Of a stretch of 64,000 nucleotides of DNA, positions 1-64,000 are shown piece after piece (within the stretch, counting starts at the first letter, position 1; each line of letters opens with the position of its first letter). Below the pieces are notes generated by a model. It did no database searches and was not told where the DNA came from. It worked only from the letters and a program-made list of their open reading frames with translations. The position numbers and the translations under genes are program-made. Origin of the DNA: Spiribacter vilamensis (lineage in GTDB: Bacteria; Pseudomonadota; Gammaproteobacteria; Nitrococcales; Nitrococcaceae); NCBI RefSeq assembly GCF_004217415.1, contig NZ_SHLI01000001.1:1302001-1366000 (forward strand). Direction: 5' to 3'.

Positions 1-773
1 GCTGTCGCCTGCTCGTAGCGATAGATGGCGGTGGGCATCGCCTTGCGCAGATCCCTGATGCGGGTGTCCCGGGACGGATGGGTGGAGAGGAATTCCGGCG
101 GGGCGTCGCCGCCGGCGTCGCGCATGTTCTCCCACAGCTGGACGCTGGCGCGGGGATCGAACCCCGAATCCGCCATCAATCCGAGTCCGATCTCGTCCGC
201 CTCCGACTCATGGATCCGGCTGAACGGCAGGATGATACCGACCTGTGCGCCAATCCCGAGCGCGGCCATGAGTCGTTGCCGCTCGGGATCGTCGCTGGCG
301 GCGGCCTGCAACACCCCCAGCCCGAGGACCGTGGCGAACTCGGTGGACATCCGCTCGTTGGAGTGATTCGCCATGACATGGGCGATTTCGTGGGCAATCA
401 CGGTCGCCAGCTGGTCCTGGTTATCGGCGATGTCGAGTAATCCGGTATAAACCCCCATCTTGCCGCCCGGCAGCGCAAAGGCATTGGCCTGCTCACCGTC
501 GAACAGCGTGATCTCCCAGCCGTCCTCGGCGTATTCGCCCGGTACCTGGGGGATAATCGCCGCGGCCACGCACTCGACATAATCCACCTGCGGCCCGGCA
601 TCGATGGTGGGTTCGGTTTCCCTGATCTGGCTGTAGGCGTCGAGCCCCATGGCGCGGATCTGCGAATCGGGCATGAACTGCAGCTGCGGCCGACCGGTGG
701 GGGAAGTCGCACAGGCGGTGAGCAGCAGGCAGACCACCGCAATGGCGAGAGACCGCCGGTGCCTAACGCTCAT
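1..773 (-). CDS. M48 family metalloprotease lipoprotein (3' end outside window)
   Basis: My translation from the ATG at 773 gives a lipoprotein signal (hydrophobic stretch ending LLLTACATSP, with Cys as the lipidation site). A zinc protease domain follows, with HEIAH (HExxH) near residue 128 and a downstream ESEAD carrying the third zinc ligand. This is the LoiP/YggG-like branch of M48, expected to be anchored in the outer membrane and to act in envelope protein quality control. The reading frame is open to base 1, so the C-terminus is missing. Its start overlaps the stop of the upstream minus-strand gene by 11 bp, which suggests translational coupling. Family assignment is firm; substrate unknown. 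Confidence 0.9.
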   Translation of the reverse strand, partial: MSVRHRRSLAIAVVCLLLTACATSPTGRPQLQFMPDSQIRAMGLDAYSQIRETEPTIDAGPQVDYVECVAAAIIPQVPGEYAEDGWEITLFDGEQANAFALPGGKMGVYTGLLDIADNQDQLATVIAHEIAHVMANHSNERMSTEFATVLGLGVLQAAASDDPERQRLMAALGIGAQVGIILPFSRIHESEADEIGLGLMADSGFDPRASVQLWENMRDAGGDAPPEFLSTHPSRDTRIRDLRKAMPTAIYRYEQAT

Positions 774-1107
774 CGTCGTCCTCGTGATCAGGTCGAGGGA
801 AGTCCACCGGCGGCTCGATGTGGGGTGGCCCGGCCCGCCCCTGGGCCAGGATCTGCCGGGCGATCGTCGCCATGCCCACCACCAGCGCAAACAGACCGAA
901 CATGCCAAGCGGCGCGAAGGACACGAACGGCGTGCTGAAGATCAGCCAGAGCCCGGCCCCGAGCGCAAACCAGCGCGCCGCGAAACGACCGCAGTGATCG
1001 CGACACCAGCGCGCCCGCTCATCGGCGCTTGCCGTCGCCAGCGGCGGCTGGCGCAGGTTCCAGGTCACCGATGCGTAAGAAAGTATCAAGCGAATCCAAT
1101 AGTTCAT
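763..1107 (-). CDS. small membrane protein of unknown function
   Basis: A 114-residue protein if started at the ATG at 1107 (sequence MNYWIRLILSY); a longer frame reaches 1161 but lacks a better start. The middle of the protein holds two adjacent hydrophobic stretches (ALGAGLWLIF and GMFGLFALVVGMA) likely to form a membrane hairpin. The C-terminal tail is Pro- and Asp/Glu-rich. It is co-directional and overlaps the M48 lipoprotein gene, so the two are probably one operon. I do not recognise a family. Confidence 0.7.
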   Translation of the reverse strand: MNYWIRLILSYASVTWNLRQPPLATASADERARWCRDHCGRFAARWFALGAGLWLIFSTPFVSFAPLGMFGLFALVVGMATIARQILAQGRAGPPHIEPPVDFPRPDHEDDDER

Positions 1108-1186
1108 AACCGCATTATGCACCGCTTGCATCGTCGGTGCAGTCCGGCAGACTGGAGTCACTTAGAACGCAAGACCGAGGCCTATC

Positions 1187-1768
1187 ATGACCACACAGAC
1201 TGCCCCCCGGGCCCTCGTCACTGCCCTGCTCTTCGCGGGGTCTCTCCTTGTCGGCGGGACCGCCAGCGCCCAGAGCGGCAACGCCGACTCCGCCCTGGAG
1301 CCCCAGGCCGAACGCCCCCAGGCGGAGGTCCGGGCCCGGCACGAGGACTGGATCGTGCGCTGCCAGCCGGCGCCGGAAGATGCCTTCGGGGCGGACGAAT
1401 TCTGCGAGATGTATCAGCAGGTGAGCGAGCAGGAAAACGATCAGACCGTGCTCGAGGCGGTCGTCGGCTTTCCGCCGGATGCCGACCGCCCGGTGGCACT
1501 CTTCAACCTGCCGCTCGGTATGCTCCTGCCTCCGGGGGTCCAGCTGCGCGTCGATGACGGCGAGACCGAGCGCTTCCCGGTGCAGATCTGCCTGCAGGCG
1601 GGCTGCCGCTCGAGCATCGAACTCACCGAGGATCTGCTCAGCCGGATGAAGGCCGGACAGCGCGCGACCCTGACCATTGCCGACCCGCAGAATCGGCAGG
1701 TCGATATCCCGCTGTCACTGCTCGGCTTCACCGCCGCCCTTGACGAGGTCAGCGCCAGCGGCCGGTAG
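1187..1768 (+). CDS. invasion-associated locus B (IalB) family periplasmic protein
   Basis: 193 residues with a clear Sec signal peptide (ALLFAGSLLVGGTASAQS, cleavage after ASA). The mature part shows the IalB-family pattern: a DWIVRC segment near residue 55, a second cysteine in EFCEMYQ, a conserved PLGMLLPPGVQLRVD turn and a later pair of cysteines in QICLQAGC. IalB proteins are periplasmic and of poorly defined function, found widely in non-pathogens despite the name. It stands alone, transcribed divergently from the two genes to its left. Confidence 0.8.
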   Translation: MTTQTAPRALVTALLFAGSLLVGGTASAQSGNADSALEPQAERPQAEVRARHEDWIVRCQPAPEDAFGADEFCEMYQQVSEQENDQTVLEAVVGFPPDADRPVALFNLPLGMLLPPGVQLRVDDGETERFPVQICLQAGCRSSIELTEDLLSRMKAGQRATLTIADPQNRQVDIPLSLLGFTAALDEVSASGR

Positions 1769-1809
1769 GCCCGCGCTCGACATCCAGCGACCAGGAGGTC
1801 AAAAAAGCC

Positions 1810-2130
1810 ATGGAACTGATCATTAACCCCGGCGATGGCGTCCACCTTTCAGATGCCCTGCGCGAGCATGTCCAGCACAAGCTCGAGCCCGTGCAGCGCA
1901 AGTATGGTGAGCGGCTGACCCGTATCGAGGTCCACTTCAAGGACGAGAACGGCGCCAAGGGCGGCCGCGATGTCCACTGCACCCTCGAGGCCCACCCCGA
2001 GGGTCGCCAGCCACTGGTGGCCGAGGCGGTGGCCGAGGATGCCTACACCGCCGCCCACCAGGCGGCCGGCAAGCTCGATCGCAACCTCGCCCATCACTTC
2101 GGCAAGGACGATCGCGTCCGGCGACACTGA
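1810..2130 (+). CDS. hpf: HPF/RaiA-family ribosome-associated protein
   Basis: 106 residues, the usual length of a short hibernation-promoting factor. The N-terminus (NPGDGVHLSDALREHVQHKL), the central beta strand with RIEVHFKDEN and the HCTLEAHPEGR segment fit the beta-alpha-beta-beta-beta-alpha fold that binds the 30S subunit at the mRNA/tRNA sites. A purine-rich RBS (aggaggtc) lies about 11 bases upstream. The stop codon is immediately followed by the GTG start of the sulfotransferase-glycosyltransferase gene, so the two are likely co-translated, which is an odd pairing for an HPF. The variant is more divergent than E. coli HPF, and the exact ribosomal role is inferred. Confidence 0.8.
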   Translation: MELIINPGDGVHLSDALREHVQHKLEPVQRKYGERLTRIEVHFKDENGAKGGRDVHCTLEAHPEGRQPLVAEAVAEDAYTAAHQAAGKLDRNLAHHFGKDDRVRRH

Positions 2131-4386
2131 GTGCTCCGTATCATCGCCGACTGGCTGGGGCTGATCGGCTCGGGCCTGCGCCCCCGTCGTAGCGGCGTGT
2201 TGCGCAACGGGCCGCGTCGCTGGGCGGCCAGCCTCGGCCTGGGCCTGCTCCTGCCCTTCGCCCTCGCCTACTACTGGTCCGGGCTGTGGCTCGACGAGCT
2301 CCTGTTCCGCGGCTACCGACGACGCCCCGTCAATCGGCCGGTGTTCATCGTGGGCGTCCCCCGCAGCGGCACGACGGCGCTCCACGAGGCGCTTGCCCGG
2401 GATCCGCAGTTCACCACGCAACGCACCTGGGAGTGCGTGCTTGCCCCCTCGATCAGCCATCGTTATCTCTGGCGGGGCCTGGCCCGGCTCGACCGGCTGG
2501 TCGGCCGACCCCTGCAGCGGCTGGGCGGCTGGATCAACCGTCGCTGGCTGGCGCCACTCACCGACGCCCATCCGCTCTCGGCCCACGCGCCCGAGGAAGA
2601 CTATCTCAGCCTCCTGCCGCAGCTCTCGGCGTTTATCCTCGTGGTGGCGTTTCCCGACAGCCAGCGACTCTGGCGGCTCGGCCGGGGGGATGCCGCCCTG
2701 ACACCGGCGGAACAGGATCGGCTCATGACCCGTTACCGGCGGAGCATCCAGCGCCATCTCCACTTCCACGCCACCGATCGGACCTACCTGGCCAAGAACG
2801 CCAGTCATGCAACGCTGGTGGCAACGCTGCAGCGCGCCTTCCCCGACGCGCGCTTCATTGCCTGTCTGCGCGATCCCGCCGAGGCGGTCTCCTCCCAGCT
2901 CTCGAGCCTGACGCCAGGGCTTGAGGCGCTCCACGGCCGGATCGATCGGGACGTACTCAGCGAGCGGATGCTCCGCCAGCTGCATTTCGGCTACACCAAC
3001 CTTTTGTCCGTGCTGCCGGGGCTCGAAGCCGGTCGTGCGGTTTTCGTTCCCCTCCCGGCACAGCGCCATGGCCTCGCCGACACGATCCGCGCGGTCTACT
3101 CGACCCTTTCGCTGCCCCTCGAGGACGGATTCGCGCAGCAGCTCGCCGAACTCGATCGCCGGGCCCGCGAGCACCGGTCGGGACACCGTCATTCCCTCGG
3201 CGATTATCGCCTCGACGCCGGACAGGTGGGCGAGCGATTCGCCGACATCGACGCCGCATTCGATTTCGCCGGCACCCGGCCCGTCGCCGCCGCGGGGATC
3301 CACGCCCTCGAACCGCGACAGCGGGTCGTCGTAGTGTCGGATGCCGCCCCGCGTCGTAACGGCGTCGGGACCTACTACAACGATCTCATCGATCACCTGC
3401 AGGACGAGGTGGCGACCCTCCGTCTCATCGCCGCCGGCGACCCCGATCACCCCTTGAGCCACTGGTACGAGGCGGGGCTGCCGGGTGACGCCACCCAGCG
3501 CATCGCACTGCCCTCGCCGTTCGAACTGCATCGCGCGATCGCCGAGGCGCAACCGGATGTGCTGATCGTTGCTACACCCGGTCCCTATGGCGTGCTGGCC
3601 GGGCTGATGGCAAAGGGCCTGGGAGCGAGGCTGATCTTCGGTCTGCATACCGACTACGAGGCCCTCGCGACCCTTTACTGGGGACGTCTCCTCGGTCCCG
3701 TCCAGCGCTGGCTCATGGCCCGTGTCAACGGGCTGCTGTTCCGTCGGGCCGCCGTGGTGGTCAGCAATTCCGCGCACATGCACCAGCTCGCCATGGACAA
3801 GGGCGCGCGGCAGATCGAGCGGGTTCATACCCCGATTCCAAGGGATTTCCTCGATACGGAAGTGCCGCCACTGGAGCTTCCCCCGCGGCGGATCCTGTTT
3901 GTCGGCCGACTCGCCGCGGAAAAGCGCGTCGAGACCGTGATCGAAGCGGCCGAGGCGGATCCCCGGTGCCACTTCGAGATCGTCGGCGAGGGCCCGGAGC
4001 GCGCGGCGGTCACGGCCGCCGCCGAACGGCTCGATAACCTGACCTACCGTGGCTGGCTGGATCGCGGTCAACTGCGGGACGCGCTGGATGCCAGCGATCT
4101 CCTGGTCCTGCCCTCGCGCGTCGAGGCGTTCGGCACCGTCGCCCTCGAGGCAATGGTGCGCGGACGGCTCGCCCTGGTCTCGCCGGGCTGCGGGATCGCC
4201 GACTGGCCGGAGTTTGCGGACGGGCTACTGGTCATGGACCGCGACGAGACGGTGGCGCAGGCCCTGGCGCGCGTCCGTGGTCAGCCGACTGCACAACTCG
4301 CCGAGCGCGGCGCCACCGCGCGGCGCCAGGCGGTTGCCATGACGCGTCGCTGCATCCACGAGTGGCTGGCGCTGATCCGGCCATGA
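2131..4386 (+). CDS. fused sulfotransferase - GT4 glycosyltransferase
   Basis: 751 residues starting at GTG directly after the hpf stop. Residues about 31-50 form a hydrophobic membrane-associated segment. Residues about 68-390 are a PAPS-dependent sulfotransferase: VGVPRSGTT at about 75-82 is the 5'-phosphosulfate-binding loop, and ACLRDPAEAVSSQ near 245 is the 3'-phosphate-binding region. From about 397 a GT-B, GT4-type glycosyltransferase begins (APRRNGVGTYYNDLI, donor/acceptor loop GLHTDYEA, FVGRLAAEKR near 589, and EAFGTVALEAMVRG near 664). The start of the GT half resembles diacylglycerol/lipid-linked GT4 enzymes. An enzyme adding a sugar and sulfating a glycolipid or surface polysaccharide is plausible but inferred. 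The stop overlaps the next start by ATGA. Confidence 0.85.
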   Translation: MLRIIADWLGLIGSGLRPRRSGVLRNGPRRWAASLGLGLLLPFALAYYWSGLWLDELLFRGYRRRPVNRPVFIVGVPRSGTTALHEALARDPQFTTQRTWECVLAPSISHRYLWRGLARLDRLVGRPLQRLGGWINRRWLAPLTDAHPLSAHAPEEDYLSLLPQLSAFILVVAFPDSQRLWRLGRGDAALTPAEQDRLMTRYRRSIQRHLHFHATDRTYLAKNASHATLVATLQRAFPDARFIACLRDPAEAVSSQLSSLTPGLEALHGRIDRDVLSERMLRQLHFGYTNLLSVLPGLEAGRAVFVPLPAQRHGLADTIRAVYSTLSLPLEDGFAQQLAELDRRAREHRSGHRHSLGDYRLDAGQVGERFADIDAAFDFAGTRPVAAAGIHALEPRQRVVVVSDAAPRRNGVGTYYNDLIDHLQDEVATLRLIAAGDPDHPLSHWYEAGLPGDATQRIALPSPFELHRAIAEAQPDVLIVATPGPYGVLAGLMAKGLGARLIFGLHTDYEALATLYWGRLLGPVQRWLMARVNGLLFRRAAVVVSNSAHMHQLAMDKGARQIERVHTPIPRDFLDTEVPPLELPPRRILFVGRLAAEKRVETVIEAAEADPRCHFEIVGEGPERAAVTAAAERLDNLTYRGWLDRGQLRDALDASDLLVLPSRVEAFGTVALEAMVRGRLALVSPGCGIADWPEFADGLLVMDRDETVAQALARVRGQPTAQLAERGATARRQAVAMTRRCIHEWLALIRP

Positions 4387-5072
4387 ACCGGCCCGACGTC
4401 CATCTCAGCATCCACGATGTCATGCCCTCCACGCTCGATGCGGTCACGGCACTCATCGACCGCTGCCGGTCGCATGGCTGGCCGCCGCCGGTCCTGCTGG
4501 TCGTGCCGGGGCTGGCGTGGGACCACGACGGAATCGCGCAACTGCAACGCTGGCAGGCCGACGGGCATCCGCTGGCGGGGCATGGCTGGCGGCACGGGAT
4601 CGACGGCTTCGGCGGCCTGTGGCATCGACTCCACGGTGCCCTGATTTCACGCCGGGTCGCCGAGCACCTCTGCCTCGATGCGGACGGTATCCTGGCGCTG
4701 ATGCGGCGGTGCCATGCCTGGTTCTACCGCCACGGGCTCACCCCCAACGGCCTTTATGTGCCACCGGCCTGGGCGCTGGGCGCACTCCCGCGTCGACGAC
4801 TGGGCGAGCAGCCGTTCTCGAGCGTGGAGACGTTAAAGGGAGTTTATTCGATATCTCGGCGGCGCTGGCATTACCGGGCGCTGCTGGGCTACGAGGCAGG
4901 CAACACCTGTCAGAAACAGATTCTGACGATGAGCAACGCGATTAATCGACGCCGCCCGCCGGGGGCGGGACTGCGCATCGGGCTTCATCCGCACGATGCC
5001 CAGCTCCCGCTGGCGAACGTCATGGAACGCGATCTGGCGCGGTTCAGCCCGCGTCCGCCAGGAGGCGATTGA
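4383..5072 (+). CDS. DUF2334/polysaccharide deacetylase-like protein
   Basis: 229 residues from the ATG at 4383, which overlaps the upstream stop by 4 bp. The N-terminal HLSIHDVMP carries the motif-1 Asp of polysaccharide deacetylase-like barrels. GHGWRH near residue 66 fits the metal-binding His motif, and GLHPHDAQL near the C-terminus supplies a late His-Asp pair. This matches the DUF2334/deacetylase superfamily. Position next to the sulfotransferase-glycosyltransferase suggests it removes an acyl or acetyl group from the same glycan. Its 3' end overlaps the 3' end of the superoxide dismutase gene on the other strand by 29 bp. Confidence 0.75.
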
Positions 5073-5649
5073 CCTCGTCCCAGTTCACCACGTCCCAGAA
5101 CGCCTCGACATAGTCCGGCCGACGGTTCTGGTAGCGCAGATAGTAGGCGTGCTCCCACACATCAAGGCCCAGCACCGGCTTGCCACGGTCTTCGGCGACA
5201 TCCATGAGCGGGTTGTCCTGGTTGGGCGTTGACGTCACTTTCAGCCCCTCGGGGGTGTGGATCAACCAGGCCCAGCCGGAGCCGAAACGCCCCAGCGCGG
5301 CGTTCGTGAACGTCTCGCGGAAGCTGTCGAACGAGCCGAAAGCCGAATCGATCGCGTCAGCCACTGCGCCGGTGGGTGCACCGCCACCGTTGGGCGAGAG
5401 CATCTTCCAGAACATCGCGTGGTTGTAGTGACCACCACCGTTGTTGCGCACGGCTGTCGGCAGCGCCGAGACACCGCTGAGGAGATCTGCCAGCGGCTTG
5501 TCGGCGTGGTCCGTTCCGTCCACCGCGGCGTTGAGCTTGGTCACGTAGGTGTTGTGATGCTTGGTGTGATGAATTTCCATGGTGCGGGCATCAATGGAGC
5601 GATCCAGCGCATCATAGTCGTAGGGTAAATCCGGCAGCGTAAAGGCCAT
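5044..5649 (-). CDS. sodA: superoxide dismutase, Mn-type
   Basis: 201 residues starting at the ATG at 5649, behind a strong AAGGAG site; a longer frame to 5748 is not needed. Metal ligands are visible in the usual order: His in the N-terminal [10 protein letters not shown], His in [13 protein letters not shown], and Asp/His in [23 protein letters not shown]. The GHYNH segment (rather than QxWNH) and Gln in the NQDNPLM loop are features of manganese enzymes, so Mn or cambialistic specificity is more likely than strict Fe. It converts superoxide to peroxide and oxygen in the cytoplasm. It converges on the deacetylase-like gene with overlapping ends. Confidence 0.95.
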
Positions 5650-5800
5650 GGGGATCTCCTTTTCTGGTTTTCCGTAATGGGGCATATCCACCCCGAATTC
5701 GAAATCGTACCTCCGAAGTCCACTTCTGGCCAGCGGCGGGCTGGCCAAATCCCGTCCATATCGGCAATACTCCGGGGTTTATGGATCGACGGAGTCACCA

Positions 5801-6322
5801 ATGGCCGGTTACAGAACCCTCATCTTTCCGGTGGCAACACTCTTCCTCGCCGGTTGCTCGGGCATGGGATCGCTGACATCCACCGATCAGGCGGATGGCG
5901 AGGCGGATCGCCCACCTGTCGAGGTCGAGTTGGCAACGGAACCCCCGGAATTCAACGCACGCAGCACCGGACAGCACCGCGGTATCGCGATGGCTGAGTG
6001 TAATACGGGGATTGGACTCGCCGATGCGCGCCAGGAAGCGCGAGACGTGCTCAAGCGGCGAGCCGCGAGTAATGGGGCCGATTATGTCCGGGTCCAGGGC
6101 TCCGGGGACCTCGAGGATCGCGGTTTCTGCCGCGATGGTTACTATCGGGTTATCGGCGACGGGTTTGCCAGGCTCTCCGAGCCCGCTCGGGCTGCAACAC
6201 CCGACACCACGGACTCCCTGTCGAGTCGCCTCGAGGAGCTGGAGGGACTGCGTGATCGCGGTCTACTCAATCAGAACGAGTACGAACAGCTCCGCGAGCG
6301 GGTGCTCGACGAGGCCTACTGA
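5801..6322 (+). CDS. lipoprotein with C-terminal SHOCT domain
   Basis: 173 residues. The start MAGYRTLIFPVATLFLAGCSG is a lipoprotein signal with lipobox LAGC. The middle holds two cysteines (AECNTGIG and RGFCRDGYY) around an alpha/beta segment with ARQEARDVLKRRAASNGADYVRV, similar in style to DUF4156/RcsF-like periplasmic domains. The last 35 residues (LEELEGLRDRGLLNQNEYEQ) form a SHOCT helix pair. Function unknown. It is followed after 11 bp by the DUF2058 gene. Confidence 0.7.
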   Translation: MAGYRTLIFPVATLFLAGCSGMGSLTSTDQADGEADRPPVEVELATEPPEFNARSTGQHRGIAMAECNTGIGLADARQEARDVLKRRAASNGADYVRVQGSGDLEDRGFCRDGYYRVIGDGFARLSEPARAATPDTTDSLSSRLEELEGLRDRGLLNQNEYEQLRERVLDEAY

Positions 6323-6333
6323 GGGTTCACGCC

Positions 6334-6867
6334 ATGAGTGACAGTCTCCGCGATCAGCTACTCAAGCAGGGGCTGGTCGACGAACAGTCGGTCAAGAAGA
6401 CCCGCAGCAACAAACGCAAGAAGCGCCGCCGCGGCGAGACCGATGCCGAGCAGGCGGCCGCGAGCGAGGCCGCGGCCCAGCGCGAGGCCGACCGGCGGGC
6501 GCGTGATCGCACGCTCAACGCGCGCCAGCAGGAGGAGCGCAAGCGCCAGGAAGAGGAACAGGCGGCCCGACAAATGGTGATCGATCGCGAGGTCGCCCAC
6601 GACGGCGATGAACGCTTCCAGTTCAGCCATAACGGTCGCATCCGCCCCATCCGCGTCAGCGCCGCGCAACGCGGCGATCTCGCCGCCGGCCGCCTCGCCA
6701 TCGCGCGAACCCGGGGGCGCTACCGGCTGGTTCCCGGGAATATCGTCGAGTTCGTCCAGGCGCGGGCACCGTTCCTGATCGCCTGGACCGCGGCGGACAG
6801 CGGCGGTGGCGACGACCAGGACGATGCCTACGCCGACTATCCGGTGCCCGACGACCTCATGTGGTGA
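6334..6867 (+). CDS. DUF2058 family (YaiL-like) protein
   Basis: 177 residues. The N-terminus SDSLRDQLLKQGLVDEQSVKK and the following very basic KKRRRG stretch are the DUF2058 hallmark. A charged coiled-coil (residues about 35-85) and a C-terminal beta-rich domain (FQFSHNGRIRPIRVS, GRYRLVPG) follow. The family is a putative nucleic-acid-binding protein of unclear role. The last 11 bases overlap the 3' end of the oligopeptidase B gene on the opposite strand. Confidence 0.85.
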   Translation: MSDSLRDQLLKQGLVDEQSVKKTRSNKRKKRRRGETDAEQAAASEAAAQREADRRARDRTLNARQQEERKRQEEEQAARQMVIDREVAHDGDERFQFSHNGRIRPIRVSAAQRGDLAAGRLAIARTRGRYRLVPGNIVEFVQARAPFLIAWTAADSGGGDDQDDAYADYPVPDDLMW

Positions 6868-8950
6868 ACCCGTAGGCCCAGAGCAGGAAGGCGTAGCGAT
6901 AGGCCACTTCCTCGAGGAACTGGAACCGCCCGCCGGGGCCACCATGGCCGGCACTCATGTTGGTATGCAGCAGGACGGTGCCCGTCGGCTCACCCTCGCT
7001 GCGCAGCCGTGCCACCCATTTCGCGGGCTCCCAGTAGGTCACCCGCGGATCGGACACGCCGGCCGTCACCAGCAGATGCGGATACTCCCGTGGGGCGACG
7101 TTATCGTACGGCGAATAGTCGGCGATATCGGCGTAGGCCTGCGCATCCTCGATGGGATTGCCCCACTCCGGCCACTCCGGTGGCGTCAGTGGCAGATCGG
7201 GGTCGAGCATGGTATTGAGCACGTCGACGAAGGGCACATCGGCGATCGCCGCACGGAACAACGCCGGTTCCCGGTTGAGCACCGCGCCGACCAGCATGCC
7301 GCCGGCACTGCCGCCATGGGCGGCGATCCGCCCCGTGCCGGTGTAGCCCGCCGCGATCAACGCCCGGGCACAGGCGATGTAGTCACTAAAGGTGTTCGCC
7401 TTGGCCGACAGCCGGCCCTGGCGATACCAGCGATAACCACGCTCCTTGCCGCCGCGAACATGGGCGATGGCATAAACGAAGCCACGATCGACCAGTGACA
7501 GGCGGTTGGGACTGAAGCCCGGCAAATCGCTGATGCCATAGGCACCGTACCCGTAGAGCAGTAAGGGCGTCTGCGCGTCGGGGACGAGATCCCGACGGTG
7601 GAACAGCGAGATCGGGACCGATTCGCCATCCGGTGCTGTCGCCATCAACCGCCGCGATACGTACTGCTCCGGGTCGTGGCCGGAGGGGATCGCCTGGGTC
7701 TTGCGCAGCGTCCGCTCGCCGGTGCGCATGTCGTAGTCGAATACCTGCGCGGGCTGGGCGAACCCGCTGATGACGAACCGCAGCTGATCGGTCCGATACT
7801 CCAGCCCGCCAACCAGGCTCACCTCGACGCAGGGGTCGGGCTGGTCAATGGTGTACTCCTCGCCCGTCGTCAGCGAACGAATGACCAGTCGCGACTCGGC
7901 ATCCTCCAGTTCCTGGCGGACCAGCCAGTCGGCATAGACCTGCATCCCCTCGATCAGGCGCCCGGGTTGATGGACCACCAAAGGCGTCCAGTCACCGCGA
8001 TCCGTGGCGCCGATCGGCGCGCGCACGATCGTGAAATCCTCCGCGTCATCGGCGTTGGTATGAATCAGCCAGTCGTCGCCATGATCACTGGCCGAATACT
8101 CGATCCCGCGCTCACGGGGCGCGATCAGCCGCGGCTCGGCCGCCGGCTCGTCCGCCGGCAGCCAGCGCACCTCCGAGGTCGTGTGGTCGTGACTGTCGAT
8201 AACCAGATAACGCCCGCTTTCGGTGCGCTCCACCCCGAGGAAGAACCCCGCGTCCGCCTCGGTGTAGACGCAGACATCGGCCGCCGCCGGTGTACCCAGT
8301 TCGTGGCGGTAGACCCAGCGCGGCCGATGCTCGTCGTCGATCACGGTATAGAGGAAGGTTTTGCCGTCATTCGCCCAGGCGATATCCCCGCGGGCGGGCC
8401 GGATTGTTTCGGCCAGGTTCTCGCCCGACTCGAGCTCGCGAATACGCAGGCTGAACGACTCGGCCCCGGCCCGATCCTCGGCCCAGGCCAGGTAGCGGTG
8501 ATCGGGACTGTGCGAGGCCGCGCCGAGCTGGAAGTATTCCGTTCCCTCGGCCTCGGCGTCGCCATCGAGCAGGATCTGCTCGTCGCCGCCATCGCGTGGG
8601 CGCCGGCAGAGCAGGACATGCTGTCCGCCCTCCCGATAGCGGGAGTAGTACGCCCAGGGCCCGTCCGGCGACGGTACGCTGCTATCGTCCTCGCGAATCC
8701 GTCCGCGCAGCTCCGCTACCAGTGATGCGCGCAACGATTCGAGGGGCGCCATCACCGAGTCGGCGTAGGCGTTCTCCGCCTCCAGGTAATCGCGAATGGC
8801 CGGGTCCAGCCGGTCCGGCTCCACCATGGCCTCGCGCCAGTTCTCGTCGCGCAGCCAGGCGTAGGGATCCGTGCGGGTGATCCCGTGCCGGACATCGGTC
8901 ACCGGCTGGCGCGACGCCAGCGGCGGGTGGGATGTTGGCGTGGTGGCCAT
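6857..8950 (-). CDS. ptrB: oligopeptidase B (S9 family serine peptidase)
   Basis: 697 residues from the ATG at 8950. The first two thirds form the seven-bladed beta-propeller lid, starting at HGITRTDPYAWLRDENW. The C-terminal alpha/beta hydrolase carries the nucleophile in HGGSAGGML, and a late His in NMSAGHGGPGGR completes the triad together with the Asp in the VSDPRV segment. The family cleaves short peptides after basic residues in the cytoplasm. The ATG shares one base with the stop of the upstream EamA gene, so the two are transcribed together. Confidence 0.93.
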   Translation of the reverse strand: MATTPTSHPPLASRQPVTDVRHGITRTDPYAWLRDENWREAMVEPDRLDPAIRDYLEAENAYADSVMAPLESLRASLVAELRGRIREDDSSVPSPDGPWAYYSRYREGGQHVLLCRRPRDGGDEQILLDGDAEAEGTEYFQLGAASHSPDHRYLAWAEDRAGAESFSLRIRELESGENLAETIRPARGDIAWANDGKTFLYTVIDDEHRPRWVYRHELGTPAAADVCVYTEADAGFFLGVERTESGRYLVIDSHDHTTSEVRWLPADEPAAEPRLIAPRERGIEYSASDHGDDWLIHTNADDAEDFTIVRAPIGATDRGDWTPLVVHQPGRLIEGMQVYADWLVRQELEDAESRLVIRSLTTGEEYTIDQPDPCVEVSLVGGLEYRTDQLRFVISGFAQPAQVFDYDMRTGERTLRKTQAIPSGHDPEQYVSRRLMATAPDGESVPISLFHRRDLVPDAQTPLLLYGYGAYGISDLPGFSPNRLSLVDRGFVYAIAHVRGGKERGYRWYRQGRLSAKANTFSDYIACARALIAAGYTGTGRIAAHGGSAGGMLVGAVLNREPALFRAAIADVPFVDVLNTMLDPDLPLTPPEWPEWGNPIEDAQAYADIADYSPYDNVAPREYPHLLVTAGVSDPRVTYWEPAKWVARLRSEGEPTGTVLLHTNMSAGHGGPGGRFQFLEEVAYRYAFLLWAYGFTT

Positions 8951-9879
8951 CAGGTTTTCTCCTCTTTCAGGGCGAGCAGCGAATGCGCGGCCACGGTCAT
9001 CAGAATCAGTCCGCCACCCACGGCGGTAAGCCGTGGTACCGCCTCGCCCAGCGCCCACCATACCCAGATCGGCGCGAGCACGGTCTCGAGGAGCAGTGCC
9101 AGGCTGACCTCGGGCGATGGGAGGTAACGGGTCGCAACGGCCAGCATGACGGTTGCCAGGGGCATCTGCGCAACCCCCATCACGCCAATCACGGCATAGC
9201 TCTGGGCACTCAGCGACAGCGGGTTGGCGAACGCAACGGCGGTCAGCGCCGCCAGTATGCCGGAGAGGCAGATGAGCGGCAGACGCGGGACGGCCGGGAA
9301 CCGCCGGAGGAGGGTCAGATGGCCACCCACCGTTACCGCCAGCGTCATCGCGAACAGATCGCCCAGACCCGTGCCCCCGCGCATGCCACCGCCGAACACC
9401 ACGATCACGCCCGCCATGGCCGTCACAATCGCGACCCAGGTCCGCGGCGGGACCCGTTCGCGCAGGAAAATCGCCGAAAACAGGGCGGCAAAGAACGGCG
9501 AGGCGGCGAGAATCACCACGGTATTCGCCGCCGCCGTGTAGGTAATCGACAGCACGAACAGCGTGGTATTGCCGGACAGCATGATGACGCTGAGCACGAT
9601 CAGCCAGCGGTCCCGACGACGCGCGGGCATGTGCAACCGCTGCCCCGAAACGAGCATCCAAAGCGCAAGCGTGAGCGCGATCAGCGTCCCCCGCCAGAAG
9701 ACGATATCCCAGTGCGGCGCGTCGGCGAGCCGCACAAGCAGGGCATCGAAACTGATGAGCAGCACCGCGCCGGCGGCCAATACCAGGCCGCGCGGATGAT
9801 CGCCACCGGGGAGGAATCGCTCGCCCGAAGTGCGGACAGCCAAGATGGGGACTCCCGAAAATTGCCGACAGAGCCGCAA
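8950..9879 (-). CDS. EamA/DMT-family transporter
   Basis: 309 residues with about ten hydrophobic segments and two EamA repeats, e.g. ISFDALLVRLADAPHWDIVFWRG in the first half and LLLETVLAPIWVWWALGE in the second. This is an inner-membrane drug/metabolite exporter of unknown substrate. The exact start is uncertain: the frame opens at 9879, but the hydrophobic part begins about 30 residues later. It is the promoter-proximal gene of an operon with oligopeptidase B and is transcribed divergently from slyD. Confidence 0.85.
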   Translation of the reverse strand: MRLCRQFSGVPILAVRTSGERFLPGGDHPRGLVLAAGAVLLISFDALLVRLADAPHWDIVFWRGTLIALTLALWMLVSGQRLHMPARRRDRWLIVLSVIMLSGNTTLFVLSITYTAAANTVVILAASPFFAALFSAIFLRERVPPRTWVAIVTAMAGVIVVFGGGMRGGTGLGDLFAMTLAVTVGGHLTLLRRFPAVPRLPLICLSGILAALTAVAFANPLSLSAQSYAVIGVMGVAQMPLATVMLAVATRYLPSPEVSLALLLETVLAPIWVWWALGEAVPRLTAVGGGLILMTVAAHSLLALKEEKT

Positions 9880-9920
9880 AGGCTATCGCCCCCACGCATC
9901 AATGGCCAGTCGACCCCGGT

Positions 9921-9949
9921 TTGTTCGGCGCTTGGCGGACCTTTATACT
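9921..9949 (+). promoter_or_regulatory. predicted sigma-70 promoter of slyD
   Basis: TTGTTC at 9921-9926, a 17-base spacer and TATACT at 9944-9949, placed 34 bases before the slyD start. The -10 box matches consensus at five of six positions; the -35 box is weaker. Confidence 0.55.
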
Positions 9950-9982
9950 CGTCGCTTTCAGTTAGTTAATGCAGAGGATCCC

Positions 9983-10462
9983 ATGCAGATCGAGAAAAAC
10001 GCGGTGGTTGCCATCGACTACACCCTGCGCGACACCGAGGGCGAGGTGCTTGACGCCTCCCCCGAGGGCCAGCCCCTGCAGTATCTGCATGGCGCCGGCA
10101 ACATCATCCCGGGGCTCGAGACCGCCCTCGAGGGCAAGGCCGCCGGTGATGACGTCGAGGTCACCGTCCCGCCGGAAGAGGGTTACGGCGAGCGTGACGA
10201 CCGCCTCCAGCAGGACGTGCCGAAGAGCATGTTCGAGGGTGTCGATACCGTCGAGGCCGGCATGCGCTTCCAGGCACAGACCCAGTCCGGTACCCAGGTC
10301 GTCACCGTCGCCGCCGTGAGTGGCGACAGCGTCACGGTCGATGCCAACCATCCCCTCGCCGGACAGACCCTGAACTTCAAGGTGAAGGTCTCCGAGGTGC
10401 GCGAGGCATCGGACGAAGAGCTCGAGCACGGCCACGTCCACGACGGCGAACAGACGGAATAA
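9983..10462 (+). CDS. slyD: SlyD-type FKBP peptidyl-prolyl isomerase
   Basis: 159 residues from the ATG at 9983, behind an AGAGGA site. The FKBP domain opens with VVAIDYTLRDTEGEVLDAS and contains the conserved YLHGAGNIIPGLE segment. The inserted IF chaperone domain follows (PPEEGYGERDD through VTVDANHPLAGQTLNF). The C-terminus keeps only a short His-containing tail (HGHVHDGEQ) rather than the long metal-binding tail of E. coli SlyD. It acts as a cytoplasmic folding catalyst and possibly in Ni handling. Confidence 0.92.
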   Translation: MQIEKNAVVAIDYTLRDTEGEVLDASPEGQPLQYLHGAGNIIPGLETALEGKAAGDDVEVTVPPEEGYGERDDRLQQDVPKSMFEGVDTVEAGMRFQAQTQSGTQVVTVAAVSGDSVTVDANHPLAGQTLNFKVKVSEVREASDEELEHGHVHDGEQTE

Positions 10463-10477
10463 CCCGGGGGGCATCTC

Positions 10478-11263
10478 GTGATCGAAATCGAGCGGATTTC
10501 CCGGGCATTCGGTGGCCTGCAGGCGGTGCGATCGGTTTCCTTCACGGTGGCCGAGGGCAGCGTTACGGGGCTGATCGGCCCCAACGGCGCCGGCAAATCG
10601 ACGCTTTTCAGCATCATTGCCGGCGCACTGCCGCCGGATAGCGGTGTGATTCGCCTGCGTGGCGAGGACATCACCGGGCTTCCCACCCATCAGCTCTTCC
10701 ACAAGGGGCTGGTGCGGACCTTCCAGATCCCCCATGAATTCTCGCGCATGACCGTGCGTGAGAACCTCATGGTCGTCCCTGCCCGGCAGCGCGGCGAAAA
10801 CCTGTTCCAGAGCTGGCTGCGCTGGCCCACGGTCGTGAAAGAGGATCGCGAGATCCTGCGCAGGGCCGACGAGGTCCTCGAATTCCTCGAGATCGATCAC
10901 GTGCGCGACGAGCTGGCCGGTAACCTGTCCGGCGGGCAGAAAAAGCTGCTCGATCTGGGCCGGACGATGATGACCGATGCCAAGGTCGTGCTGCTCGATG
11001 AACCGGGTGCCGGCGTCAACCGGACGCTGCTCGGCAAGCTGACGGACGCCATCGAACGCCTCAACCGCGAGCGCGGCTACACCTTCTGCGTGATCGAGCA
11101 CGACATGGATCTTATCGCCCGGCTCTGCGACCCGGTAATGGTCATGGCCAACGGCGAGCTGATCGCCCACGGCGACATGGCGACACTGCGCCAGAACCCG
11201 CAGGTCCGCGAGGCCTACCTCGGCACCGGGGTGAGTGGTAACCAGGGAGCGACCGCGTCATGA
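10478..11263 (+). CDS. livG: branched-chain amino acid-type ABC transporter ATP-binding protein LivG
   Basis: 261 residues from a GTG at 10478. Walker A is GPNGAGKST, the signature NLSGGQKKL, and Walker B VVLLDEPGAGV, followed by the H-loop in CVIEHDMDLI. The FQIPHEFSRMTVRENLM region is typical of LivG. First gene of livG-livF-livH-livM; its stop overlaps the livF start by ATGA. It powers import of leucine/isoleucine/valine or of a related substrate (urea, amides and short acids use the same family), so the substrate is inferred. Confidence 0.9.
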   Translation: MIEIERISRAFGGLQAVRSVSFTVAEGSVTGLIGPNGAGKSTLFSIIAGALPPDSGVIRLRGEDITGLPTHQLFHKGLVRTFQIPHEFSRMTVRENLMVVPARQRGENLFQSWLRWPTVVKEDREILRRADEVLEFLEIDHVRDELAGNLSGGQKKLLDLGRTMMTDAKVVLLDEPGAGVNRTLLGKLTDAIERLNRERGYTFCVIEHDMDLIARLCDPVMVMANGELIAHGDMATLRQNPQVREAYLGTGVSGNQGATAS

Positions 11264-11964
11264 GCCTGCTCACCGCCGAAGGGCTCTACGCCGGTTACGG
11301 CGGCGTCGACATCCTGCGCAACACGCATCTCCATGTCGGTGCCGATGAGATCGTCGTCATTATCGGTCCCAACGGGGCGGGCAAATCCACCGCCATGAAG
11401 GCGGTGTTCGGTCTCGTCCCGATTCGCGCCGGGCATGTCACCTATCGCGGCGACGACATCACCAACCAGCCCCCCGAGAAGATGGTGGGCCGCGGCATCG
11501 CCTATGTCCCGCAGGAGGCCAACGTCTTCCCGTCGCTGAGCGTGGTGGAGAACCTCGAGCTGGGCGCCTACGCGCTGTCCGGCCCGAACGGACCCCGCAT
11601 GGAGAAGGTGTTCGAGATCTTCCCGCGCCTCAAGGAGCGCCGTCACCAGCAGGCCGGCGTCATGTCCGGCGGCGAGCGGCAAATGGTGGCCATGGGCCGC
11701 GCGCTGATGGTCGAACCCCAGCTGCTCATGCTCGACGAACCCACGGCGGGACTGTCACCGCGGCTGATCGACGAGACCTTCGAGCGCATCAAAGGCATCA
11801 ACCAGCTCGGTATCGGGGTGCTCATGGTCGAGCAGAACGCCCGACAGGCGCTCGCGGCCGCGAACCGGGGCTACGTCCTCGCGACCGGCGAGAATCGTTA
11901 CGAAGATACCGGACCCGCCCTCCTCGCCAATCCCGAGGTCGCGGAAATGTTCCTGGGTGGTTAA
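11260..11964 (+). CDS. livF: branched-chain amino acid-type ABC transporter ATP-binding protein LivF
   Basis: 234 residues. Walker A GPNGAGKST, signature VMSGGERQMVAMGRALM, Walker B LLMLDEPTAGLSP and the H-loop region MVEQNARQAL all fit LivF. It pairs with LivG to form the heterodimeric motor under the LivH/LivM channel. It overlaps livG by 4 bp and is followed by livH after 6 bp. Confidence 0.9.
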   Translation: MSLLTAEGLYAGYGGVDILRNTHLHVGADEIVVIIGPNGAGKSTAMKAVFGLVPIRAGHVTYRGDDITNQPPEKMVGRGIAYVPQEANVFPSLSVVENLELGAYALSGPNGPRMEKVFEIFPRLKERRHQQAGVMSGGERQMVAMGRALMVEPQLLMLDEPTAGLSPRLIDETFERIKGINQLGIGVLMVEQNARQALAAANRGYVLATGENRYEDTGPALLANPEVAEMFLGG

Positions 11965-11970
11965 CAACGA

Positions 11971-12831
11971 ATGATTGAGTTCATCCAGCTTCTCATGAAC
12001 GGCATCCTGCTCGGCAGCATTCTGGCACTGGGTGCCGTCGGGGCCACCATGATCTTCGGCGTCCTGCGCTTCGCGCATTTCGCCCATGGCGATTTCATGG
12101 CCATCGGGGCCTATTTCGCACTGACGGTGGTGACCGTATTCAACCTGCCGGTCCTCGCCGCCCTGCCGGTGGCCATGGTGCTCACCGCCGGGCTCGCCAT
12201 CGCCATCGACCAGGTCGTCTACCGCCGCATACGACGGGTCCAGCCGGTTATCCTGCTGATCGCCTCGTTCGCGACGGCACTGGTATTACGCTCGTTCATC
12301 CAGATGGTCTGGGGGAGCAGCAACCAGGTCTATCAGACCGGTATCCAGATGCCGATGAATTTCGGTCCGTTCACGTTCAAGCCCGATCACCTCCTGATCT
12401 TCGGGGCGGCAGCCGTACTGGTGGTCGCCGTCCACCTGTTCCTTTCCCGCACGAAAATGGGCAAGGCGATGCGGGCAATGAGCGACAACATGGACCTGGC
12501 ACTGGTGACCGGCATCCCGGCGAACCGCGTCATCATATGGACCTGGGCGATCGGCGGTTCGCTGGCGGCGGCGGCCGGGGTTTTCCTCGGCATGGACACG
12601 CGCCTGCACCCGGTCATGGGCTGGACACTGCTGCTGCCCATTTTCGCCGCCACCATCCTGGGCGGCATCGGACGCCCCTACGGCGCCATCCTCGGCGGGC
12701 TGGTCATCGGCTGCGCGATGGAGCTCTCCACCCTGGTTATCCCGGGGGCCTACAAACCGGCGGTGGCCTTCGCGATCATGGTGGCAACGCTCGTCTTCCG
12801 GCCGCAGGGCATCATCAAGGGGAATGCCTAA
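11971..12831 (+). CDS. livH: branched-chain amino acid-type ABC transporter permease LivH
   Basis: 286 residues and about eight transmembrane segments. Family landmarks include the N-terminal GILLGSILALGAVGATMIFGV, the FAHGDFMAIGAYFA segment and the C-terminal GGIGRPYGAILGGLVIG loop that contacts the ATPases. The stop TAA shares its last base with the ATG of livM. Confidence 0.9.
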   Translation: MIEFIQLLMNGILLGSILALGAVGATMIFGVLRFAHFAHGDFMAIGAYFALTVVTVFNLPVLAALPVAMVLTAGLAIAIDQVVYRRIRRVQPVILLIASFATALVLRSFIQMVWGSSNQVYQTGIQMPMNFGPFTFKPDHLLIFGAAAVLVVAVHLFLSRTKMGKAMRAMSDNMDLALVTGIPANRVIIWTWAIGGSLAAAAGVFLGMDTRLHPVMGWTLLLPIFAATILGGIGRPYGAILGGLVIGCAMELSTLVIPGAYKPAVAFAIMVATLVFRPQGIIKGNA

Positions 12832-13766
12832 TGGAAATCGCGGGACTGGCCTCTTACGGCGTCTTCTTCCTGAGCCTCGTGGGCATCTACGCCATCATGG
12901 CGCTGGGGCTCAACATGCAATGGGGCATGACCGGGCAGTTCAATATCGGCATTGCCGGGTTCTTCGCGGTAGGCGCCTACACCACCGCCATCCTGACGAG
13001 CAGCCCCGCCGACGGCCGGGTGGGCGGTTTCGATCTCCCCTTTTTCGTCGGTCTGATCGGCTCAGTCACCGCCTGCGTGCCCATTGCCTGGGTGGTGGGC
13101 CGGATTACCGCAAAGCTGCGGACCGACTACCTGGCCATCGCCACCATCGGTATCGCGGAGATCATCCGGTTATTCTTCGTCAACGAGAGCTGGCTGAGCA
13201 ACGGCACCCGCGGTATCGCCGGCATCGAGACACCATTCGGGATGGGGAACGAGGGCTATCTGCTGGTAATTGGCAGCTTCGTGGCCCTGACCTGGGTCCT
13301 CCTCGAGATCGCCCGGCGCTCACCCTGGGGACGTGTACTGCGGGCCATCCGCGATAACGAGGCGGCGACCGAGGCCGCGGGCAAGGATGTCGCCCGGTTC
13401 CGCCTGCAGGCCTTCGTCGTCGGCTGCTGCATCATGGCGCTGGGTGGCGGGTTGTACGCCCATTTCGTCAACTTCGTCAGCCCCGAGGCCTTTCGCCCGC
13501 TCTACGGCACATTCCTGGTGTGGGTCATGCTGATCGCCGGTGGCAGCGGCAACAATCTGGGTGCCATGCTTGGCGCCCTGGTGGTGTGGCTGATCTGGTC
13601 GTCGACGGAAATGCTCGCCGGCCTGGTGCCCACGGCGCTGATCGGCAGCGAGAGTGCCTTCCGCGTTTTCCTCATCGGGGTCCTGCTGCTAATCATCCTG
13701 GTGAGTCGGCCGCAGGGGTTGCTGCCGGAGAAGCAGCCGCCAATGCCGGGGGAGCGATCGAAGTAA
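12831..13766 (+). CDS. livM: branched-chain amino acid-type ABC transporter permease LivM
   Basis: 311 residues from the ATG at 12831. It has multiple transmembrane helices, with LGLNMQWGMTGQFNIGIAGFFAVGAYT near the start and the EAA-like cytoplasmic loop RRSPWGRVLRAIRDNEAATEAAGKD. It closes the livGFHM operon. No substrate-binding protein follows on this strand; the livK-type gene lies 1 kb further on, facing the operon. Confidence 0.9.
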   Translation: MEIAGLASYGVFFLSLVGIYAIMALGLNMQWGMTGQFNIGIAGFFAVGAYTTAILTSSPADGRVGGFDLPFFVGLIGSVTACVPIAWVVGRITAKLRTDYLAIATIGIAEIIRLFFVNESWLSNGTRGIAGIETPFGMGNEGYLLVIGSFVALTWVLLEIARRSPWGRVLRAIRDNEAATEAAGKDVARFRLQAFVVGCCIMALGGGLYAHFVNFVSPEAFRPLYGTFLVWVMLIAGGSGNNLGAMLGALVVWLIWSSTEMLAGLVPTALIGSESAFRVFLIGVLLLIILVSRPQGLLPEKQPPMPGERSK

Positions 13767-13780
13767 GGTTTGCGTAGGAA

Positions 13781-13855
13781 GGGATGTGTCGATGCTCAGG
13801 CGCTCATGAGATCGTCTTCGCCGATCAAAATCGCGCCTGAGCACCGACACATCCC
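13781..13855. repeat. core-and-variable-arm hairpin, copy A1
   Basis: Two 22-base arms (13781-13802 and 13834-13855) pair with one mismatch. They enclose a 31-base core at 13803-13833 that starts with CTCATGAGATCG and ends with GATCAAAATCG. The same core occurs with completely different arms at 14449-14479. It lies just after livM, facing the SHOCT-domain gene. No T-run adjoins the stem, so it is not a standard intrinsic terminator, although it may stall polymerase. Confidence 0.85.
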
Positions 13856-14028
13856 TGCAACGCCTTACATTGATCCGGTGGTGAGTCGGGGAGAGGAGCC
13901 TGGATGCGGGTGTCATCGATCGAGCGGAAGATGGCCGAATCGAGTTTCGATATGACGCCGTACACGTCGACTTCGTGCTCGAGGCCGCAGGCTGACCCAC
14001 TGGCCTCCTCTCCACCTTGAAGGGCAGG

Positions 14029-14370
14029 CTACTCCTCTAGGGCCTGCTTGCGCTTGCGAAACTCCTCTTCGTCGATTTCACCGCGCGCGAAGCGCTCCTC
14101 GAGAATGGCTCTGGCCGAGGAGCCGCCGCGCCGCGGCGAGCCACCCATGTTGCAGCCGGCACCACCAAACAAGCGTACCGCAAGGAAAACCACGCCCACG
14201 ACGATACCGAGAAACAGCAGCATCATAATCGGGCCCATGAACCAGGGCATACCGCCCATCATCCCGTGACTCCCCCAGGATCCACTCGGGCCCGATTGCG
14301 CAAACGCCGTCGACGTGGTGACGAGTCCAGCCATCGCTATCGACAGGGCTGCGATGGATTTAATCTTCAT
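14029..14370 (-). CDS. small secreted/membrane protein with SHOCT domain
   Basis: 113 residues. A signal peptide (MKIKSIAALSIAMAGLVTTSTAFAQ) is followed by a Gly/Met-rich segment, one transmembrane helix (MMLLFLGIVVGVVFLAVRLF) and a C-terminal SHOCT helix pair (ILEERFARGEIDEEEFRKRKQAL). Such proteins are common, small and of unknown function. It is flanked on both sides by the A-type hairpins and lies between livM and livK, all of which separate the transporter's parts. Confidence 0.8.
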   Translation of the reverse strand: MKIKSIAALSIAMAGLVTTSTAFAQSGPSGSWGSHGMMGGMPWFMGPIMMLLFLGIVVGVVFLAVRLFGGAGCNMGGSPRRGGSSARAILEERFARGEIDEEEFRKRKQALEE

Positions 14371-14426
14371 ACGTGATTTCCTCCGGTTGATTCGGGATTG
14401 TGCGTTTAATCAATGCCATGACAGGA

Positions 14427-14501
14427 GGTTCTGGAGGGTCACCAAAGGCTCATGAGATCGTCTTCGCCGATCAAAATCGCCTTTGGTGCCCCTCCAGACC
14501 C
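14427..14501. repeat. core-and-variable-arm hairpin, copy A2
   Basis: Arms of 22 bases (14427-14448 and 14480-14501) pair with two mismatches. The 31-base core at 14449-14479 is identical to that of copy A1 and in the same orientation, yet the arm sequences are unrelated to those of A1. Confidence 0.85.
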
Positions 14502-14596
14502 TTGCAGTTTGCATAAGGAACGCCGCCGTTCCGCGGAGCGCCTCTGACCTACAGAATCGACCCTGCACGACCGCCAGGCAACCACGGATCAACAAC

Positions 14597-14717
14597 GCAA
14601 GGATCTGGTGGGTAATCGGAGGCGATTTTGATCGACGAAGGCGATCGTATGAGCCTCCGGTTGCCCACCAGATCCTTGCCCCCATCTCATGAGCCTCCGG
14701 TTACCCACCAGATCCTT
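14597..14717. repeat. core-and-variable-arm hairpin, copy A3 (inverted) plus half copy
   Basis: Arms of 26 bases (14597-14622 and 14654-14679) pair with two mismatches. The core at 14623-14653 is the reverse complement of the A1/A2 core with four differences. A half copy follows at 14684-14717: the core end ATCTCATGAG, in its consensus form, plus another copy of the right arm. A third, still different arm sequence is used. Confidence 0.85.
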
Positions 14718-14728
14718 CCACCTTGCAC

Positions 14729-14760
14729 AAAAAAAAGCGCCCCAGTCCCCTAGAGCGCTT
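14729..14760 (-). terminator. intrinsic terminator of livK
   Basis: Read on the minus strand, AAGCGC (14760-14755) pairs with GCGCTT, followed directly by a run of T (the A-run at 14729-14736). It lies 47 bases beyond the livK stop. Confidence 0.75.
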
Positions 14761-14806
14761 CTCTTAGCACCAGCCTAAAGGCCGGGGTATATCCAGCAGT
14801 CGCTAA

Positions 14807-16018
14807 CTACATCGTCGGCTCGAACACCCGAACCGTCACGTACTCGCCGTCCTGGATCTCCCAGTGGGCGAAGGTACCGGCAACGTCGCCGTTTTCGTCG
14901 TAGTTCACACTACCCGAGGCGCCTTCATAGTTGACCGCCTCACCGGCGTTGAGCAGGTCCACGGCCTCGGCGAAATCACCGGGACCAACCACTTCACCGT
15001 CGGGATCGTTCACCGCCCGCAGGTGGTCACGGATGGCGACCGGGTCGGTGCTGTCCGCGGCGACGGCCGCCAGGGCGATGGTGTAGACCGCGTCATAGGC
15101 CGTGTCGATGTAGGGCACGGGCGGCACTTCGCCGTAGGTTGCCTCGTAGGCCTCCTTGAAATGCTGGGCCGCATTCGTGTCGTCACGGGCCTGCGGCACG
15201 GTGCCAGCACTGCCGTTGAGATACTGCGCGCCGAGGTTCTCGACGATCTGCGGCGACTTCATGCCATCGGTAAACAGGAACTCGGTGAAGTGTCCGCCCT
15301 CCAGCGCCTGGCGCAGGATGGTCTGGCCGTTCTCGGGGTACCCGATCAGCAGCAGCGGCGACTCGTCGTCGGAGACCTGGTTGAGCTCACCGCGATACGA
15401 GGAGAGTCCCGGCTCGTAGCCCGAACGGCCCACCACTTCGCCACCGGCCGCCTCGAACGACTCGGTAAAGGCATCGGCAAGGCCTTCGCCGTAATCGTTG
15501 TTGATATACAGGATGCCGACGCTCTCCATGCCCTTGTCCGCCGCCACTTCGGCGAGCGCGGTCCCCTGGAACGCATCCGAGGGCGTCGTGCGGAAGAGGA
15601 AGTCGTTATCGTCGAGATCGGTCATCACCGGCGAGGTGGAGGCGCCGGAGATCTGCGGGATGCCCTCGCTTGCGGAAACGCTGCTCGCCACCGGGATGGT
15701 CACACCACTGGAGAGCGCGCCGACGATCGCCGAGACACCCTGCACCGAGACCAGTCGCTGCGCGGCGTCGACACCGGACTGCGGCTCGGTCTGCGTATCG
15801 GCGATTTCGATCGCCATGGACTCGCCCAGCACACCACCGGCCTCGTTGATCTCGCTCGCCGCGAGGTTGATGCCGTTACGGGAACTCTCGCCGTAGGCCT
15901 GCAGATCACCGGTGAGCGGGAGTAGCGCACCCACTTTCAGTTCGGCCTGCGCGCCACCGGCGGCGACCGCGAGGGAGAGGGCGCCGAGCGCTCCTGCTAG
16001 CTTGCCATTGATTCTCAT
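14807..16018 (-). CDS. livK: branched-chain amino acid-type ABC transporter substrate-binding protein
   Basis: 403 residues from the ATG at 16018. It has a signal peptide (LAGALGALSLAVAAGGAQA) and then a type I periplasmic binding protein fold starting at KVGALLPLTGDLQAYGESSRNG. Typical LivJ/K landmarks are VGALSSGVTIPVA and GILYINNDYGEGLADAF. It captures the ligand for LivHMGF. It is encoded on the opposite strand, 1 kb downstream of livM and pointing at it, so it has its own promoter and terminator rather than belonging to the livGFHM transcript. Confidence 0.88.
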   Translation of the reverse strand: MRINGKLAGALGALSLAVAAGGAQAELKVGALLPLTGDLQAYGESSRNGINLAASEINEAGGVLGESMAIEIADTQTEPQSGVDAAQRLVSVQGVSAIVGALSSGVTIPVASSVSASEGIPQISGASTSPVMTDLDDNDFLFRTTPSDAFQGTALAEVAADKGMESVGILYINNDYGEGLADAFTESFEAAGGEVVGRSGYEPGLSSYRGELNQVSDDESPLLLIGYPENGQTILRQALEGGHFTEFLFTDGMKSPQIVENLGAQYLNGSAGTVPQARDDTNAAQHFKEAYEATYGEVPPVPYIDTAYDAVYTIALAAVAADSTDPVAIRDHLRAVNDPDGEVVGPGDFAEAVDLLNAGEAVNYEGASGSVNYDENGDVAGTFAHWEIQDGEYVTVRVFEPTM

Positions 16019-16101
16019 GTCCAACACTCCGCTGGATGGTTGCAAATAGGTTCACACCCGAGAATACGCAGCCAGACGTCCGGAGGCAAAGGCCGGCGGG
16101 A

Positions 16102-18098
<1,997 letters not shown>

Positions 18099-18102
<4 letters not shown>

Positions 18103-18431
18103 TCGGGACGCCCTCCGCAGCGCCAGCATTCCGCGAACTGCCCCTCGATGGTCTCGCCACAATCGGGGCACTGCCAGTCGTCACCCACCGGGGCATCCGG
18201 CGGGCCGACCACTTCATCGATCAGGCGTCGGGACACGGCCTCGTCTTCGGCCGTTACCCAGACCTCCGGCCACGCCTCCAACGGCGGTATCTCGCCCGCC
18301 GCCCCCGTCAGAAAACGGTTGCGGACGAAGCAGTGAATACCGCGCTCGGTGAGGATCGTCTCGATGTGGCCAGCGATCAGCGGGTCGGCGACGGTATAGA
18401 CGCGCTTCAGGTTGCCCGCTGTCTTTTCCAT
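18099..18431 (-). CDS. DUF2007 and zinc-ribbon protein
   Basis: 110 residues from the ATG at 18431; a TTG two codons upstream is possible. The N-terminal RVYTVADPLIAGHIETILTERGI is the DUF2007 signal-transducing PII-like fold. The C-terminus has two Cys pairs (CPDCGE and CWRCGG) forming a zinc ribbon. Function unknown. It precedes and overlaps the ABC-F gene, suggesting a joint role in translation. Confidence 0.8.
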
Positions 18432-18453
18432 TGCCAAAGGCTAACATAGGCGA

Positions 18454-19335
18454 ATGGATCGACTGGACCGTATCGCCGATCGAATCGACGCCCTCCTCGA
18501 CCGGATCGAACCCCTGCTGCCCTCGGGCGCCAGTGGTGTCGACTGGACGCAGACCACCGCCGCACGCTGGATCGAGCAACCCGGCGGTGGCGGACTCGAG
18601 CCCGTCGTCCACACCCATCCCATTCGCCTCGACGCGCTTCGGCACATCGACCGTGCCCGCGATGCCGCCGAGCGCAACACCCGGCAGTTCCTGGCCGGAC
18701 TGCCCGCCAACAACGTGCTGCTGTCGGGCGCCCGCGGTACCGGCAAGTCGTCGCTCATCAAGGCCCTGCTCAACGAGTATGCGGCGGACGGGCTGCGCCT
18801 TATCGAGGTGCAACCCCGCGACCTGGTCGCCCTGCCGCGGATCATCGCCGCCATTCACGGCCGACCCGAGTGGTTCATCCTGTTCTGCGACGATCTGTCA
18901 TTCGAGGCCGACGACCCCAGCTACAAGGCCCTCAAGGCCGCCCTCGACGGCTCGGTGTCGGCACCGCCGGACAATCTGCTGATCTACGCCACGTCCAACC
19001 GGCGCCATCTCCTGCCGGAGTATTTCTCCGAGAACGAACAGGCACGATCGGTGGATGGCGAGATCCATCCCGGCGAGGCGGTCGAGGAGAAGATCTCGCT
19101 GTCCGAGCGGTTCGGGCTCTGGCTGTCGTTCCAGCCCTTCGACCAGGACCGCTACCTGGATATCTGCGCGGGCTGGATCGAGGCGTTGCACCCGAAGCCG
19201 ATTCCGGAGCCGTCGGAGTGGCGGGCCGATGCGCTCCGGTTCGCCCTCGAGCGGGGTTCGCGGAGCGGCCGGGTTGCCTGGCAGTTCGCCCGCGACTGGG
19301 TCGGTGCCCGCGGGCTGCCCGGACCGGGCGGCTGA
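18454..19335 (+). CDS. DUF815 family AAA+ ATPase
   Basis: 293 residues. Walker A is GARGTGKSSLIKALL near residue 91, Walker B is WFILFCDDLSFE, and the sensor-like IYATSNRRHLLPE follows, all typical of DUF815. The family is widespread in proteobacteria without a defined substrate. It is divergent from the DUF2007/ABC-F pair with only 22 bp between, and its 3' end lies 4 bp from the purL stop on the other strand. Confidence 0.85.
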   Translation: MDRLDRIADRIDALLDRIEPLLPSGASGVDWTQTTAARWIEQPGGGGLEPVVHTHPIRLDALRHIDRARDAAERNTRQFLAGLPANNVLLSGARGTGKSSLIKALLNEYAADGLRLIEVQPRDLVALPRIIAAIHGRPEWFILFCDDLSFEADDPSYKALKAALDGSVSAPPDNLLIYATSNRRHLLPEYFSENEQARSVDGEIHPGEAVEEKISLSERFGLWLSFQPFDQDRYLDICAGWIEALHPKPIPEPSEWRADALRFALERGSRSGRVAWQFARDWVGARGLPGPGG

Positions 19336-19339
19336 CGAC

Positions 19340-22300
19340 TCAGCCCAGGGCTCGGCGGGCGTTGCGGAAAAGCCGCATCCAGGCACCGTCCTCGCCCCAC
19401 TCGGCGGGGCACCACGAGTGCTGGATACCGCGGAACACCCGCTCCGGGTGCGGCATCATGATCGTTACCCGGCCATCGGCGTTACAGAGGCCCGTGATCC
19501 CTTCCGGCGAGCCGTTGGGGTTGGCCGGATAGCGTTCGGCCGGTGCGTCCATCGCGTCGATGTAGCGCATGCCCACCAGCCCCGCGGCCCGGGCCTGCGC
19601 GGCGCCTTCCGCGGTCGGGAATACCGCCTGCCCCTCGCCGTGGGCGACCACGATGGGCAGGGACGATCCGGCCATGTCGCCGAGCATGAGCGAGCGCGAG
19701 GGCAGGATCTCCACCTGCGAGAGGCGCGCCTCGTACTGGCGCGAGCGATTGCCCCGGAAATCCGGCCACAGCCCGGCCCCCGGGATGATGTCGCGCAGTG
19801 CCGAGAGCATCTGGCAGCCGTTGCAAACTCCCAGCGCCAGCGTGTCCGGCCGCGCGAAAAAGCCCTCGAAGGCGTCACGAAGGCGTTCGTTGAACAGGAT
19901 CGTCCGCGCCCAGCCCTGGCCGGCGCCCAGCACGTCCCCGTAGGAGAAGCCGCCACAGGCGACCAGGGCCTGGCAGTCCGCGAGGCGCGAGGGGTCGGCC
20001 ATCAGATCGGTGGTATGCAGATCCACCGGTTCGAAGCCGGCGCGCTCGAACGCCGCCGCCATTTCGATGTGGCTGTTGACGCCCTGCTCCCGGAGCACGG
20101 CCACCCGCGGCGCGGTGCCGGTGTTGATGAACGGCGCCGCGACATCCTCCGCCGGGTCGAAGCCAAGCGCCGCCCGTAGTCCCGGATCACGACGATCGGC
20201 GAGTGCCTCGTGCGCCTCGTCGGCGCAATCCGGGTCGTCCCGCAGCGCCTGCATGTGATGGCTGGTCTCGTGCCAGATCGACTCGAGTTCCGCCAGCGAC
20301 TCATCGAACACGACCGCACCGTGGTGACGGATCAGTAGATGACCCGCCTCGGTGGGCCGGCCGATGCGATGCAGCCGGGCATCGAGTCCGGCCGCCTCGA
20401 AGGCCGCTTCCACCGCCGGGCGATCGGCGTCGGCGACCTGCAGCACGACGCCGGATTCCTCGGCAAACACTGCCGCCATTGGGTCGTCCCCCAGCACCGA
20501 GACATCCACCGCGACACCGGTCCGCGCCGCATAGCCCATCTCCGCGAGGGTCACGAGAAGCCCGCCGTCGGAGACGTCGTGCAGCGCCTGCAAACGGCCC
20601 TCGGCCAGCAGGTCCTGAACGGTATCGAAGCCGGCGGCAAAGGCGGCCGGATCGTCCAGATCGGGGGCCGTGTCGCCGAGCTGGCCGTAGACCTGGGCCA
20701 GTGCCGAGCCACCCAGCCGACGCCCCCCGCCCAGATCGAGCAGGTAGAGGTGACTGGTCGGATCGGCGTCGAGCATCGGGGTGACGGCCCGGCGCGCGTC
20801 CGCCACCGGCGCGAAGGCGGAGACCACCAATGTCAGCGGCGAGGTCACCGCCTGCGATTCGCCATTCGCCTCCCAGACGGTCTTCATCGACAGCGAGTCC
20901 TTGCCCACCGGGATACTGATCCCCAGTTGCGGGCAGAGCGAACGGCCGACCGCGGCCACGGTGTCGTAGAGCCGGGCATCCTCGCCGGGATGGTTGCAGG
21001 CGGCCATCCAGTTCGCCGACAGATTGACCGTGCGCAGCCGGCCGATCGCCGCTCCCATCAGGTTGGTGAGTGACTCCGCGATCGCCATGCGGCCCGAGGC
21101 CGGCGCGTCGAGGAGCGCCACCGGGCTGCGCTCGCCCATAGCCATCGCCTCGCCGCGATAGCCCCGGTAGTCCCCCAGCGTCAGTCCATAGTCGGCGACC
21201 GGCACCTGCCAGGGCCCCACCATCTGATCGCGGCCGGTCAGTCCGGTGACCGAGCGATCCACGATGGTGACCAGGAATTCCTTGCTCGCCACGGTCGGCA
21301 GCCGCAGTACGCGCCGGGCCGCCTCGGCGATGCTCACGCCGGACAGCGCCAGGGGCCGACGCGGTGGCTCGAGTCGCTGCACATCGCGCCGCATCTTGGG
21401 CGGCTTGCCCAGCAACAGATCCATGGGGATATCCACGGGATGGCTGTCGAACTCGGCATCGCCGAGGATCAGCTGGCGGTCGTCGGTGGCCTCGCCCACC
21501 AGGGCGAAGGGCGCGCGTTCGCGCTCGCAGATGGCCTGGAAGGTGTCCTGGCGGTCGGCATCGAGTGCCAGTACGTAGCGCTCCTGGGCCTCGTTGCACC
21601 AGATCTCCAGCGGCGAGAGCCCCGCCTCCGCGCAGGGGATGGTGCGCAGCTCCATACGGCCGCCGCGGTCGGAGTCGTCGAGCAGTTCCGGGAGCGCGTT
21701 GGAGAGGCCCCCGGCACCGACATCGTGGATGGCGATGACGGGGTTCTCGTCACCGAGTCGCCAGCAGGCATCGATCACCTCCTGGCAGCGCCGCTCCATC
21801 TCCGGATTGCTGCGCTGCACCGACGCGAAATCCAGCGCCTCGGCACTCTGGCCACTCGCCACCGACGACGCCGCGCCACCGCCGAGACCGATCAGCATGG
21901 CGGGCCCACCAAGGACCACCAGTGGCGATCCACCGGGGGCGATGCCCTTGTCGACCTGCTCCGGGGCGATGGCACCCATGCCCCCGGCGATCATCACCGG
22001 TTTGTGATAGCCGCGGACTTCCTCGCCCTGTGGCCCGGGGACGGCCTGCTCGTAGGTGCGAAAGTAGCCGCACAGTTGCGGGCGGCCGAACTCGTTGCCA
22101 TAGCGGGCGGCGCCGATGGGCCCGTCGAGCATGATCTCGAGCGCCGAGGCCAGCCGCCCGGGCCGGCCGTGATCCACCTCCCAGGGCTGCTCGGCACCGG
22201 GGATGCGCAGGTTCGAGACCGAAAAGCCGGCGAGGCCCGCCTTGGTGCGGGCGCCACGACCGGTGGCCCCCTCGTCGCGGATCTCGCCGCCGACGCCGGT

Positions 22301-23224
22301 CGCCGCGCCGGCGAAGGGCGAGATGGCCGTGGGATGGTTGTGGGTCTCGACTTTCATGACCAGGTGCGCCGGTTCGAGGCGATGCCGGTAGCACCCGTCC
22401 GGCGCCGGATAGTAGCGATCCACCTCGTATCCGGCCACCACGGCGGCGTTGTCGCTGTAGGCCGAGAGCACGCCCTCGGGCCGCATGGCGTGGGTATGCC
22501 GGATCATGGCGAACAGCGACTGCGGCTGCGGCTCGCCGTCGATCACCCAGTCGGCGTTGAAGATCTTGTGCCGGCAGTGCTCGGAGTTGGCCTGCGCGAA
22601 CATCATCAGCTCGACATCGGTGGGGTTCCGCCCGAGCGCCTGGTAGTTCTCCACCAGGTAGCCGCGCTCGTCAGCGGAAAGCGCCAGCCCCAGCTCGGCG
22701 TCGGCCGCCGTCAGCGCCGCCTCGCCCGCGCCAAGCACGTCGACGCGCATCAGCGGCCGTGGCGGGTGAGTCGCGAACAGCGCGTCGCCGTCGTCCACCG
22801 TCGTGAGTACCGACTCGGTCATCCGGTCATGCAGCGCGGCGTGGAGCGACGGCCGGGCGCGGACATCGAGTACGCCACCCTCGTGATCGGTCCCGGTGTA
22901 GGCAATGCCCCGCTCGATGCGCAGGATCGCGGTCAGGCCGCAGTGCTCGGCGATATCCCCGGCCTTGCTGGCCCAGGGCGAGATCGTCCCGAGACGCGGG
23001 ACGACATAAACCGCCGGATCATCGTCATCGGGATTGGCCGGCACCGCGTCGAGCAACGCGCCGAGGCGCTCCAGCTCGCCGCTGGTCAGGGCGCGTTCCG
23101 TATCAATGAAATAGATCGCCCGGGCGGACAGCGCGTGGAGTGCGGGCTCGGCGGCCCGTGCGCGGTCGCACTGACGGGCGTCTTCCACTGGCGCCGGCCC
23201 GGAATGACTGGCGAATATGAGCAT
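19340..23224 (-). CDS. purL: phosphoribosylformylglycinamidine synthase
   Basis: 1294 residues, the large single-chain proteobacterial form. It converts FGAR, glutamine and ATP to FGAM in purine synthesis. Visible parts are the N-terminal PurS-like region ([20 protein letters not shown]), the linker with [20 protein letters not shown], two AIRS-type ATPase halves ([21 protein letters not shown] and [11 protein letters not shown]), and a C-terminal class I glutaminase with nucleophile Cys in GVCNGCQML near residue 1135. It is followed after 5 bp by bamC on the same strand; no other pur gene is nearby. Confidence 0.97.
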
Positions 23225-23229
23225 GGCGT

Positions 23230-23805
23230 TCAGGGTCTGAGTTGTTCGGAGAGGACGGAGAGGACCTGTCGGGCGGCGCCGGCGGCGGCCGGATTACCAT
23301 CGGGATCCTGAACGGTGACCCGGGCGCCCTTGCCACGCTCGGCAACGGCCACCTCGTAGGTCTGCAGGGCCTCGTCCGGCCGGTCACGCCAGAAGGCGAG
23401 CGAGGACAGCACCCCCTCGCCCTCGGCCGTCTCCACTTCCGAGGCCACCGACCCGTCGTAACGGATCTGGTGCGTTCCGGCGTCGCGGTCCGAATCCAAC
23501 AGCTCGAACCCGACCCGATCCACCGCCCGGCCGACGACCGCCCAGGCGGCGTTGAACGGCAGGCCGAGGTCGAGGACCGGCTGGCCGTCCACCGACCCCA
23601 GTGCCGCCTCGCCCGCCGAACCGGCCCCCTGGTCGGATTGCCCGCCTGCGTCGGTCGAGCCCGATCCGCGCAGGCGGACATCGGCGAGCACATCCGGCGG
23701 CTGTCTCAGCCGCTCGGCGGCCTGCTCGGCCTCGTCCGGTTCGCTGCTCAACAGGCCGCACCCGGTCAGCAGCAGGGTACCGAGGGCAATCGCCAGTCGC
23801 GTCAT
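23230..23805 (-). CDS. bamC: outer membrane assembly lipoprotein BamC
   Basis: 191 residues from the ATG at 23805, which overlaps the dapA stop by 4 bp. The lipobox is LLLTGC, and an unstructured N-terminal part contains [12 protein letters not shown], matching the BamC segment that binds BamD. One helix-grip domain follows ([28 protein letters not shown]). It is shorter than E. coli BamC (about 344), probably with only one of the two C-terminal domains. The dapA-bamC order is the conserved gammaproteobacterial arrangement. Confidence 0.85.
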
Positions 23806-24677
23806 AGGGCGTCTGCCAGCTTCAGCGCCTGGCGCACGGTCTCGTGGTACGTCTCGGAGAGCGGCGTCATGGGCAGGCGCATCCCCGGCTCGATCAGCCC
23901 CATCTCCTGCAGCGCCCATTTCACCGGGATCGGGTTCGTCTCGAGGAAAAGCGCGTTGTGCAGCGCCGCCAGCCGCGCATCCAGGGCCTCGGCGGTGGAC
24001 GGATCGCTGTCGAGGACCGCCATGCACATCCGGTGCATCAGATCCGGTGCGACATTGGCCGTCACCGAGACACAGCCCTGGGCGCCGGCATTCATGAGCG
24101 CCAGGTTGCGGGCGTCTTCGCCGCAGTACAGGTCGATCCGGTCGCCGCAGCGCCCGATCACCTCTTCGGCCCGCTCGAGACTGCCCGAGGCCTCCTTGAT
24201 GCCGACGATATTGTCGATGTCGGCCAGGCGATCGACGGTCTCCGGCAGCAGATCGACACCGGTGCGGCCGGGCACGTTGTAGAGGATCTGCGGAATCGGC
24301 ACCCGATCGGCGACGTGGCGGAAGTGCTGGTAGAGCCCCTCCTGGGTGGGCTTGTTGTAGTAGGGCGTCACCAGCAGCGCAGCCGCGCAGCCCACCTCGA
24401 GCGCACGGCGGGCCAGGGCCTCGGCCTCCCAGGTGCTGTTGGCGCCGCAACCGCCCATCACCGTGATCCGTCCGTCGGCGATCTCGACGGTGCGCCGCAT
24501 CACGTAGTAATGCTCGTCGTGATCGAGCGTCGCCGACTCCCCCGTTGTCCCGACGGCGACAATGGCGTCGGTCCCGTTGCGGATGTGGAACTCCACCAAC
24601 CGCTCGAGGCCCACCTCGTCCAGAGCCCCGTCGTTGTGCATGGGGGTTGCCATTGCAACCATGCTGCCCTGGAACAT
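23802..24677 (-). CDS. dapA: 4-hydroxy-tetrahydrodipicolinate synthase
   Basis: 291 residues. A TIM barrel with GTTGESATL (pyruvate-binding Thr pair), Tyr in LYNVPGRTG and the Schiff-base Lys in GIKEASG. It condenses pyruvate and aspartate semialdehyde, the first step specific to lysine and diaminopimelate. It leads the dapA-bamC operon and is divergent from gcvR, as in E. coli. Confidence 0.96.
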   Translation of the reverse strand: MFQGSMVAMATPMHNDGALDEVGLERLVEFHIRNGTDAIVAVGTTGESATLDHDEHYYVMRRTVEIADGRITVMGGCGANSTWEAEALARRALEVGCAAALLVTPYYNKPTQEGLYQHFRHVADRVPIPQILYNVPGRTGVDLLPETVDRLADIDNIVGIKEASGSLERAEEVIGRCGDRIDLYCGEDARNLALMNAGAQGCVSVTANVAPDLMHRMCMAVLDSDPSTAEALDARLAALHNALFLETNPIPVKWALQEMGLIEPGMRLPMTPLSETYHETVRQALKLADAL

Positions 24678-24814
24678 TCCCGAGATCCCCTCCGCTGTTT
24701 GAATGCGAGGATGTTAGCCCTGCGTACCGGGACTGACAAGCCGCCAGCGCCGGGGTCGTGGTACACTCAGGGGCTTCATTCGCGGGGCTTCAGCGGGCAG
24801 CAACGGACAGCGTC

Positions 24815-25348
24815 ATGCAGAAAAACTACCTCGTCGTTTCCGCCCTGGGCGAAGACCGGCCCGGACTGGTGGACGCCGTCTCGCAACTCATTCGCGATAC
24901 CGGCTGCAGCGTGGGTGACAGCCGAATGAGCGTGCTCGGCGGGGATTTCGCCATGATCTTCATGGTCGAGGGGCGCTGGAACGAGCTGGCCAAGCTCGAA
25001 TCGTCGCTCCCGGCGGCCGGCCGCCGACTCGGACTCGACGTGCAGGCCCGGCGCACCCGGCCGCGGCCGCCCACGGCGGACGTCCTGCCCTACAGCGTCG
25101 AGGTGGTCTGCGTGGACCACAGCGGCATCATCCATCAGCTGGGAAACTTCTTCGCCAGCCGCGACATCAATATCCGTGATCTGACGACGACCAGTTACGC
25201 CGCCGCCCATACGAGAACACCGATGTTTCAGCTGCAGATGACGATCGACGTCGCAGCGTCGCTGCACATCGCCCGGCTGCGCGAGGAATTCATGGATTTC
25301 TGCGACCAGCTCAACCTGGACGCCATCATCGAACCACTGAGGCACTGA
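24815..25348 (+). CDS. gcvR: glycine cleavage system regulator, ACT-domain protein
   Basis: 177 residues from the ATG at 24815. Two ACT domains: residues about 5-75 (LVVSALGEDRPGLVDAVSQLI) and about 93-170 (SVEVVCVDHSGIIHQLGNFFASRDINI). This matches GcvR, which modulates GcvA. No gcvA or gcv genes are in the window, so the regulatory target is inferred from synteny (dapA/gcvR/bcp). It is separated from bcp by 4 bp. Confidence 0.88.
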   Translation: MQKNYLVVSALGEDRPGLVDAVSQLIRDTGCSVGDSRMSVLGGDFAMIFMVEGRWNELAKLESSLPAAGRRLGLDVQARRTRPRPPTADVLPYSVEVVCVDHSGIIHQLGNFFASRDINIRDLTTTSYAAAHTRTPMFQLQMTIDVAASLHIARLREEFMDFCDQLNLDAIIEPLRH

Positions 25349-25352
25349 GTGC

Positions 25353-25835
25353 ATGAGCGAGATGACCATCGATCAACCCGTCACCGATTTCGAGCGCACC
25401 ACCGATACGGGCGAATCCTGGCGCCTGGCCGATCAGCGCGGTCGCTGGATCGTGCTGTATTTCTTCCCCAAGGCGAGCACGCCGGGCTGCACCGTCGAGA
25501 GCGAGGCATTCCGCGACCTCGACCCGCGCTTCAACGCCCTCAACGCCCAGGTGGTCGGCATCTCCCGCGACGGGCCGAAGGCGCTCGCCAACTTCCGCGC
25601 CAAGTACGACTTCCCGTTCCCGCTGCTGAGTGACCGCGACGAGACGGTCTGCAGCCAGTTCGACGTCATCCGCGACAAGGTCATGTTCGGCAAGCCGGCC
25701 CGCGGCATCGAGCGCAGCACCTTCCTGATCGACCCCGAGGGCGTGCTGCGCGAGGCGTGGCGCAAGGTGAGCGTCGACGGCCATGCCGAGGCCGTCCTCC
25801 AGACACTGTCACAACGGCAGGGTGGCCAGCGCTGA
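25353..25835 (+). CDS. bcp: thioredoxin-dependent peroxiredoxin Bcp
   Basis: 160 residues. Peroxidatic Cys is in KASTPGCTVES. The resolving Cys normally five residues later in atypical 2-Cys Bcp is replaced (TVESEAF instead of TVQAC); the only other Cys is in ETVCSQFD, at a different site. It should reduce peroxides, but may work as a 1-Cys enzyme. It lies between gcvR and the PIN-PhoH gene, in a tight co-directional run. Confidence 0.92.
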   Translation: MSEMTIDQPVTDFERTTDTGESWRLADQRGRWIVLYFFPKASTPGCTVESEAFRDLDPRFNALNAQVVGISRDGPKALANFRAKYDFPFPLLSDRDETVCSQFDVIRDKVMFGKPARGIERSTFLIDPEGVLREAWRKVSVDGHAEAVLQTLSQRQGGQR

Positions 25836-25837
25836 CC

Positions 25838-27118
25838 ATGCACCGCGCCTGTCTGCTCGACACCTCCGTTCTGCTCCACGACCCGGCCGCGCTGTTCCGG
25901 TTTCAGGCGCAGGACATCTACCTCCCGCTGGCGGTGTTGCACGGCCTCGATGCCGCGCGCCATGGCAACAGCGAGGAGGCACGCAACGCCCTGCAGGCGT
26001 CGCGGTTTCTCGACCAGCAACTGGCCGGCATCGCCCCCGAGGCACTCGCCGACGGCCTGCCGCTGGGCGAGGGACTGGGGCGGCTGTATTTCCTCACCGA
26101 CACCGAGGCGGGTCACCCGTCGCCGGTGCTCGCCGCCGCCCGTACACTCGCGCAGACCCACCCCGACATGCGACTCACCGTGGTGGCGCGGGACATCAAC
26201 CTGCGCATCCAGGCGAGCGTACTCGGGCTCGAGGCGAGCGATCACGAGAGCGAGGCGCGGCTCGACGACCCCGACCTGCTGCCCGACGGCATGCACACGC
26301 TGACCGCCGATGCCGACCCCGCCAGCGCCGCGCCGACGACGGCCACCGCCAACGAATTCCTCGTCCGCGGCGGCCAGTCCTGGCGACTGCAACCGACTGA
26401 TGACGCAAAACTGCGGCCCGCACCGGTCGCCGACTACGGCCCCTCGGGCGAGTCGGTCTGGGGCATCCACGCGCGCAATCAGCAGCAGGCCCTCGCCCTC
26501 GATCTGCTCCTCGACCCGGACGTCGACCTCGTCACCCTGCTGGGTCCGGCGGGGACCGGCAAGACACTGCTGACCCTCGCCGCCGGGCTGGCGCAGACAC
26601 TGGAGGCGTCGCGCTACGACGAGATCCTCATGACCCGCGCGACCGTCGCCATTGGCGAGGACATCGGCTATCTCCCTGGCACCGAGGAAGAGAAAATGTC
26701 GCCCTGGATGGGCGCGCTGATGGACAACCTGGAGGTATTGAGCGCGCCGGCGAAGGGTGCCGGCGGCGGCAATCGCTGGGGACAGGCGGCCACGCAGGAT
26801 TACCTGCAGAGCCGCATCCGCATCCGATCGCTCAATTTCATGCGCGGCCGGACGCTGCTCAACCGCTTCATGGTGCTCGACGAGGCGCAGAACCTGACGC
26901 CGCAGCAGATGCGCACCCTGATCACCCGGGCGGGCCCCGGCACCAAGATCGTCTGCCTGGGTAACATCGCCCAGATCGACACGCCCTGGCTCACGCCCAC
27001 CACCTCCGGGCTGACCTACCTCGTACGACGCTTCCGCGACTGGCCACACAGCGGCCACCTGACCCTGACACGGGGCGAGCGCTCGCGGCTCGCCGCCTAC
27101 GCGAGCGACGTCCTCTAG
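25838..27118 (+). CDS. PIN domain - PhoH ATPase fusion (PhoH2-like)
   Basis: 426 residues from the ATG at 25838, two bases after the bcp stop. The N-terminal PIN domain (CLLDTSVLLHDPAALF, with acidic residues at LDTS and later DIN) occupies about 1-150. The C-terminal PhoH-type P-loop ATPase has Walker A LLGPAGTGKTLL and Walker B FMVLDEAQNLTPQQM. PhoH2-type proteins combine RNase and helicase activity in other bacteria. As it is chromosomal without an upstream antitoxin, a role in RNA turnover is likelier than a toxin role. Confidence 0.88.
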   Translation: MHRACLLDTSVLLHDPAALFRFQAQDIYLPLAVLHGLDAARHGNSEEARNALQASRFLDQQLAGIAPEALADGLPLGEGLGRLYFLTDTEAGHPSPVLAAARTLAQTHPDMRLTVVARDINLRIQASVLGLEASDHESEARLDDPDLLPDGMHTLTADADPASAAPTTATANEFLVRGGQSWRLQPTDDAKLRPAPVADYGPSGESVWGIHARNQQQALALDLLLDPDVDLVTLLGPAGTGKTLLTLAAGLAQTLEASRYDEILMTRATVAIGEDIGYLPGTEEEKMSPWMGALMDNLEVLSAPAKGAGGGNRWGQAATQDYLQSRIRIRSLNFMRGRTLLNRFMVLDEAQNLTPQQMRTLITRAGPGTKIVCLGNIAQIDTPWLTPTTSGLTYLVRRFRDWPHSGHLTLTRGERSRLAAYASDVL

Positions 27119-27127
27119 CCGGGGCGG

Positions 27128-28240
27128 TCACGCGGGGCGGACGTCGTCCTCGGCGGCATCCTCCGCCGCCTCTTCATCCATATCCGGCCGGGGCCAGGCA
27201 TTGATGACCGCCTGGATCAGGTTGGCGAGCGGTATCGCGAAGAACACGCCCCAGAACCCCCAGATGCCACCAAAGATCAGGATGGCGATAATGATCGCCA
27301 CCGGGTGGAGGTTGACCGCCTCCGAGAACAGCAGTGGCACCAGCACGTTGGCATCGATTGCCTGGATGATGGCGTAGGCGATCAGCACCCACATGAACTC
27401 GTTCGTGGCGCCGAACTGGAAGTAGGCCACGATGGCGATGGGCAGCGTGACCACGATCGCCCCCACATAGGGGATGATGACCGACAGGCCCACCATCAGC
27501 GCGAGCAGCATCGCGAAATCGAGCCCCAGAAACGCGAAGGTGAGGAAACTCCCGATCCAGACGATGGCCACCTCGACGAACTTGCCACGCACGTAATTGC
27601 CGATCTGCAGGTCCACCTCGCGCCACACCGAGTCCACCAGCCCGTAGTGCCGGGGCAGGAAGCGCACGGCCCAGCCCAGGATCCGCGCCTTGTCCCAGAG
27701 GAAAAAGAAGATCAATACCGGCAGCAGCACCGCGTAGACCATTACCGTCACCGCCATGACCACCGAGGCGAGGGAGAACGACGACGCCAGCGAGCGCGCG
27801 TAGACGATCGCCTCGCGCCGGATGGCATCGAGCAGCGCGGCGACCTGCTCGGTCGAGAAATAGGCCGGGTAGCGTTCCGGCAGCTGCAACAGCGCCTGCT
27901 GACCCCGCTCGAGCATGGCGGGCAGGTTCTCCACCAGCTGGATAACCTGGTTGAGGATAGTGGGCAGCAGGGCGGTCAGGGTCGCCACCAGGCACAGAAT
28001 GAACAGCAGATAGACGATCAGCACGGCAATACCGCGCCGAACGCCATACCGGGTCATCGCCCGCACGATGCCCTCGAGGAGGTACGCCAGCACGATAGAG
28101 GCAAACACCGGCACCAGCATGCCGCCGAGGAAGGTCACCACCGCTGCGCCCACGAGCAGCATGACCGTGAGCCCCACCACCTGCGGGTTACTGAGGTGGC
28201 GGTTGATCCAGTTGCGGATGGGGTACATGGGCGTCGACAA
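27128..28240 (-). CDS. perM: AI-2E family transporter PerM
   Basis: 370 residues. About eight transmembrane segments with the family's long central amphipathic region and the conserved GIWGFWGVFFAIPLANLIQAVI close to the end. The start is most likely the TTG at 28240, since an AGGAGG site lies five bases before it; an in-frame ATG follows four codons later. Family members export diverse small molecules or ions. Divergent from bepA with 57 bp between, as in E. coli. Confidence 0.88.
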   Translation of the reverse strand: MSTPMYPIRNWINRHLSNPQVVGLTVMLLVGAAVVTFLGGMLVPVFASIVLAYLLEGIVRAMTRYGVRRGIAVLIVYLLFILCLVATLTALLPTILNQVIQLVENLPAMLERGQQALLQLPERYPAYFSTEQVAALLDAIRREAIVYARSLASSFSLASVVMAVTVMVYAVLLPVLIFFFLWDKARILGWAVRFLPRHYGLVDSVWREVDLQIGNYVRGKFVEVAIVWIGSFLTFAFLGLDFAMLLALMVGLSVIIPYVGAIVVTLPIAIVAYFQFGATNEFMWVLIAYAIIQAIDANVLVPLLFSEAVNLHPVAIIIAILIFGGIWGFWGVFFAIPLANLIQAVINAWPRPDMDEEAAEDAAEDDVRPA

Positions 28241-28297
28241 GGCAACCTCCTGCAGTCGGGTTATACTGTCCCATAAACGAAGGCCCGGTGGAACGCG

Positions 28298-29788
28298 ATG
28301 GCGGCACCGTCAGTCTCTGGAGGCATGATGCGGCGGAAGAAAACCAATCGGCTCCGGGCAGCCCTCGGGACGGCCGTGCTGGCCGGTATGATGATGTTCG
28401 CCGTCCCCTCGGCATCCGGCCAGGGCGTGGAGCTTGATCTGTCGCTGCCCGATATGGGTAATCCGTCGAGCCAGGCGCTGCCGGCCGGCGAGGCGGCACG
28501 CATCGGCCTGGAAATGATGCGCGAGATCCGCCAGGAGGTCGACCTGGTCGACGATCCCGCGGTCAATGCCTACATCCGCGACCTCGGCGCCCGGATCGCC
28601 GCGGCCACCGATACCCCCGCCGCGGCCTACCGTTTTTTCGTGGTGGATGATCCGCGCATCAACGCCTTCGCGATGCCCGGCGGCTATATCGGTGTCCACA
28701 GCGGGCTGATTACCGCGAGCCGCAACGAGAGCGAACTCGGCTCGGTGATCGCCCACGAGCTCTCGCACGTCACCCAGCGGCATATCGCCCGCCGTATCGC
28801 CGCCGCCGAGCAGACCGGACTGCGCACTGCGGCCATGGTCCTCGCCGGACTCGTGATCGGCTCGCAACACCCACAGGCCGGCGCGGCCGCCGTCACCACC
28901 GGCATGGCCTCGGGGGTCGACAGCCAGCTCGCCTACTCCCGCGATCACGAGCGCGAGGCGGACCGGACCGGCATTCGCATCCTCGCCCGCGCCAACCTCG
29001 ATCCCACCGGTATGGCGGATTTCTTCGAGGTCCTGCAGGCCGATAACCGCTACCGCAGCCGCGCCCCGGCCTTTCTCAGCACCCATCCGCTGACGCGCGC
29101 CCGCATCGCCGACACGCGATCGATGGCCCGGGAGCTGAAGCCCGAATCGGTGTTCGAGAGCCCCGACTACGGCTACGCCCGCGCTCGCCTCCAGGTCGCT
29201 GCCGCCAGTCACCCGGAAGACGCGGTCGATGACTTTCGCGCACGTATCGAGGCGGACGACGCGCCGGCGCGACGTTACGGGCTCGCGATCGCCCTGATTG
29301 CGGACGATGCGCCGGAGCAGGCCGCCGACCTGCTCGAGTCACTCCTCGACGACGCGGGGGCGCATGACCTGATCTACGTCGGCCTTGCCGAGGCGGCGCT
29401 GGCTGAGGACCGGATCGACCGGGCCCTGGCGCGGATCGATGATGGCCTGAGCCTGTTCCCCGACAGCACCGGTCTGCAGGTGGGCCGCGTCGAGGCCCTG
29501 CTACAGGCGGACCGGGCCCGGGACGCCCTCGCCTCGACCCGCGACCTGACCCATCAGCAGCCCGATGCACCGGGGATCTGGCAGCTGCACGCGCGCGCGG
29601 CCAGTGCCGCCAACGACCCCGACGAGTCGGCGCTGGCAATGGCCCGGTATTACGCGGCGCAGGGCGATCTGCAGGCCGGCCTCTCGCAGCTGCGACGCAT
29701 CAGCGAGATCAGCGCCACCCCGCGGCAACGGGCCCGGGCCGAGGCACTACGCAGCCGCTGGGAGGCCAGCCTGACGCGAACCGGCTGA
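28298..29788 (+). CDS. bepA: periplasmic M48 metalloprotease/chaperone with TPR repeats, BepA-like
   Basis: 496 residues (or slightly shorter if the start is the ATG at 28322 or 28325). It has a signal peptide, then the M48 domain with AHELSHVTQRH and the later DHEREADR zinc ligand. A C-terminal half of TPR helices follows (residues about 300-480). BepA degrades or repairs stalled LptD and BAM substrates at the outer membrane. Its position next to perM repeats the E. coli order. The window also contains a second M48 lipoprotein at its left edge. Confidence 0.9.
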   Translation: MAAPSVSGGMMRRKKTNRLRAALGTAVLAGMMMFAVPSASGQGVELDLSLPDMGNPSSQALPAGEAARIGLEMMREIRQEVDLVDDPAVNAYIRDLGARIAAATDTPAAAYRFFVVDDPRINAFAMPGGYIGVHSGLITASRNESELGSVIAHELSHVTQRHIARRIAAAEQTGLRTAAMVLAGLVIGSQHPQAGAAAVTTGMASGVDSQLAYSRDHEREADRTGIRILARANLDPTGMADFFEVLQADNRYRSRAPAFLSTHPLTRARIADTRSMARELKPESVFESPDYGYARARLQVAAASHPEDAVDDFRARIEADDAPARRYGLAIALIADDAPEQAADLLESLLDDAGAHDLIYVGLAEAALAEDRIDRALARIDDGLSLFPDSTGLQVGRVEALLQADRARDALASTRDLTHQQPDAPGIWQLHARAASAANDPDESALAMARYYAAQGDLQAGLSQLRRISEISATPRQRARAEALRSRWEASLTRTG

Positions 29789-29839
29789 GCGACCCGCCGA
29801 GCGGAGTGTTAGCATGATCCGCATTCCAACGGAGGGGTC

Positions 29840-30625
29840 ATGGTCAGCGACGAGTCGGGCGAACAGGGCGGCAGCGATCGCGATGTCTGGGCGGCATGGC
29901 TGGGTGGATTCGCCTCGCCTGTCGATCCGCTCGGTGTTCGCGGGCTGTTGATCCGCAGCGCAGAGGCGCTCGAGGACGCCCGCACGCCGGCCGAGGCCAT
30001 CCAGGCCCTCAGTGATGCCATCGAGGGGGAACGCGCCCGGCGCGAGGCCCACGGCGAGCAACTGGAGACGCTGCTCGAGCAATGGTCGAAAACACTGCAG
30101 ATCATTGCCCCCGCTTTCCCCGATACCCGCACCACCGACTTCCCCAGCCTCGGCCCCTACCCCCGCCACCAGACCCGGCTGCGCGAGCTTGCCGAGCAGG
30201 TAGACGGCTACCAGGCGGCCCTTGCCCGACATCTCGAGGCGATAACGGATCTCGGCGAGCGGTGCATCGCCGATCTGCAGGCCGAGCTTGGCGATCAACC
30301 ACCGACACGAGTCGATCCGGCGTGGCTGGCCGAGCGCTGGTCCGCCATCGCCGAACCCCGCTACGAGACCTGGCTGGCGCAGCCCGAGACGCAGGATCGC
30401 ATCGCCGATCTCGTCAATGCCTGGAGCGCGGTGGCCCAGACTCTGCGCGGGTTCGCGGACGACTGTCTCGAGGGGCTGGGGCTGCCCTCCGGTCGGGGGA
30501 TGGACGACATCGCCGCGGAGCTGCAGCGCCAGCGCCGCCGCCAGCGCCGCGAGACCGCCGCCCTGCGCGCGGAGATCGCCACGCTGCGACGCGAGCTCCA
30601 CGGCAGCGGTGAATCGGCGATCTAG
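29840..30625 (+). CDS. phaE: class III PHA synthase subunit PhaE
   Basis: 261 residues, hydrophilic, with alternating helices and a C-terminal coiled coil (LQRQRRRQRRETAALRAEIATLRREL). The LAQPETQDRIADLVNAW and YPRHQTRLRELAEQVDGYQ segments, and its location five bases before phaC, identify PhaE, the helper subunit that activates PhaC in class III polyhydroxyalkanoate synthases. Confidence 0.85.
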   Translation: MVSDESGEQGGSDRDVWAAWLGGFASPVDPLGVRGLLIRSAEALEDARTPAEAIQALSDAIEGERARREAHGEQLETLLEQWSKTLQIIAPAFPDTRTTDFPSLGPYPRHQTRLRELAEQVDGYQAALARHLEAITDLGERCIADLQAELGDQPPTRVDPAWLAERWSAIAEPRYETWLAQPETQDRIADLVNAWSAVAQTLRGFADDCLEGLGLPSGRGMDDIAAELQRQRRRQRRETAALRAEIATLRRELHGSGESAI

Positions 30626-30630
30626 CGCCC

Positions 30631-31647
30631 GTGGCTCCTCCATCGACGTCGTCCCCGGATGATCTCCAGCGTGTCCTGGCACGCGCCGCCCGGATCAGTC
30701 GACGCAGCGAGGACATCACCCCGAGCGAGCCGGTCACCGAGACCGACAATGCGACGCTCCATCGCTACGGCGATCCCGGCGATCCGCCGCTACTCATTAT
30801 CTACTCGCTGGTTAACCGGCCGGCCATCCTTGATCTCAGCCCCGACCGCTCGGTGGTGGCACGACTGATCGAGGGCGGTTTCTGCGTCTACCTGCTGGCC
30901 TGGCATCCACCGGGCGCCGCCCGGCGTTATCTCGGGCTGGCGGATTACATCCTCGGTGACATCGCGGACGCCGTGGACTGGCTCGCCGACCGGCACGCGG
31001 CCTTGCCGCACCTGCTCGGCGTCTGCCAGGGCGGTGTCCTCGCCCTCTGCCATGCCGCACTGGCCCCGGAGCGGATTCGCAGCCTGACCACGCTTGCCGC
31101 CCCCATCGACACCGGCAGCACCGACGATCGCCTCGCGCAGCTGGCGCGGGGCGTTGATTTCGACGCGCTCGTGGCATCCACCGGCAATATCACCGGCCAG
31201 GGGCTGGCGACGGTGTTCGCGAGCCTCAAGCCGTTCGCCCTCGGCCCGCAACGCTATGGCGGCCTGGCGGCACTGGCCGACGCCGACGATGCGGCGCTGG
31301 AGGCGTTCATGCGCATGGAGCGCTGGATGTACGACGGCCCCGATCTTGCCGGGCGCGCATTTGCGGAGTTCGCGCGCGAGATCTATCAACACAATGCCCT
31401 TATGCACGACACACTGGCGCTGGACGGCCTCCCGGTGCGCCTCGCGGCGATCGAGACACCGGTGTTCAATGCCTGGGCGGAGCATGATCACCTGGTTCCA
31501 CCGGCGGCGGCACAGGCGCTGACCCGGCGCACGGGCGGCGCCTGCAGGGATTACGGCCTGCCCGGTGGGCACCTGGGGCTTTTCATCGGCGGGCGCGCCC
31601 ACAAACAGCTCTACCCCGCCCTCATCGACTGGCTGAGGAGCCACTGA
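30631..31647 (+). CDS. phaC: class III poly(R)-hydroxyalkanoate synthase subunit PhaC
   Basis: 338 residues starting at GTG. An alpha/beta hydrolase whose lipase-like box GVCQGG carries the catalytic Cys near residue 130. Asp in WAEHDHLVPP and His in GGHLGLFIGG complete the triad. The length of about 340 residues and the PhaE partner make it class III. It polymerises 3-hydroxybutyryl-CoA on storage granules. The ribokinase-like gene follows after 2 bp. Confidence 0.95.
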   Translation: MAPPSTSSPDDLQRVLARAARISRRSEDITPSEPVTETDNATLHRYGDPGDPPLLIIYSLVNRPAILDLSPDRSVVARLIEGGFCVYLLAWHPPGAARRYLGLADYILGDIADAVDWLADRHAALPHLLGVCQGGVLALCHAALAPERIRSLTTLAAPIDTGSTDDRLAQLARGVDFDALVASTGNITGQGLATVFASLKPFALGPQRYGGLAALADADDAALEAFMRMERWMYDGPDLAGRAFAEFAREIYQHNALMHDTLALDGLPVRLAAIETPVFNAWAEHDHLVPPAAAQALTRRTGGACRDYGLPGGHLGLFIGGRAHKQLYPALIDWLRSH

Positions 31648-31649
31648 TC

Positions 31650-32576
31650 ATGTCCAACGTCACGGTACTCGGCCTCTTCTGCGCCGATCTGATTACCCGC
31701 ACCGTCCGCATGCCCGCCTGGGGAGAGACGCTCCACGGCCGGGGCTTCAGCCTGATGGCCGGTGGCAAGGGCTCCAACCAGGCCGTGGCCGCCGCCTGCC
31801 AGGGCGCATCGGTCACCTTCATCTCGCGCCTCGGCGACGATGCCTTCGCACCGCTGGCGCGGGATCTCTATACACGCGTCGGTATCGATACCACCCATAT
31901 CGGTATCGAACCCGGGGTCAGCACGGGGACCGCCACGATCCTGGTCGACGACGCCCGGGGCGATAACGCCATCGTCATCGATCCCGGCGCATGCGCCCGC
32001 ATGACCGGGGATCACGTCAACGCCGCGGCTTCTCGCATTGCCGCCGCCGACATCTTCGTCTGCCAGCTCGAGCTCCCCCTTGCACTCTGCGAACACGGCA
32101 TCGCGCTGGCGCGTCGCAATGGCGTGCCCGTCGTCCTCAACCCCGCCCCGGCGTGTCCGTTACCCGCGACGTTTTTCGAGGCGATCGATTACCTGACCCC
32201 CAATGAATCCGAGGCCGCGGAACTGGTGGGCCATGCCGTGGAGACCGATGAGCAGGTGACACGGGCCGCCGAAACCCTGCGCCAGTGGGGCGTTGGCAAC
32301 GTGCTGATCACGCTCGGTGAGCGTGGCGTCTATATCGACAGCGACGGGTTCAGGGGGATGGTTCCGGCCATCAGCGCCGGGCCGGTGGTGGACACGATCG
32401 GCGCCGGTGACGCATTCAACGGCGCACTGGCGGCGGCCCTTGCCGACGGCGAGGATCTACCGGCCGCCGCGCGACGCGCCTGTATCGCCGCCGGGATCTC
32501 GGTCACCCGGGCCGGGGCGGCGCCGGCCCTGGCAACCCGTGACGAGGTGGACCGCTGGCTCGCCGATCCGGGCTGA
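31650..32576 (+). CDS. rbsK: PfkB-family sugar kinase, ribokinase-like
   Basis: 308 residues. N-terminal GGKGSNQAVAAA is the ribokinase substrate-binding motif, and the C-terminal DTIGAGDAFNGALAAAL is PfkB signature 2 with the catalytic Asp. NPAPACPLP and TPNESEAAEL are also typical of RbsK. It is co-transcribed with phaEC (2-bp gap), with a terminator after it. No ribose transporter or rbsD is in the window, so ribokinase specificity is probable but not proven. Confidence 0.85.
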   Translation: MSNVTVLGLFCADLITRTVRMPAWGETLHGRGFSLMAGGKGSNQAVAAACQGASVTFISRLGDDAFAPLARDLYTRVGIDTTHIGIEPGVSTGTATILVDDARGDNAIVIDPGACARMTGDHVNAAASRIAAADIFVCQLELPLALCEHGIALARRNGVPVVLNPAPACPLPATFFEAIDYLTPNESEAAELVGHAVETDEQVTRAAETLRQWGVGNVLITLGERGVYIDSDGFRGMVPAISAGPVVDTIGAGDAFNGALAAALADGEDLPAAARRACIAAGISVTRAGAAPALATRDEVDRWLADPG

Positions 32577-32766
32577 ATGGCCGTGAGTGCGTCGTGCGGC
32601 GCAACAACGAAAGTCCTTGCGTCCGGTGGGAGAGGTCATTACCGTCAAAACGGTAGAGAGATAAAGCGCCAAGAGGAGGAGGCGGCGCAGTCCACCGATG
32701 ATCAATCATCACAAAGCATGGACCGCCCACGAATAAAGCACCCCGTGACGAGGGTGCGATTGCATC

Positions 32767-32791
32767 GGGAGACTGCGTCTCCCCTTTTTTT
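32767..32791 (+). terminator. intrinsic terminator of the phaE-phaC-rbsK operon
   Basis: GGGAGAC (32767-32773), loop TGC, GTCTCCC (32777-32783), then seven T residues at 32785-32791. A second hairpin (GCACCC with GGGTGC) precedes it, and a perfect 8-bp-stem hairpin at 32799-32817 lies just beyond the phaB stop. Confidence 0.85.
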
Positions 32792-32826
32792 GGCGCAACG
32801 TGCTGCAGCGCAGCACGTGCATCAGA

Positions 32827-33573
32827 TCAGAAGCTGCAGAACAGCGCGCCGTTAACCGGCAGGTTGGCACCGTTGATGTAGCCCGCCTCGTCCGCGGTCA
32901 AAAAGGCAACGGCCCGGGCGATATCCTCGGGCTGACCCATGTCGCCGGCCGGGATCTGCGAGACGATCCCCTCACGCACCTTATCGGGCATGGCATCGGT
33001 CATGCTGGTCTTGACGTAGCCGGGCGACACCGTATTCGCCGTGACACCCTTGGGCGCGCCCTCTTTCGCCAGCGCCATGGTAAAGCCATGCATGCCGGCC
33101 TTGGCGGCCGAATAGTTGGTCTGGCCAAACTGACCCGTCTGACCATTCACCGAGGAGATGTTCACGACACGGCCAAAGCCCTGCTGACGCATGGCGCCAA
33201 CGAACTGGTGGGTGACGTTGAAGACGCCGCTGAGGTTGATGTCGATAACCTTCTGCCAGCTGTCCGCCGGCATCTTGTGAAGGAAGCCATCGCTGGTGAT
33301 ACCCGCCACGTTGACGAGGATATCCACCGTCCCGAAGCGCTCCTGCACCGTCTCGGCCATTTTGACGCAGGCATCGTTGTCGCTCACATCGCACTGGACC
33401 CAGTCGACCTCGATGCCCTCGCCACGCATCATTTCCACCCAGGTCTCGATGTTCTCGGCCTCGGGGTCCACACAGGTGGTGACGATACGGCGGCCATCCG
33501 CGGCCAGTTGCCGGCAGATGGCCGTCCCGATACCGCCAGCTCCACCCGTTACCAGTGCCAGTCGCTGCGTCAT
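32827..33573 (-). CDS. phaB: acetoacetyl-CoA reductase
   Basis: 248 residues from the ATG at 33573, preceded by AAGGAG. A short-chain dehydrogenase with cofactor loop VTGGAGGIGTAI, active-site Ser in NISSVNGQTGQFGQ and YSAAK (Tyr/Lys). NGQTGQFGQTNYSAAKAG is characteristic of PhaB. It reduces acetoacetyl-CoA to (R)-3-hydroxybutyryl-CoA with NADPH. It has its own strong promoter with a dyad operator, separate from phaR and phaA upstream on the same strand. Confidence 0.95.
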   Translation of the reverse strand: MTQRLALVTGGAGGIGTAICRQLAADGRRIVTTCVDPEAENIETWVEMMRGEGIEVDWVQCDVSDNDACVKMAETVQERFGTVDILVNVAGITSDGFLHKMPADSWQKVIDINLSGVFNVTHQFVGAMRQQGFGRVVNISSVNGQTGQFGQTNYSAAKAGMHGFTMALAKEGAPKGVTANTVSPGYVKTSMTDAMPDKVREGIVSQIPAGDMGQPEDIARAVAFLTADEAGYINGANLPVNGALFCSF

Positions 33574-33591
33574 GCTGAATCTCCTTATGAT

Positions 33592-33616
33592 TTGTGCGTT
33601 GCACAACAAATTGTGC
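33592..33616. promoter_or_regulatory. putative PhaR operator upstream of phaB
   Basis: Three half-sites in alternating orientation: TTGTGC at 33592-33597, GCACAA at 33601-33606 and TTGTGC at 33611-33616. The first pair forms a perfect dyad with a 3-base centre, containing TGC-N3-GCA, the kind of motif I recall for PhaR in other bacteria. It covers the predicted transcription start of phaB, where a bound repressor would block transcription. Confidence 0.6.
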
Positions 33617-33621
33617 TGCGG

Positions 33622-33651
33622 ATCATAGAGAGGGTTCAGCGACGCTGTCAA
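33622..33651 (-). promoter_or_regulatory. sigma-70 promoter of phaB
   Basis: On the minus strand, TTGACA (33651-33646) is a perfect -35 box. Eighteen bases later TATGAT (33627-33622) matches the -10 consensus at five of six positions. The phaB start codon is about 50 bases downstream. Confidence 0.75.
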
Positions 33652-33657
33652 TGCCGG

Positions 33658-34209
33658 CTAGCGCTTGCCACTCCCCTGCTTGCCATCCCCGGGCTTGTCA
33701 TCGCCCTTCGACGATGACTCGCTGCCCGTCTCGCCATCGGCCGATCCCTTGCCGCTCGAGGAATCGTTCTGGTCATAGCGGAACCTGTCCATGGCCTGCC
33801 GCCACATCGACAGATTCTGGTCGGTGATCTGCGAGAGCACCTGCACCGGGTTGCTGGCATCCATAAACGTCCGGGCCCGCTCGCGGAGCGCCTGTTGCTG
33901 GTCGGCCCACAGATCCATGCTCTTTTCCAGGTAGCTGGTGAGCAGGCTCTGCATGTTGCCGCCATAGGCACGGATGATCTGTGCGAGCAGATCGCTGGAG
34001 AAGATCGGCTCGCCGCCCTCCTCCTGATCGCTGATGATCTGGAGCAGGATCGTACGGGTCAGATCGGTGCCGGTCTTGGCATCGGTTACCTCGAAATCGA
34101 CGCCGTCGAGCACGAGGGCCTTCACATCCTCCAGCGTGACGTAGCTACTAATGGCCGTGTCGTACAGCCGGCGGTTCGGATACTTCTTGATCAGGCGCTT
34201 GTCAGCCAT
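33658..34209 (-). CDS. phaR: polyhydroxyalkanoate synthesis repressor PhaR
   Basis: 183 residues. The N-terminal KKYPNRRLYDTAISSYVTLEDVK is the PhaR/PhbF DNA- and PHB-binding domain. IISDQEEGGEPIFSSDLLAQIIR follows, then a helical middle and a Ser/Gly/Lys-rich disordered tail. It senses nascent PHB granules and represses granule-associated genes. It sits between phaA and phaB on the minus strand; a dyad operator lies just downstream of it, in front of phaB. Confidence 0.93.
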   Translation of the reverse strand: MADKRLIKKYPNRRLYDTAISSYVTLEDVKALVLDGVDFEVTDAKTGTDLTRTILLQIISDQEEGGEPIFSSDLLAQIIRAYGGNMQSLLTSYLEKSMDLWADQQQALRERARTFMDASNPVQVLSQITDQNLSMWRQAMDRFRYDQNDSSSGKGSADGETGSESSSKGDDKPGDGKQGSGKR

Positions 34210-34229
34210 GGCTGATTACCCTCCCTGGG

Positions 34230-35408
34230 TTAGCGTTCCACGGCCAGTGCCACGCCTTGACCGCCACCGATGCAGAGCGTTGCGAGACCGCGATTGACAT
34301 CCCGACGCCGCATCTCGTGGAGGAGCGTGACGAGGATTCGTGCGCCGGAGGCGCCGATCGGATGACCGATAGCGATTGCGCCGCCATTGACATTGATTTT
34401 CTCCGGATCCCAGCCGAGCGCCTTGTTCACCGCCAGCGCCTGCGCCGCAAAGGCCTCGTTGGACTCGATCAGCTCGAGATCGTCGATCGACCAGCCGGCC
34501 CGCTCGAGGCAACGCTGCGTGGCCGGAATGGGTCCACTGCCCATGAGGCTCGGCGCCACCCCGGCGTTGGCATAGGCCTTGATCCGAGCGATGGGCTCGA
34601 GACCCAGCGCCTTCGCCCGGCTCTCGGACATCATCAGCACCACCGCGGCGCCGTCATTGATCCCCGACGAGTTGGCGGCAGTGACCGTGCCTTCCTTGTC
34701 GAAGGCCGGACGCATCATCGCGAGCCCCTCGGCCGTCGTGCCATGGCGCGGGAATTCGTCGGTGTCGAACACCACCGGATCGCCCTTGCGCTGGGGGATC
34801 TCCACCGGAATGATCTCGTCGTCGAACCGGCCGGCCTTCTGCGCCGCCTCGGCGCGCTGCTGCGACCGGGCCGCGAAGGCATCCTGCTCCTCGCGGGTAA
34901 TGCCGTATTCCTTCGCCAGATTCTCGGCGGTCACGCCCATGTGATAGTTGTTGAAGACGTCGGTCAGGCCATCCTTGAGCATCGTATCCTCGAGCTTCCA
35001 GGGCCCCATCCGCTGCCCGCTGCGGGAATTGGGCAGGGCATGCGGCGCCTGGCTCATCGACTCCTGCCCGCCGGCCAGCACGACGCCCGCGTCTTCCATG
35101 GCGATGGACTGCGTGGCCATGTGGGTCGCCTTCAGGCCACTGCCGCAGACCTTGTTGATGGTCATCGCCGGCGTCGTCTCGGGCAGCCCCGCGTTGAGCG
35201 ACGACTGCCGCGCCGGATTCATGCCGCAGGCGGCGGTGAGCACCTGGCCGAGGATCACCTCATCCACGGCCGATGGATCGACATTCGCGCGGGACAGCAC
35301 GCCCCGTATGACCTGCGTACCGATCTCGGCCGCCGACAGAGGCGCCAGCGTCCCGCTGAATGATCCCACCGCGCTGCGCCCGGCCGCCACGATAACCACG
35401 TCTTCCAT
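34230..35408 (-). CDS. phaA: acetyl-CoA C-acetyltransferase (beta-ketothiolase)
   Basis: 392 residues. Nucleophile Cys in [10 protein letters not shown] near residue 88, His in [18 protein letters not shown] and the second Cys in TLCIGGGQG near the C-terminus. It joins two acetyl-CoA into acetoacetyl-CoA, feeding PhaB and PhaEC. First gene of the minus-strand phaA-phaR-phaB set, followed by phaR after 20 bp. Confidence 0.95.
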
Positions 35409-35448
35409 TGATCTACCCTCCTGTCCGACCGAAGTCGCTGTTTGACTG

Positions 35449-36843
35449 TTATTTCACTCTATCACTGACACTTCGCCGGTGCCTCGCCGCCGCACGATCA
35501 CGGCCGATATCAACCAGGTGGCGAAAGGCCGCGGCCTTGGACTCGGTCTCGTCATACTCCGACCCGCAGTCCGAATCGTGCACCAGCCCACCGCCGGCCC
35601 GGTAGTCCAGGTTGCCGTCGCGGGCGGTCATGGTGCGAATAGCGATACTGGTATCCATGGCGCCGTCGTCGCCGATATAGCCAATGGACCCGCAGTAGAT
35701 CCCCCGCGGCTCGCCCTCGAGCTCGTCGATAATCTCCATGGCGCGGTATTTCGGCGCGCCGGTAATCGACCCGCCCGGCAGGCAGTCACGCAGCAGATCG
35801 GTCGCGGCCCGGTCGGACCTGAGCCGGCCGGTGATCGTACTCACCATGTGATGCACCGTGACAAACGATTCCAGCGCGAACAAGCGCGGCACCTGCACCG
35901 AGCCGATCTCGCAGGCCCGCCCCAGGTCATTGCGCAGCAGATCGACGATCATCAGGTTCTCGGCGCGGTCCTTGGGATGGGTCAGCAGATCATCACGCAG
36001 GGCGGCGTCCTCGACCGGGTCCGCCCCCCGGCGGCGCGTGCCCTTGATCGGCGCCGTCTCCACCCGATTGCCGCGCAGACTGAGGAAGCGCTCCGGCGAG
36101 CCACTCAGGATCGGCCCGCCCGGCAGGTCGAGATAGGCCGCGAACGGCCCCCCGGCGGCGTCCCGAAAGTCGGCATAGACGCCGAGGGGGTCACCCGCAA
36201 ACGGCGCCTGGAGCCGACGGGCCAGGTTGACCTGGTAGCAGTCGCCGGCCTGCAGGTAATCGCGGACCCGCCGAAAGGCGCGGCCATAGCCCTCGCGATC
36301 CGGCGTGGCGCGGACGTCGCCCACCGACCACCAGTCACCCACCGATGCGTCCGCGCCGCTATCCAGCGTATCGACCATTCCCGCGGGCGGGTCGCCGGCC
36401 AGCCAGGCGCGTTGCCGGTCGTGGTCGAGCACCAGCGCCCAGTCATAGAGCCCCACCGCCATGTCGGGCAGGCCCGCATCGGCCGTTTCCTGATGCTCGA
36501 GCCGGCGCCCCAGTTCGTAGCCGAAATAGCCGATGGCGCCGCCGCGGAACGGCATGGCGCCGGGCGCCGAGTCGCCCAGGCAGGTCTGGAGGATCGCCAA
36601 CGGGTCGCCGTCACCCAGGTCCTGCCCGGTCGCGGGGTCATCGGCCGCCGTGCGCTCGGCATTGCCCGGGAGCCAGCGCGTGCGCCCGAAGCGAGTGACC
36701 AGCTGTCCGCGCGGCGCCGCGCTCATGATGCTGTACCGGCCGCCGGCGGCGCCGTCCAGCCATACCGCCGCCGGCCACCGCGCACGCAGGGCCGCAAAGG
36801 TCGTCAACGGCGAGGCCGGGAAGGGGATCGGGATGTCGGTCAT
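35449..36843 (-). CDS. pabB: aminodeoxychorismate synthase component I
   Basis: 464 residues from the ATG at 36843. An anthranilate synthase I/PabB fold whose C-terminal half has [22 protein letters not shown]. The PIKGT Lys marks PabB as opposed to Trp[22 protein letters not shown] and [16 protein letters not shown] also match. It makes aminodeoxychorismate for folate together with a PabA not seen here. It stands alone, divergent from yebC. Confidence 0.92.
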
Positions 36844-36934
36844 GGGCCGTGAGCCACCCATCAGTGCGGAACAGGCCAACATGGTAATCTCTACGACGAA
36901 TAAAGACGATCAGTCGGCCGACACGAGGGGGACC

Positions 36935-37678
36935 ATGGCAGGGCATAGCAAGTGGGCCAACATCCAGCACCGCAAGAAGGCCCAGGACGCAAAACGCGGC
37001 AAGATCTTCACCAAGATGATCCGCGAGATCACGGTGGCGGCGCGTCAGGGCGGGGACGACCCGGCCGACAATCCGCGTCTGCGCCTCGCCGTCGACCGCG
37101 CGCTCTCGGTGAACATGCCGAAAGACAAGATCGACAAGGCCGCCGCCCGCGGGGCCGGCAACGATGAGGGCACCGCCTACGAAGAGGCCCGGTTCGAAGG
37201 CTACGGCCCCGGCGGCGTGGCGATCATGGCCGACTGCATGACCGACAACCGCAACCGGACCGTGGGCGAGATCCGCCACGCCTTCAACAAGCACAACGGC
37301 AACATGGGCACCGACGGCTGCGTCGCGTTCATGTTCCAGCAGCGCGGCGTCATGATCTTCCCGCCCGAGACCGACGAGGACGACCTGATGGAGGCGGCGC
37401 TGGAGGCCGGTGCCGATGACGTCATCAGCAACGAGGACGGGTCGTTCGAGGTACTCACCGCGCCGGGGGACTTCACGGCGGTCCGCGATGCGCTCGTCGC
37501 GGCTGGCTTCGAGCCCGCCGATGCCGAGGTGACCATGCGGCCCGAGAACACCACCGAGCTCAGCGATGACGACGCCCGCAAGGCGGTCAAGCTGATCGAC
37601 CGGCTCGAGGACCTGGACGACGTCCAGTACGTCTATACCAACGCCGAGCTGCAGGCCGCCGCCTACGAGGATGCCTAG
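36935..37678 (+). CDS. yebC: YebC/PmpR-TACO1 family protein
   Basis: 247 residues from the ATG at 36935. Starts with [24 protein letters not shown], the invariant family N-terminus, and contains [10 protein letters not shown] and [20 protein letters not shown]. Recent work links the family to relief of ribosome stalling; older work to transcription regulation. It is followed after 6 bp by ruvC, the conserved proteobacterial order. Confidence 0.95.
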
Positions 37679-37684
37679 GCCGAC

Positions 37685-38212
37685 ATGGCGGCAGGCGCGG
37701 GGGAACGGCGGGTGCTCGGGATCGACCCCGGGTCGGTACGCACCGGGTTCGGCATCGTCGCGGTGGACGGCGCCCGCAGCCGCTATGTCGCGAGCGGCGT
37801 CATCCAGGCCGGCCGCGGCGCCTTCGCCGAACGGCTACACTCCATTTTCACCGGTCTTGCCACGGTCATCGCCGAACACGCCCCCACCGAAAGCGCCATC
37901 GAGGAGGTGTTCGTCAACCGTAATGTGCAGTCCGCCCTCAAACTCGGGCAGGCCCGCGGTGCCGCCATCTGCGCCTGTGCGAGCGCCGGCCTGGCGGTGG
38001 ACGAATACAGCGCCCGTGCCATCAAGCAGGCCCTGGTCGGGCGCGGTGGGGCCGACAAGGAGCAGGTGGGCTACATGGTGCGCACCGTTCTCGCGCTCCG
38101 CGGCGATCTGCGCGAGGACGCCGCCGACGCCCTCGCCGTGGCCCTGACCCATACGCAGCATGCCCGGTTCGCGACGCAGCTCGCCGGCCAGCACCCGCGG
38201 GGGACGACATGA
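37685..38212 (+). CDS. ruvC: crossover junction endodeoxyribonuclease RuvC
   Basis: 175 residues. RNase H-like fold with the first catalytic Asp in LGIDPGSVRTGFG, Glu in AIEEVF and the C-terminal acidic pair in DAADALAVALTH. It resolves Holliday junctions with RuvAB. The stop overlaps the ruvA start by 4 bp. Confidence 0.96.
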   Translation: MAAGAGERRVLGIDPGSVRTGFGIVAVDGARSRYVASGVIQAGRGAFAERLHSIFTGLATVIAEHAPTESAIEEVFVNRNVQSALKLGQARGAAICACASAGLAVDEYSARAIKQALVGRGGADKEQVGYMVRTVLALRGDLREDAADALAVALTHTQHARFATQLAGQHPRGTT

Positions 38213-38814
38213 TCGGCCGCATCACCGGGACACTGCTCGAGAAACAGCCGCCGTTGATCGTGGTTGATGTGGGCGGTGTCGGCTACGAGATCGAGGTACC
38301 GATGTCGACCCTCTACGCCCTGCCGACGCCCGGCGAGACCGTTGCCCTGCGTATCCACCAGGGGATTCGCGATGAGGTGGCGGTGCTCTACGGGTTTTTC
38401 ACCGAGGGCGAGCGCGAGCTCTTCCGGGCCCTGATCCGGGTCAACGGCGTCGGCCCGAAAATGGCCCTCGCCATCCTCTCGGGCATCAGCGCCGAGGAGT
38501 TCCGGCGCTCCGTGGAGCAGCGCGACACGGCCACCCTCACCCGCCTGCCGGGGATCGGCAAGAAGATCGCCGAGCGCCTGACCCTGGAGATGCAGGATCG
38601 CCTCGACGGCCTCGCAAGCACGCCGGGGGCGCTGCCCGGCGCCGCCGCCGGATCCGTCGGTGGCGCCGTCCCCGATGATCCCATGGCCGAGGCCAGCGCC
38701 GCGCTGATCGCGCTCGGCTATAAACCCGCCGAGGCACAGCGGCTGTTGCAGGGACTCGAGGGCGAGGACAGCGAACAACTGATCCGTGCCGCCCTGAAAA
38801 AGGCGGTACGCTAA
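38209..38814 (+). CDS. ruvA: Holliday junction branch migration protein RuvA
   Basis: 201 residues. N-terminal OB-fold ([28 protein letters not shown]), two helix-hairpin-helix motifs ([18 protein letters not shown] and [13 protein letters not shown]) and the C-terminal RuvB-binding domain ([18 protein letters not shown]). It holds the junction for RuvB. Confidence 0.96.
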
Positions 38815-38837
38815 CCCATGCAGCGACGCGGGACCCC

Positions 38838-39881
38838 ATGATCGACAACGACCGCATCACCACCAGTAACGCCGCCCCCGATGACGAGGCGGTGGACCGC
38901 GCCATCCGGCCGCGGCGGCTGAACGACTACATCGGCCAGCAGGGCGTCCGCGAGCAGCTGGAGATCTTCATCGGCGCCGCCCGGCAACGCGCCGAGGCAC
39001 TCGATCATGTCCTCGTGTTCGGCCCGCCGGGGCTTGGCAAGACCACGCTCGCACACATCATCGCCCAGGAGCTGGGCGTCAACCTGCGCCAGACTTCCGG
39101 CCCCGTGATCGACCGTCCCGGCGACCTCGCGGCGCTGCTCACCAACCTTGAACCCGGTGATGTTCTGTTCGTCGACGAGATCCATCGCCTCTCCGCCGTG
39201 GTCGAGGAGGTCCTCTACCCGGCGATGGAGGACCAGCAGATCGACATCATGGTCGGCGAGGGACCGGCCGCCCGATCCATCAAGCTTGATCTGCCGGCGT
39301 TCACCCTGGTGGGCGCCACCACCCGCGCGGGGCTATTGACCTCGCCACTGCGCGATCGCTTCGGGATCGTCCAGCGACTCGAGTACTACTCGGTGGACGA
39401 GCTCGTCACCATCGTCGATCGCTCCGCCGGCCTGCTCAACCTCACCATGGAGGCGGACGGCGCCACCGAGATCGCGCGCCGGTCGCGGGGCACGCCGCGC
39501 ATCGCCAACCGCCTGCTACGCCGCGTCCGCGACTATGCCGAGGTCCGCGCCGATGGCCGCATCAGCCAGGCGGTGGCGGCGGCGGCGATGGACATGCTCA
39601 AGGTCGATGATAGCGGCTTCGACATCCAGGACCGGCGCCTGCTCTCCGCGGTCATCGAGAAGTTCGACGGCGGCCCGGTCGGTGTCGAGAGCCTGGCCGC
39701 GGCGATCGGCGAGGAGCGCGGCACCATCGAGGATGTCATCGAGCCCTACCTGATCCAGCGGGGCTTTCTGCACCGAACGCCCCGCGGGCGCATGGCCACC
39801 CGCCATGCCTATGCCCACCTCGACATTCCGGCGCCGCCGCGCATCGAGGATCCCAACGGCGAGCTGTTCCGCGGCGCCTGA
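38838..39881 (+). CDS. ruvB: Holliday junction ATP-dependent helicase RuvB
   Basis: 347 residues. AAA+ motor with Walker [14 protein letters not shown], Walker [10 protein letters not shown], sensor [10 protein letters not shown] and a C-terminal winged helix ([21 protein letters not shown]). It is followed after 65 bp by tolQ; the thioesterase gene ybgC often found here is absent. Confidence 0.97.
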
Positions 39882-39946
39882 TGGCGCCGGTTGCACGGCC
39901 ACGGACCGATCGTTAGTGTTTCGAGGCAATAAAACCGGGGAGCCCC

Positions 39947-40646
39947 ATGTCCGTTGACCTGTCCATTACCCAGCTGATCATCGAGGCGAGCCTGGTCGTC
40001 CAGGCGGTCATGCTCGTCCTGCTGCTGGCCTCGATCAGCTCCTGGGCGATCATCTTTCGCAAGAATCGGGAATTCCGGCAGGCCCAGCGCGGCGCGGAGC
40101 GATTCGAGGACATGTTCTGGTCCGGCGGCAACCTCAACGACATCTACGCGCAGAGCGAACAACCGGATATTGCCACCGGCGGCATGGACCGCATCTTCCG
40201 CGCCGGGCTGCGCGAGTTCCGGCTCATGCGCCGCCAGAGCGCCCCGGCCGAACCCACTATCGAGGCCGCGCAGCGCGCCATGCGGGTCGCCCTCAGCCGC
40301 GAGATGGACCAGATCGAGCAGTCCGTCCCGTTCCTCGCCACCATCGGCTCCACCAGTCCCTATATCGGTCTTTTCGGGACGGTCTGGGGCATCATGAACG
40401 CGTTCCTCGCGCTCGGCGCCATGCAGCAGGCGACCCTATCCACCGTCGCCCCCGGCATCGCCGAGGCGCTCATCGCCACCGCGCTCGGCCTGTTCGCGGC
40501 CATTCCCGCGGTGATCGCCTACAACCGCTTCGCCAACCGCTCCGAGCAGATGACCAGTCGCTACGAGATCTTCATCGAGGAGTTCACCGGCATCCTCCAG
40601 CGCAATCTCCAGGGGGGGCCGGACAACGCCCGCGGACGGCTGGACC

Positions 40647-40657
<11 letters not shown>
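39947..40657 (+). CDS. tolQ: Tol-Pal system proton channel subunit TolQ
   Basis: 236 residues. Three transmembrane helices: an N-terminal one (ASLVVQAVMLVLLLASISSWAI) and two after the cytoplasmic loop (TSPYIGLFGTVWGIMNAF and ALIATALGLFAAIPAVIAY). With TolR it uses the proton gradient to energise TolA during constriction of the outer membrane at division. Overlaps tolR by 11 bp. Confidence 0.96.
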
Positions 40658-41108
<451 letters not shown>

Positions 41109-42104
41109 GTGGCGGCGCCGATGCAGGGGTTCAGGGAAATCGGTCTGTCGGTGCTGGCCCATGCCGTTCTGCTCGGGGCCTTCGCCGTCAGCTTCCGGAT
41201 GACCGGGATGTCCGATCAGGCCAGCCCCGGCACCGAACAGGCCGTGCAGGCGGTGGCCGTCAGCGAGGCCGAGGTCGAGGAGACCATCGAGGCGCTCGAG
41301 GCGCAGGAAGCGGAAGAACGGCGTCAGGAGGAAGAGGCCCTCGAAGCACTCGAGGCCGAGCGCCAGCGTGAGGCCGAACGACTGGCGGCGGAACGCGAGG
41401 CGATCGAGGCCGCCAAGGAAGAACGGCGCCAGGCGGAGGCCGAAGCCGAGCGCCAGCGCGAAGCGGCCGAGAGGGCGCGCCGCGAAGCGGAGGCCGAAGC
41501 TGAGGCCGAGGCGGAAGCGCAGCAGAAACGGGAGGCTGAAGAGCAGGCACGCCGGGAGGCTGAGGCTGAGCGCCAACGGCAGGCCGAGGAGCAGGCCCAG
41601 CGTGAAGCCGAGGCTGAGCGCCAACGGCAGGCCGAGGAACAGGCACAGCGCGAGGCAGAGGCTGAGGCACAGGCCCGGCGGGAGGCCGAGGAACAGGCCC
41701 GCCGCGAGGCGGAGGCCGAGCGCCAGCGGCAGGCCGAGGAACAGGCTCAGCGCGAGGCCGAAGCGGAGGCACAGGCCCGCCGCGAGGCGGAGGAACGGCG
41801 ACAGGCGGAGGCCCAGCGCCAGGCGCGCGGGACCTTTGATGCCGCCATTCGCCAGAAAGTCGAAGGGGTCTGGCGGCGCCCCGCCGGCATCCCCGATGGC
41901 CTGAGCGCACTGGTCGCCGTCCGCCTCGGTCCGGGCGGTATTGTCCTGTCCGTCGACGTCGCCCGATCGAGTGGTAACGCCGCCTTCGATCGCTCCGCCG
42001 TGACCGCGGTGCGGCGCGCCGATCCACTCCCCATGCCCGACGACCCGGCGCTCGCCCAACCCTATCGCGAGGGCGTGGAAATGGTATTCGCACCGGACGC
42101 CTGA
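41109..42104 (+). CDS. tolA: cell envelope integrity protein TolA
   Basis: 331 residues from GTG at 41109 (an ATG at 41121 is possible). One N-terminal membrane helix (IGLSVLAHAVLLGAFAVSF). A very long Glu/Ala/Arg/Gln helical domain II (residues about 55-238) is made of near-identical heptad blocks such as AERQRQAEEQAQREA. The C-terminal domain III (FDAAIRQKVEGVWRRP) binds TolB/Pal partners. DNA under the repeats is itself repetitive, so copy number may vary between strains. Confidence 0.93.
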   Translation: MAAPMQGFREIGLSVLAHAVLLGAFAVSFRMTGMSDQASPGTEQAVQAVAVSEAEVEETIEALEAQEAEERRQEEEALEALEAERQREAERLAAEREAIEAAKEERRQAEAEAERQREAAERARREAEAEAEAEAEAQQKREAEEQARREAEAERQRQAEEQAQREAEAERQRQAEEQAQREAEAEAQARREAEEQARREAEAERQRQAEEQAQREAEAEAQARREAEERRQAEAQRQARGTFDAAIRQKVEGVWRRPAGIPDGLSALVAVRLGPGGIVLSVDVARSSGNAAFDRSAVTAVRRADPLPMPDDPALAQPYREGVEMVFAPDA

Positions 42105-42108
42105 AATA

Positions 42109-43455
42109 ATGAAGCCCCTTGCAGAGATGGGATTGTCCCCGATGAAAGCTGTCGTCCTTGCCCTCATCATGTTCATGGCAACCCCCGCCATGGCGCAGGT
42201 CCGCATCGAGATCAGCGGTGGCGAGGCCGCCGCACTGCCCATCGCCGTGGTCCCGTTCATGCTTGAAGAAGAAGAAAAAGAAGAGGCGGCGCCCGAACTG
42301 GAGATTGACGCCGTCATCCGCGACAACCTCTACCGTAGCGGGCTCTTCGCACCGCTCGATCCGGCCAATCACCTCGGCCAGCCCGCCGCGCTCGAGGACA
42401 TCCGCTTCCAGAACTGGCGGGCACTGGGCGCCGACACCATCGTTGTGGGCAGCGTGGCCCCGCTCGAGGACGAGCGCTACCGGGTCCGCTATGAGCTGGT
42501 GGATGTCTATGCCGGCGAGCGCATCACCGGCCAGCGCTTCCGGGTGACGCCGGACGGGCTTCGCAACCTCGCCCACACCATCAGCGACCAGGTCTTCCAG
42601 GCCCTGATCGGTCGCCCCGGCGGCTTTAACACCCGCATCGCCTACGTCGAGGAAACCGGCGACGTCGACGCGCCCTCCTACCGGCTCGCGGTGGCCGAGG
42701 CCGACGGCCAGCGGCCACAGACCATCCTGACCTCCAGCGAACCTCTCCTGTCACCCGACTGGTCACCGGATGGCGAGCGCATCGCCTACGTGTCGTTCGA
42801 GTCCGGTCGCAGCTCGCAGATCTTCGTACAGGACGTCGCCTCGGGTGATCGCCGGGCCGTGGCCCGCTTCAAGGGCATCAATGGCGCACCCGCCTGGTCC
42901 CCGGACGGCGAACGGCTCGCGGTCACCCTGTCCCGCGACGGCAATCCGGACATCTTCCTGATCGATCCCGACGGCGAACGCGAGCCCCAGGCGCTGACGC
43001 GGCACTTCGGCATCGATACCGAGCCCGCCTGGTCCGCCGATGGTGATGCCATCTACTTCACCTCCAACCGCGGCGGCAGCCCGCAGATCTACCGCATGCC
43101 CGTTGATGGCGGCGACGCCGAGCGCGTCACCTTCGATGGCGGCTACAACGCCAGTCCCACCCTCTCGGACGACGGCCGTTTCCTCGCCTTCGCGCACCAG
43201 GGCGATAGAGGCTTCCGGATCGCCATCCAGGATCTGGACAACGATGTGATGCGCGTACTCACTGATGGCCCACTGGACGAGTCTCCCAGCTTTTCGGCGA
43301 GCAGCAGCATGATCGCCTATACGCGGGATACCGACGAAGGGACCGAGCTGGCGACGGTGTCGGTCTTCGGCCGCGTGCAGGGCGAACTCACCCGCTTCGA
43401 GAACACCGTGCGCGAGCCCGACTGGGGCCCGCTGCCATCCAACACCAACAACTGA
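42109..43455 (+). CDS. tolB: Tol-Pal system beta-propeller protein TolB
   Basis: 448 residues. A signal peptide ends at PAMAQ; the ATG at 42142 would give a more standard signal length. The N-terminal domain (residues about 30-165) precedes a six-bladed WD40-like propeller with repeated SPDWSPDGERIAYVS-type blades. A run of Glu and Lys after the signal (LEEEEKEEAAPELE) is an unusual acidic insert. It links TolA to Pal in the periplasm. Confidence 0.95.
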   Translation: MKPLAEMGLSPMKAVVLALIMFMATPAMAQVRIEISGGEAAALPIAVVPFMLEEEEKEEAAPELEIDAVIRDNLYRSGLFAPLDPANHLGQPAALEDIRFQNWRALGADTIVVGSVAPLEDERYRVRYELVDVYAGERITGQRFRVTPDGLRNLAHTISDQVFQALIGRPGGFNTRIAYVEETGDVDAPSYRLAVAEADGQRPQTILTSSEPLLSPDWSPDGERIAYVSFESGRSSQIFVQDVASGDRRAVARFKGINGAPAWSPDGERLAVTLSRDGNPDIFLIDPDGEREPQALTRHFGIDTEPAWSADGDAIYFTSNRGGSPQIYRMPVDGGDAERVTFDGGYNASPTLSDDGRFLAFAHQGDRGFRIAIQDLDNDVMRVLTDGPLDESPSFSASSSMIAYTRDTDEGTELATVSVFGRVQGELTRFENTVREPDWGPLPSNTNN

Positions 43456-43482
43456 ATACACCGATTGAATGGAGAACGCCTC

Positions 43483-44049
43483 ATGAAACCGATCCGATAC
43501 TGGCTGATCCCCGTCGCCCTGACCGCACTGCTGGCGGGCTGCGCCACCACCGACGACGCCATTGACGATGCCGAAATGGCGGAAATCGATCAGGCCGCCG
43601 CCGCCGAGGCCCAGACCGGGGACGGCGATGGAAGCGGGGGCGGTGGCGCGGCCGCCAGCGGCGCCACGGGGACAGGTAGCGTGTCCGGCGAGCCACTCGA
43701 GGACCCGGACAGCCCGCTATCCGACCGGGTCATTTACTTCGACTACGACAGCTCGACCTTGAGTGAGGACGCCATGGCGCTGATCGAGGCCCACGGCGAA
43801 TACCTGGCCAATAATGGTGACCGTCGGATGCTCGTGGAGGGCCACACCGACGAGCGCGGCTCCCGCGAGTACAACCTCGCCCTCGGTGAGCGGCGTGCGG
43901 AATCGGTAGAGCAGGCCCTGCTGATCAGCGGTGCCGACGACGACCAGGTCGAGACCGTGAGTTACGGCGAGGAGAGCCCGGCGGTCAGTGGCAGTGGTGA
44001 ATCCGTCTGGTCGGAGAACCGCCGCGCCGCCCTCGTCTACGAGCGCTGA
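43483..44049 (+). CDS. pal: peptidoglycan-associated lipoprotein Pal
   Basis: 188 residues from the ATG at 43483, chosen because GGAG lies ten bases upstream; the in-frame ATG at 43465 has no RBS. The lipobox is LLAGC. A Gly/Ala/Glu-rich linker precedes the OmpA-like domain with IYFDYDSSTL and LVEGHTDERGSREYN. It tethers the outer membrane to peptidoglycan. Confidence 0.96.
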   Translation: MKPIRYWLIPVALTALLAGCATTDDAIDDAEMAEIDQAAAAEAQTGDGDGSGGGGAAASGATGTGSVSGEPLEDPDSPLSDRVIYFDYDSSTLSEDAMALIEAHGEYLANNGDRRMLVEGHTDERGSREYNLALGERRAESVEQALLISGADDDQVETVSYGEESPAVSGSGESVWSENRRAALVYER

Positions 44050-44052
44050 TCG

Positions 44053-44922
44053 ATGAAGCGGAGAGCGAGACCCATGCAACTTACCCGAATCAATGCGCTG
44101 GGACTGGCCGTCGTCATTGGCGTCGGCTCGGCCCTCGCGGTCAGCCCGCAGACCGGCCTGGCCCAGCCCCTCGAGCGTCGCGTCGACCGCCTCGAAGACC
44201 GTATCTCGGGCTCCGCCATGATGCGGATGATGAACCAGAACGAGACACTGCAGCGCGAGATCACCACCCTGCGTGGGGAAATCGAGCGCCTCCAGCGCCA
44301 GATCGATGACATCCGCGATCAGCAGCGCGAGCTCTACCTGGATCTGGACGGACGGCTGCAGGCGCTGGAGACCGCCGATAGCGAGGGCGGTGACGAGGAA
44401 AGCGACAGCGACGCCGGTGATGGTGCCAGTGGCGGTGACGGCGGCGGTGACGGTGGCGGTGCGGCGTCTGATGCGAAGCCCGCGGCCGATGACGCCCTGC
44501 CGGTCGAATCCAGCAACGAATCAGCGAGTGACGACGCCGAAGCGGACTCCACCGCCGCCCGCGAGGCCTACGAATCGGCCTTCAGCGAACTGCAGGCCGG
44601 TCGCTATGATGCCGCCGCGGAGGCTTTTCGGCAGTTCCTTAACGATCACCCCGACGCGGAACTCGCCGCCAATGCCCGCTACTGGCTCGGCGAATCGCAT
44701 TACGTTGTTCGCGACTTTGACGCGGCCATGACGGCTTTCCAGAAGGTGGTCGACAACCACTCGGGTAGTCGCAAGCACCCCGACGCCCTGCTCAAGATCG
44801 GCTACGTCCATCTGGAACAGGGTCGGGACGAGCAGGGACGCGAAACCCTGCAACAGGTGGTTGAGGAATTCCCCGACAGCACGGCCGCGCGGCTGGCACA
44901 GACCCGGCTCGACGAGGGCTAG
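44053..44922 (+). CDS. cpoB: cell division coordinator CpoB (YbgF)
   Basis: 289 residues. Signal peptide, N-terminal trimeric coiled coil (LQREITTLRGEIERLQRQIDD), then an unusually long acidic Gly/Ser/Asp linker (residues about 113-165). Three C-terminal TPR-like repeats follow (YESAFSELQAGRYDAAAEAF onward). It couples Tol-Pal with peptidoglycan synthesis. Last gene of the tol-pal block. Confidence 0.93.
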   Translation: MKRRARPMQLTRINALGLAVVIGVGSALAVSPQTGLAQPLERRVDRLEDRISGSAMMRMMNQNETLQREITTLRGEIERLQRQIDDIRDQQRELYLDLDGRLQALETADSEGGDEESDSDAGDGASGGDGGGDGGGAASDAKPAADDALPVESSNESASDDAEADSTAAREAYESAFSELQAGRYDAAAEAFRQFLNDHPDAELAANARYWLGESHYVVRDFDAAMTAFQKVVDNHSGSRKHPDALLKIGYVHLEQGRDEQGRETLQQVVEEFPDSTAARLAQTRLDEG

Positions 44923-45042
44923 CACGGTTTGACGGGTGTTGGCCTGCGCGGTCGCTGTCAGCGAATCATCACCTGATTGAAAAGTTTCTGTCACATCGTT
45001 TCTTCAACCTGTGAGTCCGTTATCACATGAGAGGACAACGAC

Positions 45043-45939
45043 ATGACGGATACCAGAACGATCGCGTTCGCGGCTTTAACCGGGCTTGCGACGATCGGCA
45101 TCGCCGGCAACGCCACCGCCCAGACCGACCTCACGGAGGTCTGCCCGAACCCCATGCGGATGGCCGATACCGGCGTTGAGGGCATGAGGCCGCTGGCGCA
45201 GGCCTTCGGACCATTCCAGGAAGTTTTCCAGGAGAAAACGGGCCTCGAGCTCGAGCTCTACGGCCTGAACAACCGCACCGCCGCCGGTAACGCGCTCCAG
45301 TACGATGAGGTGGAGATGGTGTTTGCCGGACCCGCCGAGCTGCTGCTGATGCGGCGAGAGGTGGAAGACGGCATCGACGTCCTGTTCGGAATCGAGCGGC
45401 CGTACTACGGAACGACCTATGTCGTCCGTGACGGGAGCGGTATCGAGACCATGGCCGATCTCGAGGACAAGCATGTCCTGATGAAGGACATCGGCTCCAC
45501 CAGCGGCCACCTGATCCCCACGAAAATGCTGGCCGATGCCGGCCTCGATCCCGAGCGGGACGTCGATATCACCATGGCGGGTGACGCCTTTATCCAGGCG
45601 TTCGCCAATGGCGATGGCGATGCCATGGGCGGCGGTAATGACGACGCCGATGAGCTCGTGGACAACGTCGATCCGAACGGCAACTACCGCGTACTCGCGG
45701 AGTCCGGTCCGCTGCCCGGCGACCCGGTGGTTATTCGCAGCGAGATCAGCCAGGACTGCAAGACCGGCCTTCGTAACGCCATGATCGAGAACCGGGATGC
45801 GTTCTGGGAGGCGCTTGTCTCCACCGAGCGCAACGAAGAGAAGTTTCTCAATCGTGGCTCCGAGCTCAATTTCGATTTCAAGATCAGTGATTACGATGAA
45901 GTGAAGGCGGCCTACGACGCTGCCGGTATCGAGCTCTAG
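45043..45939 (+). CDS. phnD: phosphate/phosphonate ABC transporter substrate-binding protein, PhnD-like
   Basis: 298 residues. Signal peptide (LTGLATIGIAGNATAQ), then the PhnD fold: YYGTTYVVRDGSGIETMADLEDKHVLMKD and DIGSTSGHLIPTKML are the family's ligand-binding region, followed by AFANGDGDAMGGGNDD. It binds phosphonate, phosphite or a related oxyanion. Preceded by AGAGGA; the 120-bp leader has no convincing regulator site. First of phnD-phnC-phnE. Confidence 0.85.
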   Translation: MTDTRTIAFAALTGLATIGIAGNATAQTDLTEVCPNPMRMADTGVEGMRPLAQAFGPFQEVFQEKTGLELELYGLNNRTAAGNALQYDEVEMVFAGPAELLLMRREVEDGIDVLFGIERPYYGTTYVVRDGSGIETMADLEDKHVLMKDIGSTSGHLIPTKMLADAGLDPERDVDITMAGDAFIQAFANGDGDAMGGGNDDADELVDNVDPNGNYRVLAESGPLPGDPVVIRSEISQDCKTGLRNAMIENRDAFWEALVSTERNEEKFLNRGSELNFDFKISDYDEVKAAYDAAGIEL

Positions 45940-45966
45940 AGGGGCCATCCCGATTGGAGGCCGGCA

Positions 45967-46773
45967 ATGGCAACGGTCGAAGTAACCGATCTGCACAAAT
46001 CCTTCGGCGATCTTCATGTACTCCGGGGAATCGATCTGAAGGTCGAGAGCGGCGAGTGCGTCATCCTTCTGGGCGCTAACGGTTGCGGCAAATCCACCCT
46101 GATCCGGTGTCTCAACGGCCTGGCCCTGCCGAACCGGGGCCGGGTCGAGATCGCCGGACAGGATATTGCCCGCACCCGAGGGCGAAGATTGCGCCGGGCA
46201 CGCCAGCAGATCGGCGTGGTGTTCCAGCATTTCAACCTGGTCCCTAACGTGAGCGTGTTCCAGAACGTCCTCTACGGGGCGCTGGGACGGCAGAGCGGTG
46301 GATTCCTGCGCACGTTGGCGCCGTTCGCCCCGGATGAACTGCGTCATCAGGCGATGGCCTGTCTCGATCGGGTGGGGCTGGCGGAGCACGCGGGGCAGGA
46401 CTGCCGCCAGCTATCCGGCGGACAGCAGCAACGATTGGCGATTGCCCGCACGCTCTTGCAGGATCCGGATGTGCTCGTGGCCGACGAGCCCGTGGCCAGC
46501 CTGGATCCGCGCGCAGGACGCCGGGTGATGGAGTTGTTGATGGAGATCGTCCGCGAGCGCGGGATGACCGTGCTGTGCTCGCTGCACCAGCTGGAGCTCG
46601 CCAGCGAGTATGGCGACCGGGTGGTGGGCATGAAGGCGGGACGTATCGAGCTCGATGAAAGGCATGCCCGAATCGAGCCATCGGCGATGAATGCCCTCTA
46701 TCAGGGGGTAGTCCGTGTGGATGACCCGTCCCCCGTCACCGCCGCTCCTGTCGCCGTCGATCAAACCGCCTGA
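45967..46773 (+). CDS. phnC: phosphonate-type ABC transporter ATP-binding protein PhnC
   Basis: 268 residues. Walker A GANGCGKST, signature QLSGGQQQRLAIARTLL, Walker B VLVADEPVASLDP. The VFQHFNLVPNVSVFQNVLYGALG segment is typical of PhnC. Energises PhnE. Its gene begins 27 bp after phnD and is followed by phnE after 11 bp. Confidence 0.9.
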   Translation: MATVEVTDLHKSFGDLHVLRGIDLKVESGECVILLGANGCGKSTLIRCLNGLALPNRGRVEIAGQDIARTRGRRLRRARQQIGVVFQHFNLVPNVSVFQNVLYGALGRQSGGFLRTLAPFAPDELRHQAMACLDRVGLAEHAGQDCRQLSGGQQQRLAIARTLLQDPDVLVADEPVASLDPRAGRRVMELLMEIVRERGMTVLCSLHQLELASEYGDRVVGMKAGRIELDERHARIEPSAMNALYQGVVRVDDPSPVTAAPVAVDQTA

Positions 46774-46784
46774 ACGGAGGCCCC

Positions 46785-47591
46785 ATGGATCGCTCTCAGA
46801 GTAACTCCGATCTGACGCCGCCACGGCGATTCCGACGCCCGTCGCCGTTCGGGCTCATCATCATGGTGGTTTTCCTGGCCTTCCTGGTGCAGGGCGTACT
46901 GGTCATGGAGATCACGCCGGCGCGCCTCGCCAGCGGTGCCGTCAACCTGGTGCATTTCGTCGGCCGAGCACTGCCGCCCGCGATGAACGACCTCGACGTC
47001 ATCTTCTGGGCGATGCTGGAGACACTCTATATCGCCCTGGTGGGCGTGACCGCCGGGGTCATACTGAGCGTGCCATTCGCCTTCCTCGCTGCCCGCAATA
47101 CCACGCCGAACGTAATCGTCCGTGTGATCACCCGGTTCCTGGTCGCCGCCATGCGTACCATCCCCGACCTGATATGGGCGCTGATCTTCGTAGTCGCGGT
47201 GGGCCTGGGGCCGCTGGCCGGGGTGCTGGCCATCGTGATGGATACCGTCGGCTTCGCCGCCCGCTTTTTCTCCGAGCGCATCGAGGAAGTCCATCCCGGG
47301 CCGTCGGAGGCGCTCGCCTCGACAGGCGCGCGACGTCTATCCGTGATTGGCGGGGCGATCATGCCCGAGACACTGGCCTCGATGACGGCGACGAGTCTCT
47401 TCAGCGTCGAGAAGGCACTGCGCTCGGCGGTGACCCTGGGACTGGTCGGCGCCGGCGGCATCGGCGTCGAGCTGACCGCGGCCATGCAGCTGTACAACTA
47501 CGACGAAGCACTGACCATCATCCTGATTATCCTGGTCTGCGTCCTCGGCTTCGAGCAGCTCTCCTCGGCCATTCGCAAGCGCGTGATCTGA
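46785..47591 (+). CDS. phnE: phosphonate-type ABC transporter permease PhnE
   Basis: 268 residues. About six membrane segments. The cytoplasmic EAA loop is EALASTGARRLSVIGGAIMPE, preceded by the PhnE-typical VRVITRFLVAAMRTIPDLIWALIFV. A single permease implies a homodimeric channel. No C-P lyase or phosphonatase gene is in the window, so the transported compound is uncertain. Confidence 0.9.
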   Translation: MDRSQSNSDLTPPRRFRRPSPFGLIIMVVFLAFLVQGVLVMEITPARLASGAVNLVHFVGRALPPAMNDLDVIFWAMLETLYIALVGVTAGVILSVPFAFLAARNTTPNVIVRVITRFLVAAMRTIPDLIWALIFVVAVGLGPLAGVLAIVMDTVGFAARFFSERIEEVHPGPSEALASTGARRLSVIGGAIMPETLASMTATSLFSVEKALRSAVTLGLVGAGGIGVELTAAMQLYNYDEALTIILIILVCVLGFEQLSSAIRKRVI

Positions 47592-47612
47592 GGTGGATTG
47601 CGGGCCCTCGTA

Positions 47613-47641
47613 TTGCCGCAAAGCCGGTCGCGCCGTATCAT
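47613..47641 (+). promoter_or_regulatory. predicted promoter of tRNA-Lys
   Basis: TTGCCG (47613-47618), 17-base spacer, TATCAT (47636-47641), ending 11 bases before the tRNA 5' end. Each box is close to consensus. Confidence 0.6.
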
Positions 47642-47652
47642 TACAGATTGTC

Positions 47653-47728
47653 GGGTCGTTAGCTCAGCTGGTAGAGCATCGGACTTTTAATCCGCTGGTC
47701 GCAGGTTCGAACCCTGCACGACCCACCA
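47653..47728 (+). tRNA. tRNA-Lys (UUU)
   Basis: 76 nt including an encoded CCA. Acceptor stem GGGTCGT pairs with ACGACCC. The D-arm AGCTCAGCTGGTAGAGC, anticodon loop CTTTTAA (anticodon TTT) and T-arm GCAGGTTCGAACCCTGC are all intact. In other gammaproteobacteria a lysine tRNA commonly follows the tol-pal-cpoB block; here phnDCE lies between. Confidence 0.98.
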
Positions 47729-47812
47729 ATCATCAAGCCCTTCCCTATCGCGGCCCAATAGAGTCGGCGAGAGCTTACTCCCGCAATTGGATGTATTGCC
47801 GGCACCGGGACA

Positions 47813-48070
47813 TCAGAAAATCTCCTCGATCTCCGCGGCACTGCCCCTGGAGCGCTTCGCAACCCGGAGCTCCAGATCCAGAGCGGCCAGAACCCTCAGA
47901 ATCGTATCCAATCGGGTCGCCGGGTTACCCGTCTCGATAAGGGAGATTGTCTCCTGGCGCAGCCCGGCCTTTTCACCAAGCTGTGCCTGCGTCAGCCCCA
48001 GGCTTTTCCGAGTGCGGCGGATGAAGTTGCCGAGCTGCCGTGGCGTGCGTGCCAACTCATTCATAATCAT
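47813..48070 (-). CDS. HipB-like XRE-family transcriptional regulator without HipA
   Basis: 85 residues. A Cro/C1-type helix-turn-helix (LGLTQAQLGEKAGLRQETISLIETG) with a HipB-like continuation (RLDTILRVLAALDLELRV). HipB normally precedes and neutralises the kinase HipA, but the 3' side here is the tRNA-Lys and no hipA is nearby. It is therefore an orphan antitoxin or stand-alone regulator. AT-richer than its neighbours. Confidence 0.85.
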   Translation of the reverse strand: MIMNELARTPRQLGNFIRRTRKSLGLTQAQLGEKAGLRQETISLIETGNPATRLDTILRVLAALDLELRVAKRSRGSAAEIEEIF

Positions 48071-48331
48071 GACCTCAATCTTAGTATGCGCTAATCCCGA
48101 TACTTTGACGGTATCGTGATTGGCGCATAAAAAGACTTTATTCGCTGATTACGATGAAGGAGCCCGAAATACTTTAGCTACGGCCAAGGTATCGCAGCAC
48201 GCAATTAACTGCGATCTTCGACAACCATCGTGGACAAAGGCTTCGACTTACCGGGGAGAGTCACGTCCAACCCCCGGGGTTTTCCACCGCTCCACTGCAT
48301 TTCGCTCGTGTACGCGAGATCCGACATACCG

Positions 48332-49612
48332 CTAAAGCCCTGCCGCGGCCAGCGCCTGGTCGACATCGGCAAGGATATCGTCGATGTGCTCGATGCCCAC
48401 CGAGATGCGGACCATGTCGCGGCTGACGCCGGCGCTCGCCAGTTCCTCGTCGTTGAGCTGACGATGGGTCGTGGTGGCCGGATGGCAGGCCAGTGACTTG
48501 GCGTCGCCGATATTCACCAGTCGAACGATCAGCTGCAGCGCGTCGATGAACTTCGCACCGGCCTCTTCGCCGCCCTTGATACCGAAGCTGAGGATGCCCC
48601 CGGCGTTGTTCCCGCCCATGTACTTCTGCACCAGCGGAAAGTACGGGCTGTCCGGCAGGCCGGCGTATTTCACCCAGCTCACGCCCGGATGGGCCTGGAG
48701 ATGCTCGGCGAGCGCAATCGAGTTTTCACCCTGACGTTCCATGCGCAGCGGCACGGTCTCGATCCCCTGCATGAGCATGAAGGCGTTCATGGGTGAGAGT
48801 GCCGCGCCCATGTTGCGCAGCGGTGCCACCCGACAGCGGCCGATGTAGGCCGCCGCCCCCAGGGCCTCGGTGTAGGTGACGCCGTGGTAGGAGGGATCCG
48901 GCTCGGTGAGCATGGGGAACCGCTCGGCATGATCCGCCCAGGGGAAGTTGCCGGAATCGATGATCACGCCCCCCACGGTGGTGCCGTGGCCGCCCATGGC
49001 CTTGGTGAGCGAGTGGATGACGATGTCGGCGCCCTGCTCGATCGGTCGCCAGAGAACGGGGGTCGGCACGGTGTTATCGACAATCAGCGGGACGCCATGG
49101 CGATGGGCGACGGCGGCGAACGCCTCGATGTCGACGACGTTGCCGTTGGGATTGCCCACGGTCTCGGCATAAACGACCTTGGTGCGGTCGTCGATCAGCG
49201 CCTCGATGGCCGCCGGATCATCGCCGCTCGCGAATCGCACCTCGATGCCCATGTTGGGCATGGCGTGGGCGAACAGGTTGTAGGTCCCGCCATAGAGCTG
49301 GCTGGTGGTGACGATGTTGTCGCCGACGCGGGTGATGCACTGGATCGCGTAGGTGATCGCGGCCATGCCCGAGGCCACGGCCAGTCCACCGATGCCACCC
49401 TCCATATCCGCCACGCGCTGCTCGAGCGCCGCATTGGTCGGATTCATGATGCGGGTGTAGATATTGCCCTCGACCTTCAGATCGAAGAGGTCGGCACCGT
49501 GCTGGGTGTCGTCGAAGGCGTAGGACGTAGTCTGGTAGATCGGCACAGCGACGGCCTTGGTGGTGGGATCCGGTGAATAGCCGCTGTGGATGGCCTTGGT
49601 CTCGAGCTTCAT
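48332..49612 (-). CDS. metY: O-acetylhomoserine aminocarboxypropyltransferase/sulfhydrylase
   Basis: 426 residues. A PLP-dependent Cys/Met metabolism enzyme: starts KLETKAIHSGYSPDPTTKAVAVPIYQTTSY, PLP Lys in IHSLTKAMGGHGTTVGG, and the YTRIMNPTNAALEQRVADMEGG motif. Its size and C-terminus (LVNIGDAKSLACHPATTTHRQL) fit MetY rather than MetB/MetC. It makes homocysteine from O-acetylhomoserine and sulfide. A TATGAT -10-like box lies about 60 bases upstream. Confidence 0.93.
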   Translation of the reverse strand: MKLETKAIHSGYSPDPTTKAVAVPIYQTTSYAFDDTQHGADLFDLKVEGNIYTRIMNPTNAALEQRVADMEGGIGGLAVASGMAAITYAIQCITRVGDNIVTTSQLYGGTYNLFAHAMPNMGIEVRFASGDDPAAIEALIDDRTKVVYAETVGNPNGNVVDIEAFAAVAHRHGVPLIVDNTVPTPVLWRPIEQGADIVIHSLTKAMGGHGTTVGGVIIDSGNFPWADHAERFPMLTEPDPSYHGVTYTEALGAAAYIGRCRVAPLRNMGAALSPMNAFMLMQGIETVPLRMERQGENSIALAEHLQAHPGVSWVKYAGLPDSPYFPLVQKYMGGNNAGGILSFGIKGGEEAGAKFIDALQLIVRLVNIGDAKSLACHPATTTHRQLNDEELASAGVSRDMVRISVGIEHIDDILADVDQALAAAGL

Positions 49613-50353
49613 GGTGGCGGGTGCTCCTTGCGTTGTTTTTGCGTCATGTGTGACGTTGATGTGCAGCGATCATAACGCTTTTGGGCGGTTATTGATCGAA
49701 TAACTGGCGATATGGAAATTCGGCTTTGGAATATCGGAGAGCGGCAATGCGGTGTGTAGCGTAGCGTGGGGCGCTGAGGCGCAGGGTCACCGGGGCGCTG
49801 GGGCGCGTTGAGATCGGCGGAGCACTGTCAGGTCTTCCCGACCGCTTGCACACTGTGGATACACACTGATGGATGTGTATGGGGAGTGTGCAAAGAGTTT
49901 GAGAGAGATGATGACACCACCTGTGAAAAACTTCGAGCCACGCTGCCAATGTCAATATAAATTCGATATGCTGCGGCAATACCAGCCTTACGACAGGCGT
50001 ATTGATTGTCATAATCAAAGGACGTCACATTCCGACCGAAGCAGTTTCACCGAAAACAACGCGACTACGACGTTTGGAGCGTTCCGGGTGTACATAATCT
50101 GCAAGCCCGTCCAGCCGTATATCCCGTAAAGCCCACACTTCGTCTGCCAGTGGTTGTGAAAGGAATCTTTAACCACTACCTCTCCCTATTAGCAGCCAAA
50201 AGATAGCGGTAAATAAACTTTTTCGGGCGGGGCTAGGATAACGACCCCCCATCTCGGTATTACCAGAATTTTGGGGGTGCGACGTATCAATAAGATCGAT
50301 CGTCGTCTACTCAATCGAGCTACCCGTCTACCCACATAGATCGCGAGAGGACC
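49613..50353. other. 741-bp intergenic region without a gene
   Basis: Holds the metY promoter region, a G-rich patch (49770-49810) and palindromic repeat B1. From about 49900 on it is markedly AT-richer, continuing into the acyltransferase gene. Short open frames here have no family features. Nothing else recognised. Confidence 0.6.
49826..49916. repeat. imperfect palindromic intergenic repeat, copy B1
   Basis: Core 49845-49895 (51 bp): CTTGCACAC, five bases, ATACACA, eight bases, TGTGTAT, five bases, GTGTGCAAAG. The flanks extend the palindrome: TGTCA...TTCCCGACC on the left (49826-49843) and ...GATGACA on the right (to 49916). The left flank matches the inverted right flank of copy B2 at 17 of 18 bases. 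Confidence 0.85.
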
Positions 50354-52387
50354 CTAATGCGTCGTCTCTTCATTTACAGCATAGCTGTCGGCCGCTGCCA
50401 TAACCGCACCCAGAAGATTGCTTTCTCGACCGACAAGTGCTGACCCGGCATGGGAAAGGTGTCCGGAATCACGAAAGATATTTGTTTTTCCGACAGCTGC
50501 TTTGCATCCACTTTGATTACACAAATAGTCTGATAGATCTACTACCGCCATGTCGAGCTCAGAGCTATGGAGAAACTGGGTGACACGCTGATGACCCGAG
50601 CTAACTTCCCCTTGAGAGAAGCTACAACTATTTTCTGATCCTTCTCCGCTGCCGAAAACAAGGTTTCCAATGACGCAGCGAGCAAGGTTGTCACCAGTTC
50701 TGGGAGGGGGAGCAACAAAAACAGGCGTTTTACCAACACTCCTGATGTAATCAGCGGTTTCGTTTAGTTTTTCCATTACGATAGATTTGGAATCGGATGT
50801 TGGGTGTAGATTTCCGCTATCATCATAGGTATTGCTGGATATTATCCCCATCGGGGACGACATGATTACATATTCAACACTGGAATTTTCTTGCAGCCAT
50901 TTATTTACTTGACTGTTGAATTCTATGCATCCCTCCGACCATGCACGGCCACGTTTTTGGTCTGTAATCGCCAAGTCGAAGATGGGGGCGCATACAGATT
51001 TCGTAAACTGAATAAAATCGACAGTTTCCGAAGCCTGACTGGAGGTCAGTGCTTGCATTAAATGCATTGCATAGCTATCACCCCAAACCATGACCGAGGG
51101 ATTTTCTCCTGTGCGGCATTCTGGCGACAGAGTAAACGATCCTTCGCAGGTGCTGCTGAGCCCATGATTAACCTCGGTCATTTCAGAGGCGTCGATCTGA
51201 GAAAAGCTCAATCCAGAAGGAGCATTTCGGTCTGGAAGACCGCCCTTTATCCAGCCCATCCCCCCGACAATGCCGACCGCCAAAAGACCGGCGACGGCAC
51301 CTGAGAGAATTTTGGGTCGAGGCAGTTTGAGTCGCTTGCGAGCAGGCACTTCAACGGCAAGCCATGTCAGGTAGGCCAATACGAAGGTAGCAACGATCAG
51401 CGCCCAATAGACCCCATCTGGCACGCCCTCAAAGAGCCGGATACGTGCGAAGGCAAACAGCGGCTGATGCCATAGGTAGGCGCTGTAGCTGATCAGACCA
51501 ACACCAACCAGCACACGAAGACCAAGTAAGCGTCCGATCAGGGTGTCGCGATCAGCGGCGAGAATGATCAGCGCAACGCCAATGACTGGGATCAGCGTCC
51601 AGAGGCTCGGGAAGGGAGTGGTCTCGTCGAAGGCGAATATGGCGTAGGCGATCAGGCCCAGACCGATAATACCGGCGATCTCCCGTATCGAGCGGGAGAA
51701 AGGCGCACCACTGTTGAAACCAACCTCTTCTTGTGACGCAGCTGCAGCTCGCCGGCGGTGGAGATGTATCGCTACCAAAGCACCAATGCCGAGCTCCCAA
51801 CCACGCGAGGGCAGCAGGTAGAAATTGGCACTAGGGTGCGCCGAAGAAGCCCAGTGGGCGAGACCCAGGCTTATCAGAGCCCCTGAGCTGATAATCAAAA
51901 ATAGCGCTTTCGGGAGGAAGCGGTAGAGCGCAAGCAACAGCGGCGGATAGAGAATGTAGAACTGCTCTTCAACCGCCAGTGACCATGTGTGCAGCAGGGG
52001 CTTTAATTCGGCGGCAGCGGCAAAATATCCGCTCTCCCGCCAAAAGAGGATATTGGAGGTGAAGGTCGCCACACCGACCAGGCTCTGACTGAAGTCCTTG
52101 AACTCGTTTGGCACCATCCAGAGCCAGGCGAAGGGAATACAGGCGAGTGAGACTACGAACAGGGCGGGAAGGATGCGCCGAGCGCGCCGTTCGTAGAAAC
52201 GCCACATGGAGAACCGGCCCTGAACCATCTCCTGGTAGATGATGGTGGTAATCAGGTAGCCGCTGATGACAAAGAAGATATCGACGCCGACAAAGCCGCC
52301 GGAGAGCAGGGACAAGTCAGCGTGGAAGAGGATAACGGGGAGAACAGCAATCGCACGAAGGCCGTCAATCTCGGGACGGTACTGCAC
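50354..52387 (-). CDS. OafA/YrhL-type acyltransferase with SGNH domain
   Basis: 677 residues if started at the GTG at 52387 (AAAGGA eight bases upstream, giving the typical start QYRPEIDGLRAIAVLPVILFHA). The N-terminal half is an acyltransferase-3 membrane domain with about ten helices (FVGVDIFFVISGYLITTII, YERRARRILPALF, WSLAVEEQFYILYPPLLL). The C-terminal half is a periplasmic SGNH hydrolase-like domain (VMVWGDSYAMHLMQAL, and a late DSGHLSHAG with the Asp-His pair). It would O-acetylate surface polysaccharide. GC content is visibly below the surroundings, especially in the SGNH part, suggesting acquisition. Confidence 0.88.
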   Translation of the reverse strand: MQYRPEIDGLRAIAVLPVILFHADLSLLSGGFVGVDIFFVISGYLITTIIYQEMVQGRFSMWRFYERRARRILPALFVVSLACIPFAWLWMVPNEFKDFSQSLVGVATFTSNILFWRESGYFAAAAELKPLLHTWSLAVEEQFYILYPPLLLALYRFLPKALFLIISSGALISLGLAHWASSAHPSANFYLLPSRGWELGIGALVAIHLHRRRAAAASQEEVGFNSGAPFSRSIREIAGIIGLGLIAYAIFAFDETTPFPSLWTLIPVIGVALIILAADRDTLIGRLLGLRVLVGVGLISYSAYLWHQPLFAFARIRLFEGVPDGVYWALIVATFVLAYLTWLAVEVPARKRLKLPRPKILSGAVAGLLAVGIVGGMGWIKGGLPDRNAPSGLSFSQIDASEMTEVNHGLSSTCEGSFTLSPECRTGENPSVMVWGDSYAMHLMQALTSSQASETVDFIQFTKSVCAPIFDLAITDQKRGRAWSEGCIEFNSQVNKWLQENSSVEYVIMSSPMGIISSNTYDDSGNLHPTSDSKSIVMEKLNETADYIRSVGKTPVFVAPPPRTGDNLARCVIGNLVFGSGEGSENSCSFSQGEVSSGHQRVTQFLHSSELDMAVVDLSDYLCNQSGCKAAVGKTNIFRDSGHLSHAGSALVGRESNLLGAVMAAADSYAVNEETTH

Positions 52388-52534
52388 TGAATTTTCCTTT
52401 TCAGGTGTCGGTTGCCAAGTAGTCTGTAAGCTTTCGATGCAGAACCTAGGCAGTCTCAGTAGCACTCAATATTTTTCAGAATAATCGGATCAGCTACCAC
52501 CGCGAGGTAGAGGCCCCACTGGAAGGTGCCCTAG

Positions 52535-52570
52535 CCACTGCCACTGCCACTGCCACTGCCACTGCCACTG
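52535..52570. repeat. hexanucleotide tandem repeat (CCACTG)x6
   Basis: Six perfect copies of CCACTG. It lies about 150 bp upstream of the acyltransferase start, outside the coding frame. Such arrays change length by slippage and may alter promoter or leader spacing. Confidence 0.95.
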
Positions 52571-52909
52571 CCCATTGTCGCGGATCATCAGGATAAATTT
52601 CCAATTCTCCGCATAGATTTCATCTCGCTGCCCCCGACACACAAGAACGGGGGTTCGTTTGGAGCATAGGTCAAGAAGCGACCGCTCTGATCACGGGGCT
52701 TTTACCCCAGCCGATCCGGACTAGATTGCAAGCCACGCCTTTTCATGTGCGTTTTCCACTTAAGTGGGACATGGTTTCCGCCGCGCCCTCCCCGATAGCG
52801 TGGAATCAATATCCCAGATCGGAAGCATTCCGCATTCACGCGACAACCTGGGTAAATCCAATCGGGCCGGGATGCGAACGGATCAGAAGCTCTTACCTAT
52901 CTCTGGCGG

Positions 52910-52978
52910 CTTGCACACGGCCAATACACACCCATTGATGTGTATAGCGCGTGTGCAAAGGGTCGGGAAGAGCTGACA
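52910..52978. repeat. imperfect palindromic intergenic repeat, copy B2
   Basis: Core 52910-52960, same 51-bp plan as B1 with intact outer and inner stems. The right flank GGTCGGGAAGAGCTGACA (52961-52978) is the inverted form of the B1 left flank, so B2 is in the opposite orientation. It ends 132 bp before the ccdA start. Confidence 0.85.
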
Positions 52979-53110
52979 ACGGACGGCCCCCAACAGCGGG
53001 AAGCTCACAGACCACCCGTCAGTCAATCACCACCGCTAACCCCGCGTCCCGCCGGGATACCGCCCGGCCCTGCTAGCGTTTCCTCGTCATCCGTTGAGGA
53101 GCAATCACGC

Positions 53111-53365
53111 ATGTTCCCGCGCAGCGAAGCTTTCATGCCCAAGCCGGCCAAAAAACGCATCAACGTCACCGTCGACCCGGACCTGCTCGACGAAGCCAAA
53201 GCGCTTGACCTGAATCTCTCCGCCGAGCTCGAGGCGCGTCTGCGCGAGGTGATTGTCCCCACCCGCATCGAGGCGTGGCACCAGGCCAACGACGAGAATA
53301 TCGCCGCCTACAACCGCCGGGTGAAAAGTCGCACGATCCCAACTTTCGGCACCCGCACCCGATAG
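53111..53365 (+). CDS. ccdA: CcdA-like type II antitoxin
   Basis: 84 residues from the ATG at 53111, after GAGGAG. A short ribbon-helix-helix domain (KKRINVTVDPDLLDEAKALDLNLSAELEARL) is followed by the acidic C-terminal region RIEAWHQANDENIAAYNRRV that wraps the toxin. Both match CcdA. It should repress its own operon and neutralise the toxin encoded 37 bp downstream. Confidence 0.88.
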   Translation: MFPRSEAFMPKPAKKRINVTVDPDLLDEAKALDLNLSAELEARLREVIVPTRIEAWHQANDENIAAYNRRVKSRTIPTFGTRTR

Positions 53366-53402
53366 ATAGCCACCCGACAGGTACCCGATAGGCACCCATC
53401 CC

Positions 53403-53744
53403 ATGCTGAGAACCCCACCGTCCGATTACGCCGTCCACCTCGTAAACCGCGGTTTCGAAGACCGCAACGCGCCCTACGTCGTCTGCCTGCAGAGCTTCGT
53501 TCTGCAACGACTCGACACCGTTGTCGTCGCACCGATCTACCACGCGCTGAATGGCGGACAGGTCATCGGCCAGCTCAACCTACGCGTCGATCTGGACTGC
53601 GACCCGGGGGCAAACCTGGTTCTCACGATTTCGGAGATGGCGGGAATCGCGCGGCGCGATCTCGGCGAGAGAGTCGATAGCCTGTGGGGTGATGGCGACC
53701 GAATCCTTGGAGCGATCGAGCTGGTTTTTACCGGAATGGGGTGA
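53403..53744 (+). CDS. ccdB: CcdB-like gyrase-targeting toxin
   Basis: 113 residues. The fold signatures of CcdB are present (YVVCLQSFVLQRLDTVVVAPI, and the C-terminal ISEMAGIARRDLGERVDSLWGDGDRILGAIELVF). The end is TGMG in place of WGI, where the last residues of F-plasmid CcdB contact GyrA. Toxicity may therefore be reduced or specificity changed. Forms a pair with ccdA. Confidence 0.85.
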   Translation: MLRTPPSDYAVHLVNRGFEDRNAPYVVCLQSFVLQRLDTVVVAPIYHALNGGQVIGQLNLRVDLDCDPGANLVLTISEMAGIARRDLGERVDSLWGDGDRILGAIELVFTGMG

Positions 53745-53857
53745 CTAGACCGGCGCGCCTGAGCATGGTGGCGCGCTGCCAACCTGCCTTGGCCAGGGGA
53801 GAGGCTGGCCAGAACCGAGTCGCCCGACCTAGGGCCGGGCGCCCCGACCCAGAGCCC

Positions 53858-54334
53858 TTACTCGAGCATGCTCCGCAGCATCCACGCGGTCTTCTCATGG
53901 AGCTTCATACGCTCGGTGAGCAGATCGGCCGTCGGCTCGTCGTGGGCCTCGTCCGCGGTGACAAACACCTCGCGGGCGGTCCGGGCCACGATCTCGTGAT
54001 CGGTCACCAGCTGACGGATCATATCCTGGGCGTTCGGCGTCGAGGTTTCCTCCGGAACGGAGGTCAGCCGCGAGTACTCGCTGAAGCTGCTCGGCGCCCG
54101 TGCGCCCAGCGCCCGGATGCGCTCGGCGATCTCATCCACCGCCGTCGCCAGCTCCGTGTACTGCTCCTCGAACATCATGTGCAAGGTGTTAAACATCGGA
54201 CCGGTCACGTTCCAGTGGAAGTTGTGGGTCTTGAGATACAGCGCGTAGCTGTCCGCCAGCACACGGCTGACGCCGTCGGCGATCTCGACGCGGGCGTTTT
54301 CTTCGATACCAATATTGATTGCAGGCGTGGCCAT
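53858..54334 (-). CDS. dps: DNA-protecting ferritin-like protein Dps
   Basis: 158 residues. The ferroxidase site region LKTHNFHWNVTGPMFNTLHMMFEEQYTELATAVDEIAERIRALG is the Dps hallmark. It forms a 12-mer that oxidises iron with peroxide and shields DNA. Beyond its stop lie two GC-rich hairpins (53791-53841), which could serve both dps and the convergent ccdB. Confidence 0.95.
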   Translation of the reverse strand: MATPAINIGIEENARVEIADGVSRVLADSYALYLKTHNFHWNVTGPMFNTLHMMFEEQYTELATAVDEIAERIRALGARAPSSFSEYSRLTSVPEETSTPNAQDMIRQLVTDHEIVARTAREVFVTADEAHDEPTADLLTERMKLHEKTAWMLRSMLE

Positions 54335-54445
54335 GATGACCTCCTTTCCGCGCCGCCTTGGCGCTTTGTTTAGAACAGTTTCAATGTAACATCGTTCGGG
54401 TTTTCACCCAAGCGCGCAGTGCCACACACCGAATGACTTCGGGCC

Positions 54446-54763
54446 TCATCCCGCCAGGTTCAACCCCACGAGTCCCAGCACGATCAACATCAGGCTACTC
54501 GCCTTGATCCAGTCCATCGACTCACCAAAGAACAACACGCCGACCATCGCCACCATCGCCGTCCCCAGGCCGGCCCAGATCGCATAGGCCACGCCCACTT
54601 CCATGCGCTTCAACACGAACCCCAGCGCGATAAAAGCGAGCATATAGGCCGCGACCGTCGTGGCGCTCGGCCAGAACCGGGAAAAACCTTCGGACATTTT
54701 GAGCGCGGTCGTACCGATCACCTCCATGGTGACCGCGCCGATCAGCAACAGCCAGGCGGGCAT
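54446..54763 (-). CDS. small multidrug resistance (SMR/EmrE-type) transporter
   Basis: 105 residues from the ATG at 54763, with AGGAG upstream. Four transmembrane helices; the catalytic Glu is in helix 1 (IGAVTMEVIGTTALKMSEGF). VAYAIWAGLGTAMVAMVG and LFFGESMDW are typical of EmrE-type members. Exports quaternary cations or similar. No guanidine riboswitch features seen in the leader, so the Gdx subclass is less likely. Confidence 0.9.
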   Translation of the reverse strand: MPAWLLLIGAVTMEVIGTTALKMSEGFSRFWPSATTVAAYMLAFIALGFVLKRMEVGVAYAIWAGLGTAMVAMVGVLFFGESMDWIKASSLMLIVLGLVGLNLAG

Positions 54764-54849
54764 GAGATCTCCTATTTGAATCCATCGGCGCAGCTTATCA
54801 GGCAACCGGGATCGGGTAATGGAAGGAGTTGAACCCTTTTCCCCGAGCG

Positions 54850-54918
54850 CTTGCACACGACCAATACGTATCGATCAGTGTGTATAGGCGATGTGCAAGG
54901 AGTTGGGAAACGATGACA
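54850..54918. repeat. imperfect palindromic intergenic repeat, copy B3
   Basis: Core 54850-54900, same 51-bp plan, with slightly altered inner stem. The right flank AGTTGGGAAACGATGACA (54901-54918) has the same orientation as in B2. It lies 18 bp from the stop of the O-antigen ligase-type gene. Confidence 0.85.
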
Positions 54919-54935
54919 AAACCCGACCACCACGA

Positions 54936-56294
54936 TTAAGTCGAAGGCCGACGATGCCCCCGATGATGGGCGTTCGCCAGGACCGCGATGGCACACAGCA
55001 CCACGAACGTCGCCGCATTCGCCGGGATCTGCAGGTTGAAATCCGTACTGCTGTGGATCATCAACGCCAGTATCCCCATCGCGGCGCCCATCCCGACACC
55101 ACTGCGATACAGCGACCGCCGCTGCCAGACCGGCGCCAGCGCGCGGTAGAACGCGAACACCACGAACCCCGCCAGCGGCAGTACCCCGACCACCCCGTAC
55201 TCGATGGCGAACTGCAGGAAATCGTTGTGGGCATGGTCGAACAGCGCCGTGACATCCCGGCCGGGGAAGCGTTGGAAGCTCGTCTCGAATGTCCCCGCGC
55301 CGAAGCCCGCCACCGGACGTTCGCGCCACTGTGGTAAGGCATAGGCAAACACATCATCGCGATCGACATTCTCGCGGCGCACCACGACCTCGCGGGTCGC
55401 CCCGGAATCGTCCTCCACCATCGCCACTTCGTCCTCGAAGCGCGTATCGGCCAAGCGCTGCTGGAGCTCCTCGAGGCCGAACCACTGGCTGATCACCAGC
55501 ACATCGATGACAAGCACGCTCACCAGGATCAGCGCATTGCGGCCGCGGTGCTCGGGCGTCGCCAGCGTGAACAGCCCGCCCATGATGATCAGGCTCGAGA
55601 AAAACGCCGTGTTGCCCATCCGCGAATGACTCATCACCAGCGCGATCACCATGATGATCAGCGCCAGGCGGATCCGCGCCTTCGGCCCGATCAGAAGCTC
55701 CGCCAGGTGATGCCAGCGGAAATCCCGGTCTTCGCGCAGGGCGAGCATCCAGCCGATCCCGCAGGCAAGCGTCATCTCCAGGTAGCCGGCGAGGTGATTG
55801 CGATTGACAAATGTGCCGCTGACCACCCCGCCGCTGTCCGAACCGATCGCCAGCCAGCTGAAGTCGGTCAGCACCAGCAACGCGCCATAGAACGCCTGCA
55901 GCGTCCCGCTCACCACAAGCACGCCGAGCAGCCAGTTGAGCCGCTTGCGGGTCGTAAAGACCCCCAGCACCAGCGCAAACAGCCCGGTGTAGGCAAGCCC
56001 CAGCGCCAGGTACTCCATGGTCGCCCCCGGATCGCTGCTCAACCCGCCGACATACTGCACGGCCACCCACCCCTGCACGGCGAGCAACAGGCCCAGCGGG
56101 ATGACGCCGGCGCGCACCGCCCGCCACGACTGACGCAGCGGATCACGCAGCAGATGCGCCCCCCACAACACCAGCAGCCCGCCCACGGCCAGCACGATGA
56201 ACGCCGCCGAGGCCGGTCGGTTACTCGCAAGCGGCACGGGCATCCACACCAGCAGCGCCAGCACCCCGGCGATTACCGCCCGATCCAGCCTCAT
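54936..56294 (-). CDS. O-antigen ligase/polymerase family membrane protein
   Basis: 452 residues, about 11 membrane segments and one large periplasmic loop (residues about 270-335). The Wzy_C/WaaL-family segment is GTFVNRNHLAGYLEMTLACG, with AHNDFLQFAIEYGVVG (His) after the loop. It polymerises or transfers an undecaprenyl-linked glycan. Its start overlaps the preceding VpsP-like stop by ATGA; last gene of the polysaccharide operon. Confidence 0.85.
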   Translation of the reverse strand: MRLDRAVIAGVLALLVWMPVPLASNRPASAAFIVLAVGGLLVLWGAHLLRDPLRQSWRAVRAGVIPLGLLLAVQGWVAVQYVGGLSSDPGATMEYLALGLAYTGLFALVLGVFTTRKRLNWLLGVLVVSGTLQAFYGALLVLTDFSWLAIGSDSGGVVSGTFVNRNHLAGYLEMTLACGIGWMLALREDRDFRWHHLAELLIGPKARIRLALIIMVIALVMSHSRMGNTAFFSSLIIMGGLFTLATPEHRGRNALILVSVLVIDVLVISQWFGLEELQQRLADTRFEDEVAMVEDDSGATREVVVRRENVDRDDVFAYALPQWRERPVAGFGAGTFETSFQRFPGRDVTALFDHAHNDFLQFAIEYGVVGVLPLAGFVVFAFYRALAPVWQRRSLYRSGVGMGAAMGILALMIHSSTDFNLQIPANAATFVVLCAIAVLANAHHRGHRRPST

Positions 56295-57028
56295 GGCAGC
56301 ACCAGGGTCTCGATGAGGAGGCGCTTGCCGGTGGCCTCGGCGAGATTCAGTACCCAGCGCTCGTCCGACTTGCTGAAGCGCACCGTCCGGCGGGCGTTCT
56401 CCAGCACCACATCACGCGTCTCGGGTTCCAGCCAGCGCCAGCCCAGCAGCCCGACCTCCGTCAGCCGCCGATTGACCGATGGCCGCCAGGGCCCAAGCCG
56501 GAACGCCTCCCGGATCAGGCTATCGAGCTGTTCGCCAGTCCCGCCGGCACGCAGCCGCGCAAAGGCGAGCCGCGCCATGCCGTAGGGCCAGAGGGGACGC
56601 AGCTCCACCGCCCGTTGATGGGCATAGAGGGCCCGCAGCCGCGTCGTGCGCGGGTCATCGGCGCCGGCGGCACCGACGGGGGCAGCGAGGATGCGGGCGG
56701 GGCGGATGGGCGTGGACGGCAGGGCCTGATCGGCGATGGGTTGGCGCCAGTGCGCCCAGTCATAGACGCGGCCCAGCCGGTCCCAGCCCTCGCCGGTCGC
56801 GCCGGGATAGAGACGGATAGCCTGGATGGCGGCCGACTCGGCGGCGGCGAAGGCCTCGGGCGCCGGCTCCCGGCCGGTCTTCGCCCAGTCGCTCAGAAAG
56901 CGCTGGGCGTTATGGGCATTGGCGGCGGAGAGCAGTAGCAGACCGCCCAGCACGGCGACGATCAGGCCAACGGCGATCAGCCCGGCGCCCGCAAGGCGAA
57001 TGGGGACGCGCCCGGCGGTCTGATCCAT
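56291..57028 (-). CDS. VpsP-like membrane-anchored protein of the polysaccharide operon
   Basis: 245 residues from the ATG at 57028. One N-terminal membrane helix (LAGAGLIAVGLIVAVLGGLLLL). A periplasmic helical part follows, with AAIQAIRLYPGATGEGWDRLGRVYDWAHW and AHQRAVELRPLWPYGMARLA. This resembles VpsP-type proteins of Vibrio-like exopolysaccharide clusters; the match is by pattern and context only. Function unknown. Confidence 0.6.
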   Translation of the reverse strand: MDQTAGRVPIRLAGAGLIAVGLIVAVLGGLLLLSAANAHNAQRFLSDWAKTGREPAPEAFAAAESAAIQAIRLYPGATGEGWDRLGRVYDWAHWRQPIADQALPSTPIRPARILAAPVGAAGADDPRTTRLRALYAHQRAVELRPLWPYGMARLAFARLRAGGTGEQLDSLIREAFRLGPWRPSVNRRLTEVGLLGWRWLEPETRDVVLENARRTVRFSKSDERWVLNLAEATGKRLLIETLVLP

Positions 57029-57039
57029 CGACGCGGCGT

Positions 57040-57780
57040 TCAGCTTGCAGCGGCGGCGGTGAAGCTGCCCGCCACGATGCGCCAGGGGTTGTCGCGTCCC
57101 AGCGTGGTAGCGGCTTCCTTGCCAATCAGGGCGGCCGCGGCGGCCACGCCCCGGGACAGGCACGGCGGCCGGTTGCCCGTGTTGTGCGCGTCCGAGGCCA
57201 GACAGGTCGCCGCGCCCTCGCTCACCAGCTGTTCGGCTCGGGACTGCGACCCCGGCCCGAACTGCCCGGTCAGGGCGCTGGCCGTCACCTGTGTGAGGCA
57301 ACCCTGCTCGAGGAAGGGGCGGAGCTTGCCGGGGTCATTGACGATATCGCGGTTACGCTCCGGGTGGGCGATCATCGGGCGGATATCGCGGGCGATCAGC
57401 CACTCCGTCAGTCGCTCGGCGCCGAACGGGATCTCCGTGTGCGGGAATTCCAGCAGCAGGACCCGCTGCCCCTCCCATTCGCCGAGCAGGGGCAGCGTCC
57501 CCGCCTGGGCTCCGGTCATTACCTCCAGACCGAAGCGCACCTCCGCCGCCGCCGTCACGGTCAGGTCGACCCCTGCCGCGTCGAGGGCCTGCCGATAGTC
57601 CCGCAGGACCGCGTCGATGCCCTCGGCGGTGTTGTCGTAGAGCCCGGGGTGGATATGCGGGGTGCAGACCAGGTGCGTCACCCCATCCGCCACGGCCAGC
57701 CGCGCCATGGCCAGTGCCTCGGCCATGTCCTCGGCGCCGTCATCGATACCCGGCAGCAGGTGATTATGCAGATCGATCAT
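57040..57780 (-). CDS. PHP-domain tyrosine phosphatase, CpsB/YwqE-type
   Basis: 246 residues. Metal-binding motifs of the PHP fold: IDLHNHLLPGIDDGAED, CTPHIHPG, AHPERN and SDAHN. CpsB-type enzymes dephosphorylate the Tyr-rich tail of the capsule kinase, whose gene lies directly upstream (12 bp). Gram-negative clusters often use a Wzb low-molecular-weight phosphatase instead. Confidence 0.88.
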   Translation of the reverse strand: MIDLHNHLLPGIDDGAEDMAEALAMARLAVADGVTHLVCTPHIHPGLYDNTAEGIDAVLRDYRQALDAAGVDLTVTAAAEVRFGLEVMTGAQAGTLPLLGEWEGQRVLLLEFPHTEIPFGAERLTEWLIARDIRPMIAHPERNRDIVNDPGKLRPFLEQGCLTQVTASALTGQFGPGSQSRAEQLVSEGAATCLASDAHNTGNRPPCLSRGVAAAAALIGKEAATTLGRDNPWRIVAGSFTAAAAS

Positions 57781-57791
57781 GCCGTGCGCAC

Positions 57792-60047
57792 TCAGCGCTG
57801 GGCGCTGCTGTAGCCGTAGTAGTCGTAGTAGCCCTCGGCGCCGTACTTGCTGCCATAGCCGTAACCGTAGCCGTACTTACGCGATTTCTTGACGTCGACG
57901 TGGTCGAGGACGATGCCGGCAAGCGGCGCGTTGACCTCCGCCAGGCGCTCGAGGCCCTTGCGGATCAGCGGCACCGGCGTGGCGTCGGACTTGACCATGT
58001 AGATCACGGTGCTGGCCTGCGTGGCGAGCACCAGCGGGTCGCTGACCGCCTGCACCGGCGGCGCATCGATGATGATGCGATCGTACTGCGTCGCCAGCTT
58101 CTCCAGCAGCTCGGTAAAGCGCCGGGTGGAGAGCAGCTCCAGCGGATTGGGCGGCAGCGTCCCGCAGGCCATGACATCCATGCCGTCGAAGGACTGGATG
58201 GCCTGCTCACTCGTGGCATTGCCCGCCGCCACATCGGCAAGCCCGAACCGGTCGTCGTCGAAATCGAAGATCCGGCGGAACGTGGGTTTGCGCATATCCG
58301 CCTCGAGCACCAGGACGCGCTCCATCTGCCCCAGCGCGGCACCGAGGTTCGAGACCAGCGAGGTCTTGCCCTCGCCCGGCGTCGATGACGTCACCACGAT
58401 AATCTTGTGGGGATCATCCAGTCCCGAGAGCACGACACCGGTCCGGATGGTGCGCACGGCCTCGGAGAAGGCCCGATCCCGATCGGAGGAGTAGAGCCGC
58501 GCGATCTGCTTACGCTCCATACGCTTTTTCTGCAGCGGCAGCAGGCCGAGCATGGGCAGGCCGAGCTTGTCCTCGACATCGCCACTACCGCGGACGCGGT
58601 TATCGAACTGCTCGCGCAGCAACGCCAGGCCAATCGAGCCCAGAAGGGCGAGGACGGCCGAGATCAGCGTAATCCGTGCCTTGCGGGGTTTGACCGCGCC
58701 GCGCGGCACCACCGCGTCGTCCACCACACGGGCGTTGGCGTCCTGGACATCCGCGGTCGCCGTCGTCTCCTTCAGGCGATTGAGGAAGGTGTTGTAGAGC
58801 GTGCGGTTGGTCTCCACCTCGCGCTGGAGCTCCTGGAAGCGAAACTCCTTGCTCTGGACCTCGCGAATCGCCTCGCGGTTGTTCTCGAATGCCTGTTTCA
58901 GCGAATTCAGATCGGCCTGGGCCAGCTCGTATTTCTGCTCGATGCTCGCGACCACCTGCCGAACCTGGTTGCGCAGGCTCTCGGTGGCGGAGTTCAGCTC
59001 GTTCTGCGCCTCGATCATGGTCGGGTGCCGCGGGCCATAACGCTGGGAGAGCTCGTCCACCTTGGCGCGCGCCTGAGCCTCCTCGGCAAGGAAATCCGAG
59101 ACCAGTTTGTTACTGCGGACCACCGGCACCGTCGCCTGCTCTCGCCAGCTGGCATCCGTCACATCGGCGATCTGCTGGTACTGGTTCTCCGCCCGGGCCA
59201 GTGCCTGGCGGGCCTCCACCAGGCGGCTGTTGAGCTGGCTGAGCTCCGAGCCCTCCACCGTGGTGACGCCGTCCATGTCGATCAGGTCCTCCTTCTCGAC
59301 ATAGGCCTGCAGCTTGCGCTCGGACTGCTTGAGCTGCTCCTTGAGCTCGGCCATGCGATCGCTCATCCAGCCGGTGGCCTGCTCGGTCATGTCGAGGCGG
59401 GCCTGGAGCTGGCGCTCGATGTAGCCATTGGCAAGCGCGGTGGCCGCCTCGGCAGCGGTCTGGGGATCGGCCATTTCCACCTGGATGTCGACGAGCTGCG
59501 TGTTACGCCGCGGCTCGACCGTGACGCGACCCCGGAAGGCGCTAACGACGCGCTCGAAGCGTTGCTCGTCGGTCAGCTCGTTCGGTGCCAGCTCCTCGGG
59601 CTGCGTCACCGAGATCATGTCGTCCAGGCCGATCGCGCGTATCCAGCCCCGCCAGTCGGTGAGCGCGGCGAGATCGATCAGCGGCGGTTCCTGCTGCTCG
59701 GGATCGAACTCGGGATGATCGGTCAGGTTCAGGTCGCGGACCACTTTCTCGGCGAGACCGCGGGATTTGAGCAGCTCGAACTGCGTCTGCAGATACTCGC
59801 GACCGGCCGCCATGGAATCGACGCCCTGGATACCCACCACGTTACCGCGATCGGACTCGATCAGCAGCGTACTGGTCCCCCGGTAAATAGGGGTCAGCGT
59901 CGAGACATACAGGTAGACCAGCATGGCCACGAGCAGCGGGAGCGTGATGATCCCCCACTTGTGGCGCATGAGTGTGACCCAGAGCTTGCGGAGATCGATG
60001 ACGTCATCGTCATCGGGTTGGGCCGTTCCCGGGTTATTCGTCGCCAT
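57792..60047 (-). CDS. wzc: Wzc-type polysaccharide co-polymerase and tyrosine kinase
   Basis: 751 residues. Wzz domain flanked by two membrane helices (MRHKWGIITLPLLVAMLVYLYV and ARITLISAVLALLGSIGLALL near 470) with a long periplasmic coiled coil between. The C-terminal BY-kinase has Walker A SSTPGEGKTSL, Walker A' VLEADMRKP and Walker B RIIIDAPP. The tail is a dense Tyr cluster (alternating YGYG, then YYDYYGY), the autophosphorylation sites. It controls chain length and export with Wza. Confidence 0.93.
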   Translation of the reverse strand: MATNNPGTAQPDDDDVIDLRKLWVTLMRHKWGIITLPLLVAMLVYLYVSTLTPIYRGTSTLLIESDRGNVVGIQGVDSMAAGREYLQTQFELLKSRGLAEKVVRDLNLTDHPEFDPEQQEPPLIDLAALTDWRGWIRAIGLDDMISVTQPEELAPNELTDEQRFERVVSAFRGRVTVEPRRNTQLVDIQVEMADPQTAAEAATALANGYIERQLQARLDMTEQATGWMSDRMAELKEQLKQSERKLQAYVEKEDLIDMDGVTTVEGSELSQLNSRLVEARQALARAENQYQQIADVTDASWREQATVPVVRSNKLVSDFLAEEAQARAKVDELSQRYGPRHPTMIEAQNELNSATESLRNQVRQVVASIEQKYELAQADLNSLKQAFENNREAIREVQSKEFRFQELQREVETNRTLYNTFLNRLKETTATADVQDANARVVDDAVVPRGAVKPRKARITLISAVLALLGSIGLALLREQFDNRVRGSGDVEDKLGLPMLGLLPLQKKRMERKQIARLYSSDRDRAFSEAVRTIRTGVVLSGLDDPHKIIVVTSSTPGEGKTSLVSNLGAALGQMERVLVLEADMRKPTFRRIFDFDDDRFGLADVAAGNATSEQAIQSFDGMDVMACGTLPPNPLELLSTRRFTELLEKLATQYDRIIIDAPPVQAVSDPLVLATQASTVIYMVKSDATPVPLIRKGLERLAEVNAPLAGIVLDHVDVKKSRKYGYGYGYGSKYGAEGYYDYYGYSSAQR

Positions 60048-60049
60048 GC

Positions 60050-60637
60050 CTAGAAGAAACTCTCATCGATAGTGAGGATGTCGCCGGGCCGTAGCCGGGT
60101 CTCGAGCTCGACCGATCGTTCGCGTCCCTCGGGGTCGCCTTCGCGGGTCACGAACATTTTATTGGTCGAGGCGCGATCCGTGACGCCGCCCGCCAGCGCG
60201 ATGGCCTTACGCACCGTCATGCCGGGCTGGAAGGCATAGCCGCCGGGATCCTCGACCTCGCCGTTGATGTAGAACTGGCGATACTCGATAACGTTGACCG
60301 TGACGCGGGGGTTGATGAGGTAGTCGCCCTTCAATCCCTCGGTGATCAGCTGCTCGAGCTCGACCGGTGTTCGGCCCTTGGCCCGGACCTCACCGAGGAA
60401 AGGATAGGGCACTGTCGCCGCATCGCTCAGACGGAGCCGATCGAAACTGAGCTGCTCCTCGCCGAATACCCGAATGCTGATGACATCTCCAGAACCCAGT
60501 CGGTAACGGTCATTCGCGTTCTGGCCCTGTGCGGCGGACATACTGACCAGGCCCAGCAGTAGGGCCATCAACATGCACAGGGCGCGCCTGGATTGCGCCA
60601 AGGTGAAGCGCTCCTCCGTCAGGTTGTTGCGGTTCAC
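60050..60637 (-). CDS. wza: polysaccharide export protein, Wza-type
   Basis: 195 residues from a GTG at 60637 that overlaps the preceding stop by 4 bp. Signal peptide (LCMLMALLLGLVSMSAAQG) without a clear lipobox. Poly_export domain (YRLGSGDVISIRVFGEEQL) and one SLBB domain (QFYINGEVEDPGGYAFQPGMTVRKAIALAGG). It is shorter than E. coli Wza (about 380): it lacks additional SLBB domains and the outer-membrane helix, so the neighbouring beta-barrel may supply the pore. Confidence 0.9.
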   Translation of the reverse strand: MNRNNLTEERFTLAQSRRALCMLMALLLGLVSMSAAQGQNANDRYRLGSGDVISIRVFGEEQLSFDRLRLSDAATVPYPFLGEVRAKGRTPVELEQLITEGLKGDYLINPRVTVNVIEYRQFYINGEVEDPGGYAFQPGMTVRKAIALAGGVTDRASTNKMFVTREGDPEGRERSVELETRLRPGDILTIDESFF

Positions 60638-61845
60638 AGACTCAGGGTGGCGGTCAGGAAGTAGGTATTCCGGTCGTAGCCGTCACCGACATCAGCGCTA
60701 TTGTCCTTGAACCGGGTCTCGAACCCGAAGTCCAGCCAGCGGCGGAAGCTGTACGAGACTCCGGCCGTCACGGTATCGGTCTCCTCGCTCTGTCCATCCA
60801 AATTGCCGCCCACGGAATCTTCCTCAAGGAGGCTGTAGCCGAGGTTGGTGTTCACCCGACCGCTCCAGGCGTAATCCCAGTTGATGGAATAGGTGGTCTG
60901 CTCAACGGCGTTCTCACGACTCTTGCCGGCAGATGCCTCACTGCCCTCTTCCAGCGTATTCGCCGTGGCGAGCGTCACCGAGGAATAGGTCTCGGGGCTC
61001 CAGGTCACCTGTGCCTGCCAGCTATTAACGTCCTCATCGGACTTGGTGGCATCGTCAAAGCTTTTTTCCTGGCGGCCTACCTGGAAACTGCCGGAGGTCT
61101 TGGCGGTTGCCTGCCAGCGTGCACCGACGGAGGCGCTGAGGTTTTCACTGTCGAGTCTGCTTTCGGACCAGGTGTAGTTGAAGTCGGCGTAACGGCCCTC
61201 GACGAACAGCTGGGTCTTGGGACTCGCTCGCCAAAGGAACCTCGCCCCGAACCGGGGACTGTCGTATTCCTCGGACTGGTTGTTGGCGGTGCCCGTCAAG
61301 TTATTGGCGTAGCGGTTCCAGACGTAGCCGCCGTCCAGCTCGATCTGGCCCTGTGCGCCGCGGGCGCCGAAGGTGTAGTCACCGTTGAACGCGAGGCGCT
61401 CGTTGATATCGCCCTCGTCCGGGTCGCCCTCGGAGTCCCCGGGAGTCGACTGGTTGCGATTGGCCGTCAGCCCCAGCCCCAGGCGGTTCCGGGAGTCCAG
61501 CGTCAATTGTGCCGTCGCGGCGGCGTTATGATTGACGCGATTCTCATCGCTGTCGTGGCTATAGCGCTGGAAGCTGGGCGTGTAGCGCAGCTGATAGCGA
61601 TTCGCCTGCTCCTGGGCGCGAAGCAGGAAGCTCGGCGCGACCTTGGTGACGTTCGAGCTCTCCTCATCGCCATCTGCGGATTCGTTGACGTTGTCGTCGT
61701 AGCCTTGGCTGACCTTGATCGTGGGAATGAACTCGAACGGCCCATCCTGATTGAGGGGCATCGGGTCGACGGCATGAGCCGTGCCAGCGGTCGTCAGCAG
61801 GGCGGCCGCGGCAAGCAGCGCAGCACCGGATTGATAGCGTTGCAT
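60634..61845 (-). CDS. outer membrane beta-barrel protein of the polysaccharide operon
   Basis: 403 residues from the ATG at 61845. Signal peptide ending THA, an early FIPTIKVSQGYDDNVNES, then alternating amphipathic strands with many aromatic ends. The last residue run TYFLTATLSL is a barrel end. Resembles the outer-membrane barrels (VpsM/EpsL style) found beside Wza-like proteins in exopolysaccharide loci. Likely the export pore or its scaffold. Confidence 0.8.
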   Translation of the reverse strand: MQRYQSGAALLAAAALLTTAGTAHAVDPMPLNQDGPFEFIPTIKVSQGYDDNVNESADGDEESSNVTKVAPSFLLRAQEQANRYQLRYTPSFQRYSHDSDENRVNHNAAATAQLTLDSRNRLGLGLTANRNQSTPGDSEGDPDEGDINERLAFNGDYTFGARGAQGQIELDGGYVWNRYANNLTGTANNQSEEYDSPRFGARFLWRASPKTQLFVEGRYADFNYTWSESRLDSENLSASVGARWQATAKTSGSFQVGRQEKSFDDATKSDEDVNSWQAQVTWSPETYSSVTLATANTLEEGSEASAGKSRENAVEQTTYSINWDYAWSGRVNTNLGYSLLEEDSVGGNLDGQSEETDTVTAGVSYSFRRWLDFGFETRFKDNSADVGDGYDRNTYFLTATLSL

Positions 61846-61882
61846 CGGTTTAATCCCTTGTCGCTTGGGGTTGGGCTGCCTG

Positions 61883-62446
61883 TCAGTTATCGCTGGCAAC
61901 ATTATCGCTGACGTCGTCGCCCGACAGATTAGCGTTGCCCTGATTCATTGTCTGCGAGGTCTGCTGGCTCTCCCTCTGCGCATCACCGCTGGCCGCCTGA
62001 ATATTAGCCGCCTGGTCGGGTGCACTATTAATCGCGGCCTGCCTGATCGAGTCGGCGGCCTCGGGTGCGCTTCCAACCGCAGCCGCAGCGATATCGGCAG
62101 CGGCATCCGGGGCGGCGGTGACAGCGGCACTCGTTACAGCGGCGGCCTGGTTCGGCACCGCGGCAACGGCGACCGCTGTAATGGCGGCAGCCTGACCCGG
62201 CTCGGCCGTCACGGCGCTACTCACGATGTCGCCAGCACCGGCCGGATTGGCGCGAACTGCCTGGTCGACAAGGCGCGAGAGCACCGATCCGACCTGATCG
62301 GCGGGTGCGGCCAGTACTTCGGCCTCGGCCTCGGGGGTCAGCGGGAATCCTGCCTCACGAAGCCGGTCGACCGCCGCCTGATCGGCTTGCGCCAGGGGCG
62401 TGATAAGTGCGAGGGCCAGCCCCGCGGCGAGCAGTCCTTTTTTCAT
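61883..62446 (-). CDS. secreted Ala-rich 15-residue repeat protein
   Basis: 187 residues. Signal peptide (GLLAAGLALALITPLAQA). Residues about 70-155 consist of nearly six 15-residue repeats, each with a Pro near the start and ending in an Ala/Val helix (units like AEPGQAAAITAVAVA, AVPNQAAAVTSAAVT, AAPDAAADIAAAAVG). A Gln/Ser/Asn/Asp-rich tail follows. No family recognised for function. First gene of the polysaccharide operon, 37 bp before the barrel gene. Confidence 0.8.
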   Translation of the reverse strand: MKKGLLAAGLALALITPLAQADQAAVDRLREAGFPLTPEAEAEVLAAPADQVGSVLSRLVDQAVRANPAGAGDIVSSAVTAEPGQAAAITAVAVAAVPNQAAAVTSAAVTAAPDAAADIAAAAVGSAPEAADSIRQAAINSAPDQAANIQAASGDAQRESQQTSQTMNQGNANLSGDDVSDNVASDN

Positions 62447-62549
62447 GGCAGCTGTCCTGCTGTTTCGATATGTGGGGGAAGTGTAAATCAGTATTTGGGC
62501 AGCGCAAATAAAGTTCCGTGCCGGGAGCCGTTAACCCTCTACCGAACCC

Positions 62550-62600
62550 CTCGCACATCATTTATACACATTGATGCATACACACTCGCCGTGTGCAGGG
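62550..62600. repeat. imperfect palindromic intergenic repeat, divergent copy B4
   Basis: Same 51-bp length and outer stem as B1-B3 (CTCGCACAT with GTGTGCAGGG), but the inner half ATACACA...TACACAC is now directly repeated, so the inner stem is lost. A TGAC remnant of the flank is at about 62606. It lies between the divergent repeat-protein gene and the vapB-like antitoxin. Confidence 0.65.
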
Positions 62601-62713
62601 GGCGACTGACCCTTCAACGAAGATCGCCTACCAGCAACATCCTTGTGTCAGCGGAAAAGCGATCCTATAGTCCAATAAAGACTAATTCCTTGTTTTCTTA
62701 CTGAGAGATCGAA

Positions 62714-62938
62714 ATGCTCGCCAAACGCACCAGCAAGAATCAAATCACGCTGCCCAAGGCCATCGTCGAGTCAACCGGCGCCGCCGATTACTACGAGGTG
62801 AGTGTTGACGCAGGTCGCATCGTGCTAGCGCCCGTGCGTCTGCAACAGGCCGAAGCCGTGCGGGAAAAACTCAAGGCGCTGGGCATTGATGAGCAGGATG
62901 TTGGCGATGCCGTTAGCTGGGCAAGACAGCGCTCGTGA
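62714..62938 (+). CDS. AbrB-type antitoxin of a PIN toxin pair
   Basis: 74 residues. Swapped-hairpin AbrB domain (LAKRTSKNQITLPKAIVESTG and YYEVSVDAGRIVLAPV), then a helical tail that would cover the toxin (AVREKLKALGIDEQDVGDAVSWARQ). The stop overlaps the GTG of the PIN gene by 4 bp. Confidence 0.88.
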   Translation: MLAKRTSKNQITLPKAIVESTGAADYYEVSVDAGRIVLAPVRLQQAEAVREKLKALGIDEQDVGDAVSWARQRS

Positions 62939-63354
62939 CGACACCTCGCGTGGTGCTCGATACCAACTGCCTGGTTTCGGCACTGCTATTCTCAAACAGG
63001 CGTACGGACTGGCTGCGCACGGGTTGGCAGGCCCGGCGTTTCATTCCACTCGCAAGCCATGCCACCGCCGCCGAGCTGCTTCGGGTCCTCGCCTACCCCA
63101 AATTCCAGCTGTCGGCCGATGAACAGGAAGCGCTGCTGGCCGATTATCTGCCATGGGTAGAGACCATCACCGTGACGACGGCCGGCCGAGCACTACCCGC
63201 GATCGACGACCCTGATGACAGGATGTTTCTGCTGCTCGCAGATGTCGCCGATGCCAATGCTCTGGTCAGCGGCGACAAGCACCTTCAAGCGGTGAAAGGG
63301 GAATTCTCTATCCCGATCGTCAGCGCCTCGGAATTCGCCGACTGGCTCACCTGA
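62935..63354 (+). CDS. PIN-domain ribonuclease toxin
   Basis: 139 residues from GTG. Acidic active-site residues: Asp in VVLDTNCLVSALL, Glu in AAELLRVL and the Asp pair in AIDDPDDRMFLLLADVADANALVSGDKHL, typical of the PIN toxin subgroup paired with AbrB antitoxins. It would cleave RNA when freed. Confidence 0.88.
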   Translation: MTTPRVVLDTNCLVSALLFSNRRTDWLRTGWQARRFIPLASHATAAELLRVLAYPKFQLSADEQEALLADYLPWVETITVTTAGRALPAIDDPDDRMFLLLADVADANALVSGDKHLQAVKGEFSIPIVSASEFADWLT

Positions 63355-63419
63355 AGAGTTCGAAACGGGCCATCAGAACCGGCGATGCCGAGCCAGAGGC
63401 AAGCCGTTCGCCTCAACGT

Positions 63420-63638
63420 ATGCATTCGAACTTGCCAAGGCGCTGGCATTTTCCTGTTGCCAGTTGTCGCGCTTGCGCACGACTCTATGCCCTCATGGGC
63501 GGAGACAGCCAACACATGCGCCACTGGATGCACACCGACAACCACCACACCGGCGGCGTGCCCGCTGAGCAATTAGGTTCGATCGAAGGTCTCGTCCATG
63601 TCTGCGATTACCTCGACGCCATCCGCGGCAAGGTCTGA
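63420..63638 (+). CDS. MbcA/ParS/Xre-type antitoxin, apparently lacking its N-terminal domain
   Basis: 72 residues; only the C-terminal toxin-binding region is recognisable (LYALMGGDSQHMRHWMHTDN, then GGVPAEQLGSIEGLVHVCDYLDAIRGKV). Family members usually have an additional N-terminal helix-turn-helix of about 60 residues; upstream frames show none. An overlapping frame carries a hydrophobic stretch (GIFLLPVVALAH) that could be a frameshifted remnant. It may be a truncated antitoxin. It sits two bases before the RES toxin GTG. Confidence 0.65.
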   Translation: MHSNLPRRWHFPVASCRACARLYALMGGDSQHMRHWMHTDNHHTGGVPAEQLGSIEGLVHVCDYLDAIRGKV

Positions 63639-63640
63639 GG

Positions 63641-64000
63641 GTGGCCGAACCGGTCCAGTGGCAGGGCCTGACTGTCCGCGACTACGTCACTCCCATTTAT
63701 GGGCGGCTCTATCGTGTCGTTGGGAGTCAGGAGCGAATCGCCACGAACAGCATTGTCGATACGCTGGAGGAACAAAGCCTCCTGGAAAATCTACTGGAGG
63801 CGAGCAAGCCACCGATCCGGCCCGGGAGTGTCGGTCTCCACTATCTACTGATGACGCCGTTCCGCCACCCCCCGCTCAGGCACGGTTCACGATTCGGGGG
63901 GCGCTATGAGCCATCCATTTTCTACGGCGCCCATCGCCCGCACACGGCGCGCGCCGAGATGGCGTATTACCGCCTGGTGTTCTGGTCGGGGATGTTGGCA
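63641..64000 (+). CDS. RES-domain toxin (3' end outside window)
   Basis: My translation from GTG at 63641 reads openly to the window end (120 residues). It shows the RES-family N-terminus (YGRLYRVVGSQERIATNSIVD) and the NAD-binding core (RFGGRYEPSIFYGAHRPHTARAEMAYYRLVF), with the family's Arg, Tyr and Glu positions. RES toxins degrade NAD+. Pairs with the preceding MbcA-type gene. Confidence 0.85.
   Translation, partial: MAEPVQWQGLTVRDYVTPIYGRLYRVVGSQERIATNSIVDTLEEQSLLENLLEASKPPIRPGSVGLHYLLMTPFRHPPLRHGSRFGGRYEPSIFYGAHRPHTARAEMAYYRLVFWSGMLA

Follow-up and report, generated by a model that had tools for sequence, protein, structure and literature searches.

The three long hairpins that lie between a livM-like and a livK-like gene probably belong to a family of palindromic repeats that is confined to the genus, occupies intergenic DNA and has a REP/BIME-like layout. 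What is conserved would be a folded single strand with a fixed polarity, in the simplest case an RNA transcribed past the ends of genes. The features of this site in the window (the whole 64,000 nt stretch of DNA that was analyzed) are as follows.

12537..13766, plus strand: branched-chain amino acid permease gene, livM-like (PF02653, 137.9 bits), the upstream convergent gene
13776..13859, minus strand: hairpin copy c1, arms 13780-13802 and 13834-13857, core 13803-13833 (R2 match 69.4 bits; minus-strand fold -59 kcal/mol, z -8.3)
14029..14370, minus strand: small gene of 113 aa with a SHOCT domain (PF09851, 32.2 bits, cut-off 27), between c1 and c2/c3
14422..14505, minus strand: hairpin copy c2, core 14449-14479, the same as that of c1 (R2 match 66.5 bits)
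14597..14680, plus strand: hairpin copy c3, core 14623-14653, inverted with respect to c2 (R2 match 71.5 bits; plus-strand fold with 27 contiguous pairs, -65.9 kcal/mol, z -12.0)
14684..14717, plus strand: half copy c4, directly after c3, with the core end (CTCATGAG) and right arm of c3 (87% identity to 14644-14682; 96% complementary to the c3 left arm)
14729..14762, minus strand: ordinary terminator-like hairpin with U-tract belonging to the livK-like gene (minus strand AAGCGCTCTAGGGGACTGGGGCGCTTTTTTTT), not of the repeat family
14807..16045, minus strand: periplasmic binding protein gene, livK-like (PF13458, 175 bits), the downstream convergent gene

Each of c1, c2 and c3 folds as a single long hairpin (RNA z-scores -7.6 to -12.0, equalled by no shuffle), and c1 starts 10 bp past the stop codon of the livM-like gene (at 13766). 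The core positions given by the sequence-only reading, 13803-13833 (+), 14449-14479 (+) and 14623-14653 (-), were confirmed, together with the identity of the first two cores and the four changes in the inverted third. Including their flanks the c1 and c2 cores share 33 identical bases, and the chance expectation for the core pattern is 0.00 occurrences. Aligned with c2, c1 matches at 29/29 core positions and at ~43% of the arms. The c1 arms have 12-13 of 28 bases in common with the other copies, and are thus nearly unrelated to them (shuffle P 0.03-0.06). c2 and c3 are 79% identical over 80 ungapped nt, with 20/28 bases alike in the 5′ arm and 18/26 in the 3′ arm. The alignment of all three copies is free of gaps, and their outer ends are partly common. 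The arms had been described as completely different from copy to copy, which is not the case for c2 and c3 and is approached by c1 alone; the broader observation of a conserved core inside self-complementary, variable arms holds across the genus. The small GATCG/CGATC stem noticed within the core is real. The palindrome CTCATGAG is incidental, its halves being located in separate structural parts.

A covariance model constructed from the three window copies detected related hairpins elsewhere in the genus, and a second model (12 copies) gave matches in 12 of the 14 genus genomes (E up to 0.5). Such models were needed because core searches, both exact and with 3 mismatches, returned nothing beyond the three window copies and missed the rest of the family. 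The second model had no match in the nine other genomes of the taxonomic family, nor in 40 genomes of the order outside the genus, where stricter filters were applied. In sampled genomes of the class the exact pattern was absent outside the window's genome, and viral contigs gave no match. Five GTDB pattern matches were rejected as members, having folds without the hairpin. In Rfam nothing scored above the gathering threshold; sub-threshold matches were mainly to miRNA hairpins, the best with 47.1 bits where 200 are needed. The Spiribacter genome paper does not mention such a repeat. By model, the window's genome (G000) has ten complete copies in sense orientation: the three in the window, two at 188.2-188.6 kb, two at 1.4917-1.4932 Mb, one at 1.5086 Mb and two at 1.8512-1.8517 Mb. 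Copy number is low, with 1-14 matches per genome as counted from the model searches in one genome per species. Among the family copies found, half copies were the only instances of a core without paired arms. Arms are partly conserved genome-wide, with a few conserved arm types within G010, G017, G019 and G020; conservation of this kind was the outcome that the sequence-only reading had named as refuting it.

The family elements are 83-115 nt in length. Their common part is an internal loop of approximately 5′ GCGAUYUY ... NNRYGAGC 3′, placed between a stem of ~27 bp and a second stem of variable length; the second stem and its loop differ between species. In the 49 parsed hairpins there is a conserved 6x6 internal loop made of tandem G.A/A.G, then Y.Y and then a U-A/C-G pair. 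At its base G.A is found in 49/49 and A.G in 48/49. The fourth position pairs as C-G in 35 hairpins and as U-A in 13, with one exception. The long stem has 24-28 pairs in 32/49 copies, with a mode of 27, and the arms have recurrent motifs, an outer TGNCG and an inner CCGGGC.

The stem sequence changes while the pairing is kept. In stem-1 of c1, c2 and c3, 14/24 pairs carry changes on both sides, compared with ~5 in shuffles, and 97.7% of stem cells are paired in these window copies. Extended to 12 copies, there are double changes in 24/27 pairs, and 92.6% of cells are paired compared with 67.7% when shuffled and 35-44% when slid; no shuffle reaches the values for stem-1. The family copies are mutually non-independent. 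Close copies differ mostly by steps between G.U and Watson-Crick pairs (106) and by double compensatory changes (83). Some of the full compensations in close copies are transversions, which could pass via a tolerated A.G mismatch.

The residual mismatches are strongly one-sided. When the loop motif sets the reading direction, the 49 hairpins contain 66 G.U against 1 A.C, and 40 A.G against 4 C.U. This totals 106 G.U or A.G mismatches and 5 that are A.C or C.U, and reading the opposite strand would reverse the counts. In the window, the strand with the GCGATTTT motif is the minus strand for c1 and c2 and the plus strand for c3, and it is on this strand that most of the leftover mismatches become G.U. 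The polarity follows the element and not the genome strand, as the window contains copies of either orientation. The one-sidedness therefore indicates that it is a folded strand with this polarity that is kept, and RNA is the simplest candidate. These features are most simply explained by selection acting on the folded strand, which is most likely RNA. The alternative is a single-stranded DNA of fixed polarity; hairpin DNA used on one strand, as by IS200-type enzymes, would also yield such a polarity.

The gaps that hold the family copies separate convergent or tandem genes, and a copy often lies 3-20 bp past a stop codon; gene arrangement was taken from a simple ORF picker. None lies in a gap between divergent genes, and where both neighbours are visible every copy is 3′ of at least one gene; as a baseline, 5/20 of the window's gaps of at least 60 bp are divergent. 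The hairpins have no U-tract, with a T count in the 9 nt following the sense hairpin of 0 in 26/49 and 1 in 13/49. Inverted pairs are common among the copies; twelve of them have exactly 29 bp between the model ends, and this spacer is conserved. Other pairs are separated by 38, 91, 161 bp and more.

Compensatory drift accounts for most of the difference between arms. In 459/595 long-core pairs the arms are less similar than the cores. Core evolution is slower than that of the stem, and within one genome the cores tend to resemble each other. With a stem that changes faster than the apical part, plain compensation suffices only where strong constraint, or homogenization within genomes, acts on the core. 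Loop/core types are species-specific even at shared sites, for example L102 (G000) vs L094 (G010), for which concerted evolution is needed, or else recurrent insertion or a co-evolving partner. A further process has been considered, in which one arm templates the other during replication or repair by intramolecular template switching, so that the hairpin, its stem rewritten from time to time, would absorb bordering host sequence and stay perfectly paired, with the axial core preserved and homogenized in each genome. Two observations leave room for such copying. In G018 (L108:1300-1450) an arm takes in the final 8 bases of the livM-like gene (AGCGGTGA, K-R-stop as in relatives), with the exact complement of these 8 bases on the far side of the hairpin and a second half copy after it. 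The c3 arm holds AGGATCTGGTGG, which agrees over 12 bases with the 29-bp spacer found in other pairs, a match reached in 2/4000 shuffles. The disagreement between core and arm similarities, and the frequent half copies, also fit arm copying. Yet copying would erase the stepwise G.U/A.G intermediates of one polarity that are seen in close copies, and should vary the length of a stem that is held near 27 pairs. Foreign arm sequence is found in just one or two copies. The covariation, the mismatch polarity and the single-pair steps are what compensatory evolution gives. The remaking of arms by copying, which the sequence-only reading had put forward, thus survives as an unlikely explanation. That reading had also suggested an element that enters palindromes already present, at their axis. 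The common core and differing arms of c1 and c2 would fit this, but the arms are homologous and alignable in most copies and across species, the stem is near-constant in length and the register of core and stem is fixed. Moreover, livM-livK sites in relatives that do not have the family hairpins provide no ready-made palindrome copy; several have short U-tract terminators, and the remainder other sequence. We consider insertion at a palindrome axis scarcely credible.

Two further explanations involve mobility as single-stranded DNA. REP, BIME and REPIN elements are intergenic palindromes, often in inverted pairs at fixed distance, species-specific, located 3′ of genes in convergent or tandem gaps and plausibly transcribed (PMC3733652, PMC3116915). 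The family hairpins are similarly intergenic and form inverted doublets with a preferred spacing. The inverted pair with its 29-bp spacer might therefore be a REPIN-like unit, mobilized at the DNA level, in single-stranded form, by a trans-acting tyrosine transposase, with the hairpins as recognition structures. The invariant spacing and conserved spacer, the placement in convergent and tandem gaps like that of REPs (PMC3733652), and a strand polarity that suits single-strand enzymes are consistent with this. Against it, no Y1 transposase match (PF01797) was found in the complete genome G000 or in G010, G019 or G020, which have several to many copies. There are single PF01797 matches in G014, G015 and G017, and the sole strong one is in G015, where no copy was found. 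The copy number is low, and the tag expected beside the stems is absent; GTAG is found within 12 nt of the 5′ foot in 0/49 hairpins, with CTAC at the 3′ foot in 2 and CGTC at the 5′ foot in 2. Transposition of this kind is improbable in our estimation. Given the lack of the tag, and of a RAYT match in G000, we have not filed the family as REP/BIME/REPIN. The hairpins might alternatively be attC-like recombination sites of gene cassettes, i.e. single-strand hairpins flanking small toxin-antitoxin genes. They share with attC a folded single strand with strand polarity, a conserved fold with variable sequence, and nearby genes of this type. In G000 genes for HicB-like and Unstab_antitox antitoxins (L102:1430-2122) and an HTH gene (L104:1414-1695) lie between hairpins, as does a Phd-like and PIN-domain pair in G017 (L105:1662-2392). 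Yet the conserved part of the family is internal, unlike that of integron attC, and terminal R boxes (RYYYAAC / GTTRRRY) were not noticed on reading through the listed hairpin feet. Most pairs enclose only the 29-bp spacer, and the enclosed genes may merely mark spots that tolerate insertion. We therefore regard a role as cassette recombination sites as very unlikely. The SHOCT gene between c1 and c2/c3, like the other enclosed genes, may be cargo of the hairpins or may lie there by chance.

Direct tests with the U-tract and tag counts led us to reject canonical terminators and tagged REPs. Like intrinsic terminators, these are strong hairpins near stop codons that are usable from both sides between convergent genes, but they have no U-tract, contain a conserved internal loop and behave as a repeat family. 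Compared with REPs of 20-40 bp, they are long, with ~27 bp stems and few copies, and it is the internal loop rather than the stem that is kept. In families of the RU/ERIC type the sequence is kept along the whole palindrome. The stem sequence of the present family is free, unlike that of RU-1 to RU-3, and only its pairing is kept. Both are small intergenic repeats, the enterobacterial RU-1 to RU-3 (ERIC/IRU) measuring 103-168 bp and having MITE-like features (PMC2759123, PMC2229807). The best reading of the comparisons is that the hairpins would form a new REP/BIME-like family of structured palindromes, with stems that drift by compensation around a constrained core.

For the preferred reading, that of a family maintained as a folded strand, the core would be the recognized part, either by protein binding or as a fold, and the stem would require only pairing and a set length. 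The element may act in the 3′ region of transcripts, in protection of the 3′ end, in processing or in termination that requires no U-tract. Because the pair is inverted, it could function in either orientation of insertion. The family would formerly have spread as a non-autonomous repeat. The genomes are small (~2 Mb), so that repeats retained at gene ends suggest function. Most bacterial palindromic repeats are recognized by a conserved stem sequence, whereas here the stem is free, and pairing, length and a small non-canonical loop are kept. The family offers a clean test case for repeats maintained as RNA vs spread as single-stranded DNA, and also for the uniformity of a core within a genome despite diverging arms.

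The livM-livK site has family hairpins in G000, G018, G021 and G017. In G012 and G021 there is a 4-kb insert at this site, which was rejected as a hairpin-bounded element; by reading, it resembles an operon for a sulfate-type transporter. Between the livM-like and livK-like genes of G011 (L146, G011:C6:36700-37000) there is another long GC-rich inverted repeat that gives no model match. A second hairpin family, with core CGTN(1-3)CCTAARGTCGGCG, has three copies, two in G010 and one in G020, each with self-complementary arms that differ per copy. Its sites, L143 (G010:C1:1242350-1242800) and L144 (G020:C10:39300-39700), are the same livM-livK site, and its exact pattern occurs nowhere else in the genus.

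Elsewhere, a 2-kb interior between two hairpin pairs (G009, G012, G021) was rejected as a transposon, since it contains an ordinary-looking gene of 587 aa that, by reading, appears to be PHA synthase-like. In three species (L089, L090, L091) this gene has complete inverted hairpin pairs on both sides, and G000 does not have the gene at the same junction (L104). In the window itself, positions 41312-41816 contain a repeat array with a 24-bp register, within an apparent coding region.
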